From positions 69,928 through 115,269 of the forward strand of contig NZ_AOIS01000037.1 in the NCBI RefSeq assembly GCF_000337495.1: a stretch of DNA of 45,342 nucleotides. Reading direction: 5' to 3'. The DNA comes from Haloterrigena salina JCM 13891. GTDB taxonomy: Archaea > Halobacteriota > Halobacteria > Halobacteriales > Natrialbaceae. Each line of letters begins with the position of its first letter. Position 1 is the first letter of the stretch. Under the pieces are notes generated by a model, which saw nothing but the letters and a program-made list of their open reading frames with translations, was not told where the DNA came from and did no database searches. The position numbers were made by a program, and so were the translations under genes. Shown in pieces: positions 1-45,342 of this stretch.

Positions 1-636
1 GAGGATCGCCGTCGCGACGTGTTTCGAGGCGCCAAACTCCGGGTTGGCGGGGATTTCGATCCGGCGACCGATCTCGTAGATCCGGCCGGGAACGGCGGCC
101 ACGTCGGTCTCGTCGTGCGCGTCGGGGAGGGCCATCCCGACGTTAGTCCCCACGTTCGGGACGGCCGCGGCCATCTCCGGGATCGAGGCGAGGGTCCGGG
201 CGGCCGTTCTGACGTTCGCGAGGACGTCGCGTTCGGCGCGGACGTCGGAGTCGAGGCCGCGGACGCAGAGGTCGCAACCGAGGCCTCGTAGGGCGGGCAT
301 CTCCTCCTCGTGGAGCTCGCAGATCGGGCCGCGATCCTCTAAGTCGCGGATCAGCGCCAGCAGCTCCGCTAGCGCGTCGTAGCCGTCCATTTCGCCGCCG
401 GCGAGGCCGTCGGCGATGCGGTCGACGGTGGCGACGGTCTCGGGGTGGTCGCGAAAGCGGTCGTCGCCGCCGCTCTCGCCGCTGACGTACTTGCTGACGG
501 CGGCCTGCGTGACGCCGAGCTTCGTTGCGATCTCCTGTTGGGTCATGCCGCGGTCGGCGAGGCGAGTCGCCAGCATCGCCCGCACGGTGGGGAGAAAGCG
601 GTCGACGACGAGCTCGCTCGGCAGGACGAGAGACAT
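1..636 (-). CDS. thiR: ThiR-like HTH-ThiN thiamine regulator (partial, cut by left edge)
   Basis: The 212 visible N-terminal residues start at ATG 636 and run off the window still in frame. Residues about 12-55 form an XRE-type helix-turn-helix (MTQQEIATKLGVTQAAVSKY). After a Cys-containing linker (CDLCVRG) comes a ThiN-like domain, recognised by VGTNVGMALPDAHD, DVAAVPGRI and PEFGASKHVATAIL. ThiN is the archaeal thiamine-phosphate synthase fold. When fused to an HTH and not to ThiD it is known as ThiR, a sensor-repressor of thiamine biosynthesis and uptake genes. Its role here is inferred from this architecture. It is divergent from mevalonate kinase with its own TATA box. A thiamine-type ABC transporter 25 kb away is a plausible target. 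The C-terminus is not visible, so a longer fusion cannot be excluded. Confidence 0.85.
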   Translation of the reverse strand, partial: MSLVLPSELVVDRFLPTVRAMLATRLADRGMTQQEIATKLGVTQAAVSKYVSGESGGDDRFRDHPETVATVDRIADGLAGGEMDGYDALAELLALIRDLEDRGPICELHEEEMPALRGLGCDLCVRGLDSDVRAERDVLANVRTAARTLASIPEMAAAVPNVGTNVGMALPDAHDETDVAAVPGRIYEIGRRIEIPANPEFGASKHVATAIL

Positions 637-662
637 GTACGACCGCGTTGCGGCGACACCCG

Positions 663-670
663 CTTAAATC
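663..670 (-). promoter_or_regulatory. TATA box of thiR
   Basis: On the minus strand this reads GATTTAAG, a good haloarchaeal TATA element. It lies about 30 bases before the ATG at 636, so the mRNA is probably leaderless or nearly so. Confidence 0.55.
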
Positions 671-707
671 CGACTCCTCCGGGACCCCGGGACCGCGAGA
701 AGAGTAG

Positions 708-715
708 CTATTAAC
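708..715 (+). promoter_or_regulatory. TATA box of mevalonate kinase gene
   Basis: CTATTAAC is centred 27 bases before the ATG at 739. That spacing places transcription start at the start codon (leaderless). It forms a back-to-back promoter pair with thiR within 102 bases. Confidence 0.55.
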
Positions 716-738
716 CGTCGTCGGACGAACGGCGGGAT

Positions 739-1725
739 ATGGCAGTCTCGAGCGCTCCCGGGAAGGTGTACTTGTTCGGGGAGCACGCGGTGGTTTACGG
801 CGAGCCCGCGGTTCCGTGTGCGATCGAGTTACGGGCGCGGGTCGACGTCGAGCAACGGGCGGACAGCAAACTTCGGGTTCACGCCGAGGACCTGAGTCTG
901 GACGGCTTCACGGTCGAGTACGCCGGCGAGCCCGAGGGACGACCGGACGTCGACGTCTCGGAGTCGCTGCTCAACGCCGCGATGGGGTACGTCGACAGCG
1001 CGATCGAGCAGGTTCGGGACGTCACCGGCGAGGACGACGTCGGATTCGACGTCACCATCGAGAGCGACATCCCGCTGGGCGCGGGGCTGGGCTCCTCGGC
1101 GGCGGTCGCCGTCGCCGCCATCGACGCCGGCACCCGCGAACTCGGCACGACTCTCGAGATCGACGAACTGGCCGAACGCGCCTACCGGACGGAACACGAG
1201 GTCCAGGGCGGGCAGGCCTCCCGCGCCGACACCTTCTGCTCAGCTACGGGCGGCGCCGTCCGCGTCGAGGGCGACGACTGCCGCTCACTCGAGGCGCCGG
1301 AGCTCCCGATCGTGATCGGCTTCGACGGCGGTGCGGGCGACACGGGCGAACTCGTCGCTGGCGTCCGCGGCCTCCGCGAGGAGTACGACTTCGCGGCCGA
1401 CACGGTCGAAGCCATCGGCGACATCGTCCGGCGCGGCGAGGACGCCCTCGCCACGGGCGATATCGAGGAACTCGGCCGGCTGATGAACTTCAACCACGGA
1501 CTCCTCTCGGCGCTCGGGGTCTCCTCCCGGACGCTCGACTCGATGGTCTGGGCGGCCCGCGACGCCGGCGCCATGGGCGCGAAGCTGACGGGCGCCGGCG
1601 GCGGCGGCTGTATCGTTTCGCTGGACGACACCGACGAGACTGAGACAGCACTGTCGTACACGCCCGGTTGCGAGGACGCCTTCCGCGCCGAACTCGCCGA
1701 AACGGGGGTGGCCCGACTCGAATGA
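739..1725 (+). CDS. mvk: Mevalonate kinase
   Basis: Phosphorylates mevalonate with ATP, the first committed step of the archaeal mevalonate route to isoprenoid lipids. The 328-residue product has the GHMP-kinase layout. It has an N-terminal substrate segment (APGKVYLFGEHAVVYG), the phosphate-binding loop PLGAGLGSSAA near residues 112-122, and the C-terminal glycine motif KLTGAGGGGCI near 281-291. Length is normal for the archaeal enzyme. Its stop codon overlaps the start of the next gene (ATGA), so the two kinases are translationally coupled. The leaderless ATG fits the TATA box spacing. Confidence 0.96.
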   Translation: MAVSSAPGKVYLFGEHAVVYGEPAVPCAIELRARVDVEQRADSKLRVHAEDLSLDGFTVEYAGEPEGRPDVDVSESLLNAAMGYVDSAIEQVRDVTGEDDVGFDVTIESDIPLGAGLGSSAAVAVAAIDAGTRELGTTLEIDELAERAYRTEHEVQGGQASRADTFCSATGGAVRVEGDDCRSLEAPELPIVIGFDGGAGDTGELVAGVRGLREEYDFAADTVEAIGDIVRRGEDALATGDIEELGRLMNFNHGLLSALGVSSRTLDSMVWAARDAGAMGAKLTGAGGGGCIVSLDDTDETETALSYTPGCEDAFRAELAETGVARLE

Positions 1726-2468
1726 TCGTCCTGAAACTCGGCGGTAGCGTCATCACCGACAAGGACCGTCCCGAGACGCTCGACGGCGAGGCCCTCGAGC
1801 GGGCCGCCGACGCGGTCGCCGCAGCCCTCGAGGACGGCGTCGAAGACCTCGTGATCGTCCACGGCGGCGGCAGCTTCGGCCACCACAACGCCAGCGAGCA
1901 CGGGGTCACGACCGTCGAAGGGACCCGCGACGCCGGCGCCGCGCTCGACATCCACGGAGCGATGACGACCCTGAACCGGTTCGTCCTGAGCCGGCTGCTC
2001 GAGTGCGGCGTCGAGGCGGTTCCGGTCCACCCGTTCTCGGCGGGCCACCGAGACGTCGAGGGCGACCTCGAGTTGCCGACCGGGCAGGTCGCGACGCTGC
2101 TCGGGGAGGGGTTCGTCCCCGTACTCCACGGCGATCTGATCGCCCACGCGGGTTCGGGCGCGACCGTCGTCAGCGGCGACGAACTCGTGGCGGAGCTGGC
2201 CCGCGACCTCGAGGCCGACCGGATCGGCCTCTGCTCGACGGTGCCGGGCGTGCTGGACGACGACGATGCGGTGATCGACCGCATCGCGGCCTACGAGGAC
2301 GTCGCCGGCGTGCTGGGCGAGAGCGCGGCGACCGACGTCACCGGCGGCATGGCCGCGAAGGTACAGGCGTTGCTGGCCCTCGAGGCCGAGGCCTCGATCT
2401 TCGGGCTCGCGGACCTCGAGGCGTTCCTCGCCGGCGACGAGCCAGGGACGACGATCGACTCGTCGTAG
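1722..2468 (+). CDS. ipk: Isopentenyl phosphate kinase
   Basis: Converts isopentenyl phosphate to isopentenyl diphosphate with ATP, closing the archaeal version of the mevalonate pathway. The 248-residue protein belongs to the amino-acid-kinase fold. It shows KLGGSVITDK at residues 4-13 and HGGGSFGHH near 46-54, the second histidine region being the one that marks IPKs. A nucleotide site with STVPGVLDDDD lies in the C-terminal half. The start is the ATG that overlaps the mvk stop by four bases. A further in-frame start upstream would lie inside mvk and is rejected. A T6 run follows the gene. Confidence 0.95.
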   Translation: MIVLKLGGSVITDKDRPETLDGEALERAADAVAAALEDGVEDLVIVHGGGSFGHHNASEHGVTTVEGTRDAGAALDIHGAMTTLNRFVLSRLLECGVEAVPVHPFSAGHRDVEGDLELPTGQVATLLGEGFVPVLHGDLIAHAGSGATVVSGDELVAELARDLEADRIGLCSTVPGVLDDDDAVIDRIAAYEDVAGVLGESAATDVTGGMAAKVQALLALEAEASIFGLADLEAFLAGDEPGTTIDSS

Positions 2469-2500
2469 TCGGCGACCGACGGCGCACACGACTGGGTCCG

Positions 2501-2506
2501 TTTTTT
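2501..2506 (+). terminator. Oligo-T terminator after ipk
   Basis: TTTTTT lies 33 bases after the ipk stop. Archaeal termination relies on oligo-U in the RNA. The next gene starts only 25 bases later, so read-through is likely partial. Confidence 0.4.
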
Positions 2507-2531
2507 CTCCCTCTTCGTGTCGTCTCCCGGT

Positions 2532-3287
2532 ATGGTTTCGATCGACCAGGCGACCGCACTGATCACCGGCGGCGGATCGGGAATCGGACGGGAGACAGCC
2601 CTCGAGTTCGCGCGGCGCGGAGCGCGCGTCGTCGTCGCGGATCTAGACGTCGACGGCGGCGAGGAGACGGCCGCGATGATCGAGGACGACGACGGCGACG
2701 CGATCTTCGTCGAGACGGACGTGAGCGATCCGGAATCGGCCCGAACGATGGTCGATACCACCGTTGAGGTGTATGGACGACTCGACTGCGCGTTCAACAA
2801 CGCTGGAATCGGCGGCGAACGGGCCACCGTCGACGAGTATCCCCCCGAGAGCTGGCACGGCGTCATCGACGTCAACCTGAACGGCGTGTTCAACTGTCTG
2901 ACTGCCGAGATCGCCCAGATGAAGTCACAGGACGCGGGCGGCGCGATCGTGAACAACGCCTCGGTTCTCGGGAAGGTCGGGTTCGAAACCTCCTCGGCGT
3001 ACGCCGCTGCCAAACACGGCGTTCTCGGACTCACGAAAAGCGCCGCCCTCGAGAACGGCGAAACCGGCGTTCGGATCAACAGCGTCTGTCCCGGCTTCAT
3101 CGACACGCCGCTGCTCGAGGCGGACATGACCGAGGAGGAGCGCGACCAGATCGCGGGGATGCACGCGATGAATCGACTCGGGACGCCCGAAGAGGTCGCG
3201 AACGCCGTGGCGTGGCTGTGTAGCGACGAGGCGTCGTTCGTCACCGGAGAGGCATTCGGCGTCGACGGCGGCTATCTCAGCCAGTAG
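2532..3287 (+). CDS. SDR-family NAD(P)-dependent oxidoreductase
   Basis: A classical short-chain dehydrogenase/reductase of 251 residues. The nucleotide motif TGGGSGIG is at about residues 11-18, NNAG near 89, and the catalytic Tyr-x3-Lys (SAYAAAKHG) near 156-160. The C-terminal CPGFIDTPL and DGGYLSQ are typical of the glucose-dehydrogenase/FabG-like branch. The acidic residue after the second strand (VVADLDVDG) suggests NAD(H) preference. The substrate cannot be deduced. It lies 63 bases after ipk on the same strand, but nothing in the sequence ties it to isoprenoid synthesis. ATG 2532 is preferred to a GTG five codons upstream because family members begin at this point. Confidence 0.9.
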   Translation: MVSIDQATALITGGGSGIGRETALEFARRGARVVVADLDVDGGEETAAMIEDDDGDAIFVETDVSDPESARTMVDTTVEVYGRLDCAFNNAGIGGERATVDEYPPESWHGVIDVNLNGVFNCLTAEIAQMKSQDAGGAIVNNASVLGKVGFETSSAYAAAKHGVLGLTKSAALENGETGVRINSVCPGFIDTPLLEADMTEEERDQIAGMHAMNRLGTPEEVANAVAWLCSDEASFVTGEAFGVDGGYLSQ

Positions 3288-3310
3288 GGCCGAAATCGAC
3301 GCGTTCGGCA

Positions 3311-3315
3311 TTTTT
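3311..3315 (+). terminator. Oligo-T terminator after the SDR gene
   Basis: A T5 run 23 bases after the stop codon, ahead of the separate promoter of the RNase J gene. Confidence 0.35.
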
Positions 3316-3351
3316 GTGGGAGCGCTCGAGCGGGATACCCAACCCACTGCG

Positions 3352-3358
3352 TTTTTAA
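3352..3358 (+). promoter_or_regulatory. TATA box of the RNase J transcript
   Basis: TTTTTAA predicts transcription start near 3380. The RNase J start codon is at 3564, so the leader would be about 180 bases, long for a haloarchaeon. Confidence 0.55.
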
Positions 3359-3372
3359 CACCCCGGCGTGTA

Positions 3373-3510
3373 GTGGCCACTAGCGAAACCCGCGGGCAAG
3401 TGCGCTCGGGGTCGACGGTGTGACACCTCGACCGATCGGAGGCGATTGCCTCCCCGTGCGCATAGCGGGATGGCCGACGCGCTGTAAGACGCCGGGGCCG
3501 CACAACCGGG
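3373..3510 (+). ncRNA. Structured 5' leader or small RNA upstream of RNase J
   Basis: This stretch has no gene but dense pairing. GTGGCCAC (3373-3380) is a palindrome. GGTCGA-c-GGTG (3410-3420) pairs with CACC-TCGACC (3424-3433) around the loop TGA. GGAGGC (3438-3443) pairs perfectly with GCCTCC (3448-3453) around GATT. GTGCG (3456-3460) can pair with CGCAC (3499-3503). Placed between a good TATA box and the RNase J start, it is either an unusual mRNA leader or a separate small RNA. I do not recognise it as tRNA, SRP RNA or RNase P RNA. Confidence 0.5.
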
Positions 3511-3563
3511 AGTCCGCGGACCGTTTCGATGAGAGTCGATCGCGGCTTTCAGTACAACGAACT

Positions 3564-4916
3564 ATGGAAATCGAAATCGCAACAATCGGCGGCTACGAGG
3601 AAGTCGGACGGCAGATGACTGCCGTTCGCGCCGGAGACGACGTCGTCATCTTTGACATGGGTCTGAACCTCTCGCAGGTACTGATCCACGACAACGTCGA
3701 AACCGAGCGGATGCACAGCTTAGACCTGATCGACATGGGAGCGATCCCCGACGACCGAGTGATGTCGGATCTCGAGGGCGACGTGAAAGCGATCGTGCCG
3801 ACCCACGGCCACCTCGACCACATCGGCGCCATCTCGAAGCTGGCCCACCGGTACGACGCGCCGGTCGTCGCGACGCCGTTCACGATCGAACTGGTCAAAC
3901 AGCAGATCGAGGGCGAGCAGAAGTTCGGCGTCGAGAACGACCTCGTGAAGATGGACGCCGGCGAGACGATGTCCATCGGCGATTCCGGCAAGGTCGAACT
4001 CGAGTTCGTCAACGTCACCCACTCGATCATTGACGCGATCAATCCGGTGCTGCACACGCCCGAAGGCGCGGTCGTCTACGGGCTCGACAAACGGATGGAC
4101 CACACGCCCGTCATCGGCGACCCGATCGACATGGAGCGGTTCCGCGAGATCGGTCGCGAAGGCGAGGGCGTCCTCTGTTACATCGAGGACTGTACCAACG
4201 CCAACAAGAAGGGCCGTACGCCCTCGGAGAAGGTCGCCCGGGAGCACCTCCGGGATGTCCTCTACAGCATCGAGGACTACGACGGCGGCATCGTCGCGAC
4301 GACATTCTCGAGTCACATCTCGCGGGTGACGTCGCTGGTCGAGTTCGCCAAGGACATCGGCCGCCAGCCCGTCCTGCTCGGCCGCTCGATGGAGAAGTAC
4401 TCCGGAACGGCGGAACGACTCGACTTCGTCGACTTCCCCGACGACCTCGGGATGTTCGGCCACCGCAAGTCCGTCGACCGCACCTTCAAGCGGATCATGA
4501 ACGAGGGCAAGGAGAACTACCTGCCCATCGTCACTGGCCACCAGGGCGAGCCGCGCGCGATGCTCACCCGAATGGCTCGCGGCGAAACGCCCTACGAACT
4601 GGACGATGGCGACAAGGTCGTCTTCTCGGCCCGGGTCATTCCGGAGCCGACCAACGAGGGCCAGCGCTACCAGGCCGAGAAGCTCCTCGGCATGCAGGGC
4701 GCCCGCGTCTACGACGACATCCACGTCTCGGGCCACCTCAACCAGGAGGGCCACTACGAGATGCTCGACGCCCTCCAGCCCCAGCACATCATCCCCGCTC
4801 ACCAGGATATGAGCGGCTACTCCAGCTACGTCAACCTCTGTGAGAGCGAGGGGTACCAGCTCGGACGTGATCTCCACGTCACGCGCAACGGCAACCTCAT
4901 CCAACTCGTCGACTGA
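3564..4916 (+). CDS. rnj: Ribonuclease J (archaeal aRNase J)
   Basis: A metallo-beta-lactamase/beta-CASP ribonuclease of 450 residues, expected to be a 5'-to-3' exonuclease acting in RNA decay. The zinc motif HGHLDHIG is at about 79-86. Other metal ligands appear in NVTHSI, and the beta-CASP region shows TTFSSHISR and [11 protein letters not shown]. The C-terminal [11 protein letters not shown] and IIPAHQD complete the site. I chose ATG 3564 because [18 protein letters not shown] matches the conserved N-terminus. The longer open frame upstream reads through the structured leader. It ends one base before the GGPP synthase ATG. This pairing with a lipid gene recurs in haloarchaea. Confidence 0.93.
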
Positions 4917-4917
4917 T

Positions 4918-5967
4918 ATGACCAGTCCCGAGGCACGAGAGGAGGCGGTGCTCGAGGCCGTCCGCGAGCGCCGCGAGCGGGTCAACGAGGCCATTCCGGA
5001 GGAGCTACCGATCCAGCGTCCCGAACGGCTCTACGAGGCGTCGCGTTACCTGCTCGACGCCGGTGGCAAGCGACTGCGTCCGACCGTCCTGCTGACGGTG
5101 GCCGAATCGCTGCTGGACGTCGAGCCCCTGAGTACCGACTACCGCGAGTTCTCGACGTTAAACGGGAACCGCATCGACATCATGGACGCGGCGGTCAGCG
5201 TCGAAGTCATCCAGTCGTTTACTCTCATCCACGACGACATCATGGACGACGACGACCTCCGCCGCGGCGTCCCCGCCGTCCACAAGGAGTACGACCTCGA
5301 GACCGCCATTCTGGCGGGCGACACGCTCTACTCGAAGGCGTTCGAGATCATGCTCGAGACCGGCGCGAAACCCGACCGGTCGGTCGAAGCGCTCAACGTG
5401 CTCGCGACGACCTGTACCAAGATCTGCGAGGGCCAGTCGCTGGACGTCACCTTCGAGGAACGCGCGGACGTCTCGCCCGACGAGTATCTCGAAATGGTCG
5501 AGCAGAAGACCGCGGTGTTGTACGCCGCCTCGGCGTGTCTCCCCGCGATCTTGCTGGGGGCCGACGAGGAGACGGTCGACGCCCTCTACGGCTACGGGCT
5601 CGACATCGGCCGGGCGTTCCAGATCCAGGACGACGTCCTCGACCTGACGGTCCCGAGCGAGAAACTCGGCAAACAGCGGGGCAGCGACCTCGTCGAAAAC
5701 AAACAGACGCTGATCACGGTCCACGCCCGCGATCAGGGCGTCGACGTCGACAACCTCGTCGACACGAACGACGTCGAGGCCGTCACCGAAGCCGAGATCG
5801 ACGACGCCGTCGCCGAACTCGAGGCCTCGGGCTCGATCGAGTACGCCAACACCACGGCTCAGGACCTCGTCGCCCAGGGCAAGGAGCGACTCGAGGTCCT
5901 CCCGGACAACGAGGCCCGCGAGTTGCTTCGGGATCTGGCTGACTACCTGATCGAGCGCGGCTACTGA
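4918..5967 (+). CDS. idsA: Geranylgeranyl diphosphate synthase (polyprenyl synthetase)
   Basis: Condenses isopentenyl diphosphate with allylic diphosphates to make the C20 chain of archaeal ether lipids and carotenoid precursors. The 349-residue protein has GGKRLRP near residue 48, the first Asp-rich motif in LIHDDIMDDDDLRRG (about 103-117) and the second in FQIQDDVLDL (about 235-244), followed by KLGKQRGSD. An insertion (YREFSTLNGNRIDIMD) before the first helix pair is slightly unusual. It starts two bases after the RNase J stop, so the genes are co-transcribed. Together with mvk and ipk it makes this block a lipid-precursor neighbourhood. Confidence 0.94.
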   Translation: MTSPEAREEAVLEAVRERRERVNEAIPEELPIQRPERLYEASRYLLDAGGKRLRPTVLLTVAESLLDVEPLSTDYREFSTLNGNRIDIMDAAVSVEVIQSFTLIHDDIMDDDDLRRGVPAVHKEYDLETAILAGDTLYSKAFEIMLETGAKPDRSVEALNVLATTCTKICEGQSLDVTFEERADVSPDEYLEMVEQKTAVLYAASACLPAILLGADEETVDALYGYGLDIGRAFQIQDDVLDLTVPSEKLGKQRGSDLVENKQTLITVHARDQGVDVDNLVDTNDVEAVTEAEIDDAVAELEASGSIEYANTTAQDLVAQGKERLEVLPDNEARELLRDLADYLIERGY

Positions 5968-6008
5968 GCCGTTCGGTAGCGTCGCTCGGTCACCGCTTTT
6001 CGACAATA

Positions 6009-6013
6009 TTTTT
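6009..6013 (+). terminator. Oligo-T terminator after idsA
   Basis: Two T runs follow the idsA stop (T4 at 5997-6000 and T5 here), the normal form of an archaeal terminator. Confidence 0.45.
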
Positions 6014-6205
6014 CGGTCGTGCGAGTGCGGTCGCTCGAGTAGCGGTGGGACTTCGGTTGGAAGGAGGGGCCGCAGGGATCGAAAACGGGCCGTTACGGAC
6101 CGAGGAACCCATCTGCGGTGGCGCGCGCTGTGACCGGCCGAGCGAAAGCGAGGCCGGGAAGCAAATCCGTGCGAGGTCTTCGTGAGTGAAACGAACGAAG
6201 TCGTT

Positions 6206-6479
6206 CGAGACGGCGAAGCCGTCTCGTGATGCGAAAATCTCCGATTTTCAGCAGCTTGGAAGGCGCGAAGCGTCTTCCAGTGGATGAGCGACCATCGGGA
6301 GTGAATTGGCTGGGGAGGTGGTGGCACCTCCCCGTTGCCACGGTAGCAAGACGCTTGTTTCATCGATACTTTTTGAGATCACGATTTAGATTGCGTCTGA
6401 ACGGAACACGTGTTCGCACGTCTAGGAACGGTTCATCTGCCGCTACCGTGGCAGCAGTGATTCCACGTCCTCCCCAGCC
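6206..6479. repeat. Cluster of perfect hairpins and a larger imperfect inverted repeat
   Basis: The 705-base spacer between idsA and gltX has no convincing gene. It holds consecutive palindromes: CGAGACGGC/GCCGTCTCG (6206-6226), GAAAATC/GATTTTC (6233-6249), TGGAAG/CTTCCA (6257-6278) and GGGGAGGTG/CACCTCCCC (6312-6333). GGCTGGGGAGG (6308-6318) and GCCACGGTAGC (6337-6347) recur inverted as GCTACCGTGGC (6442-6452) and CCTCCCCAGCC (6469-6479), with near-equal internal spacing of 18 and 16 bases. This is the form of a small non-autonomous element or palindromic intergenic repeat. No transposase remains. The rest, 6014-6205 and 6480-6672, shows nothing further that I can name. Confidence 0.6.
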
Positions 6480-6672
6480 GACTCGCGCACTGTCGTCGAC
6501 CCTCCTCACTCGCGTTCGGCGGGTCGACAGTGCGCACCACCGTATACCGACCGGTCCGCCGTCAGAACGAATCGAACGTCGGCGTCACCGCCGCAGAATT
6601 CGCGAGGGAGGTCCCGCAAACGATGCGTGGACATCGCGGACGTTTTGGTCCGGGCACGACTATCGCAGCGTA

Positions 6673-8445
6673 ATGAACGACGAGTTGCGCGAGCGCATCG
6701 AGCGCGAGGCCGAGAAGCACGCGCTGTTGAACGCCGTCAAACACGAGAGCGACGCCGACGTCGGCGCGATCATGGGGCCGCTGATGGGCGACAACCCCGA
6801 CTTCCGCGAGCACGGCGACGAGATTCCGGGCATCGCCGGCGGCGTCATCGGCCGAGTCAACGACCTCTCGTACGAGGAGAAACGCGAGCGCCTCGAGGAC
6901 CTCGCCCCCGAGGAACTCGCCGAGATCGAGGCCGAGGACGAGGAGGACGAACACGACCTCCCCGACCTCCCGAACGCCGCGGAGCCGAGCTCCGCGAGCC
7001 CTGACTCGCAGGCTCATCAGGACGCCGACGAGTACGACGAGATTCGGATGCGCGTCGCGCCCAACCCCAACGGCCCGTGGCACGTCGGCCACGCCCGGAT
7101 GCCCGCCGTTATCGGCACCTACAAGGAGCGCTACGACGGCTGGTTCTGCGTCCGCTTTGACGACACCGATCCCGAAACGAAACGCCCCGATCTCGAGGCC
7201 TACGACGCCATCCTCGAGGATCTCGACTACCTCGGCTTCGAGCCCGACGCGACCTACAAGGCGAGCGATCGCCTCGAGACCTACTACGAGCACGCCCGCG
7301 AACTGATCGACCTCGGCGGGGCCTACACCTGCTCGTGTTCCGGCGAGGAGTTCTCTGAGTTGAAAAACAGCGGCGAGCCCTGTCCCCACCGCGAGAAGGA
7401 CGTCGAGACGGTCCGCGAGGAGTTCGAGGCCATGGTCGACGGCGAGTACGACAGCGGCGAGATGGTCCTGCGGGTCAAGACCGACATCGAGCACAAGAAC
7501 CCTGCGCTCCGGGACTGGGTCGGCTTCCGAATGATCGACACGCCCCATCCCCGCGAGGAGGCCAGCGAGTACCGCTGCTGGCCGATGCTCGACTTCCAGT
7601 CCGGCGTCGACGACCACCTCCTCGAGATCAGCCACATCATCCGCGGCATCGACCTTCAGGATTCGGCGAAGCGCCAACAGTTCGTCTACGATTATTTCGG
7701 GTGGGACTACCCCGAAGTCGTCCACTGGGGCCACGTCCAGATCGACGCCTACGACGTGAAGATGAGCACGTCGACCATCGCCGAACTGATCGAGGACGGC
7801 GAACTCGACGGCTGGGACGATCCGCGCGCGCCGACGCTCAAGAGCCTCCGCCGGCGGGGCATCCGCGGCGAGGCCATCGTCGAGGCGATGGCCGGGCTGG
7901 GCACGTCGACCAGCGACGTCGACCTCGCGATGAGTTCGATCTACGCGAACAACCGCGACCTGATCGACGAGGAGACCGACCGCCGCTTCTTCGTCCGCGA
8001 GGGCAACCAGCTCCCGATCTCCGGCGATCCGCCCGCGGAGGCGAACCCGCCGCTCCATCCCAACCACGAGGAGCGCGGCGTCCGCGAGATTCCCGTCAGC
8101 GACTCCGTGATGCTCGAGCCCGAGGACGTGCCCGAGGCCGACGAGCGCATCTGGCTCAAGGGACTCGGCTGCTTCCGGTACGCCGAGGGGGCACTCGAGT
8201 ACACGGACGACGATATCGACGTGGTCCGAGAAGGCGAGGTCGATGTCGTCCACTGGGCCCCGGCGAGCGAGAGCGTCGCCGTCCGGATGCGCACACCCGA
8301 CGGCGACGTGCGCGGCCACGCGGAACCCGGCGTCGGCGACCTCGCGTCCGACGAGATGGTGCAGTTCGAACGCGTCGGCTTCGCGAGAATCGACCGCCAC
8401 GACGACGAGGAAGAGGAGACCGTCGTCTACTACGCGCATCCCTAA
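6673..8445 (+). CDS. gltX: Glutamyl-tRNA synthetase (archaeal type)
   Basis: Charges tRNA with glutamate. The 590-residue protein is the archaeal GluRS, with a class I catalytic core and a GlnRS-like beta-barrel anticodon domain. PNPNGPWHVGHARM carries the HIGH motif (HVGH near 136-139), and VKMSTST carries KMSKS near 363. FDDTDPETKRP is the glutamate-site segment. The N-terminal helical domain (1-110) is joined to the core by a linker containing an extra Ser/Ala/Pro/Gln-rich insert (SSASPDSQAHQD). At DNA level this insert resembles the repeat in the histidine kinase at 35.8 kb. ATG 6673 matches the conserved MNDELRERIEREAE start. The longer frame upstream runs through the hairpin cluster and is rejected. 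Confidence 0.95.
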   Translation: MNDELRERIEREAEKHALLNAVKHESDADVGAIMGPLMGDNPDFREHGDEIPGIAGGVIGRVNDLSYEEKRERLEDLAPEELAEIEAEDEEDEHDLPDLPNAAEPSSASPDSQAHQDADEYDEIRMRVAPNPNGPWHVGHARMPAVIGTYKERYDGWFCVRFDDTDPETKRPDLEAYDAILEDLDYLGFEPDATYKASDRLETYYEHARELIDLGGAYTCSCSGEEFSELKNSGEPCPHREKDVETVREEFEAMVDGEYDSGEMVLRVKTDIEHKNPALRDWVGFRMIDTPHPREEASEYRCWPMLDFQSGVDDHLLEISHIIRGIDLQDSAKRQQFVYDYFGWDYPEVVHWGHVQIDAYDVKMSTSTIAELIEDGELDGWDDPRAPTLKSLRRRGIRGEAIVEAMAGLGTSTSDVDLAMSSIYANNRDLIDEETDRRFFVREGNQLPISGDPPAEANPPLHPNHEERGVREIPVSDSVMLEPEDVPEADERIWLKGLGCFRYAEGALEYTDDDIDVVREGEVDVVHWAPASESVAVRMRTPDGDVRGHAEPGVGDLASDEMVQFERVGFARIDRHDDEEEETVVYYAHP

Positions 8446-8499
8446 TTCGGATCGCACCGATCGTCAATCGATACTCGATCGGCCACCGACGGCAGTGCG

Positions 8500-8730
8500 T
8501 CACTCCGTTTTCGTTTCCGTCTCCGACTCTGCGTTCGTCTCTCCGTCCGATTCGGTCGCCTCGGAAACTCGCTCGACCGCCGTGCTTCCACACGCCGGAC
8601 ACGTCTCCCGTTCGCTGTGGAACCGGTTCTCGCAGTCGCGACAGCGGTAGGGGGCGCTGTCCTCGCGTGCGGCCACCGCCTCCTGTTTGAAGCGCTCGAC
8701 TTTCTCGCCGAGCCGTTCGAACATGCCCAT
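8500..8730 (-). CDS. Small zinc-ribbon protein
   Basis: A 76-residue protein with a basic/acidic helical N-terminus, a four-Cys zinc ribbon (C30-x2-C33 and C44-x2-C47, in CRDCENRF and CPACGS) and a Glu/Thr/Ser-rich acidic tail. Such small ribbon proteins are widespread in haloarchaea and of unknown role, with nucleic-acid or protein binding usually assumed. The start is taken at MGMFERLGEK. An upstream in-frame GTG/ATG extension adds non-conserved sequence. It is convergent with gltX, 54 bases away. Confidence 0.75.
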   Translation of the reverse strand: MGMFERLGEKVERFKQEAVAAREDSAPYRCRDCENRFHSERETCPACGSTAVERVSEATESDGETNAESETETKTE

Positions 8731-8847
8731 AGAGAGCCTACCGCTCGGAGCCGGATAAGTTGCTGTCACGGTAACTCGAATACGAACCTGCGGACCGGTG
8801 GTTCCGTTCCGGACAACGGCGGGGACGGAAACGCGCGAACGCGGCGA

Positions 8848-9333
8848 TCAGAACACGAAAACCGCGACGAGAAATCCGAGCAGGACCGTGACGGTCAACA
8901 GCACCTGGATCGCCGTCGACGCGAGCATTCCACCGGTCGCGTACGCCGCCGAGCGGACGCTGCCGCCGGCGTCGCCGCCCTGAACGAACTCGACGAGGAA
9001 GACCGTCCCGAACAGCCCGGCGAGCAGTCCTAACGGGCCGGTGACGATCATCAGAACGATGGCGACAACGGTGGCGATCGTGGTAGTCGTCCACGAGGCT
9101 CCGCCCGCTCGAGCGGCGATCGAGCCGCCGAAGAGCTCCGCGACCATCGTCATGACGGCGAGGAGCGCGAGGACGGCGACCGTGAGGGTCCCGGGCTCGC
9201 TGAAGCCGGAATGCCACCAGTAGAGGGCGAGCCCCGACAGCGAGAGCAGCCCGCCGGGGACCAGCGGCGCGACCGTTCCGACGACGCCGCCGACGAGCAG
9301 GGCGACCGCGAGGATCGTGACTGCATCGACCAT
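8848..9333 (-). CDS. DUF456 family membrane protein
   Basis: A 161-residue integral membrane protein with four to five hydrophobic helices. The typical DUF456 features are the paired Gly-rich hairpin after the first helix (GTVAPLVPGGLLSLSG), the WWHSGF segment and GPLGLLAGLFGTVFLVEF. It is predicted to sit in the cytoplasmic membrane, and its function is unknown in the family. ATG 9333 (MVDAVTI) is preferred to a start nine codons upstream, which would add a polar segment before the first helix. No operon partner: the zinc-ribbon gene lies 117 bases downstream on the same strand. Confidence 0.8.
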   Translation of the reverse strand: MVDAVTILAVALLVGGVVGTVAPLVPGGLLSLSGLALYWWHSGFSEPGTLTVAVLALLAVMTMVAELFGGSIAARAGGASWTTTTIATVVAIVLMIVTGPLGLLAGLFGTVFLVEFVQGGDAGGSVRSAAYATGGMLASTAIQVLLTVTVLLGFLVAVFVF

Positions 9334-9477
9334 ACGGGAACAGATGGCGGGCCGAACCAAAGGCGTACGGCCTTCGGTCGTGATCCGGTCGCTTCCGACG
9401 CGACAGCGACCGCTCTGAGACGTCTCGCCTCCTGGGGTGGGTCACCAGTATCGTTACGGTTCGTCGCATCCGTCGGT

Positions 9478-10221
9478 ATGCGCGAGACGCGCGGAGCGAT
9501 CGGCGTCGGCGGCTCCTCGGGCATCGGCGAGGCGCTGGCTCGAGCGCTCGCCGACGAGGGGTACGAGATCGGGCTAGCGGCCCGCCGGACGGAACGCATG
9601 CGGGAGATCGGCGCCGAACTGCCGACCGAGTCCTCCGTCGCGACGATGGACGTCACCGATACCGACGACGCCCGCGAGGGCTTTTTCGAACTCGCCGCGG
9701 CGATGCGGTCGGTCGACGTGGTCGTCATCAGCGCCGGCACTGCGGCGATGAATCCCGACCTCGAGTGGGAGGCCGAACGGGAGACGATCGACGTCAACGT
9801 CCGCGGCTTTACCGCGATCGCGGCTGTCGCGATGGAGTACTTCGAGTCGACGCCCGACCGCGCGAGGGGCGGAGACGGCCACCTCGTGGGCATCTCCTCG
9901 GTCGCCGCCCACTTCGGCGTCGGCGGCGTGCAGGCGTACAACGCCTCGAAGGCGTACGTCTCGACGTATCTCGAGGGGTTGCGGGCGCAACAGGCCGATC
10001 GCGACGCGGACGTGACGATCACGATCGTCGAACCGGGCTTCGTCGACACCGACCTCTCGATGGGTGGCTTCTGGGAGTGCTCGCCCGAGACGGCCGCCGA
10101 ACAGATCGCCCGTGCGATTCGCAAGCGGCGGAACCACGTCTACGTCCCCCGCCGCTGGCGGCTCGTCGTGTGGTTCCTGAAGGCGACGCCCGAGTCGGTG
10201 CTGCGGCGACTGCTCTCCTGA
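9478..10221 (+). CDS. SDR-family oxidoreductase
   Basis: A 247-residue short-chain dehydrogenase with an altered glycine motif (GVGGSSGIGEA, residues about 8-18), ISAG near residue 84, ISSVAAHFG (catalytic Ser near 141) and YNASKAY (catalytic Tyr/Lys near 158-162). The basic segment AARRTERM after the second strand suggests NADP(H). The hydrophobic/basic C-terminus (RRWRLVVWFLKATPESVLRRLL) resembles SDRs that associate with membranes or act on lipids, but the substrate is unknown. ATG 9478 gives a good fold start. It is divergent from the DUF456 gene. Confidence 0.88.
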   Translation: MRETRGAIGVGGSSGIGEALARALADEGYEIGLAARRTERMREIGAELPTESSVATMDVTDTDDAREGFFELAAAMRSVDVVVISAGTAAMNPDLEWEAERETIDVNVRGFTAIAAVAMEYFESTPDRARGGDGHLVGISSVAAHFGVGGVQAYNASKAYVSTYLEGLRAQQADRDADVTITIVEPGFVDTDLSMGGFWECSPETAAEQIARAIRKRRNHVYVPRRWRLVVWFLKATPESVLRRLLS

Positions 10222-10307
10222 CCGTTCGCGGGGAGTCTCCCGACCCTCCGCGGCGAATCGTTCACCGCCACCGTAATCGGCTAAGGGACGCGGCGCGGAG
10301 AACGACT

Positions 10308-11372
10308 ATGAAGTTCACGCCAGGCCCGACGGCGGTTCCGCCGGCGGTCAGGGAGGCGATGGCCGAGGAACAGCCGAATCCGGACGTCGATCCCGCGTTC
10401 GCCGAGCGCTACGAGGCGCTCTGCGAGGACCTCGCCGACGTCTACGACACCGACCACGACGTCGTCGTCCCCGGCGGCGAGGGCATTCTGGGCCTCGAGG
10501 CGGCGATCGCCTCGCTGGTCGCGCCCGGCGACCGCGTCCTCTGCATTTCGAACGGGCTCTACGGCGACGGCTTCGCGGACTTCGTCGAATCCTCCGACGG
10601 CGAGGCCGAACTCGTCTCGGCGCCCTACGACGACCCGCTCGACCTCGAGGCCATCGAGGCCGCGCTCGAGGACGCCGCAACCGACGGCGAGCCGTTCGAA
10701 CTCGCGACGATGGTCCACTGCGAGACGCCCACGGGGACGCTCAACGATCTCGACCCCGTGTTGGACCTGCTCGAGGAGTACGACGTGCCGAGCGTCGTCG
10801 ACGCCGTCTCGTCGCTCGGCGGGACGCCGGTTCCGACCGATCGGATCGACGTCTGTCTCGGGGCGTCCCAGAAGTGCTTCAGCGCGCCGCCGGGGCTGAC
10901 CACCGCCGCGATCAGCGACCGAGCGTGGGAGCGCATGGAGGAACGCGATCCGTCCTCGCTGTACACGAACTTCCTCCCGTGGCGCGACGTCTCCGACGGC
11001 TTCCCCTACACCCACCTGAGCGCGAACGTCGCCGCGCTCGAGACTGCGGTCGAGATGATCCTTGAGGAGGGCCTCGAGAGCGTCTACCGGCGCCACGAGG
11101 AAGCCGCCGAGCGCTGTCGTGAACGAGGTGCCGAACTGGGACTCGAGGTCTATCCCGACGTCGAACGGAGTTCGCCGACCGTGACGGCGTTCCGCTTGCC
11201 CGGCGAGGCAGTGGAAATCCAGCAACGGGTCGCCGAAGAGGAGGACGTCGTGCTGGCGACCGGACTGGGCGACCTCGAGAACGACATCCTCCGATTCGGC
11301 CACATGGGCTACAACGCCGAGGTCGAAAAGGTCGATCGAGCGATGGACGCGCTCGAGGCCGTTCTGGAGTGA
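10308..11372 (+). CDS. Class V PLP aminotransferase (alanine-glyoxylate / serine-pyruvate type)
   Basis: A 354-residue PLP enzyme of the alanine-glyoxylate/serine-pyruvate aminotransferase group. It begins with the family signature MKFTPGPTAVPPAVREAM. GGEGILGLEAAIASL forms the phosphate cup, VVDAVSSLGG holds the Asp that bonds the pyridine nitrogen, and GASQKCFSAPPG carries the Schiff-base Lys (near 189). The C-terminal domain has the usual FGHMGYN. The likely role is amino-group transfer between serine or alanine and glyoxylate or pyruvate, but related phosphonate or septum-associated members exist, so the substrate is not certain. It is an isolated gene, with a palindromic element after its 3' end. 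Confidence 0.88.
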   Translation: MKFTPGPTAVPPAVREAMAEEQPNPDVDPAFAERYEALCEDLADVYDTDHDVVVPGGEGILGLEAAIASLVAPGDRVLCISNGLYGDGFADFVESSDGEAELVSAPYDDPLDLEAIEAALEDAATDGEPFELATMVHCETPTGTLNDLDPVLDLLEEYDVPSVVDAVSSLGGTPVPTDRIDVCLGASQKCFSAPPGLTTAAISDRAWERMEERDPSSLYTNFLPWRDVSDGFPYTHLSANVAALETAVEMILEEGLESVYRRHEEAAERCRERGAELGLEVYPDVERSSPTVTAFRLPGEAVEIQQRVAEEEDVVLATGLGDLENDILRFGHMGYNAEVEKVDRAMDALEAVLE

Positions 11373-11429
11373 TGAGTAGCGAAGTGAGTCAGCGGCTCTC
11401 GGTCGTTCGGTGCTGATTCAATCGAAACG

Positions 11430-11743
11430 ACCACGAAAGCCCCTGACTCGCTCGACCTCCCGAGCCAAGCGAGAGCCGAAGGCTCTCGCTGGCATTCGTT
11501 CACTTCGTTCGCGAATACCTCGCTGTGCTCCTCGGACTTCGTCCTGCGGTGCTTACTTCGTCCGAGAAGGATCGAGCGAGCCAGCCCCTTTCATTCCCAC
11601 CCGTGTCGGCCGGTCGGTCATGCCACCCGGGTGGGAATGAAAGGGGCTGCCGGCATCCGGAAAGACGGACGATGCAAGCACGCGACCATCGGGAGCGCGC
11701 GCAGCGAGGCCATCGACCGGATGCCGGAAGGGGCTTTCGTGGT
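11430..11743. repeat. MITE-like nested inverted-repeat element (about 314 bp)
   Basis: The 403-base spacer between two real genes holds a symmetrical structure. The outer 15-base termini are perfect inverted repeats (11430-11444 ACCACGAAAGCCCCT and 11729-11743). Inside are a 10-bp hairpin AGCGAGAGCC/GGCTCTCGCT (11468-11490), a 21-bp perfect inverted repeat (11583-11603 with 11628-11648, 24-base loop), and CCGGCATCCGG/CCGGATGCCGG (about 11650-11724). No frame inside encodes a recognisable transposase. The form fits a non-autonomous mobile element or a multicopy palindromic repeat. No flanking target duplication is obvious. Confidence 0.65.
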
Positions 11744-11775
11744 GTTCAAACGATCAAGACAGTGAAAACGATCCG

Positions 11776-14085
11776 CTATTCCTCGAGGAACCGCTCTCGA
11801 ACCTCGAGGGCCGCATCCGACCCGTATTTATCCACTAGCGGACAGAACGCCCCACCGAGCGCACGCATACACTGGCCAGACGAGTGGTACTCGAGTCGAT
11901 CCGCGACGGCTTCCCACGGTCGGCCCTGCAGGGCGCGCAGGACGAGCAAGCGCTCCTCGCGGGCGGTCAGGTCGACGTCGTCGGGATTCTCGACGAAGTA
12001 CCGGACGACGAGGTCCCGGAATGGGCCGGGATCGGCGTCGAACAGGCCGGGGCCGTAGGCCGCGCCGGCGACGACGCGCCAGTCGTGGGCCGAAAGGCCG
12101 AGCTCCGGGGCCGCGTCGGCGTCGACCGAGCGAAGGACCGCGCGGGCGACGTCCGGCTCGAGGTCCGAGAGGGCGTCCGTACAGAGCACGGGGAACCGGC
12201 GGGCGAACCAGTCGGCGTGGCGGTCGTGCAGTTTCCGACCGGCGTCGCTCGTCGGGGCAACCATGAGCGACGAGTACTCGCCGCTGGCGTCGTTGCGGGT
12301 CGTCGAGACGTGGACGGTCCGGTAGCCGTTCTCGCGCCAGAACTCGAGCAGGCCGGGCGTGGCGCCGAAGCCGGTGCCGAGCCAGTCGACTACGGACTCG
12401 AATTCTTCGCGAACGCGCTCGAGCAGATGCGAGCCCAGCCCTCGAGAGCGGGCCGCGTGGTGGGTCGCGATGCGGACGACGCGCAGGCCGGCCGACTCGC
12501 CGGCGGCCTCGTCGCGCAACTGGCTCGTGAGGACGTCCGGGAGCATGTTCCCCCGAATCCGACCGCCCTCGTACATCATCGCGCGGGTCTCGGGCGGCAG
12601 GTTCCCCTCGCGGGCCAGCAGGGCGACGCTGACGACGTGGCCGTCGTGAACCAGCGCGCGGGCCTCGAGGTTAGGCGCGTCAAGCAGCCGCGCGAGATCG
12701 TTAGGTTCGGTGCGGTAGTGAGCGAGCACGAGCAGGCCGAACGCCTCCCGCAGGAGCCGGTCGTCTGCGAGGAGGTCGTCGGGCTCGAGGCTGCGGTACG
12801 CGACGGTCTCGGGCGTCGCGTCGGCGACCAGCGGTTCGACCGGCGGGCGCGCGTCGAGCAACAGCGCGCGGAAGGCCCAGACCTCGACGGGGTCGCCGGC
12901 GGCGTACCGGATGGGCTCGACGAGCGTGCGCTCGATCACCTCGTGATCGCTCTCGGCGAGGCGGTCCCGGAAGCGAACGGAGAACCCCCGTCCCGCGCCC
13001 TCGTAGCCGTGGATCGTCGTCGCGAACGCGACTCGATCGGCCGCGAGCAGCGACTCGAGGACCGAGACCGGGAGCGCGGCGGCCTCGTCGACGATGACGA
13101 TATCGGCGGGGCCGCGGTCGTCGCCGGCCGCCGATTCGATTCGCTCGACGGCCGTCGCCGGTTCGAGGTACCGAACGCGACCGCCGGAACCCGTCTCGAT
13201 CGTCCGACCGTCGATCGTCGCGTCGGCCTCGAGCGTCCCCAGCAGTTCGCCGGCGCGGTCGAACAGTTCCGCCGCGTTCCGCGATCGGGGTGCGGTGACG
13301 AGCACGTCTAGTCCGTCGGCGGCGAACGCCCCCGCGGCCAGCCCCGCGGCGCTGGACTTGCCCCGTCCGCGGTCGGCCTCGAGGACGACGGCTCGCTGTT
13401 GGTCCTCACTATCCTCGGCAGTATCGCCCTCGAGCAGCGACTCGAACGCCTCGACGGCGTCCCGCTGGTCGCCCGTGAGACACGCCTCGTAGGCGTCGGC
13501 GGGGAACCGAGCGTTCGACGGGGTCTCGAGCGAGCTTTCACCCGAGCCGTCGACTCGCTTCGGCGCCGGTTCCGTCAGCCCGTCGTCGACGATCCGTTCG
13601 GCCTCGAGGTCGACGATTCCGATCCCCCGGTGGGCTCGTAACGTCTCGACGAGTCGAGTCCTGAATCGACCGGTGACGTCGTCCAGCGAGAACGGCGGGA
13701 CGGCCAGCGACCCGTCGAACGCGCCGCGGCGGTCGGGCCACTCCTCGAGCGGCGGCGTCAACAGGACGAGCAGGCCGCCGCCGTCGACCGCGCCGACGAC
13801 TTTCCCGAGCGCGTTCGGCCGCAGCCCCTCGTGGGCGTCGAGCGCGATCACGGTCCGCGTCGTTCCGAGGAGTTCGCTCGCGTTGGCCTGGGGCAGGTGT
13901 TCGCAGCGAAGCCGGTCTTCGGGACCGACGAGCGTGGTTTCCGTGATCGGCACGGGAAGCGCGTCGAGGATCGACTCGAGGGCCTCGTACCCCCGCTCGC
14001 GGTTACCGGCCAGAACGAGGACGCGTCGCTCGTCGACCGCCGTCGCCTCCTCGAACAGGGCCGTCGCGCCCGTCTCGACGATCAT
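11776..14085 (-). CDS. tmcA: tRNA(Met) cytidine acetyltransferase TmcA
   Basis: Acetylates cytidine (ac4C) in tRNA and, in archaea, other RNAs, using acetyl-CoA and ATP. The 769-residue protein has the N-terminal DUF1726-like domain, an RNA-helicase-type ATPase (Walker A in EADRGRGKSSAAG near 235-247, Walker B VDEAAALPV near 328), and a GNAT domain with RIATHHAARSRGLGSHLLE near 535-553. A tRNA-binding tail follows. The start MIVETGATALFEEA at 14085 is chosen. The frame stays open upstream but without conserved sequence. Neighbours give no functional clue. Confidence 0.93.
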   Translation of the reverse strand: MIVETGATALFEEATAVDERRVLVLAGNRERGYEALESILDALPVPITETTLVGPEDRLRCEHLPQANASELLGTTRTVIALDAHEGLRPNALGKVVGAVDGGGLLVLLTPPLEEWPDRRGAFDGSLAVPPFSLDDVTGRFRTRLVETLRAHRGIGIVDLEAERIVDDGLTEPAPKRVDGSGESSLETPSNARFPADAYEACLTGDQRDAVEAFESLLEGDTAEDSEDQQRAVVLEADRGRGKSSAAGLAAGAFAADGLDVLVTAPRSRNAAELFDRAGELLGTLEADATIDGRTIETGSGGRVRYLEPATAVERIESAAGDDRGPADIVIVDEAAALPVSVLESLLAADRVAFATTIHGYEGAGRGFSVRFRDRLAESDHEVIERTLVEPIRYAAGDPVEVWAFRALLLDARPPVEPLVADATPETVAYRSLEPDDLLADDRLLREAFGLLVLAHYRTEPNDLARLLDAPNLEARALVHDGHVVSVALLAREGNLPPETRAMMYEGGRIRGNMLPDVLTSQLRDEAAGESAGLRVVRIATHHAARSRGLGSHLLERVREEFESVVDWLGTGFGATPGLLEFWRENGYRTVHVSTTRNDASGEYSSLMVAPTSDAGRKLHDRHADWFARRFPVLCTDALSDLEPDVARAVLRSVDADAAPELGLSAHDWRVVAGAAYGPGLFDADPGPFRDLVVRYFVENPDDVDLTAREERLLVLRALQGRPWEAVADRLEYHSSGQCMRALGGAFCPLVDKYGSDAALEVRERFLEE

Positions 14086-14346
14086 GGGGTCTCGTTGGAA
14101 CGCAGCCCGTAATAGTATCCGGGATCCGTCGAGGACGGCATTCCCGGTCCGCCCGGCGGTTCGGTGGTGTGGCCGAGAACCGTCGTCGGTCCGTTGCAAT
14201 CAGTGCAATCGTTGACACCGAACTCGGTCGGACGCGACCGAACTGTGGCTCCGACACCGTAACCGGCAGACGGCGCCTCGATTGAGCGTCCGGAAACAGT
14301 TCCAAAATTCGGACGATCTCGTCTCAATTTATATCATCCGATTACC

Positions 14347-14352
14347 TTTAAG
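14347..14352 (+). promoter_or_regulatory. TATA box of the lipoprotein gene
   Basis: TTTAAG is centred about 26 bases before ATG 14375, giving a leaderless transcript. A second AT-rich site, TTTATAT, lies at 14328-14334. The remaining spacer from 14086 shows no other feature. Confidence 0.5.
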
Positions 14353-14374
14353 AAATACCGTCAATGAGGCGACC

Positions 14375-15040
14375 ATGGAGCGAAGAAAACTCCTCCTTGG
14401 TAGCGGCGTCGGACTGGCAACCGTCCTCGCGGGCTGCAGCGGCGAGGATCTCATGAGCGATGACGAGAACGAGTCCGACGAGAACGGAAACGGGAACGGA
14501 GCGCCGAACGGCTCCGACGAGAACGCCGAAGACGACGAAGACGGCGAAAACGGCAAGGACGGCAAAGACGGTAAAAACGGCGAAAACGCCGAGAACGGCG
14601 ACGAAAAAGGCGGTGACAAGAACGGGAAACGAGACGTTCCCGGCCTGGACGTCGACGCGTTCGAGTCCCTGCTGGAGCAACAGGGTATCACGATCGAGAC
14701 GCTCCGCCGAAGCGGGTCGAATCTCACCCTGAAGGTGTCGGTCTCGGACCTGAACGCGGACGACCTATCGGCCTCGGCTGACAGTGCCGAACTGCGACAG
14801 CGGCTCTCGGACATCGTTAGCGCCGCGAGCGACGCGATTACCGATCCGCAGGCGTTTATCGCCGCAATCGAGACCATCACCGTGTCCGTCCTGGACGAGA
14901 CCGACGGAAAGAAGAAGAAAGGTAAATCGGGCCTCACGGTGGAGGTTCGCGTCTCCTGGCTGATCGAGTTCGTCCGCAACCGGCGCTCGGAACGAGAACT
15001 CCTCGATCGGATCACCGAAACGGCTTCCGAAGGCGCGTAG
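14375..15040 (+). CDS. Secreted haloarchaeal lipoprotein, function unknown
   Basis: A 221-residue protein. It starts with basic MERRK, a short hydrophobic stretch and a lipobox (LAGCSG), so it should be anchored by a lipid outside the membrane. Residues about 28-88 are a low-complexity linker of Asp, Glu, Asn, Gly and Lys, made of repeated 9-base units (such as GKDGKDGKNGEN) that probably grew by slippage. The C-terminal 130 residues have predicted mixed alpha/beta content with a Lys-rich loop (GKKKKGKSG), unusual in so acidic a proteome. I do not recognise the domain. The leaderless ATG fits the TATA box. Confidence 0.75.
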   Translation: MERRKLLLGSGVGLATVLAGCSGEDLMSDDENESDENGNGNGAPNGSDENAEDDEDGENGKDGKDGKNGENAENGDEKGGDKNGKRDVPGLDVDAFESLLEQQGITIETLRRSGSNLTLKVSVSDLNADDLSASADSAELRQRLSDIVSAASDAITDPQAFIAAIETITVSVLDETDGKKKKGKSGLTVEVRVSWLIEFVRNRRSERELLDRITETASEGA

Positions 15041-15267
15041 CGACGGTCGTCGACCGTTCGCGTTTCGAAAGTAAATTTTCCGATAGGTGAAACGGTACGT
15101 CCACTGTCGCACTCGACCAAGTGGCGACTCGAGGAGCCGAACGCGACCGCCGGCGATCGTCGGCGCCTTCGAACAGCGACTCGGCGAGATCGACGACGTC
15201 CGCGTTCATCCGGTCGCCCCGTCGACTCGAGAGTAACAAGTGCCGGAACGCTATCGCGGACTCGCTC

Positions 15268-15660
15268 TCATCGGGGTGCTCGATCGCAGACGCAGAAGCC
15301 ATTCCCCTCCGGATCCTCCATCACGGTCCACTCCTCGGCCCGATCGTCGAATCGCTCGCGTTTCGCCTCGACTGCGCTCGCGCCGAGTTCCTCGAGGCGT
15401 GCGACCGTGGCCGCTCGATCTTCGGTCGCCAAATCGAGGTGAATGGGGATATCCTCGGTGGATCCCTTCGGCAGTCGCTTGAACAGGAGCGGCGGCGATC
15501 GATCGTCGGGAGCCGCGAGGAGAACGTGATCCGGATCGTCCGTCTCGTCGGGTGGTTCAGCGGGGAGTGGGACCCGGTCGCGCTCGAGCGCCCGTTCCCA
15601 GAACGTCGCGAGTCGATCCGGTGAATTACAAGCGAAAGTAATCTTTTCTATCGAAGTCAT
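15268..15660 (-). CDS. VOC-superfamily (glyoxalase-like) protein
   Basis: A 130-residue protein with the paired beta-alpha-beta-beta-beta modules of the vicinal oxygen chelate fold. ITFACNSPDRLATFWERAL starts the first module and IPIHLDLATEDRAATVARLEELGA the second. The end, WTVMEDPEGNGFCVCD, is the conserved DPEGNEFCL-like strand. This branch (Glyoxalase_6 type) is usually annotated as glyoxalase/dioxygenase-like with unknown substrate. The 227 bases between it and the lipoprotein gene hold no supported gene. Confidence 0.85.
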   Translation of the reverse strand: MTSIEKITFACNSPDRLATFWERALERDRVPLPAEPPDETDDPDHVLLAAPDDRSPPLLFKRLPKGSTEDIPIHLDLATEDRAATVARLEELGASAVEAKRERFDDRAEEWTVMEDPEGNGFCVCDRAPR

Positions 15661-15801
15661 GCCTACAGTGCATGTATTGTTAGCAGGTAATCACGTAAAT
15701 GGAGGTTGCATCGGAGATAGTTGTCGCTACCATCGGCCGCGGTCCGAACGGTCGGGCTGTCCTCGATCCGGCGATCAGGCGAACGAGAAGGACGAGCCGT
15801 C

Positions 15802-16347
15802 CTACTCGAGCCGGGACAGTGCGGTCTCTTTCGCGGTGTCAGCGTCCGGAAACCGCGTTTCGCCGACGCGAATTTCCGAGACCCACTTCACGCTCTCCCA
15901 GCAGTCGCGGTCGGGGCCGGTCGGGACGAGTCGGGCCGGCCCGCCGTGTTCGACCGGCAGTGGCTCCCCGTCGAGTCCGACCCCGAGCAGCGCGTCCGAG
16001 AGGGTCTCGAGCGGGAACGAACAGGCGTAGTCGCCGTCCATCGCGCGGAGGAGGGCGTGCTCGGCCTCGGCCGACGGCCCGGCGCGCTCGAGGAGTTCCC
16101 CGACGCGAATCCCGCGCCACGCGAGCCCGTCGGCGACCCACCCCTCGGCGCAGGCGAAGTCGTCGGTCACCGTCTCGAGCGGGAACGACTCGAGGGCCGC
16201 CGCGGAGAGGCGAAGCGATCGGTCGACGGCGCCGGTCACGCGGAGTGTCCAGGCCTCGGCGTCGACCGCGTCCGGGACCGGGTGCGATCTGAGATCGGTC
16301 ACGGGAACCGGTACGCCGCCGAGCGAGAAACCTGTCGGGGCGCACAT
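15802..16347 (-). CDS. Molybdopterin-dependent oxidoreductase domain protein (sulfite-oxidase-like)
   Basis: A single oxidoreductase molybdopterin-binding domain of about 181 residues, the fold of sulfite oxidase and MsrP/YedY. The Mo-ligating Cys lies in TDDFACAEGW, followed by WRGIRVGELLERAG and, near the C-terminus, the cofactor/substrate segment GGPARLVP and WESVKWVSEI. There is no Tat signal, no heme domain and no dimerisation domain, so it is a minimal cytoplasmic-looking version. The physiological substrate is unknown. ATG 16347 is preferred, though a GTG four codons upstream is possible. It is divergent from the DGC protein with only 46 bases between. Confidence 0.85.
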   Translation of the reverse strand: MCAPTGFSLGGVPVPVTDLRSHPVPDAVDAEAWTLRVTGAVDRSLRLSAAALESFPLETVTDDFACAEGWVADGLAWRGIRVGELLERAGPSAEAEHALLRAMDGDYACSFPLETLSDALLGVGLDGEPLPVEHGGPARLVPTGPDRDCWESVKWVSEIRVGETRFPDADTAKETALSRLE

Positions 16348-16393
16348 GTGCGGGACCACCTTCTCGAGCGCTCGAGCGAAACGGACGCCCGAG

Positions 16394-16780
16394 ATGAGCG
16401 ACGAGATCGAGTACGACGAGCTCCCGCTGGTCTACTCCTGTTCGGGGTGCTCGAGCGCTGCACAGCTGGCGAACGATCTGGCCGTCTCCCTCGACCGGGA
16501 CGGCGTCGCCGAGATGTCCTGTATCGCCGGCGTCGGCGGCGGCGTGGCGCCGCTGGTCGACACTGCGACCTCGGGCCGGCCGATCGTCGCGATCGACGGC
16601 TGTCCGCTCGAGTGTACGAAGCAGTGTCTCGATCGCCACGACGTCGCGCCCGACCGCCACTACGTGCTCGCGGAACACGGCGTGGCGAAGGAGTACCACA
16701 CCGACTACGACAACGAGGCGGCCGAGCGGTTGCGCCGCAAGCTGGCTTCGGAGATCGAGGCCCTCGCGGAAACGGCTTGA
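16394..16780 (+). CDS. DGC-domain putative zinc-binding protein
   Basis: A 128-residue Cys-rich protein with the DGC domain (PF08859 type). It shows YSCSGCSSAAQLAND near the start, EMSCIAGVGG near residue 41, and the naming motif IDGCPLECTKQCLD near 70-83. Seven cysteines in these clusters suggest a bound zinc or iron-sulfur site. The family is found in archaea and anaerobes and has no settled function. The head-to-head arrangement with the molybdopterin protein is suggestive of a redox link, but this is only inference. Confidence 0.85.
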   Translation: MSDEIEYDELPLVYSCSGCSSAAQLANDLAVSLDRDGVAEMSCIAGVGGGVAPLVDTATSGRPIVAIDGCPLECTKQCLDRHDVAPDRHYVLAEHGVAKEYHTDYDNEAAERLRRKLASEIEALAETA

Positions 16781-16864
16781 GTCGCCGCCCGTAGCGATTT
16801 GGTCAGGAACGCTACCATTCCCGATGTGCGGACGCGTCGCACGGCTCCGGTCGTTTGAACACGC

Positions 16865-16870
16865 TTTTAA
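16865..16870 (+). promoter_or_regulatory. TATA box of the L7Ae operon
   Basis: CTTTTAAG contains a strong TATA element. Transcription would begin near 16890-16895, about 210 bases before the first start codon, so the transcript carries a long structured leader. Confidence 0.6.
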
Positions 16871-16889
16871 GGGGGGCAACGCTACAGAC

Positions 16890-17062
16890 GTAGTACACCC
16901 TACGCGGGGTTGATGATGCTCCTAGCCTCACAGGACTTCCGCCGAAGCTACTTCGGCCAGGGGTGGACATACGGGCTGACGGAACTGTTTGCGGCGTCCA
17001 ACACGACGGTCGTCGGACGCCCGCTCACGACGTCCGTCTGCCCGTATCGTGCCCCGAATGGC
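16890..17062 (+). ncRNA. Structured RNA or leader upstream of rpl7ae
   Basis: Strong nested pairing is visible. ATACGGGC-T-GACGGA (16969-16983) pairs with TCCGTC-T-GCCCGTAT (17033-17047), 14 of 15 positions. It encloses an internal loop of 9 by 11 bases and an upper stem GGCGTCC (16993-16999)/GGACGCC (17015-17021). GGGG (16960-16963) can pair with CCCC (17052-17055). Upstream lie a perfect 7-bp hairpin GCCGAAG/CTTCGGC (16941-16957) and GGGG-TTGATGATG-CTCC (about 16907-16922), which looks like a kink-loop, the motif L7Ae binds. A long stem with an internal pocket recalls an H/ACA guide RNA, but no ACA box sits at the expected place. It could be a separate RNA or an autoregulatory leader. Confidence 0.55.
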
Positions 17063-17102
17063 AGGGGAGCGCGAGCCCACGTGTAGGAGAGGTGAACAAC
17101 CA

Positions 17103-17465
17103 ATGTCAGTCTACGTCAACACCGACATCCCAGCCGACCTCGCAGAGGACGCCCTCGAGGCCCTCGAGGTCGCACGAGACACCGGACGCGTAAAGAAAGG
17201 AACGAACGAAACCACGAAGGCGATCGAGCGCGGCAACGCCGAGCTCGTCTACGTTGCCGAGGACGTCTCCCCCGAGGAGATCGTCATGCACCTGCCCGAC
17301 CTCGCCGAGGAGAAGGGCATCCCCGTCATCTTCGTCGAGACCCAGGACGACGTCGGCCACGCAGCCGGTCTCGAGGTCGGCTCGGCCGCCGCAGCGATCG
17401 TCGACGCCGGCGAGGCCTCCGACGACGTCGAAGATATCGCCGACAAGGTCGAGGACCTCGACTGA
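17103..17465 (+). CDS. rpl7ae: Ribosomal protein L7Ae
   Basis: A 120-residue kink-turn-binding protein. In archaea it is part of the 50S subunit and also the core protein of box C/D and H/ACA ribonucleoproteins and RNase P. The RNA-binding signature is in [25 protein letters not shown], and the C-terminal [10 protein letters not shown] helix is typical. ATG 17103 is preceded by a clear Shine-Dalgarno (GGAGAGGTGA, 17086-17095), in keeping with a leadered mRNA. It is first in an operon with S28e, L24e and NDK. The upstream structured RNA with a kink-like motif suggests possible self-regulation. Confidence 0.97.
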
Positions 17466-17476
17466 GGTGATCAGAG

Positions 17477-17701
17477 ATGAGTGCTGAAGAGGAAGAAACT
17501 GGATCCACGCCCGCCGAGGTCATCGAGATCGTCGGCAAGACCGGCATGCACGGCGAGGCCATGCAGGTCAAATGCCGTATTCAGGAGGGCGAGAACCAGG
17601 GACGTATCATCACCCGGAACTGCCTCGGGCCGGTCCGCGAAGGGGACGTACTCCAGCTTCGCGAGACCGCCCGCGAGGCGGACTCCATCGGAGGACAATA
17701 A
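17477..17701 (+). CDS. rps28e: Ribosomal protein S28e
   Basis: A 74-residue small-subunit protein of the archaeal/eukaryotic type. The OB-fold core shows [20 protein letters not shown], then [19 protein letters not shown], the most conserved segment of the family. The N-terminal acidic tail (SAEEEETGS) is a haloarchaeal addition. It has a near-perfect Shine-Dalgarno (GAGGTGATC, 17464-17472) overlapping the L7Ae stop. It is 11 bases after L7Ae and 3 bases before L24e. Confidence 0.97.
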
Positions 17702-17704
17702 CCA

Positions 17705-18073
17705 ATGGTCGAGAAACGAACGTGTGACTACACGGGCGAAGAGATCGAGCCCGGCACGGGCATCATGTACGTCAAGAACGACGGCAGCGTGCTCCACTTC
17801 GTCGACTCGAAGGCCGAGAAGAACTACAAGCTCGGTCGCGAACCCCGCGATCTCGAGTGGACCGAGGAAGGGCGTCGCGGCAAGGGTCCCGCCCAAGCCG
17901 ACACCGCCGCCGAGGAAGCCGACCAGACCGAGCAGGTCGAAGCCGGCGAAGACGAGGATCTCGAGACCGAGGCCGACGCCGTCGACGAAGATGAAGACGA
18001 CGTGTCCGCCGGCGACGAAGCGGTCGACGAGACCGAGGAAGCCGAAGCCGAGGCCGAGGAGAGTGAGGCCTAA
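17705..18073 (+). CDS. rpl24e: Ribosomal protein L24e with acidic C-terminal extension
   Basis: The first 60 or so residues form the L24e domain: [38 protein letters not shown] in outline, ending in [15 protein letters not shown]. The usual archaeal four-Cys zinc site is reduced: only one Cys is visible, a known haloarchaeal trend. The last 60 residues are almost pure Glu/Asp/Ala/Thr (low complexity), roughly doubling the normal length of 60-70. Such a tail is probably disordered and varies between species. The stop overlaps the next ATG (TAATGA). Confidence 0.95.
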
Positions 18074-18537
18074 TGAGTGACCGCGAGCGAACCTTCGTGA
18101 TGGTCAAGCCCGACGCCTTCGCGCGTGGGCTCGTGGGCGAAGTCGTCTCCCGACTCGAGGACCGCGGGCTCAAGCTCGTCGGGATCAAGGTCGAGAACAT
18201 GCCCCGCGAACGGGCCGAAGAACACTACGGCGAACACGAGGACAAACCGTTCTACGACGACCTCGTGGACTTCATCACCTCGGGACCGGTCGTCCCGATG
18301 GTCTGGGAGGGTCAGGACGCGACGCGTCAGGTCCGCCAGATGATCGGCGAGACCGACCCCCTCGAGGCCGAACCCGGAACGATCCGGGGCGACTACGCGC
18401 TCGATCTCGGTCGGAACGTCGTCCACGCCGCCGACCACGAGGACGAGGGCGCCAACGAACGCGAGATCGCGATCCACTTCGACGACGACGAGCTGATCGA
18501 CTACGATCAGCACGACGCCGAGTGGCTCTACGAGTAA
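18073..18537 (+). CDS. ndk: Nucleoside diphosphate kinase
   Basis: Transfers phosphate from ATP to other nucleoside diphosphates through a phosphohistidine. The 154-residue protein has FVMVKPDAFARGLVGE at the start, GPVVPMVWEG in the middle, and the active-site His in LGRNVVHAADHED (near residue 117). The length and the C-terminal WLYE match halophilic NDKs. It is the last gene of the L7Ae-S28e-L24e operon, overlapping L24e by one base, an order conserved in haloarchaea. Confidence 0.97.
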   Translation: MSDRERTFVMVKPDAFARGLVGEVVSRLEDRGLKLVGIKVENMPRERAEEHYGEHEDKPFYDDLVDFITSGPVVPMVWEGQDATRQVRQMIGETDPLEAEPGTIRGDYALDLGRNVVHAADHEDEGANEREIAIHFDDDELIDYDQHDAEWLYE

Positions 18538-18756
18538 CGCAATCACCGCGATCATCCGTTCGTCGTTTTCATCGAGAGCCACTCATTTCGAGTTTCGACT
18601 GAACCTACTCGAGCGGCCCTGTATTGGCGCTTTACCGCCGGTCTGATTCAGGGCCGAGTACATGTATTTTTCTAGGTAGACGTAACATCTAATGTGACGG
18701 CTGCAGTAGAGGCTGGTGGTGGTTTCGAATGGTAACATACGGTAGGTGGTTCGTGG

Positions 18757-19167
18757 ATGCGTGAAACGGAGGGAGAGGCAACGGAACTCACAGCTCAGGT
18801 GACGCCGTCGCTGGATCTCGTCTTCGAGTTACTTTCGAATCGTCGCCGCCGATACGCGCTGTACCATCTCCACGACCAGCCCGACGGCGTCGCAACGATG
18901 GACGAACTGACGGATGCCGTCGTCACGCGCCAGTACCTCGAGTCGAGCGCGGATCCCGAGACGACCGACCGGGCCGACACCGAGGACGATCCCAATCTCG
19001 AGAGCCGCCGCCAACAGGTTCGCATGGACCTCCAGCATACGCACCTGCCGAAACTCGAGGATGCGGGCGTTCTCGAACACGACCATCGCAGCGAGATGGT
19101 CCGCTACTGGAACCAGCCGTCCCTCGAGGAGTGGCTCGAGCACGCCCGGCACAAGGAACTCGCCTGA
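18757..19167 (+). CDS. Winged-helix DUF7344-type haloarchaeal protein
   Basis: A 136-residue protein with the DUF7344 winged-helix pattern: LDLVFELLSNRRRRYALYHLHDQPDGVATMDEL, then VRMDLQHTHLPKLEDAGVLEHDHRSEMVRYW. Many paralogues exist in haloarchaea and are presumed transcriptional regulators, mostly unstudied. An insert of about 20 acidic residues (SSADPETTDRADTEDDPN) separates the helices. ATG 18757 follows a 220-base spacer with AT-rich patches but no clearly placed TATA box. It may respond to signals relevant to the superoxide dismutase gene next to it, but nothing in the sequence shows this. Confidence 0.8.
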   Translation: MRETEGEATELTAQVTPSLDLVFELLSNRRRRYALYHLHDQPDGVATMDELTDAVVTRQYLESSADPETTDRADTEDDPNLESRRQQVRMDLQHTHLPKLEDAGVLEHDHRSEMVRYWNQPSLEEWLEHARHKELA

Positions 19168-19334
19168 GGGACCGACGACAGCCGGACGAGGGGCGACGAA
19201 CTGGGGAGTGCGCCCCGATAGCTCGGCGTCTGGAGCGAAAATCGCGTGCGGGCGTCGTGTTGTGCTCCGTGGTAGCGTTTCTCTCCTCAAAGCTTAACAC
19301 GCGAGATGCAGATATAACCTGTAGGTGAGCGCCA

Positions 19335-19937
19335 ATGACTGACCACGAACTTCCACCACTTCCGTACGACTACGACGCGCTTGAACCGGCACTTTCCGAG
19401 CAGGTCCTGACCTGGCACCACGACACCCACCACCAGGGTTACGTGAACGGTCTGAACTCGGCCGAGGAGACCCTCGAGGAGAACCGCGAATCGGGCGACT
19501 ACGGTTCGACGCCCGGTGCCCTCTCGGACGTCACCCACAACGGCTGTGGCCACTATCTCCACACGCTGTTCTGGGAGAACATGTCCCCCAACGGCGGCGG
19601 CGAGCCCGAGGGCGACCTCGCCGACCGCATCGAGGAGGACTTCGGCTCCTACGAGGGCTGGAAGGGCGAGTTCCAGAAGGCCGCCGGCGCCGCCGGTGGC
19701 TGGGCGCTGCTCGTCTACGACCCGGTCGCCAAGCAGCTGCGTAACCTCGCGGTCGACAAGCACGACCAGGGCGCGCTCTGGGGCGCCCATCCCGTGCTCG
19801 CGCTGGACGTCTGGGAACACTCCTACTACTACGACTACGGTCCGGACCGTGGCGAGTTCATCGACGCCTTCTTCGACGTCGTCAACTGGGAGAAGGCCGA
19901 AGAAGAGTACCAGACCTGCCTCGACCACTTCGAGTAA
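19335..19937 (+). CDS. sod: Superoxide dismutase (Mn/Fe family)
   Basis: Converts superoxide to oxygen and hydrogen peroxide. The 200-residue protein has all four metal ligands in their normal places: His in LTWHHDTHHQGYVN, His in GCGHYLHTLFWENM, and Asp and His in ALDVWEHSYYYDYG. The spacing fits the Mn form usual for haloarchaea, though Mn and Fe cannot be separated with certainty here. No signal peptide, so it is cytoplasmic. CTTAAC at 19293-19298 is a likely promoter element with a short leader. An oligo-T run follows the gene. Confidence 0.97.
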   Translation: MTDHELPPLPYDYDALEPALSEQVLTWHHDTHHQGYVNGLNSAEETLEENRESGDYGSTPGALSDVTHNGCGHYLHTLFWENMSPNGGGEPEGDLADRIEEDFGSYEGWKGEFQKAAGAAGGWALLVYDPVAKQLRNLAVDKHDQGALWGAHPVLALDVWEHSYYYDYGPDRGEFIDAFFDVVNWEKAEEEYQTCLDHFE

Positions 19938-19976
19938 GCCGCCGGCCGCGACAGCGACGAGCCAGTCAATCCCGAA

Positions 19977-19981
19977 TTTTT
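19977..19981 (+). terminator. Oligo-T terminator after sod
   Basis: T5 lies 40 bases after the sod stop, between sod and the convergent ligase-partner gene. Confidence 0.45.
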
Positions 19982-20060
19982 CTCGCAGATCGGCCCGCCG
20001 GTAGCGGCGCACCGGTGATATCACTCGAGGAGCGGATAGCGCGGTAACCGGAGACCGCCG

Positions 20061-20747
20061 TTACGACTCATCCTCGATGCCGGTCGCTCGCAGGTACTCC
20101 TCGAGGAGCGTCGGGAACTGCCCGCCGCGAACGTACCGGAGCCCGAACTCGTCGGCCCAAGAGATGATGCCCCGATCCTCGGTGACCACGCCAGCGTCGA
20201 GTTCGCGGGCGAGGATCAGCAGGTCGAAGTCCTCGCGGGAGTCGAGCACGCCCTGTCGGAGCGCCCCTCGGTACTTATCGCGCATGTTCGAGAGGATCCG
20301 GTCGGCGTCGGTCATGTACTCCTCGCGCCCGTCGTCGGACGGATCGCTCGCGAGCGCGTCGGGATCGAGCTGTTCGACCTCGCGGATCGCCTGTTCGGAG
20401 ACGCGGAGGCCGCGATCGACCCGATCGCTCATCTCGTCGATGAAGTTGTAGACGATGTTTGCCGGAATCGTCACGCCGTACCGATCGGGGCTCTTGCGGA
20501 CGACCCACGTGTCGAGCCGCGAGAACACCGTTTCGTCGACGTCGCGCTCGCGTAACATCGTCGCGAGTTCGTCGTGGATCGAGGGCGGCACGTAACAGGA
20601 GATGTTGAGTTCGAGTCGCGCGGTCGCGACGAGGTCGAGCAGACGGATGACGGCCGACTCGAGCGATTCGTCGCCTCGACGGATCTCCTCGGTGATGAAC
20701 AGCGACGTGTCGAGAACGAACTGTTGGCGCGGCAGTTCGCCGGGCAT
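20061..20747 (-). CDS. RNA ligase partner protein (PIN-like)
   Basis: A 228-residue protein of the RNA-ligase-partner family, named because members sit beside the archaeal Rnl3-type ligase, as here. [18 protein letters not shown] opens a PIN-like nuclease fold. Further acidic residues appear in [16 protein letters not shown] and [16 protein letters not shown], matching the order of PIN active-site Asp/Glu. It may trim or hold RNA ends for the ligase, but this is inference. ATG 20747 is preferred to a GTG three codons upstream. It is divergent from the ligase with 131 bases between, so the two genes could share control. Confidence 0.88.
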
Positions 20748-20878
20748 AGTCGGCACTTCGACGGTGCGCTACAAAGGTCTCCCCCCGCGTTCGACCGACC
20801 GACGCGGTCGGACGGCCTGCGGATCGTCGTCCGCTGGCCGACCGGGTGTTTTTCACGAGGTGTGGTGACAAACAACGC

Positions 20879-22009
20879 ATGAATCGCGACGAGTACCTCG
20901 AGCGGCTCGGGGCGACCGCGGAGACGCCCGAGGACCTCTTCGAGCACGTCGAGGAACGGTCGACGGCGGGACGGACCCACTACGTCCTCACGGCCGCTCG
21001 CCACGGGGTCGAGCGGGGGACGGTCATCGTCGAGGAGACGGAGACCATCGTTCGCGGCTATCCGAGCATCCCTCGGATTCTCGTGCTCGACCCCGGAGTT
21101 CCGTCGTTTTTCGAAGACGGCGAGACCGTCGTCGTCGAGGAGAAACTCGACGGCTTCAACGTTCGCATCGCGGCCGTCGGCGGCGAGCCCCTCGCATTCA
21201 CCAGAAGCGGCTACGTCTGTCCGTACACGACGGGGCGGGCCCGCGATCGCCTCCCGCTCGAGGAGTTCTTCGCGACCCACCCGGAGAAGACCCTCTGTGC
21301 CGAACTCATCGGCCCGGAGACGCCCTACTCGACTCACGACTACGAGGGGATCGACACCCACGAGTTCCGGGTCTTCGACGTCCGTGACCGAGAGTCCGGA
21401 GAACCGCTCTCCGTCGCCGACCGGCGACGGCTCTGCGAGGAGTACGGGATGTCCCAGCCGCGGCTCTTCGGACGAGCGGCGCCGTCCGACGCCGTCGGAC
21501 CGACTCGAGCGGTGATCGAGGAACTCGACGCGGCCGGCCGGGAAGGGGTCGTCCTGAAGTCGGCGGACGGGGAAGAGCTGGTCAAGTACACGACGGAGAC
21601 TCAACACCACGAGGAGCTCGCCTACGCGTTCTCGCTGCCCTTCGATCACGGTCGCGACTTCGTCTTCTCGCGGATCGTCCGGGACGCGTTTCAGGCGGCC
21701 GAGTCCGACGCGGACGACGACCGACTCGAGGAACGGGCCCACGACCTCGGCGAGTCGATCCTCCGGCCGATGGTCTCGACGATTCGGGACGTGAAGGAGG
21801 GGAAGACAGTCGGCGAACGGCACACGGTCAGGGGCGATCCGGAGACGATCGGCGCGCTCCTCGAGCACCTGCGCGAGCAGTCGCTGACGATTTCCCTCGA
21901 GTCCGACCGCCGCGAGGACGGCGAGCGCGTCGTCGAGTTCGTGAAGGTGGCCGAGTCGAGTCGGGACCGGATCCGGTACTATCTGGACGGCGGTACGCGA
22001 GACGAGTGA
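20879..22009 (+). CDS. ATP-dependent RNA ligase (archaeal Rnl3 type)
   Basis: A 376-residue member of the homodimeric archaeal RNA ligase family (Pab1020/MTH1221-like). The adenylated Lys is in VVEEKLDGFNVRI (motif I KLDG, near residue 92). The other nucleotidyltransferase motifs follow: RSGYVCPYT, LCAELIGPETPY (motif III-like), EGVVLKSADGEELVKYTT (motifs IV and V). A C-terminal helical domain completes it. Homologues join or circularise RNA 5'-phosphate/3'-OH ends, but the cellular substrate is not established. ATG 20879 gives an N-terminus matching the family (MNRDEYLERLG). It is paired with its partner gene in divergent orientation. Confidence 0.92.
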   Translation: MNRDEYLERLGATAETPEDLFEHVEERSTAGRTHYVLTAARHGVERGTVIVEETETIVRGYPSIPRILVLDPGVPSFFEDGETVVVEEKLDGFNVRIAAVGGEPLAFTRSGYVCPYTTGRARDRLPLEEFFATHPEKTLCAELIGPETPYSTHDYEGIDTHEFRVFDVRDRESGEPLSVADRRRLCEEYGMSQPRLFGRAAPSDAVGPTRAVIEELDAAGREGVVLKSADGEELVKYTTETQHHEELAYAFSLPFDHGRDFVFSRIVRDAFQAAESDADDDRLEERAHDLGESILRPMVSTIRDVKEGKTVGERHTVRGDPETIGALLEHLREQSLTISLESDRREDGERVVEFVKVAESSRDRIRYYLDGGTRDE

Positions 22010-22062
22010 CGGGCAGCGCTCGCGGGCGCGCGTACTCGACTGCCCTCGAGGCGACGAACGGG

Positions 22063-23838
22063 TCAGGGCCGCGACGAGTCGGTCTCGATAGCCGCCGCGT
22101 CCGTCGCCGAACCGGCGTCCGAGGAGGTCGCGTCGGCGGCCGGTTCGACGCCGCGGAACTCGAACCTGGCACCGCCCGTGTCGCTCTCCGCGACGGCGCT
22201 GGTCCAGCCGTGGGCCGTCGCGATCTCGTCGACGATCGCGAGTCCGAACCCCGTGCCGTCCTCGTCGGTCGTGTAACCGCCCTCGAAGACCCGATCACGC
22301 TGGGACGGCGGGATTCCGCCGCCGTCGTCCGCGACGTAAAACCCCGGGGCGGATCCGTCGCGGGCGCCGTCGAGCGTTCCCACCGCGACCTCGAGGTCGG
22401 CGCCGGCCGAGCGCTCGGTCCCGTGCTCGAGGGAATTGCGGAACAGGTTCTCGAGCAGTCGCGTGGTCCGCTCCGGGTCGGCGAGGATCGAGGCGTCGGC
22501 GTCGATCGCGAGCGATGCCGCCCCGGTATCGACGCCGTTCCACGCTCGTTCGGCGATGGCAGCGAGCGCGATCGGCTCCGGGTCGGTCACGTCCGCCCCC
22601 TCGCGAGCGAGCGCGAGGACGTCCTCGATGATCGTCTCCATGCGCTCGTGGGACCGCTCGATCTCGTCGAGATACGCCTCGTCGTCGTCGGTCTCGCGAG
22701 CGAGATCGAGGTAGCCGTCCGCGACGTTCAACGGATTGCGCAGATCGTGAGAGACGAGATCGGCGAACCGCTCGAGTCGCTCGTTCTGGCGCCGTAACCG
22801 GGCTTCCCGGCGCTTGCGCTCGGTGATGTCGCGGACGACGAACAGCCAGCCGACGTGGCGATCGCGGCCGTCCTCGATCGGCGTCGTCCGAACGTGAAAG
22901 TGTCCGCCGCGGAACGCCAGTTCGCGTTCGGTCTCGGCGCGGCGATCCCTGAGCCCGCGGAATTCGTCGCGCAATTCGGGGACCTCGGCGAACAGCGAGT
23001 CGAGGTCCGTACCGATGGGCGACTCGTCGAACGCCTCGAGCCACGCTCTCCCGACGGGATTGACGTCGATGAGGCGGTTCTGGGTGTCGACGACGAAGAC
23101 GCCGTCCGTAACGCTATCGAGGACGCGATCGCGGGCGATCGGAACGATATCGACCAGTCGATAGCGGACGATCGCGACCGAATACAGCGCACCCGCGACG
23201 ATGAAACCGATCGGTGTCGTATCGATTTCGATCGATCCCATGACGTCGAAGGTGTAGACCACGTTCGTCAGCAGCGGTGACGCGGTCGCTCCGACCAGCA
23301 TCGCGGCCTGTCCTCGGTACAGCGACCGGGAGTTGTACAGGAACTCGAGGATGAGTATCGTTCCGGCGAGGGAGAGACAGTACGAGTAGACGAGGTGGAC
23401 GTCGAACGCGGGTCCCCACCGAAAGCCGATCCCGCCGACGACCGTCGGATCGCGGTAGACCGAGTCGAAAAACAGGTCTCCGGGATTCGCGAACGCGAAC
23501 AACACGAGGAGCGCCGGCTCGATCGAGAGGAGGACGACCGCTCGTCGCGTGAGGAGACGCTCGCGGCCGGTGTACACGAGGACGAACAGGAACGAACCGA
23601 GGACGCTGGCCCCGACGCCGACGTAGAGAAATCGGAGGAAGAACGTCGACAGCGAGTAGTGGTCGACCGTGGAGCGCGCGAACAACGATCCCGCCCAGAT
23701 CACTGCGCCGGTCATCGCCACTACCAGCGGCACGGCCCCGGTTTTCTCCCGATGACGCCAGACGACACTACCGAGTACGGCGGCGATCACCGTCGCGACG
23801 GCATAGATAATCGGGACAAGGGCGTCGGTAGATTCCAC
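22063..23838 (-). CDS. 7TM-PAS sensor histidine kinase
   Basis: A 591-residue membrane kinase. Residues about 5-235 contain seven hydrophobic helices of the histidine-kinase N-terminal 7TM domain. A PAS domain follows (VLDSVTDGVFVVDTQNRLIDVNPVGRAW in outline, to about 345). HisKA carries the phospho-accepting His in LVSHDLRNPLNVADGY (about 362). HATPase_c has LFRNSLEHG (N box), VADDGGGIP (G1) and GTGFGLAIVDEI (G2). No response regulator is adjacent, so this is an orphan kinase, common in haloarchaea. A GTG start at 23838 is supported by a TATA element 27 bases upstream. It is convergent with the RNA ligase gene. Confidence 0.92.
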   Translation of the reverse strand: MESTDALVPIIYAVATVIAAVLGSVVWRHREKTGAVPLVVAMTGAVIWAGSLFARSTVDHYSLSTFFLRFLYVGVGASVLGSFLFVLVYTGRERLLTRRAVVLLSIEPALLVLFAFANPGDLFFDSVYRDPTVVGGIGFRWGPAFDVHLVYSYCLSLAGTILILEFLYNSRSLYRGQAAMLVGATASPLLTNVVYTFDVMGSIEIDTTPIGFIVAGALYSVAIVRYRLVDIVPIARDRVLDSVTDGVFVVDTQNRLIDVNPVGRAWLEAFDESPIGTDLDSLFAEVPELRDEFRGLRDRRAETERELAFRGGHFHVRTTPIEDGRDRHVGWLFVVRDITERKRREARLRRQNERLERFADLVSHDLRNPLNVADGYLDLARETDDDEAYLDEIERSHERMETIIEDVLALAREGADVTDPEPIALAAIAERAWNGVDTGAASLAIDADASILADPERTTRLLENLFRNSLEHGTERSAGADLEVAVGTLDGARDGSAPGFYVADDGGGIPPSQRDRVFEGGYTTDEDGTGFGLAIVDEIATAHGWTSAVAESDTGGARFEFRGVEPAADATSSDAGSATDAAAIETDSSRP

Positions 23839-23861
23839 TCGAGTTCGTCTCTCGCCGAAAT

Positions 23862-23868
23862 CATAAAG
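23862..23868 (-). promoter_or_regulatory. TATA box of the 7TM histidine kinase gene
   Basis: Read on the minus strand, CTTTATG is centred 27 bases before the GTG start at 23838 and decides that start. The 245 bases beyond, up to 24113, are relatively AT-rich (especially 23880-23945) and hold no supported gene. Confidence 0.5.
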
Positions 23869-24113
23869 ATTTGTGGCTAATAACTAGCGTATGAGTTATG
23901 GGTTGTGGGATTATCCCTCGATAACTTTGGATTTTACTACTCGAAACGGTACATCGAGCGATAGACCGAGTACGCCGGTCGGACGCGTCTCGGTAGCCGT
24001 CTCGTCTCTCGAGCGCCGTCGTCCCGGAACCGACGTCGCGGCGGTTGGATCCGGAACTGAAACTGAGAGCCGGGATCGGTGCGGTCTTGTGGCGCGCACG
24101 TGTACGGTCGCCT

Positions 24114-24380
24114 ATGCCCGTTCCGAAAGACGAGTTCGACAGTCTCCCGCCGTGTGACTTCTACACGCCGGCGGAGTTGCTCGAGGACGACCAGATGTAC
24201 ACCGTTTACGAGATCGCCCGCCTCCTGCAGGGGTTAGAGCCCGACGCCGAAATCGACGAAGGCACCGAGAGCATCCTGCTCGACTGGGCGATTCCCTGGG
24301 TGATGAACAACGCGGACGATCTCGTGGTCGCCGAGCCGCGATCCGAGGACGAACCCGGCTACTACGGCCTGAAAGAATGA
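24114..24380 (+). CDS. DUF5827-type conserved haloarchaeal protein
   Basis: An 88-residue acidic protein with a strongly conserved look: PKDEFDSLPPCDFYTPAELLE, then MYTVYEIARLLQGLEPD and a Trp-rich DWAIPWVMNNADDLV. I take it as the haloarchaeal DUF5827 family, whose function is unknown. It has one Cys, no membrane segment and no signal peptide. The start MPVPKDEF is chosen although the frame is open upstream. Its stop overlaps the next ATG (ATGA), so it is translated together with the P-loop protein, and the two are likely to work together. Confidence 0.82.
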   Translation: MPVPKDEFDSLPPCDFYTPAELLEDDQMYTVYEIARLLQGLEPDAEIDEGTESILLDWAIPWVMNNADDLVVAEPRSEDEPGYYGLKE

Positions 24381-25213
24381 TCCTCCTCGTGGTCGGTGCC
24401 GATCGCGTCGACGCCGGCAAGACCACGTTCTCGGTCGGCCTGCTCGAGCGCACCGGCGCGGTCGGCTACAAGCCCCGCGCCGGCAACGACTACTGGTTCG
24501 ACCACGACGACTGCCGGACGGCGCTGTCCGACGACCGCCTCTACGGGAAGGACGCGAAGCGCCTCGCAGCTGCGGAGGGGTGGGATCGCGACCCAGAAAC
24601 CCTCAATCCCGTCCACCGCCTCTGGCGGCCCACGCCCGACGGCGGGACCGGACTCCTCGGGAAGTCCGATCGCGAGTTCCTCGTCGACCGCGTCGGCCGC
24701 CCGGGCGACGACGACAGTCCGACGTTCGTGCGCAACGCGACCGCGGACGTACCGGACGCGGTCGCCGACGCGCTCCCGCTCGAGGACGCCGTCGCCGTCG
24801 AGACTGTCGCGGAGTTCAACGAGCTCGCCGAGCGGCGGTACGTCCCCGCCTTCGAGGGGCTGGCCGCCGAGATCGAATCGACGGAGGTCGCGGTCGTCGA
24901 GTCCTACAGCGACATCGCGCGACCGCTCCAGTCACTCGATCCCGCGGCGATCAGCGCCGTCGCGGCCGTCGAACCCGGCCGCGTCCGGATCTACCCGAGC
25001 GACCGCTACTGCCGGGCCTGCGAGATCGCCAGTTCGAGTCCGAAAGACGGCGCCCTCGAGAAGCGCGTCCCCGACGTGCTCGAATACCTCGATCCGATCG
25101 ACCGGATTCGCCTGCCGCCGCTCGGGAGCGACGAGCGGGCGGAGCCGGCGCGGATCGCTCGCGCGTATTCTGACGCCTACGACGCGCTGCTCGAGGCGGC
25201 TCGAGCGGTCTGA
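24377..25213 (+). CDS. P-loop NTPase, haloarchaeal conserved (dethiobiotin-synthetase-like fold)
   Basis: A 278-residue protein starting directly with a P-loop, LLVVGADRVDAGKTTFSVGLL, in the deviant form (D-x-GKTT) shared by dethiobiotin synthetase and CobQ/CobB-type enzymes. GYKPRAGNDYWFDHDD resembles the Lys-Pro substrate segment of that fold. Later, VVESYSDIARPL contains a Walker-B-like stretch. There is a CRACEI motif near residue 215 but no full biotin pathway nearby. The reaction is unknown. It overlaps the DUF5827 gene by four bases, a pair I expect to be conserved. Confidence 0.8.
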   Translation: MILLVVGADRVDAGKTTFSVGLLERTGAVGYKPRAGNDYWFDHDDCRTALSDDRLYGKDAKRLAAAEGWDRDPETLNPVHRLWRPTPDGGTGLLGKSDREFLVDRVGRPGDDDSPTFVRNATADVPDAVADALPLEDAVAVETVAEFNELAERRYVPAFEGLAAEIESTEVAVVESYSDIARPLQSLDPAAISAVAAVEPGRVRIYPSDRYCRACEIASSSPKDGALEKRVPDVLEYLDPIDRIRLPPLGSDERAEPARIARAYSDAYDALLEAARAV

Positions 25214-25367
25214 CGGGCCGGGACGAACGTCGCAGTCGGTTGCCGGCGATCGATCTTTGGTCCCGTCCGAGTCGAAAATGTCGACCTCGTTCGAGCTGGT
25301 TTTCCGCTCGCGAAGTCGCTCGAGGACGGTTCAGGCGGCAGCCGTTGCCGGAATAGCCGATCAGAGG

Positions 25368-25386
25368 GATTAAGACCACTCAGTGG
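25368..25386 (+). promoter_or_regulatory. Promoter and candidate operator of the thiamine transporter operon
   Basis: GATTAAG (25368-25374) lies about 27 bases before the ATG at 25399 and acts as the TATA box of a leaderless transcript. Directly after it is the palindrome CCACTCAGTGG (25376-25386), inside the space between TATA and start. A repressor bound there would block transcription. ThiR is the obvious candidate, by inference only. No THI-box-like riboswitch is visible. Confidence 0.45.
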
Positions 25387-25398
25387 AACCACCGTGTA

Positions 25399-26481
25399 AT
25401 GAAACGGCGCGCGTTGCTCGGTGCGATCGGAAGCGGATCGGCGCTCGGCATCGCCGGCTGTCTGACGCGGGACGACGGCGGCGACGAGGAGGGCGACGGA
25501 ACGCTCACCGTCGTCACCTACGAGTCGATGATCGATACGGAGGACTCCGCCGGCCCGTGGCTCAAGGAGCGCTTCGAGGACGAGTTCGACGCCGAACTCG
25601 AGTGGGAGCAACTGCCCGACGGCGGGATCAACCACTACGTCCAGCGTGCCGACCGGGACGCCGGGATCGACGCCGACGTCTACCTGGGGCTGAACGTGGA
25701 CGACCTGGTGCGCGTCGACGACCAGCTCGAGGACGGCGCCCTCTTTCGCGAACTCGACGACGACCGACTCGAGCGGGCCGACCGCGTCCGCGACGAGTTC
25801 GCGTTGGGTGACCCCCACGGCCGCACGCTCACCTACGACATGGGCTACATCAGCCTCGTCTACGACGAGACCGAGGTCGCGGAACCCGCGTCGCTCGAGG
25901 CCCTGACAGAGCCCGAATACGAGGACGCGTTGCTGGCCCAGAACGCCCAGAAAGCCGATTCGGGACAGGCGTTCCTGCTGTGGACGATCGACGCCTTCGG
26001 CGAGGACGGGTACCTCGACTACTGGCAGCGACTCGAGGACAACGGGGTTCGCGTCCTCGACGGCTGGAGCGAGTCCTACTCGGGCGCGTACATGGAGGGC
26101 GAGCGATCGATGGTCGTCTCCTACTCGACCGATCAGGTGTACGCCAACCGGTTCGACTACGACTTCTCGCGCCACCAGGTCGCCTTCCCGGACGACCAGG
26201 GCTACGCCAACCCCGAGGGGATGGCGATCTTCGAGGGCGCCGGCGACGCCGACCTCGCCTACGACTTCTTCGACTTCGTCCTCTCGAGCGAGGCCCAGGC
26301 CGAGATCGCCACGCGAAACGTCCAGTATCCGGCCGTCGCGGACGAGCACGTCGACCTCGACGAGGAGTTCGACGAGTACGCGCACACGCCGGAGGAGATG
26401 GTCTCGTTCGGCTACGACGATCTCCAGGGCAACCTCGACGGCTGGGTCGAGGACTGGGCCCAGGAGTTCGCCGGCCAGTAA
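25399..26481 (+). CDS. thiB: Thiamine ABC transporter substrate-binding lipoprotein
   Basis: A 360-residue extracytoplasmic binding protein of the ThiB/TbpA family. MKRRALLG with a lipobox ending at Cys21 (LGIAGC) gives export and lipid anchoring. The mature part starts with TLTVVTYESMIDTEDSAGP, the family's first strand. DVYLGLNVDDLVRVD, YDMGYISLVYDE, YWQRLEDNGVRVLDGW and MVVSYSTDQVY follow in the order usual for thiamine-binding proteins. It presumably captures thiamine or its phosphates outside the cell. It is the first gene of an operon with the permease (15 bases later) and ATPase. The leaderless ATG matches the TATA box. Confidence 0.93.
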   Translation: MKRRALLGAIGSGSALGIAGCLTRDDGGDEEGDGTLTVVTYESMIDTEDSAGPWLKERFEDEFDAELEWEQLPDGGINHYVQRADRDAGIDADVYLGLNVDDLVRVDDQLEDGALFRELDDDRLERADRVRDEFALGDPHGRTLTYDMGYISLVYDETEVAEPASLEALTEPEYEDALLAQNAQKADSGQAFLLWTIDAFGEDGYLDYWQRLEDNGVRVLDGWSESYSGAYMEGERSMVVSYSTDQVYANRFDYDFSRHQVAFPDDQGYANPEGMAIFEGAGDADLAYDFFDFVLSSEAQAEIATRNVQYPAVADEHVDLDEEFDEYAHTPEEMVSFGYDDLQGNLDGWVEDWAQEFAGQ

Positions 26482-26496
26482 CGAGTCGCCCCATTC

Positions 26497-28401
26497 GTGT
26501 CCCTCGCAGATCGTCTCGTCGTCGATCGACGCTCCGCCGGCGCCGCCAGCGCGTGGCTCGAGCGCCGCGCCCTCTCGCTGGCCGCGCTCGGGACGGCGGC
26601 CGTCCTCGTCGTCGTGCTCTACCTCCCGGTCGGGCTCGTCTTCGTCGAGGCGCTCCTCGAGGACGGATCGCCGACGCTCGGCCACGTCGCCGAGGTGGTG
26701 ACGGATCCGTTCTACTTCGGCGTCCTCGCGGACGTCTTCGCGGAGCCGCTCGCGATCGGCGACCACCTCGGCGCACTGGTGGGCTGGCTCGGTGGAATAT
26801 CGATCGCGGTGACGCTCGCGTCTCCGGTTCCCGGACTCGATCTCCCGGTGCCGTGGCTCGCCGTCGATCTCCCGCCCGTTCGGAAGGGGCTGTTCGGCTT
26901 CACGGCCTATCAGGCCGCGCTGTCGACGGTCGCGAGCGTCGCGATCGGCCTCCCGGCCGCCTACATCCTCGCGAACTACGAGTTCCGCGGCCGGCGCACG
27001 CTCCGGTCACTGACGATCCTGCCGTTCGTGCTGCCCGGAATCATGGTCGCCGTCGGCTTCTACGCGATGTTCGGGCGGACGGGGACGCTCAACACCCTGC
27101 TCGGGGCGGTCGGCCTGGGCCCGTTCGCGTTCGTCGAGACGAGCCCGCTCGCGATCGTGATCCTCGCCCACGCCTTCTACAACGCGCCGCTGGTCGCCCG
27201 CCTGACCGTCTCCGCCTGGGAGTCCGTCGACGCCCGAACCGTCGAGACCGCCCGCAGCCTCGGCGCGAGCCCCCGTCGGGCCTTCCGCGACGTCGTCGTG
27301 CCGCAACTCGTCCCGGCGGTCCTCACCGGCGCGCTGCTGACCTTCATCTTCACGTTCATGACCTTCCCCATCGTGCTCGCGCTCGGCGGCCTCCAACTGG
27401 CGACCGTCGAGGTCTGGATCTACGACCGGGTCCAGCGGTTGGCCTACGGGGAAGCGGCCTCGCTCGCGATCCTCGAGACGGTCCTCTCGCTGGGCCTGAC
27501 CTACGCCTACCTCCGCTACGAGTCGGCACGGGCCGGCCTCTCGCAAGCGCCGTCGCCGCCGCCGAGGGAGGCGCTCTTCCCCGACGTGCGGACGGCGCTC
27601 TCGCCGCGGCGGCTCGCGATTCTGGGGTACGGCCTCGTCGCGCTAGTCCTCTTCGTCGGCCCGCTGGCGAGTCTGGTCGTCGGGAGTTTCACCGACGGCT
27701 CCGGGTTCACGCTCCGGAACTACGCGTTCCTGCTCGAGCGCCAGCTCGAGGGCGCGAGCTTCCAGACGCGTCCGGTCCCCGCGATCCGGAACTCGCTGCT
27801 GTTCGGGCTCGCGACGCTGGCCGTCGCGGTGCCGATGGGCGTCGTGATCTCGGTGCTGACGGTCCGGGCCGGCAGGAGCGGACGGCTCGTCGACACGCTC
27901 GCGATGCTCCCGCTGGCGGTCAGTGGCGTCGTCTTCGGGATCGGCCTCCTGCAGGGACTGGTCTTCGGCATCCCGCTGCCGGGCGGCTGGCGCTTTCAGG
28001 TGACGGGCGCGGTCGCCATCGTCGCCGCCCACGCGGTCGCCGCCTACCCGTTCGTGACGCGCAACGTCTCGCCGCTGCTCGCGACCCTCGATCCGGCGAT
28101 GGTCGAGTCCGCCCGCGCGCTCGGCGCCTCGCGAACGCGGGCGCTGCTCGACGTCGAACTTCCGCTGGTCGCCAGCGGGATCGTCGCCGGCGCGGCCTTC
28201 GCCTTCGCCGTCTCGATCGGCGAGTTCTCTTCGACGGTGATTTTGGCCAGCGGGAGCGAGCACTACACGATGCCGGTCGCCGTCGAGCGCTACCTCGGCC
28301 GTCGCTCCGGGCCCGCGATCGCTATGGGGACCCTGCTATTGGCCGTCACGGCGGCGAGTTTCGTCGTCGTCGACCGCGTCGGCGGGAGGTACGAACTGTG
28401 A
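26497..28401 (+). CDS. thiP: Thiamine ABC transporter permease (fused double domain)
   Basis: A 634-residue membrane protein with about twelve helices, made of two BPD_transp_1 domains in one chain, as in bacterial ThiP. The EAA loops that dock the ATPase appear twice: VETARSLGASPRRAFRDVVV near residue 248 and VESARALGASRTRALLDVEL near 535. An extra N-terminal periplasmic-side segment (about 55-130) is longer than in bacterial ThiP. The start is GTG at 26497, 15 bases after thiB. The final four bases overlap the ATPase gene start. Its assignment to thiamine rests on the binding protein. Confidence 0.92.
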   Translation: MSLADRLVVDRRSAGAASAWLERRALSLAALGTAAVLVVVLYLPVGLVFVEALLEDGSPTLGHVAEVVTDPFYFGVLADVFAEPLAIGDHLGALVGWLGGISIAVTLASPVPGLDLPVPWLAVDLPPVRKGLFGFTAYQAALSTVASVAIGLPAAYILANYEFRGRRTLRSLTILPFVLPGIMVAVGFYAMFGRTGTLNTLLGAVGLGPFAFVETSPLAIVILAHAFYNAPLVARLTVSAWESVDARTVETARSLGASPRRAFRDVVVPQLVPAVLTGALLTFIFTFMTFPIVLALGGLQLATVEVWIYDRVQRLAYGEAASLAILETVLSLGLTYAYLRYESARAGLSQAPSPPPREALFPDVRTALSPRRLAILGYGLVALVLFVGPLASLVVGSFTDGSGFTLRNYAFLLERQLEGASFQTRPVPAIRNSLLFGLATLAVAVPMGVVISVLTVRAGRSGRLVDTLAMLPLAVSGVVFGIGLLQGLVFGIPLPGGWRFQVTGAVAIVAAHAVAAYPFVTRNVSPLLATLDPAMVESARALGASRTRALLDVELPLVASGIVAGAAFAFAVSIGEFSSTVILASGSEHYTMPVAVERYLGRRSGPAIAMGTLLLAVTAASFVVVDRVGGRYEL

Positions 28402-29579
28402 CCGAACTCCGACTCGAGGGCGTCACCAAGCGTTACGGGACGGACGGGAGCGGCACCGTCGCGCTGCGGGACGTCGACCTGACCGTCCGCGACGGCGAGT
28501 TCTTCACGCTCGTCGGGCCGTCGGGCTGCGGGAAGACGACCACGCTCAGAGCGATCGCGGGGTTCGAGACGCCGACCGACGGCACCGTCCGCTTCGACGG
28601 CGAGGCGGTCACCGACGCGGCGCCCGAGGACCGCGACGTCGGCGTCGTCTTCCAGAGCTACGCGCTCTTTCCGCACATGAGCGTCGCCGAAAACGTCGGC
28701 TACGGACTTCGATACCGGGAGCCGCCCGCGGGGACGAGCGTCGACGAGCGCGTCCGCGAACTGCTCGAGTTGGTCGATCTCGAGGGGATGGGCGACCGCG
28801 ATCCCGACCAGCTGTCGGGCGGCCAGCGCCAGCGGGTCGCGCTGGCCCGCGCGCTCGCGCCCGAACCCGACCTGCTCCTGCTCGACGAGCCGATGAGCGC
28901 CCTCGACGCGCGGCTCCGGGAGTCGCTGCGCCGCCAGCTCAAACGGATCCAGTCGCGACTCGAGATCACGACCGTCTACGTCACCCACGACCAGGCGGAG
29001 GCGTTGGCGATTTCCGACCGCCTCGCGGTGCTGCGCGACGGCCGGATCGAACAGGTCGGCCGGCCACGGGAGATCTACCGCGAGCCGTCGACGCGGTTCG
29101 TCGCCGAGTTCGTCGGCGACAACAACGTCTTCGACGCGAGCGTGCGCGGCCGCGACGGCGACCGGACGCGGGTCGCCGTCGACGGGAGCGACCGCGAGTT
29201 CGAGCTCGCTGACGTCCCCGCGGGCGCGGAGCGCGTGAGCTTCTGCGTCCGACCGGCCGCGCTCGCTCGAGACGCCGACGCTAATCGGTTCGCCGTCGAG
29301 ATCGAAACGAGCGAGTTCCGCGGCGAGCGCGTCCGAACGTACGGGCGGTGGGACGGCGGGTCGGTCGTCCTCCAGTTCGACGCCGAGACGCTACTTCCGT
29401 CGGACCCCGACGGCCTCGAGAACGGGGCGACTGCGACGACCGACGGTGGTACGGACGACAACGGAGCTGACGGGGTAGACGACGGTGGTGACGTGGCGAT
29501 CGACGGCGACGTCGTGGTCGGATTCGCGCCGACGGACGCGCACGTACTGGAGACGCACTCGGCAGAACAGCGGCGTTAA
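28398..29579 (+). CDS. ABC transporter ATP-binding protein (thiamine uptake)
   Basis: A 393-residue ATPase. Walker A is GPSGCGKTT near 39-47, the Q loop is VVFQSYALFPHM, the signature LSGGQRQR near 137, Walker B LLLLDEPMSALD near 158, and the switch His in YVTHDQAEA. A C-terminal TOBE-like regulatory domain (about 240-393) is interrupted by a Gly/Asp/Thr-rich insert of about 30 residues (such as TTDGGTDDNGADGVDDGGD), probably disordered. Its GTG start overlaps the permease stop (GTGA). Together with ThiB and ThiP it completes an importer, ThiQ in function though longer than bacterial ThiQ. Confidence 0.93.
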   Translation: MTELRLEGVTKRYGTDGSGTVALRDVDLTVRDGEFFTLVGPSGCGKTTTLRAIAGFETPTDGTVRFDGEAVTDAAPEDRDVGVVFQSYALFPHMSVAENVGYGLRYREPPAGTSVDERVRELLELVDLEGMGDRDPDQLSGGQRQRVALARALAPEPDLLLLDEPMSALDARLRESLRRQLKRIQSRLEITTVYVTHDQAEALAISDRLAVLRDGRIEQVGRPREIYREPSTRFVAEFVGDNNVFDASVRGRDGDRTRVAVDGSDREFELADVPAGAERVSFCVRPAALARDADANRFAVEIETSEFRGERVRTYGRWDGGSVVLQFDAETLLPSDPDGLENGATATTDGGTDDNGADGVDDGGDVAIDGDVVVGFAPTDAHVLETHSAEQRR

Positions 29580-30158
29580 TCAGGCCTGTCGCGCCATCTG
29601 GGCCGAGAGCTCGACGTGATCGTACGGGTCTGACGTCACGCTCGGCCCGTGACCCGTGTGCATCTCCTCGAGGTCCGGATCGATCCGCTCGCGGACGCGG
29701 TCGATGCTCTCGATGAGCGTCTCACGGTCGCCCTCCTCGAGGTCCGTCCGGCCGAAACTCCCGTTCTGGAAGATCAGATCGCCGGCGAAGAGGATGCCCG
29801 GGCGCTCGGCGTAAAAGCAGAGGTGGTCGTTCTTGTGGCCGGGCGTGTGGAGCGCGACGTACTCGTGGTCGCCCAGGCGGACCGTCTCCTCGTCCGCGAT
29901 CGCGTGGTCGACGCCGTCGATCGAGGTGTCGTACCCCCACGCATCGACGTCGAAGGCGTCTGTCACCGCCTCGAGATTGCCGACGTGGTCGCGGTGGGTG
30001 TGCGTGAGCACGACGGCGTCGAGGTCGTCGACCCGTTCCCGAACGGCCGCGACGACGTCGAAGTTCGCTCCCGCGTCGACCAACACGGTCCGCTCGCCGT
30101 CGACGAGAAAGACGTTGCTCGTAAACGCCTGGACGCCCTGCGCGAGATTGGCGATCAT
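29580..30158 (-). CDS. MBL-fold metallo-hydrolase
   Basis: A 192-residue metallo-beta-lactamase-fold hydrolase. The zinc motif is THTHRDHVG (His53, His55, Asp57, His58). Further ligands are in LHTPGHKNDHL, LFAGDLIF and MHTGHGPSV. The layout is of the glyoxalase-II/persulfide-dioxygenase-like small group, but the C-terminal helical domain of true glyoxalase II is absent, so the substrate is unknown. It is tail-to-tail with the ABC ATPase with no base between the stop codons, so the two transcripts must overlap. Confidence 0.9.
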   Translation of the reverse strand: MIANLAQGVQAFTSNVFLVDGERTVLVDAGANFDVVAAVRERVDDLDAVVLTHTHRDHVGNLEAVTDAFDVDAWGYDTSIDGVDHAIADEETVRLGDHEYVALHTPGHKNDHLCFYAERPGILFAGDLIFQNGSFGRTDLEEGDRETLIESIDRVRERIDPDLEEMHTGHGPSVTSDPYDHVELSAQMARQA

Positions 30159-30339
30159 AGCCGCCGATACGCCGTCGACCCGTTTGTACGTATCGACATC
30201 CCGACACGCGTCGGTCTCGAGCGCTGTGCATCACTGATTCATCCCCTCTCAGAGTACGATTTTGGGTCCGTAGCCGAACGCTATCGGCTCTCGACTCGAA
30301 TGTCGGCCGGTCGCCTCGAGAGTCTCGTATTCACAAGGA

Positions 30340-30345
30340 TTTTTA
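30340..30345 (+). promoter_or_regulatory. TATA box of the membrane winged-helix gene
   Basis: TTTTTA is centred about 27 bases before ATG 30370, indicating a leaderless mRNA. The spacer 30159-30339 holds nothing else visible. Confidence 0.5.
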
Positions 30346-30369
30346 GCTGCGGCACGTAGTGGTAGACGA

Positions 30370-31602
30370 ATGAACCGGCCGGTCTCCGTCGTCGCCGTCG
30401 TTCTCGTCGTCCTCTGTGTCGCCGGTCTCGGCGTCCCGACGGCGATGGCTGAGACGGGTGCCGCGAGCGACCCGTCGCCGTACGCACAGTCGACGGCGCC
30501 GACGGGAACGCAGTCACAGCCCGCGATCGCTCAGTCCCAGGACTTCGATGAGACGACGTTCGAGATCACCGTCCACGAGAACGGGAGCGCGACGTGGACG
30601 ATCCGCCACGAACGGCGGTTCGAGGGCGAGAACGCGTCCGAAGAGCAGGACGCGTTCGAGGAGTTCGCCGAGGAGTTCGAGTCCGAAGAGACGGATCTTT
30701 ACCAGCGGTTCGTCAACTCCTCGAAGGCCATGACGGCCAGCGGCGCCGAGCAGACCGACCGCGAGATGGAAGCGACGAACTTCCGACGCTCCGCGAGAGT
30801 CGAAGAGCAGTTGGGCACAACGCACGGCATCGTCGAAATGTCGTTCACCTGGGAAGGGTTCGCCCGCGTCGACGATGGGACCGTTACCGTCGGCGACGTC
30901 TTCGAAGACCTCTACATCGCGGACGATCAGATAATCGAGGTCGAGGCCGGCGACGGTCTCACCTTCGATCGCGTCGATCCCGCTGCCGACGCTCAGTACG
31001 CCGGCAACTCGCTCGAGAACACGGACACGGTCCGCTGGAGCGGCGAACAGCAGTTTCTCGACGGGCAACCGCGAGCGGTGTTCGTACGGGACGGCGTCGC
31101 CGAAGGGAGCGCCGTAATGTGGCAACTCGCCGCGGCCGGCCTCCTCGCGTTGGCGGTCGTCGTCGGCGCCGTCTGGTATCACCGCCGGCGGTCCGACGGC
31201 GACGGCGACGGCCCGACGCCGGACGCAGTCGCGGAGCCGGACGATTCCGAGACGCCCGCCTCGTCGGCCCCGGCGGCGGCAGCCACGACGGCCGGCGCGT
31301 CCGAGCGCGATACCGACGACGAGCCGTCGGCACAAGAGACCCAATCGGAGCCCGATCCGCTCACCGACGAAGAGCTGCTCACCGACGAGGACCGTGTCGT
31401 CAAGCTCATCCGCGAGAACGGCGGCCGCATGAAGCAGGTCAACATCGTCGAGGAAACGGGCTGGTCGAAATCCAAGGTCAGCATGCTCCTCTCCGATATG
31501 GAAGAGGACGGCACGATCAGCAAACTCCGGGTCGGTCGCGAGAACATCATCAGCCTCGACGGGTTCGAACCCGAAGCGACCAAATCGCCCTTCGAGGAAT
31601 GA
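30370..31602 (+). CDS. Membrane-anchored winged-helix regulator with exported domain (DUF7345/DUF7343 type)
   Basis: A 410-residue protein with a cleavable-looking signal peptide (1-27, ending AMAETG) and an exported domain of about 220 residues (DUF7345-like, from FEITVHENGSATWTIRHERRFEG). One transmembrane helix follows near 253-272 (MWQLAAAGLLALAVVVGAVW), then an acidic linker. A cytoplasmic winged helix is near 335-395 (VVKLIRENGGRMKQVNIVEE, then WSKSKVSMLLSDMEEDGTI). The arrangement puts a sensor outside and a DNA-binding domain inside, so it probably transmits a surface signal directly to promoters. This family recurs in haloarchaea and is largely unstudied. The target genes are unknown. 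Confidence 0.87.
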   Translation: MNRPVSVVAVVLVVLCVAGLGVPTAMAETGAASDPSPYAQSTAPTGTQSQPAIAQSQDFDETTFEITVHENGSATWTIRHERRFEGENASEEQDAFEEFAEEFESEETDLYQRFVNSSKAMTASGAEQTDREMEATNFRRSARVEEQLGTTHGIVEMSFTWEGFARVDDGTVTVGDVFEDLYIADDQIIEVEAGDGLTFDRVDPAADAQYAGNSLENTDTVRWSGEQQFLDGQPRAVFVRDGVAEGSAVMWQLAAAGLLALAVVVGAVWYHRRRSDGDGDGPTPDAVAEPDDSETPASSAPAAAATTAGASERDTDDEPSAQETQSEPDPLTDEELLTDEDRVVKLIRENGGRMKQVNIVEETGWSKSKVSMLLSDMEEDGTISKLRVGRENIISLDGFEPEATKSPFEE

Positions 31603-31766
31603 CTGCTGTCAGCAGGCAAACCCGTGTGACGGTGGGACACTCTCGGATCGAAACGGAATGCTTAAACATCGTACGACGTAACGATTGAATGCAGACGAAG
31701 GACGTACACGCTCCGTTGCCGAGAGGGACGATGTCCGTCGAGGCTCGGTGCGAGAACGCAGTGAAC

Positions 31767-31841
31767 GCTCCGTTGGTGTAGTCCGGCCAATCATATTGCC
31801 CTCTCACGGCAATGACCAGGGTTCGAATCCCTGACGGAGCA
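31767..31841 (+). tRNA. tRNA-Glu (anticodon CTC)
   Basis: Acceptor arms GCTCCGT and ACGGAGC pair fully, with discriminator A at 31841. The anticodon stem TTGCC/GGCAA holds the loop CTCTCAC, giving anticodon CTC (glutamate). The T arm shows GGTTCGAATCC. CCA is not encoded. No intron. Its 3' half is duplicated downstream. The aminoacylating enzyme, gltX, is also in this window. Confidence 0.95.
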
Positions 31842-31942
31842 CTTCTTCGCGAACAATTTCGTGAGCGAAGTCTGCAACTCAGGATTCGAATCAGGGAGCA
31901 GCTTTGCTGTGACCGTGGTTCGAATCCCTGACGGAGCACTTC
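31820..31942 (+). repeat. Direct repeats of the tRNA-Glu 3' end (putative att sites)
   Basis: A 26-base sequence covering the T arm and 3' end of the tRNA plus the next four bases (31820-31845) is repeated exactly at 31917-31942. Between them, near 31890-31910, is a weaker third copy (GGATTCGAATCAGGGAGCA). Integrases of archaeal viruses and plasmids use the tRNA 3' half as att core. The spacing of 97 bases leaves no room for an element, so this looks like the scar of an excision or of repeated integrations. Confidence 0.7.
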
Positions 31943-32439
31943 ACCGATACAGTTCTCGAGTAAGCGACGCGCAGCGTGTTCCTCTGAGGCTACGCCGTGT
32001 TTTCACCGGAAGCGAGTCCCTTATCGAGCTCGACGAGTCGCTCGACTCGAGCAGGGACGACGAAGCGACTGGACGGAAAGAGGAGCGGTCGAGGGTCTCC
32101 TGACGCGCTTCGAAGGGAGGATGGAAGGGGGGATGTCGCCGTAGGGCAGGAAAACTGCCTCTGACACTGCGATGATGGGGTGGGTCCCTGCCCTAGGACA
32201 ACAGAGGAAACCGATCGGAATAATCGTATATCCAATAATATTTGGTATCCGAGATTCGGTCGCGGAGCGGCGGGCACGGTTCGCCGCGGTCTCGTGAGTA
32301 GAGACGACTCGAGCGATCGGAGGAGACCAGCGCTCGCCTGCGTCCCGAAGCGTCGAGAACGCGCACTGACGGTGCGGACTTGAACGACCTGAACGTGTAA
32401 CGCGATAGCAGAACCCCGGTCGAACGGAAGGGGCGGTAG
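31943..32439. other. Gene-free spacer with AT-rich core
   Basis: About 500 bases with no supported gene. An inverted repeat TAGGGCAGG (32142-32150)/CCTGCCCTA (32187-32195) is present. Around 32215-32255 the sequence is unusually AT-rich for this genome, with the near-palindrome CCAATAATATTTGG. The region follows directly on the att-like repeats and may be leftover foreign DNA. Confidence 0.5.
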
Positions 32440-33429
32440 ATGGACCGTCGCAGAGCGGTGCTGGCGGTGCTCGCCGCGATCATCCTGACCGGCGGGACCG
32501 CGACGTACGGCGTGATCACGGCCGATCGGCCGCAGGTCGAATCGGTCGAGACCGAGTGGGGGACCGTCACGGAGGAGCGGACCGAAGTCGAAACCCGAAT
32601 CGGCGTCGACGAGCCGCTGGTACTCCGCGCTGGCGACGCCGCGGCGGACGTCTCGTACACCGTCTCGGCGAACGACATCGTGCTCGCGTCGGAGCGGGAC
32701 AACCGCGTCCGGTTCGACGACGCGGGACGCGCCGTTACCGTCTCGACGTGGATCGACAACGACGAGATCCCGGCGTGGTGGGCGTCCCACGTCAACCGAA
32801 ACGAGACGACGACGGTGCGAATCGAACCCGACGTGGTCACCACTTACGGCGGTATCCGGCTCCCCGCGGACGGAGTGGCGCAGGAACGGACCGTTCGGAC
32901 GGACCTGCTCGAGCCGCTCCGGACGAATCAGACCCGACGGTTCCGGGCGTACGATCGGACGGTGTTGGTCGTCGACGAAACGGACGCCGAGTGGGGCACC
33001 GCGACCGAGAACCGAACGCCGATCGACGCGTCGGCGACGGTGACCAACCCGACCGGGCTGCCGGTCCCGATCACGGAGATCGGCTACACGGTACGGCTGA
33101 ACGGGATCGTCGTCGGAGAGGGCGTCGCGGCCGACCAGACCGTTATCCCGGCCGATAGTACGCGAACGATCGACGCCGGGGCGGCCATCGACAACGCGGA
33201 GCTAGACGACTGGTGGGTCACGCACCTCCGGAACGACGAAACGTCGACTCTGACGGTCGAATTTACTGCGACTCTCGAGTATGCCGGGATTCAGCGGACG
33301 GTCCCGCTGGAGTTCCTCTCGTACGACCGCACCTTCCGGACGGATCTGCTCGGATCGACAGATGCGAACGAGACCGAGTCCGCGAGCGATCGGGACGACC
33401 AGCGAGAACGGGTTCGACGGCCGAATTAG
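32440..33429 (+). CDS. LEA14/WHy-like two-domain exported protein
   Basis: A 329-residue protein with one N-terminal hydrophobic helix (AVLAVLAAIILTGGTATYGVI) that serves as signal or anchor, then two similar beta-rich domains (about 35-165 and 180-310). Each starts with a xEWGTxTExRTxxx pattern (VETEWGTVTEERTEVETRI and TDAEWGTATENRTPIDASA) and contains a Trp-Trp pair (PAWWASHVN and DDWWVTHLR). This is the LEA type 2/WHy pattern, linked in other organisms to desiccation or osmotic stress. A surface or membrane-proximal role is likely. It lies just after the att-like region. Confidence 0.75.
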   Translation: MDRRRAVLAVLAAIILTGGTATYGVITADRPQVESVETEWGTVTEERTEVETRIGVDEPLVLRAGDAAADVSYTVSANDIVLASERDNRVRFDDAGRAVTVSTWIDNDEIPAWWASHVNRNETTTVRIEPDVVTTYGGIRLPADGVAQERTVRTDLLEPLRTNQTRRFRAYDRTVLVVDETDAEWGTATENRTPIDASATVTNPTGLPVPITEIGYTVRLNGIVVGEGVAADQTVIPADSTRTIDAGAAIDNAELDDWWVTHLRNDETSTLTVEFTATLEYAGIQRTVPLEFLSYDRTFRTDLLGSTDANETESASDRDDQRERVRRPN

Positions 33430-33523
33430 TACTCGTGACGATCAGTTGCGCAGTCGTAACGGTATCGTACGAGTGTGGCCGGTCCGGAGACTGCGTCTCT
33501 TCCAGCCGCGAGTCGCGATGGCA

Positions 33524-35443
33524 TCACTCGTCGAGTTCGACGGTCGCGAACTTCCGCGGATCCACCCACGCGTCGTCGGTTTCGTCGAACCAGCCGAACT
33601 TCGCGATCCGCTCGCCGTCTTCCTCGACGACAGTGTGGACGTCCATCCCGAAGCGATGACCGACGATCGGCCGCACGCCGTATTCTCGCCACGGGATCGT
33701 AAACTCTGCCCGCCATCCGCCGTCGGTCTCGGTCGTCGTGACCGAAGAGCCGTCGCTTATCGGCGCCGTGTTCGCGCTCTGCCAGATGCTCCGCCCGCCT
33801 CGAGGAACGATCATATCGAGATCGTTCTCTCCGTCGTACGTCTCCTCGCGGCTGTTGTCGAGGTCGAGATACACCTCCGCGAAGGTGTCCTGCCAGTCCT
33901 CGATATCGGTGAGATCGATGCGCACGTACAGTGCGGTTTCGTCCCACAGCGCCCGCCACGTGATCGTGTTCTCGAGCGGGCGATCGGTCCAGAGGAGCAT
34001 ATCGGCTGCGTGTGGTTCGACGGCGGACCATGCACCGTCTTCGTCGCCGACCGGGTTCGAAGAGGTTCTGGGGATGGTTGCCGCCGGCCGGGTGCGATCG
34101 AGCGTACTGAACCGGGCGGACGCGGGGTCCGACTCGAGGCCGCGCTCGTCGACGGCCGTCACGCGAACCTCGTACTCCCGATCCGGATCGAGGCTCGAGA
34201 GCTCCGTCGCTCGTTCGACGCCCCGCAGGGTCGACGGCTCGCGGTCGTCGACGATCACCCGGTACTGGAGGACGTCGTCGCCGTCCGGGTCCAGCGGCTG
34301 CTCCCATCGCACGGTCGCCCTCGTCTCGTGGACCTCCTCGATCCTGACCGATTCCGGAGATGCCGGCGGCGACCCCTCGCCGGACGGGATCGGCGTCGCC
34401 CGACCGGGTCGGTGGTCGTCGCGTCTGTCGGCGAGCCAGTTCTTGACTAGCGCGCCCATGTGGTCATCGCCGTCGGGGAGGGTCCAGTCGGCGTCGAACA
34501 TGGCCGGCTGTCGGCGAGTGCCGAACGTCGCCGCACACCAGTGGACGTTCTCGTGGGCGTCGACCCACTCGCGGAACGGCTCGCCCCACTCCGCCGTGCT
34601 CCCGATCAGGTGGGCGTCCGCCTCCGCCGCCTCGGCGGTGGTGTACCCCCATTCGGTCACGAACACCGGGACGTCGAAGGCGGGCGTTCCGAAGGCCGCC
34701 TCCCAGGAGCGGGGGTCCCACGACGGGTAGACGTGCGCCGAGTACAGCAGTCCGTCGTGATCGAACGGTTCCTCGGCGGCGTGGGCCGTCATCGACGACC
34801 ACGCCGGCGACCCGACGACGATCGGCGTCTCCGGAGCGCGGTCGCGGACGCGGGACAGCCACGGCGTCGCGCAGTCGCGCCAGGTCCGCCAGGCCTCGAG
34901 GCCACCGGCCGCCGGTTCGGTCGGCGCGCCGAACAGTTCGTAGAGGACGTGGGCGTCGTCGGCGTACCGCGGGGCGACGCGGTCCCAGAACGAGCGCAGT
35001 CGCCGATCGATCGACGACGTGTCGTAGCGTTCGCTCGCGTGGTAGTCGATCAGCAGGTAGACGCCTCGCTCGGCCGCGAGTTCGACCGCCCGATCGAGAG
35101 CGTCGACGACGGCGTCCATACCGGCGTCGCTGATCGAACGCGGCGTTATCGGGAGCCGGAGTACCCGCGCGTGCCACCCGGCGTCGTCGTCGGTCGCGAG
35201 TCGGAAGGCATCCCAGTACTCTTCTTCCCGCACCTCGGCGTGTTCGAGGCTCCACACCGGATCGTCGAGGCTCACTCCGCGGAGGACGACCGGGTTGCCG
35301 TCCGGATCGGTCACCCATCGCCCTTCGACGGTGAGTCGCGGCGGTCCGGCCGTCACCGGACCGTCGGTTCGCTGGCTCGAGCAGCCGGCGAACGCGGCCA
35401 CCGAACTAGCCGAGAGCGACGCCAGATACCGTCGGCGGTGCAT
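33524..35443 (-). CDS. Secreted GH5-like protein with fibronectin-III and CBM9-like domains; acid/base Glu missing
   Basis: A 639-residue lipoprotein-type secreted protein (RRR start, lipobox AFAGCSS with Cys21). Residues about 35-355 match a glycoside hydrolase family 5 barrel: RLPI (Arg96), IDYHAS (His135), AHVYPSW (His237) and the nucleophile Glu264 in FVTEWGY. Where GH5 enzymes have the Asn-Glu-Pro motif with the acid/base glutamate, this protein has Gly172-Ala173-Pro174 (YELFGAPTEP). Glu176, three residues on, might substitute. Residues about 365-450 look like a fibronectin-III domain, and 465-639 like a CBM9/DOMON-type sugar-binding domain (ALYVRIDLTD, VYLDLDNS, WRAEFTIPWREYG). It is either a binding protein or an enzyme with altered chemistry. 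Confidence 0.82.
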   Translation of the reverse strand: MHRRRYLASLSASSVAAFAGCSSQRTDGPVTAGPPRLTVEGRWVTDPDGNPVVLRGVSLDDPVWSLEHAEVREEEYWDAFRLATDDDAGWHARVLRLPITPRSISDAGMDAVVDALDRAVELAAERGVYLLIDYHASERYDTSSIDRRLRSFWDRVAPRYADDAHVLYELFGAPTEPAAGGLEAWRTWRDCATPWLSRVRDRAPETPIVVGSPAWSSMTAHAAEEPFDHDGLLYSAHVYPSWDPRSWEAAFGTPAFDVPVFVTEWGYTTAEAAEADAHLIGSTAEWGEPFREWVDAHENVHWCAATFGTRRQPAMFDADWTLPDGDDHMGALVKNWLADRRDDHRPGRATPIPSGEGSPPASPESVRIEEVHETRATVRWEQPLDPDGDDVLQYRVIVDDREPSTLRGVERATELSSLDPDREYEVRVTAVDERGLESDPASARFSTLDRTRPAATIPRTSSNPVGDEDGAWSAVEPHAADMLLWTDRPLENTITWRALWDETALYVRIDLTDIEDWQDTFAEVYLDLDNSREETYDGENDLDMIVPRGGRSIWQSANTAPISDGSSVTTTETDGGWRAEFTIPWREYGVRPIVGHRFGMDVHTVVEEDGERIAKFGWFDETDDAWVDPRKFATVELDE

Positions 35444-35542
35444 TACCGATGAACTCTCGGTAACGCTGATAACAGTGATGGCCTGTCGCCGAACCGAAGG
35501 CCGGTTGCGAACCCGCCCGACACCGCCTTCTCGAGACCCGGC

Positions 35543-37567
35543 TCACTCGCTGCCGCCGTCCGAGACGACGAACTTCGCCCCGTCGTCGTAGCTCTCGTCG
35601 ACGGCGATCGTCCAGTCGTGTGCCGAGACGATGCTCTCGACGATCGCCAGCCCGAACCCGGTTCCGTCCTCGGCCGTCGTCGCCCCGTACTCGAAGACGT
35701 CGTCGACGGCGTCCGTCGGGATGCCGGGGCCGTCGTCGGCGACGTAGAAGCCCGTCTCCGTGGGACCGACCTCGATGCTGACGCTCGAGTCGCCCTGCTG
35801 GACGGGGTTTTGCTCGGGGTGGGGGACGGAACTCGTGGAGCCGTGCTCCACGGCGTCCTCCTGAGCGTGCGAAGGAGGGCTTGTCGAGCCATGCTCGACA
35901 CTGTCGTCGGCCTGCGGCCGACTGTCCGTGGAACCGTGTTCCACGCTATTCTCCTGAGCGTGCGACGGAGAGCTTGTCGAACCGTGTTCGACACTGTTCC
36001 GGAAGAGGTTCTCGAACACGCGCAGGAGCCGCTCCCGATCGGCCTCGAACGTCCGGTTGCCGACCACCGATACCGTCGCGTCCTCGTGGTCGACGTTCGC
36101 CCAGGCGTCGGCGGCGACGGACTCGAGGTCGACCGAGACGGTGTCGTTGATAGTATTCTCCTCCCGGGCGAGCGCCAGCACGTCGTCGATGATCGTCTCC
36201 ATGCGCTCGTGGGACTCGTCGATCCGCGTCGCGTACTCACGGAGTTCCTCGAGGTCGACGCCCTCGGACTCGACGTCGGCGAGCTTCGACTCGAGGAGCT
36301 CCCGGTAGCCGTCCGCGACGTTCAGCGGGTTGCGCAGGTCGTGGCTGACCGTACTCGCGAACTGGTCGAGGCGTTCGTTCTGTCGCGTGAGTTTCTGACT
36401 GGAGCGTTCGGCCCGTTTTCGGGCCGCCTCGGTCTCCCGGATCTGCGTCCGGAGGGCGTCTCGCATGGCCGCAAAGGAGGTGAACAACCGCCCGATCTCG
36501 TCCTCGCGGTCGGTTCGAAGATCGACGTCGAACTCGCCGTCCTCGAGCGCCCGGGTCCGCTCGCGCAGTCGGATCAGCGGGAGGACGGTCCCGCGGCCGA
36601 GCACGAGTCCGACGACGGCGAGGGCGGCGAGCGAGGTGACGATCAGGACGGCGACGTTCCGGCCGACGGTCTCGCCGGCCTGATAGAGCTGCGCCTTGGG
36701 GGCCTCGGCGACGACGATCCAGTCGGTGCCGTCGACGGGAGCGAACGCGAACACGTCGGACTCGCGGTCGTGAATCGCCGTCTCTCCGTCGCGAGCGGCG
36801 TCGAACGCCGACGAGTCCGAGAGGGGCGCCGGCCGGGACTGGCGCGGGGCGGCCACCTCGCGGCCGCCGGCGGTCAGGACCCGCGTCGTCGTGATCGTCT
36901 CCGATCGGTAGAGCTGTTCGAAGCCCTGCCGGACGTCGGCGACGACGACGAGGACGCCGTCGCCGACGCGAACCGGACGGGCGAACGCCATCAGCAGGCG
37001 GCCGTTGCGTTCGTAGGCGCGATCGGACGACGCGATCGGGTCGCCGTCGCCCGAGTCGGCGGTCGCCCGCTCGATCGGATCGCTCCAGGCCGGGACCGTC
37101 GTCGCGACCGACTCCCCCTCGTACTCCGGGTCGGTACTCGCGACGATCTCGTCGCTCTCCGGATCCACGTAGTGGGCGCCCACGACGTCCTCACCGGCCA
37201 GCGCCTGCGAGTCCCGTAAGTGGTCCCTGATCGCCTCCCGGTCTCGAGTGCCGTAGACGTCCGACGTCGCGATCCCGCGCGTCTGGCTCTCGATCCCGTC
37301 GATCCACTCGCTGACGGCGTCTGACTGGACCGTTGCGGTCGATCGGAGGGTATCCTCCGCGTCAGCTTCGATGATCCCCTGAATCTGAACGTAACTGACC
37401 ACGCCGATGCCGGCGATCAGCAGGACGACGACGAAGAGCGCGAGCGCGAGTTTCAGCGCGTAGCTGCGGCGGACGACGCCGGGCACGACCGAGCGCGCGA
37501 CTCGCGAGACGAGCGACCGCTCCGGGTCCCCCTCGCGTTCCCCCTCCGGTGGACCCGACTCTGTCAT
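35543..37567 (-). CDS. Cache-HAMP sensor histidine kinase with repeat insertion in the ATPase domain
   Basis: A 674-residue kinase. A first membrane helix (about 38-60), an extracellular Cache-like sensor domain (about 60-285), a second helix (about 290-312), HAMP (313-370), a short coiled coil, and HisKA with the phospho-acceptor in VSHDLRNPLNVADGY (near 409) follow in order. HATPase_c has N box LFRNSVEHG, G1 VADDGPGIP and G2 GTGFGLAIVESI. Directly after the N box, four 15-16-residue units each carrying (S/A)VEHGST repeat before the domain resumes. No response regulator is adjacent. ATG 37567 has an AT-rich promoter about 30 bases upstream. The GH5-like gene follows 99 bases later on the same strand, so they may be co-transcribed. 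Confidence 0.9.
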   Translation of the reverse strand: MTESGPPEGEREGDPERSLVSRVARSVVPGVVRRSYALKLALALFVVVLLIAGIGVVSYVQIQGIIEADAEDTLRSTATVQSDAVSEWIDGIESQTRGIATSDVYGTRDREAIRDHLRDSQALAGEDVVGAHYVDPESDEIVASTDPEYEGESVATTVPAWSDPIERATADSGDGDPIASSDRAYERNGRLLMAFARPVRVGDGVLVVVADVRQGFEQLYRSETITTTRVLTAGGREVAAPRQSRPAPLSDSSAFDAARDGETAIHDRESDVFAFAPVDGTDWIVVAEAPKAQLYQAGETVGRNVAVLIVTSLAALAVVGLVLGRGTVLPLIRLRERTRALEDGEFDVDLRTDREDEIGRLFTSFAAMRDALRTQIRETEAARKRAERSSQKLTRQNERLDQFASTVSHDLRNPLNVADGYRELLESKLADVESEGVDLEELREYATRIDESHERMETIIDDVLALAREENTINDTVSVDLESVAADAWANVDHEDATVSVVGNRTFEADRERLLRVFENLFRNSVEHGSTSSPSHAQENSVEHGSTDSRPQADDSVEHGSTSPPSHAQEDAVEHGSTSSVPHPEQNPVQQGDSSVSIEVGPTETGFYVADDGPGIPTDAVDDVFEYGATTAEDGTGFGLAIVESIVSAHDWTIAVDESYDDGAKFVVSDGGSE
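35810..35998 (-). repeat. In-frame tandem repeat inside the histidine kinase gene
   Basis: 63 codons (units of 16, 15, 16 and 16) each begin with VEHGST, derived from the real N-box NSVEHG, and continue with SSPSHAQE, DSRPQADD, SPPSHAQE or SSVPHPEQ. The reading frame is kept throughout. The third unit contains a 30-base stretch (35852-35881) matching 24 of 30 bases of the insert in gltX. Confidence 0.85.
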
Positions 37568-37759
37568 AGTCTCGCTTGTAAGTACGGCCTCTTGATTATT
37601 GTTGCCGGAGGGGTAACGACGTTCGGTCCCGCTGTCAGGTCGACCGGGAGGCCCTGACTCTTCGAGGTGTCAGGGAGCGTTCGTGATACCGCGAGCGAAG
37701 CGGCTGTCGGTACGTTCGAACGTGGATGAGCGGAGGAGAGAGGTGATTCGCCGGCCGGC

Positions 37760-37783
37760 GAACGTGAACGTGAACGTGAACGA
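37760..37783 (+). repeat. Hexanucleotide tandem repeat
   Basis: Four copies of GAACGT/GAACG in the 294-base spacer between the kinase and the DUF1616 gene. No gene is supported in this spacer. Confidence 0.6.
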
Positions 37784-37861
37784 GCCTCGAGCGGCGGACG
37801 AACCGATCGCCGGTCCTCGCTGCCGCCAGGCCGTGCGGTCGACCGGGTTCGGCCGCGGCGC

Positions 37862-38938
37862 TCAGCTGTCTGTCCCGTCCGATCCGTCCGACGGCGACAG
37901 CGTCACGTACGCCTCGGCGGTCTCCGTCGACGGGTCGTCGGGAACCTCGCCCGGGTAGAGCAGCCAGACGACCCGCGTGTCGTCTGCGGCGTCGTCGACC
38001 GCCGCGGACTCGAGTTCGTACTCGAGACGCCGGGTTTCGCCGTCGTCGACCTCGACCCCGCGGCGGTCGAGTTCGGTTTCGTTCGCGACGGAGACGCTCT
38101 CGCCGTCGTCCTCGAGTTGCTGTGCGACGGCGACGACGGTGTAGTCGACCGCCTGCCCTTCCTTGTTCTCGACGCCGACGGTGACGTTGGTCGCGTTGTC
38201 GGCCTCGAGGACGGCCGATTCGTTGGTCAGAAGGTCACCGTCCTGCTCGAGGAACAGCGCCGAGTGGCCCTCGGCCTCGTCGGCGCCGCCGAATCCGGGG
38301 CCGACGGCGGCGAAGCCGACGCTCGCCAGCGCGATCCCGACGGCGAGAACGAGGAGGCCGGTCAGCACGACGTCGGCGCGGCTGTCGGGATCGCGAACGG
38401 CACCCCGAACCGTCGATCGCCAGCGCTCGACCGGAACGGCGAATGCGACCGACGGAGCGAGCGCTCGCCGACGACGGGCGGCGATCCACGCCAGCAGTAG
38501 CGTGGCGACCGCCACGACGGCGACGACCGGGCCGGCCTGGATGGGCCAGGGCGTGTAGTGGATCGCGACGCCGACCGTCGAGACGAGGATCACGCTGGCG
38601 AGGACCGACAGCGAGAGGCGATCGACGCCGTCGAGGCCGGTGCCGGCGCCGAGAATGCGGGTTCGTCCGCCGCCGGTCACGTCGTCCGCATCGTCGCCGT
38701 CCGCGCCGGCGACGGCGACTCGGTTCCGCTCGGGAAACAGCGCCGCGATGAGCGCGTATCCGGGGACGAAGAGGACGAAGACGATTCCGAGGGGGACGCG
38801 CAGCGGCGTCTCGCGGATCATCGGCGCGAACGCGGCGACGACGACGAGCAGCGTCGCCACGACGACCGCCGCGAGATCCGGTGGCAGCCACCGCTTGGTC
38901 CGCGCGGACCGATTCCGGTTCGCAGTGGTATCTGACAT
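37862..38938 (-). CDS. DUF1616 family membrane protein
   Basis: A 358-residue protein. The N-terminal part has four predicted membrane helices in two pairs, with the family's LGIVFVLFVPGYALIAALFPERN. After a fifth hydrophobic segment near 200-222, residues about 225-358 form an exported beta-rich domain (NVTVGVENKEGQAVDYTVV, RVVWLLYPGEVPDD) typical of archaeal DUF1616 proteins, which are often found in surface-glycan gene clusters. The exact function is unknown. The TATA box AATTTA lies about 28 bases before the ATG. The run of surface-related genes to the right supports a cell-envelope role. Confidence 0.85.
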   Translation of the reverse strand: MSDTTANRNRSARTKRWLPPDLAAVVVATLLVVVAAFAPMIRETPLRVPLGIVFVLFVPGYALIAALFPERNRVAVAGADGDDADDVTGGGRTRILGAGTGLDGVDRLSLSVLASVILVSTVGVAIHYTPWPIQAGPVVAVVAVATLLLAWIAARRRRALAPSVAFAVPVERWRSTVRGAVRDPDSRADVVLTGLLVLAVGIALASVGFAAVGPGFGGADEAEGHSALFLEQDGDLLTNESAVLEADNATNVTVGVENKEGQAVDYTVVAVAQQLEDDGESVSVANETELDRRGVEVDDGETRRLEYELESAAVDDAADDTRVVWLLYPGEVPDDPSTETAEAYVTLSPSDGSDGTDS

Positions 38939-39306
38939 ATATCCCCCGTTCGATATCCGATACGTAAATTGGGTGGTCGCTTGCGGAGACAGTCAGGAAG
39001 TAGTGACTACGCAACTTGAACGGTCACGAGCGTAGCAGCCGACTACGCCGCCCGCGCGAACGATTGGCCGGATCGAGAACCGCGACGCTCGACGGCGTCT
39101 CCCGCGGGTTCCGGCTTCGATAGAGTATAGTGAGGGCATTACTTTCACCGGGATCGTCATTAGCACCCGAGGAATGCGCCGTTCGCGTCGACTGCGGGCG
39201 TCTCTCCGCCCACCGGGAGCGAGCCGTCTCTCTCGGCGTCGCTCGCGGGACCGACGCGGCGCGCCGGCGGCCGTCCGCGGCGGTCGACCGCCACAGGAAT
39301 CCACCC
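38939..39306. other. Divergent intergenic region
   Basis: 368 bases between two divergent genes. Apart from the DUF1616 promoter (reverse TATA element near 38964-38970) I see no RNA gene, repeat or convincing small gene. Frames open through it lack conserved sequence. Confidence 0.5.
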
Positions 39307-40185
39307 ATGAGGACTGACAACCCCGACGAAAACGTCGATGCGAGCATCGCCGACACCGACCGAACTCGCGGCCCGACGCGGGGCGATCGCGTCGAACTCG
39401 AGCACCGGGTCGAGCGACTGCGGGCCCAGAACGAACGGCTCCGGGACGGAGTCAGCAACTCCCGTCGACACCGGCTCCGGCTCACCGCCCTCGGATTCGT
39501 CGGCCTCGGCGTCCTGAGCTTCGCGGCTGCGTTCGTCCTCCCGAACGGACAGGAGGTGCTGTACGCGCTCGCCGGCGTCGGACTGTTCGCCGGCCTGCTG
39601 ACCCGGTCCGTGACGGGGAGCCGGTTCGTCGAAAGCGACGACGCCGAGCGAGTCTACGCGACCTGTGCCGCCAACTACGAGGCGATACTCGCGCGTCGCG
39701 GTCTCGAGACGGACCGGTGGTACCTTCCGACTGACGACGACCGCGTCCGCCTGTTCGTTCCGTCCGGGTCGGACGACGCGCCGCGGCAGACCGAGAGCGG
39801 CGCGAGCGTCGGCTTCGGCGAGGACGGCCTCGTCCTCGAGCCGATCGGCACCGAGTTCGTTCGGGAAGTCGCGGGAACCGGCCCGGACGCGACCGAGACG
39901 CCGGCCGCGGTGGTCGAGCAACTGAGCGACGCCCTCGAGGCCCGGTTCGAGTTCGCGACTGCGGCCGAGCCGGCCGTCGACATCGATCGAGGTCGGGCCG
40001 AAATTGCCGTCTCCGGCAGCGCGTTCGGCGCCGTCGACCGGTTCGACCACCCCGTCGCCTCGACGTTCGCAGTGGGGCTGGCCGAGGTCCTCGAGCGGCC
40101 GGTGCGACTCGAGGTCACCGACGACACCGACCGCGGGGAGTGGCTCGTCCGCTGCGGGTGGGACGCGGAGACCGGCGCGAACTGA
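39307..40185 (+). CDS. Haloarchaeal conserved membrane protein, function unknown
   Basis: A 292-residue protein. An acidic start is followed by a coiled coil (VELEHRVERLRAQNERLRDGV, about 28-48, given in outline) and two adjacent membrane helices (about 60-78 and 82-97). A soluble domain of about 190 residues follows, with YATCAANYEAILARRGLE and RWYLPTDDDRVRLFVPS near its start. The soluble part repeats a pattern of short strands and helices I cannot place. ATG 39307 (MRTDNPDE) is preferred to a start 59 codons upstream, which has no conserved character. The layout suggests a multimeric membrane-associated protein. Confidence 0.72.
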   Translation: MRTDNPDENVDASIADTDRTRGPTRGDRVELEHRVERLRAQNERLRDGVSNSRRHRLRLTALGFVGLGVLSFAAAFVLPNGQEVLYALAGVGLFAGLLTRSVTGSRFVESDDAERVYATCAANYEAILARRGLETDRWYLPTDDDRVRLFVPSGSDDAPRQTESGASVGFGEDGLVLEPIGTEFVREVAGTGPDATETPAAVVEQLSDALEARFEFATAAEPAVDIDRGRAEIAVSGSAFGAVDRFDHPVASTFAVGLAEVLERPVRLEVTDDTDRGEWLVRCGWDAETGAN

Positions 40186-40471
40186 GCGGGCGACGGGGGA
40201 CGGGGACGGATTCGAGTCGCGAAGCGGCGCCAATCGGGCTGACGGGACTGACTCGAGCGGGTGACCAGTACTCCTTCTAAGCGAATCGGCGCGTCAGTGA
40301 GACGTGAGTCGTCGCTTGGCGAGTGTTTTGCGCCGGTACGGAGTCCGAGCGTTGTGCGCTCTACTGAGTGCGGGATATCGACGTTAGTGCTCGGAGGACG
40401 GTGCCGCTATGAGGAGTGTAGCGTCCGACCGTCCAGACGGGATTTACTCGCTGACGGCGACGGACGCTGCG

Positions 40472-40750
40472 CTACGGAAGCAGGCCCGGTTCGAACAACT
40501 GGACGGTGCGGACGCCGGCGACGGCCGCGGCGGTGACCAGCGCCAGCGTGACGAGCACCTCGACGCGCCCGTACCACCGCGGGCGGACCTCGGCCGGCGT
40601 CAGGAGTTCAATGGCCGTGACGAAGCCGATGACTCCAAGCAGGACGAACAGTCCCGGCGAGAAGGCGCCGACCACGGCCAGCGCCAGGAGCACTCCCAGG
40701 AGCAACGCGACCTGCGTCTGAACGAATCGGAGACGACGTGGCGTAGGCAT
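40472..40750 (-). CDS. Small membrane protein, haloarchaeal conserved
   Basis: A 92-residue protein with three predicted membrane helices (about 14-30, 32-49, 62-80): LLLGVLLALAVVGAFSPGLF, then VLLGVIGFVTAIELL and VEVLVTLALVTAAAVAGVRT. A Pro/Arg-rich loop (TPAEVRPRWYGR) lies between helices two and three. No function can be named. It lies alone between divergent or convergent neighbours, and the 286 bases on its right-to-left downstream side (40186-40471) hold nothing visible. Confidence 0.68.
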   Translation of the reverse strand: MPTPRRLRFVQTQVALLLGVLLALAVVGAFSPGLFVLLGVIGFVTAIELLTPAEVRPRWYGRVEVLVTLALVTAAAVAGVRTVQLFEPGLLP

Positions 40751-40903
40751 CGCCGCCGCACTATTCCGGACCGTGACATAAAACCGGTCGGTCGTCCACC
40801 GTACGAACGGTCGGTAATCGGCCCGTACCCGTCGATCGGGCGTTGGTGGGGCGATCGAACAGGTCCGGCGCGAAACTCGAGCGACCGTCGTCCGTCCCGA
40901 CCG

Positions 40904-41527
40904 TCACTCCGGTTTCGGCGGATGCTCGGCGTCCCGATCCCACCGGCTCCACTTCAACAGCGGGGTTCCCGGGAGCTCGAATCTGACCAGCGAGATCGTG
41001 CCGTGCGGCTCGAACTGCGAGGATTCGATGCCGTAGCGGGCGACGTTGTCGACGCCGGTATCGGTGTAGATCGTCGCGTCGGGATCTCGCTCGAGGATCC
41101 ACTCGGTTCGCGCGCGGTTGATCTCCTTGAACAGCCCGTTGCCGCGGTACGCCGGCTCCGTCCCGGCGTCGAACAGCCAGTAGCAGTCCTCCTCGACGAT
41201 CGTATCCGGGAGCGCCCTGGGGGCCCGCACCGACTCCGGCGTCAGGGTCCAGCCGTAGCTCATCACCTCGCCGTCGTCGTGGAGGACCATCCCGACGTGG
41301 CCGTCCTCGAGGTACTCGAAGTACCGATCCCGCCACGTGGGGTCGTCGCCGAAGAATCGACGCACGGATTCTCTATCGTCGACGACGGCTCGCTCGGTGT
41401 CGATCGACGCGTACGACTCCTCGGGGAACTCGCCAGCGAACTTGTAGGCGGCCAGATCGAGTTTCGCGTTCTTCGCTTTGCTGGTGAGATCCTGCGTGGT
41501 GTGCTTCGCCTTACTGACGAGTGACAT
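40904..41527 (-). CDS. GNAT-like N-acetyltransferase
   Basis: A 207-residue protein. After a Lys-rich helical start (SKAKHTTQDLTSKAKNAKLD), the core shows HVGMVLHDDGEVMSYGWTLT, then FDAGTEPAYRGNGLFKEINR, a GNAT motif A in the R-G-x-G-L form that binds acetyl-CoA, and RYGIESSQFEPHGTISLVRF. It resembles acetyltransferases found in polysaccharide or FemAB-like contexts, but the acceptor is unknown. ATG 41527 is chosen. The frame stays open upstream without conserved sequence. Its position beside glycan-export genes fits a sugar or surface substrate, by inference. Confidence 0.8.
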   Translation of the reverse strand: MSLVSKAKHTTQDLTSKAKNAKLDLAAYKFAGEFPEESYASIDTERAVVDDRESVRRFFGDDPTWRDRYFEYLEDGHVGMVLHDDGEVMSYGWTLTPESVRAPRALPDTIVEEDCYWLFDAGTEPAYRGNGLFKEINRARTEWILERDPDATIYTDTGVDNVARYGIESSQFEPHGTISLVRFELPGTPLLKWSRWDRDAEHPPKPE

Positions 41528-41855
41528 CACGGTCAGCCGATGCGATTCGCGTACATATCGGTGGGTGATCGTTCGAACCGCGGCAACTGGACCGCCTCGA
41601 GACGGTGGAGAGAATTCGGATCCTACGCGCGCCGCCGGCCGGTTCAGGCGGCGGATAGCGAATCCTATTCGATCCCTAGCGTTCAGCAACTCGTTAGTGA
41701 CACGATTCCCGTCACGAACCTATTAGTTCGCGTTTCACATCACCATCAGGTCAGGTATCGCTCCGGGCCGACCGCGGACGGCGTCGATTCCGCGCTCGCG
41801 TCGGCTCCGGAACCCCGCGCCGTCCAATCGATGCCCTCATAACTCGAAACACCAC
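41528..41855. other. Divergent intergenic region before the flippase gene
   Basis: 328 bases, more AT-rich than the genes. It holds a small hairpin CGAAC/GTTCG (41715-41730) around TATTA. Both neighbouring genes start away from it, so both promoters must lie here. No RNA gene or supported small gene is seen. Confidence 0.5.
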
Positions 41856-43316
41856 ATGGCGAACAGACTGATATCGAACATCGTCTCCGATTTCGGTGGT
41901 CGCGTCGTCCACGTCGTATCGACCGGACTCCTGTTGCTCGTGCTCACGCGGATCCTCGGGCCGGAGTCGTACGGACTGCTCGCGTTCGCGCTCTCGGTCT
42001 TCTCCTTCTCTCGGTTCATCAGCGAATCGGGACTGCCGTGGGCCGCGGCGCGGTTCATCGCGGAGGACAGGGACGACGCCACCGAGCGCGCCGTCGCCGC
42101 GGTCGTCGAATCGTGGATCCTCGTCGCGATCGCGTCGCTTGCCGTGGCCGTCGCCCTGCTCGTCGGCGCCGACTTCCTCGCGGCGCTATTGAACGAAGCC
42201 GGCCTCGCCGGCCTGTTGTTCGTCGGCTCGGGCTACGTCCTGTTCTACACGCTCTACCGGTACAACCGGGCCATCCTACAGGGGTACGAAGCGATCGCCA
42301 CCACGGCGAAGCTACACGCGATAAAGGGCGGCATGACCCTGACGCTCGTGACGGCCGCCGTCCTGCTCCGACCGACGCCGACGGCGGCCGTCGTGGGCTA
42401 CGTGGTCGCCTACGCGCTCGCGACGCTGCTCGGCCACTGGATGGTCTGGCGCGTCAGCGACCTCGACCGGGAGAGCGTCGCCGGCGACGGCGAGGTTCGA
42501 ATGAACATCCTCCGGTACAACGTGCCCCTGAGCGTCACGCGGCTCTCCGCCGAGGTCGACGGCCACCTCGACACGATCCTCGTGGGCTTTCTCACGAATC
42601 CGACGCAGGTCGCGTTCTACACCATCGGCAAACAGATCAGCCAGTTCACGCGCGTCCCCGCGGCGTCGATCGGCTTCGCGCTCTCGCCCTCCTACGGGGC
42701 CGAGTCGTCGAAGGGGGAAACGGAGGCGGCCGCCTCGGTGTACGAGGAGAGCCTGCGGAAGACGCTGACGCTGTACGTGCCCGCCTGCATCGGTATCCTC
42801 GTCGTCGCCGACCCGGCCGTCGTGCTGATCTTCGGGGACGGCTACGCCGGCGGCATCCTCGTCGTCCAGATCCTCTCACTGTTCGTCTTCTTCGAGGCCC
42901 TCGAGAACATCTCCGGGCCCGCGCTGGACTACCTCGGACGAGCCCGATCGCGAGCGGTTCTCAAGGCGGTGACGTCGATCGGGAACGTCGCCCTGAACCT
43001 CGCCCTGATCCCGCTCTTCGGGGCCGCCGGGGCCGCGGTCGCGACCGTGATCACGTACGGCACTTACGCGATCTGTACGGTCGGGATCGTCTACACCGAA
43101 CTCCCCTTCGACTACCGAAAGGTGGCCCGCTGCTTCACGACGTCGCTGGGGATCAGCGTCGGAATGGCCGCCATCGTGCTGGCGTTCCTGCACGTCCTCT
43201 CGGGATACGTCGGCCTCATTGTCGCGATCGGCGCCAGCGCCGTCGTCTGGTTGGTCGCCTGCCAGGCCTTCGATCTCATTGACGTCGATCAAGTCGCGGA
43301 GCAACTCACGGGCTGA
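41856..43316 (+). CDS. Polysaccharide/oligosaccharide flippase (Wzx/MATE-like)
   Basis: A 486-residue membrane protein with about fourteen helices of the polysaccharide-transporter (MOP) superfamily. The start (LISNIVSDFGGRVVHVVSTG then VLTRILGPESYGLLAFALSV) is the standard N-terminus of such flippases. Internal symmetry is seen between the first and second six-helix halves. It is expected to flip lipid-linked oligosaccharide across the membrane for S-layer N-glycosylation or exopolysaccharide, like haloarchaeal AglR. Sequence alone cannot choose the glycan. It is convergent with the membrane protein at the right edge, 21 bases apart. Confidence 0.9.
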   Translation: MANRLISNIVSDFGGRVVHVVSTGLLLLVLTRILGPESYGLLAFALSVFSFSRFISESGLPWAAARFIAEDRDDATERAVAAVVESWILVAIASLAVAVALLVGADFLAALLNEAGLAGLLFVGSGYVLFYTLYRYNRAILQGYEAIATTAKLHAIKGGMTLTLVTAAVLLRPTPTAAVVGYVVAYALATLLGHWMVWRVSDLDRESVAGDGEVRMNILRYNVPLSVTRLSAEVDGHLDTILVGFLTNPTQVAFYTIGKQISQFTRVPAASIGFALSPSYGAESSKGETEAAASVYEESLRKTLTLYVPACIGILVVADPAVVLIFGDGYAGGILVVQILSLFVFFEALENISGPALDYLGRARSRAVLKAVTSIGNVALNLALIPLFGAAGAAVATVITYGTYAICTVGIVYTELPFDYRKVARCFTTSLGISVGMAAIVLAFLHVLSGYVGLIVAIGASAVVWLVACQAFDLIDVDQVAEQLTG

Positions 43317-43337
43317 CCGCGCGCCGCGCGGCATCGA

Positions 43338-45230
43338 TCAGCCGTAGAGCGCGACCTCGTTCGAGTCGTAGACGCGGTTTCGGTCCGCGAGCTCGCTCTC
43401 GTCGATCGACTCCTTCTCGACGTACTCGGAGAACTGCAACGGCCTGTCCGCGAGCTCGCCCTCCCTGATGAGGACAGCGTCGTAGCCGGCGAACAGGTCG
43501 CCCTCCCCGCCGGCGTCGACGACCGAACACGACGAGCCCTGTAGCTCCGTGAGATACCGACAGGAGAGCCTGTCAGCGCCGATCTCGCCGTCGTAGCCCG
43601 CGTCGATGGCCTCGAACGACTGGACCTCGTTGTCGGTGAGGTAGAAGGTGTAGAAGGGACGTTCGACGACCGGGTTGTCGGAGGCGGTGACTTCGTTGGA
43701 GACGGCGGTGAATCCGAGCCCCGACGTGAGCACGAGGAGCGCGAGGAACACCGCGACGCCGCCGCGGTCGAACAGTTCGTACAGTCCGAACCCGCCGAGC
43801 AACGCGACGAACATGATGCTGTAGTGACCGAATCGACTGACGTTGATGCCGGCCAAGGAGTCGAGCAGCAGCGTCGGTCCGGGAAACGCGAGCGGGATCA
43901 GCGCCACCGTCAGCAGCCCGAGGGAGGTGAACAGCGGCACGCGCCGCGACGAACGGAAGTCGACGCTCGACTCGGCCACGTCGGCCATCGCGTCGGCTTC
44001 GCCGTTCGTCGCGAGCCGCCGGTGCCAGAACAGGAAACCGACGAGGACCAGCAACAGCGCGAACGCGTAGGGGACGAAGTTCGCGACCTGCGCCCACGGC
44101 GCGGCGAGCACGTCGCCGGACTGGCCCGACCCCGACGCGGAGCCGAGGAAGCTCGAGACCATCGTGTCGACGAGTCGCTCGACGATGAACTCGGCGTTGT
44201 AGAGCCAGTAGGTGGCCGTGACCAGGACGCCGACCGAGAGCACGTAGTTGTCGGCAGCCCGGATCGGGCTGGCGATCGAGAACTCGAGGGCCGCGAACAG
44301 CAGGAGGATCGCGAGGACGAACGGGATCGACGCGGGGTGGTAGACGACGATCGCGGCGACGAGCAGGACCGTCAGGATCCGCATGTTCCCCGTCGGCCGA
44401 TCCACGAGCGCGAGCACGAGCGCGATAAAGAGGATCGAGGTGACGCTGCGCGGGATCGAATACATCCCGTAGAAGAGGTACAGCGGGAACGAGATTAACA
44501 CCAGACACGACAGCAGGCTGGCGGTCTCGTTGGGGTAGACGCGCCGGGCGAGGCCGTACATGAGCCCGACGGCGGCGGCGAAGACGCCCCCGGAGAGGAG
44601 GTACATCGTCGTGTGAACCGGGATCCAATCGCCGAACAGCTGCGTCGAGACGGCGGTGTAGACGTGCCAGAGCTGGAACGCCTCGTATTCCGGCAGCAGC
44701 GACGAGAGCTCCCCCGTCTCGAGGATCGACGTGGCCATCGCGATGTGGGTCATGAGGTCGCCGTGACCGACGAAGAAGTCGTAGTTCAGCGTGACGCTGA
44801 AGATGACGAGCGCGGCGAGGACCACCAGGTGGTAGAGGCCGATCGCATGGCGGCCTCGAGTCGGCCGCGAGGTCGTTATCAACAGGAAACACAGCAGGTA
44901 CGCGACGGCGATTCCCGCGTAGAACAGGAACGGTCGAACCTCGGTCGCACTGAGCAACACCACGAGCCCCGCGAGCAGCAGGTGGAACGTGACCGACCAG
45001 ACGCGCCAGTCGACCCGCGGGATCCGACGACCGGCCGTCGTCGATGAGTCCCGTTCGTCGCCGATCGCTCGGACCAGCGCCGGCGCGACGATCATGGGGA
45101 CAGCGAAGTACAGCCCCATAATCGCCAGGTTCGTCAGCCCGAGGACCAGCGGAACGACGACCCCGACGACGGCCATGAGCGGTAACGCGACCGTCGACAG
45201 CCCGTAGACGCGGTCGACGAGCCGTCTCAC
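43338..45230 (-). CDS. Large membrane protein, GT-C/glycosyltransferase-like (N-terminus may extend past the window)
   Basis: At least 630 residues with roughly twelve membrane helices and a soluble C-terminal domain of about 120 residues (after 510). The acidic loop GHGDLMTHIAMATSILETG, between early helices, is like the first extracellular loop of GT-C glycosyltransferases, where an Asp binds the lipid-linked donor. VYPNETASLLSCLVLISFPLYL and later helices keep this pattern. The start is uncertain. GTG 45230 is usable, but the frame stays open to the window edge and reads as a plausible Ser/Thr/Asp-rich N-terminal tail, so the true start may lie outside. It probably acts with the neighbouring flippase in surface-glycan assembly. 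Confidence 0.78.
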   Translation of the reverse strand: MRRLVDRVYGLSTVALPLMAVVGVVVPLVLGLTNLAIMGLYFAVPMIVAPALVRAIGDERDSSTTAGRRIPRVDWRVWSVTFHLLLAGLVVLLSATEVRPFLFYAGIAVAYLLCFLLITTSRPTRGRHAIGLYHLVVLAALVIFSVTLNYDFFVGHGDLMTHIAMATSILETGELSSLLPEYEAFQLWHVYTAVSTQLFGDWIPVHTTMYLLSGGVFAAAVGLMYGLARRVYPNETASLLSCLVLISFPLYLFYGMYSIPRSVTSILFIALVLALVDRPTGNMRILTVLLVAAIVVYHPASIPFVLAILLLFAALEFSIASPIRAADNYVLSVGVLVTATYWLYNAEFIVERLVDTMVSSFLGSASGSGQSGDVLAAPWAQVANFVPYAFALLLVLVGFLFWHRRLATNGEADAMADVAESSVDFRSSRRVPLFTSLGLLTVALIPLAFPGPTLLLDSLAGINVSRFGHYSIMFVALLGGFGLYELFDRGGVAVFLALLVLTSGLGFTAVSNEVTASDNPVVERPFYTFYLTDNEVQSFEAIDAGYDGEIGADRLSCRYLTELQGSSCSVVDAGGEGDLFAGYDAVLIREGELADRPLQFSEYVEKESIDESELADRNRVYDSNEVALYG

Positions 45231-45342
45231 GGCGCACCACCGACCTGCGTCGGTCTCGCGATCGGTCGCGAGGGGTTCGGTATCCGTACTCGAGCGACGG
45301 GCTCCGGTCTCGGTTCGGCTCCCGGTCGGGACCGACGGTCGG

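Follow-up and report, generated by a model that had tools for sequence, protein, structure and literature searches.

Results

The window analysed here is a 45,342-nt stretch of the Haloterrigena salina JCM 13891 genome. On its minus strand, positions 35543–37567 hold a coding sequence of 674 aa, which open reading frame and domain assignment identify as a histidine kinase with dCache_1, HAMP, HisKA and HATPase_c domains, and in which the HisKA, N, G1 and G2 motifs were all found. Downstream of FENLFRNS the protein reads VEHGSTSSPSHAQENS-VEHGSTDSRPQADDS-VEHGSTSPPSHAQEDA-VEHGSTSSVPHPEQNPVQQG, and VEHGST occurs four times, starting at 35992, 35944, 35899 and 35851 with spacings of 16, 15 and 16 residues, in agreement with the position and spacing that an initial annotation of this DNA had given for a repeat after the N box. 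That annotation counted four repeat units; the four VEHGST copies stand, but only three units are inserted, because the sequence behind the fourth copy is like the native loop of the insertion-free orthologue in the congeneric genome G181.

The insertion (48 + 45 + 48 nt, in frame, 35852–35992, minus strand like all features of the kinase) consists of units with two hairpins each. Unit 1 (VEHGSTSSPSHAQENS, 35945–35992, 48 nt) contains H1 GTCGAAC-ACG-GTTCGAC at 35976–35992 and H2 TCTCC...GGAGA at 35950–35971; unit 2 (VEHGSTDSRPQADDS, 35900–35944, 45 nt) contains H1 GTGGAAC-ACG-GTTCCAC at 35928–35944 and H2 GTCGGCC-GCA-GGCCGAC at 35906–35922; and unit 3 (VEHGSTSPPSHAQEDA, 35852–35899, 48 nt) contains H1 GTCGAGC-ATG-GCTCGAC at 35883–35899 and H2 CCTCCT-N10-AGGAGG at 35857–35878. 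The fourth VEHGST, with an H1 of its own (GTGGAGC-ACG-GCTCCAC, 35835–35851), and the native loop SSVPHPEQNPVQQG occupy 35792–35851. The rest of HATPase_c, with G1, ATP lid and G2 (35564–35800), is intact by domain match and predicted structure, as had been noted for G1 and G2. When folded as single-stranded DNA, the 191-nt repeat stretch gave a z of −4.2. The H. salina genome has three further kinase arrays (C18, C28 and C47).

The window also holds a single copy of the element outside the kinase, found by pattern match at 6979–7026 on the plus strand (AEPSSASPDSQAHQDA), in frame in the open reading frame of a glutamate–tRNA ligase (GltX, 6190–8445, plus strand). This 48-bp copy reads GCGGAGC-CGA-GCTCCGC GAGC CCTGAC-N10-ATCAGG ACGCC, and its site is empty in the congeners G192 and G181.

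Comparison of orthologous kinases revealed turnover by whole units. The G292 orthologue (94% identical) has the same three units as the window kinase, the G192 orthologue (96% over the N-terminal part) has one, and the G181 orthologue (89% identical), which reads MEHGTTSAASRTEHPVVQQGGPSV, has none; its native loop MEHGTTSAASRTEHPVVQQGG aligns with SSVPHPEQNPVQQG of the window. The copy-number variation that the initial annotation had expected is therefore real, with 3, 3, 1 and 0 units in four congeneric orthologues and a different array in a fifth, that of G197 (83% identical). Because the window genome and G292 both carry three units, though G192 is the closer of the two to the window genome, the simplest history for G192 would be the loss of two whole units. 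Among 19 pairs of orthologues at or above 80% identity upstream, 11 had unequal unit numbers. The arrays are not an assembly artefact of this genome, since congeners carry related arrays of other lengths and arrays also occur in closed chromosomes such as NZ_CP100400.1 (L018). Some arrays lie at contig ends (G112 C21; G098 C3 and C38), and thus seem to break short-read assemblies, so that unit counts from draft genomes may be too low.

The array pattern, defined as two perfect hairpins, was present in 79 of 292 genomes of class Halobacteria (a single genome for each species), representing 33 of 77 genera; the reversed pattern had 0 matches in the same 292 genomes, so that chance does not account for the arrays, and none of 204 genomes sampled from the rest of the phylum had them. 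At the protein level, a search found 80 named loci in haloarchaea, some of them on closed chromosomes. The first 29 loci derived from the pattern, which span several kinase subfamilies, all follow a histidine-kinase N box in frame, and tandem arrays reached about 8 units. Among later loci there was one exception to this placement, L031 (2195–2259, MAG QH_7_69_31), where the array lies in a kinase REC–PAS linker at a chance GACGCCGTCGAGCAGGG; the loop of its second H2 lacks 7 nt, and the domains downstream are in another frame. Other apparent non-kinase arrays, six in the first set and some later ones, mostly reflected the limits of the motif expression, leaving L031 as the only real array away from an N box.

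Across these genomes, a unit consists of two consecutive hairpins, H1 then H2, with a length of 45, 48 or 51 bp, flanked by GAC-GCC- or GAC-AGC-like sequence. H1 has a 7-bp stem and a 3-nt loop and takes the form GTSGARC-NNN-GYTCSAC in kinases, read as VEHGST. H2 is variable in sequence and has 7 bp + 3 nt, 6 bp + 10 nt or 10 bp + 3 nt. All 380 H1 were in frame 0 and all 216 spacings were multiples of 3; extraction for the 380 required an open frame to G1, and an unbiased locus set was also wholly in frame. A third, longer unit type of about 99–102 nt (...SEPSVADAPEDAVEHG), with a GGAAGN..NCTTCC hairpin, was seen between ordinary units at L002, L003, L006, L009, L012 and L033.

The initial annotation read the repeat as a protein-level copy of the N box, whereas the conserved feature is the paired DNA structure. 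H1 covaried synonymously in 146 units from 84 loci (Fisher p 1e-23 for Val3/Ser3 and 9e-22 for Glu3/Gly3). H2 covaried at the cost of amino acid changes, as in SPPSxAQED (CCTCCT/AGGAGG), SPDSxARQD (CCTGAC/GTCAGG) and SPRSxAPED (CCTCGG/CCGAGG), or in the set SRTxSDD, NRTxSGD and SRPxADD; in the 45-nt class its pairs were 89–97% Watson–Crick against 36–95% expected, with mutual information up to 1.44 bits. In 31 units, each from a different genome, 98.2% of stem-pair cells were paired compared to 83.2% in shuffles, and standard stem changes were two-sided in 72 cases and one-sided in 2 (0 of 500 shuffles as high), with shared ancestry left in place by the shuffles; slid controls, which likewise keep relatedness, paired at 24–45%. 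The scarcity of one-sided intermediates across lineages favours a templated, simultaneous change of both arms. Between close orthologues (19 pairs), 12 one-sided and 11 two-sided stem changes were seen, with one-sided changes also between the window and G292, so that old copies evidently decay as well and pairing is imperfectly kept in some copies. The most economical model would be one of turnover, in which new copies come with matched arms and old ones decay. No clear trend of hairpin decay with distance from the N box was seen over the first four hairpins.

Adjacent H1 hairpins were unlike each other. Only 21 of the 115 adjacent first pairs agreed in V3 (0 of 5000 shuffles), maximally different neighbour combinations dominated, and both variable stem positions differed in most; this fits either recombinational loss of identical neighbours or a need for independent folding. 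At L113 and L090 a mid-array H1 is flipped, giving VEPCST for VEHGST, as if the hairpin or unit had been inverted. Unrelated kinases within one genome share near-identical units, and the H2 spacers of paralogues in the same genome were more alike than those of other genomes in the genus (0 of 2000 permutations). In G275 an identical spacer occurs in two kinases whose adjacent 60-nt flanks are just 43% identical, and such sharing despite dissimilar flanks implies that units move or convert independently of their flanks.

Copies outside kinases, first found with a pattern for the 48-nt H2, showed that the element is not confined to N boxes. Their H1 takes the form GCGGARC...GYTCCGC, read as AExSSA; searching the class with two patterns, in which H1 was GCVGARC or GCSGARC, yielded 31 and 13 matches, against 0 for the control. 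The hosts include a rhodanese/metallo-beta-lactamase (MBL) hydrolase with two to three sites, GltX, haloarchaeal Mre11, AMP-binding acyl-CoA synthetases, an ETF domain, an S9 peptidase, SnoaL-like, NUDIX and HerA-like ATPase proteins, and a few kinases. With two exceptions, L279 and L336, whose ORFs are short and uncertain, every copy whose context was read lies in frame in an ORF. Filled and empty sites differ by exactly 45 or 48 bp. Empty sites join LPNA to DEYDEI in GltX (G192 and most relatives), YLADA to DDLGVDL and RGVTYA to DELTTA in the MBL hydrolase, and AVDDD to VDAVVHAGDL in Mre11. At the GltX site, other genera of the family carry the insert but congeners do not, and this patchy occupancy indicates that the insertion is recurrent, transferred or often lost. 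The possibility that the 3' arm of H1 is copied from each host target is weakened by the MBL and GltX empty sites, at which the whole H1 comes with the insert. Mre11 is an enzyme that processes DNA hairpins, and in three genomes of one genus it carries the palindromic element itself (L327, L337–L339). Low-complexity ORFs of G243 (L290, L292, L293) are built from a mixture of numerous palindrome types, among them SSASPxS and SEPSLADAREDA, and give the impression that non-essential ORFs collect such elements.

In most cases NACGCC or GACAGC precedes the site and a G comes after it, and units end similarly. The kinase motif N-A/S-V is encoded by AAC-GCC/AGC-GTS, identical to the target in both sequence and frame. 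A GACRNC-like repeat flanks the element, with letters that differ between the two sides in many copies and exact ends that are ambiguous within it, and comparison of the sequence on both sides gave no clear support for a simple target-site duplication. Nor does the frame of the target alone account for the in-frame bias, given that ACGCCG stands in the needed frame in 38% of cases (63 of 167, window), below the near-total in-frame share.

AlphaFold2 models of 37 kinase cores had pLDDT values of about 78–97 over most of the folded core and 45–50 over the array, which is predicted to be a loop between the N-box helix (117–135) and the strand 203–208 before G1. The models therefore place the array away from the ATP lid, near which the initial annotation had located it, and predict a disordered loop. 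Because H1 encodes VEHGST, the N-box residues are kept; survival at N boxes would require an H1 coding for VEHG, as is seen.

Discussion

We consider it highly probable that the kinase repeat belongs to a family of palindromic DNA elements in Halobacteria, which are very short (45, 48 or 51 bp), are probably mobile and occupy coding genes in frame. Its spread through haloarchaeal genomes, its tandem arrays at one conserved kinase motif and its in-frame presence in unrelated genes give it the look of mobile DNA tolerated by proteins, not of a trait that the kinase evolved. Of the two options in the initial annotation, altered activity or simple tolerance, tolerance fits better.

Movement of such an element might proceed as follows. 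Copies would move between sites as units, each insertion recreating its own target; the N-A/S-V motif has the same sequence and frame as that target, and such re-targeting would lead to tandem arrays at N boxes. New copies would acquire matched arms by a templated process, for example hairpin template switching or the action in trans of a hairpin-recognising nuclease or transposase. Copy number could then be altered by unequal exchange between units, and in-frame copies would survive because proteins may tolerate the hydrophilic insert of 15–17 residues as a disordered loop. A more speculative possibility, which we hold tentatively and regard as rather doubtful, is that the element conserves its shape and not its sequence, with both sides of the stem rewritten at each hop by templated fold-back synthesis, a host-specific H1, and neighbours kept different. 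If true, DNA would have a new means of spreading within coding sequence, one templated by hairpins.

In kinases, much could be explained without transposition by tandem duplication together with gene conversion from one N box to another. One alternative is that the array arose when the kinase's own N-box codons expanded by strand slippage or unequal recombination, with paralogues swapping units by gene conversion through N-box sequence. Units do end in VEHG, copy number changes by whole units, certain arrays (G160, G135) contain numerous identical units, and N-box DNA is common to about 55 HATPase_c genes of the H. salina genome. H2, however, covaries strongly although nothing in the native N box corresponds to it, GltX, MBL hydrolase, Mre11, acyl-CoA synthetase and other genes carry the same H1–H2 element, and kinases with dissimilar flanks contain identical spacers. 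We therefore regard this origin as unlikely, and reject expansion of a protein repeat because the stems covary and non-kinase copies exist; slippage or recombination at the N box may nevertheless be a route of array growth and shrinkage once a unit is present.

Compensatory stems within coding sequence, and neighbouring hairpins as different from each other as independent folding would need, could also reflect selected mRNA hairpins acting in the transcript through translation pausing, stability, attenuation or ribosome bypass. This seems very improbable to us, given that presence and number vary between close orthologues and that the hosts are functionally unrelated. Bypass would not need the frame, which is always kept (380 H1). 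On the sense strand, G.T (G.U in RNA) pairs were fewer than A.C mismatches in both H2 (19 vs 36) and H1 (6 vs 11), a soft test confounded by codon constraints; the low share is not what RNA-level selection predicts, and we infer that the structure acts on DNA and not on RNA. We give even less credence to the idea that the insert works as a peptide module by which kinase activity or phospho-relay specificity is tuned. The site directly behind the ATP-binding N-box helix is recurrently occupied, as such a module might be, but the H2 peptide varies freely while DNA pairing holds, the array is predicted to be disordered, the G181 orthologue has no unit at all, and similar peptides occur in non-kinases.

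Small mobile DNA of this kind can add disordered loops to important proteins, including a tRNA synthetase, Mre11 and kinases. At the N boxes of haloarchaea, it gives rise to differences in loop length and, it seems, to some of the breaks in assemblies. To our knowledge, Rickettsia is the main source of known selfish palindromes inside proteins, which have usually been treated as a curiosity. The archaeal family spans many haloarchaeal genera, including the genetically tractable Haloferax, and the combination of empty sites, a copy-number series and strong covariation makes the origin, movement and upkeep of coding palindromes directly testable.

The open-licence literature searched gave no match for VEHGST in kinases and no prior description of archaeal in-frame palindromic elements, and a term search of an archaeal two-component census found no mention of such inserts (PMC5847659). 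Several known systems nevertheless share some of the traits of the haloarchaeal element. REP and BIME sequences of enterobacteria and pseudomonads are short repeats that form hairpins and can occur as pairs or arrays; they are typically extragenic, whereas the haloarchaeal non-kinase copies are nearly all in frame in ORFs. Haloquadratum walsbyi contains MITEs, PATEs and SMRs (PMC3119063), which, like our element, are haloarchaeal, short, transposase-free, palindrome-bearing or with inverted repeats, and partly target-selective. SMRs are 80–110 bp in length, with strong target preference, no target duplication and an enigmatic mobilisation, and are inserted in other mobile elements (PMC3119063); our units are shorter than both SMRs and PATEs and lie in frame in housekeeping genes. 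Nematomorpha mitochondria have near-perfect inverted repeats embedded in functional coding sequence, as here, with a mean repeat length of 43 bp and an origin discussed in terms of template-switch type correction (PMC6649704). These palindromes, unlike the haloarchaeal element, lie in conserved protein sequence, and no repeated family with empty sites was described for them (PMC6649704).

The best reading is that the element may be an archaeal counterpart of the Rickettsia palindromic elements (RPEs), smaller, tandem-forming and structurally conserved. RPEs, as summarised in later accounts of Ogata 2000/2002, are about 150 bp in length and comprise several families found in frame (PMC10969869). 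The likeness, as far as those accounts go, lies in short palindromic DNA of more than one family, in frame in unrelated coding genes and tolerated by the protein. The haloarchaeal element is likewise an in-frame palindrome in unrelated coding genes, present or absent at orthologous sites (GltX, MBL hydrolase, Mre11 and the window kinase). It differs from RPEs, compared here by description, in its size of 45–51 bp, its two hairpins per unit, its tandem arrays at one hot spot, and its archaeal host, being found in class Halobacteria alone among the genomes searched. RPEs are said to lose repeat identity over time (PMC6649704), whereas the haloarchaeal stems keep 98% pairing with two-sided changes across genera.
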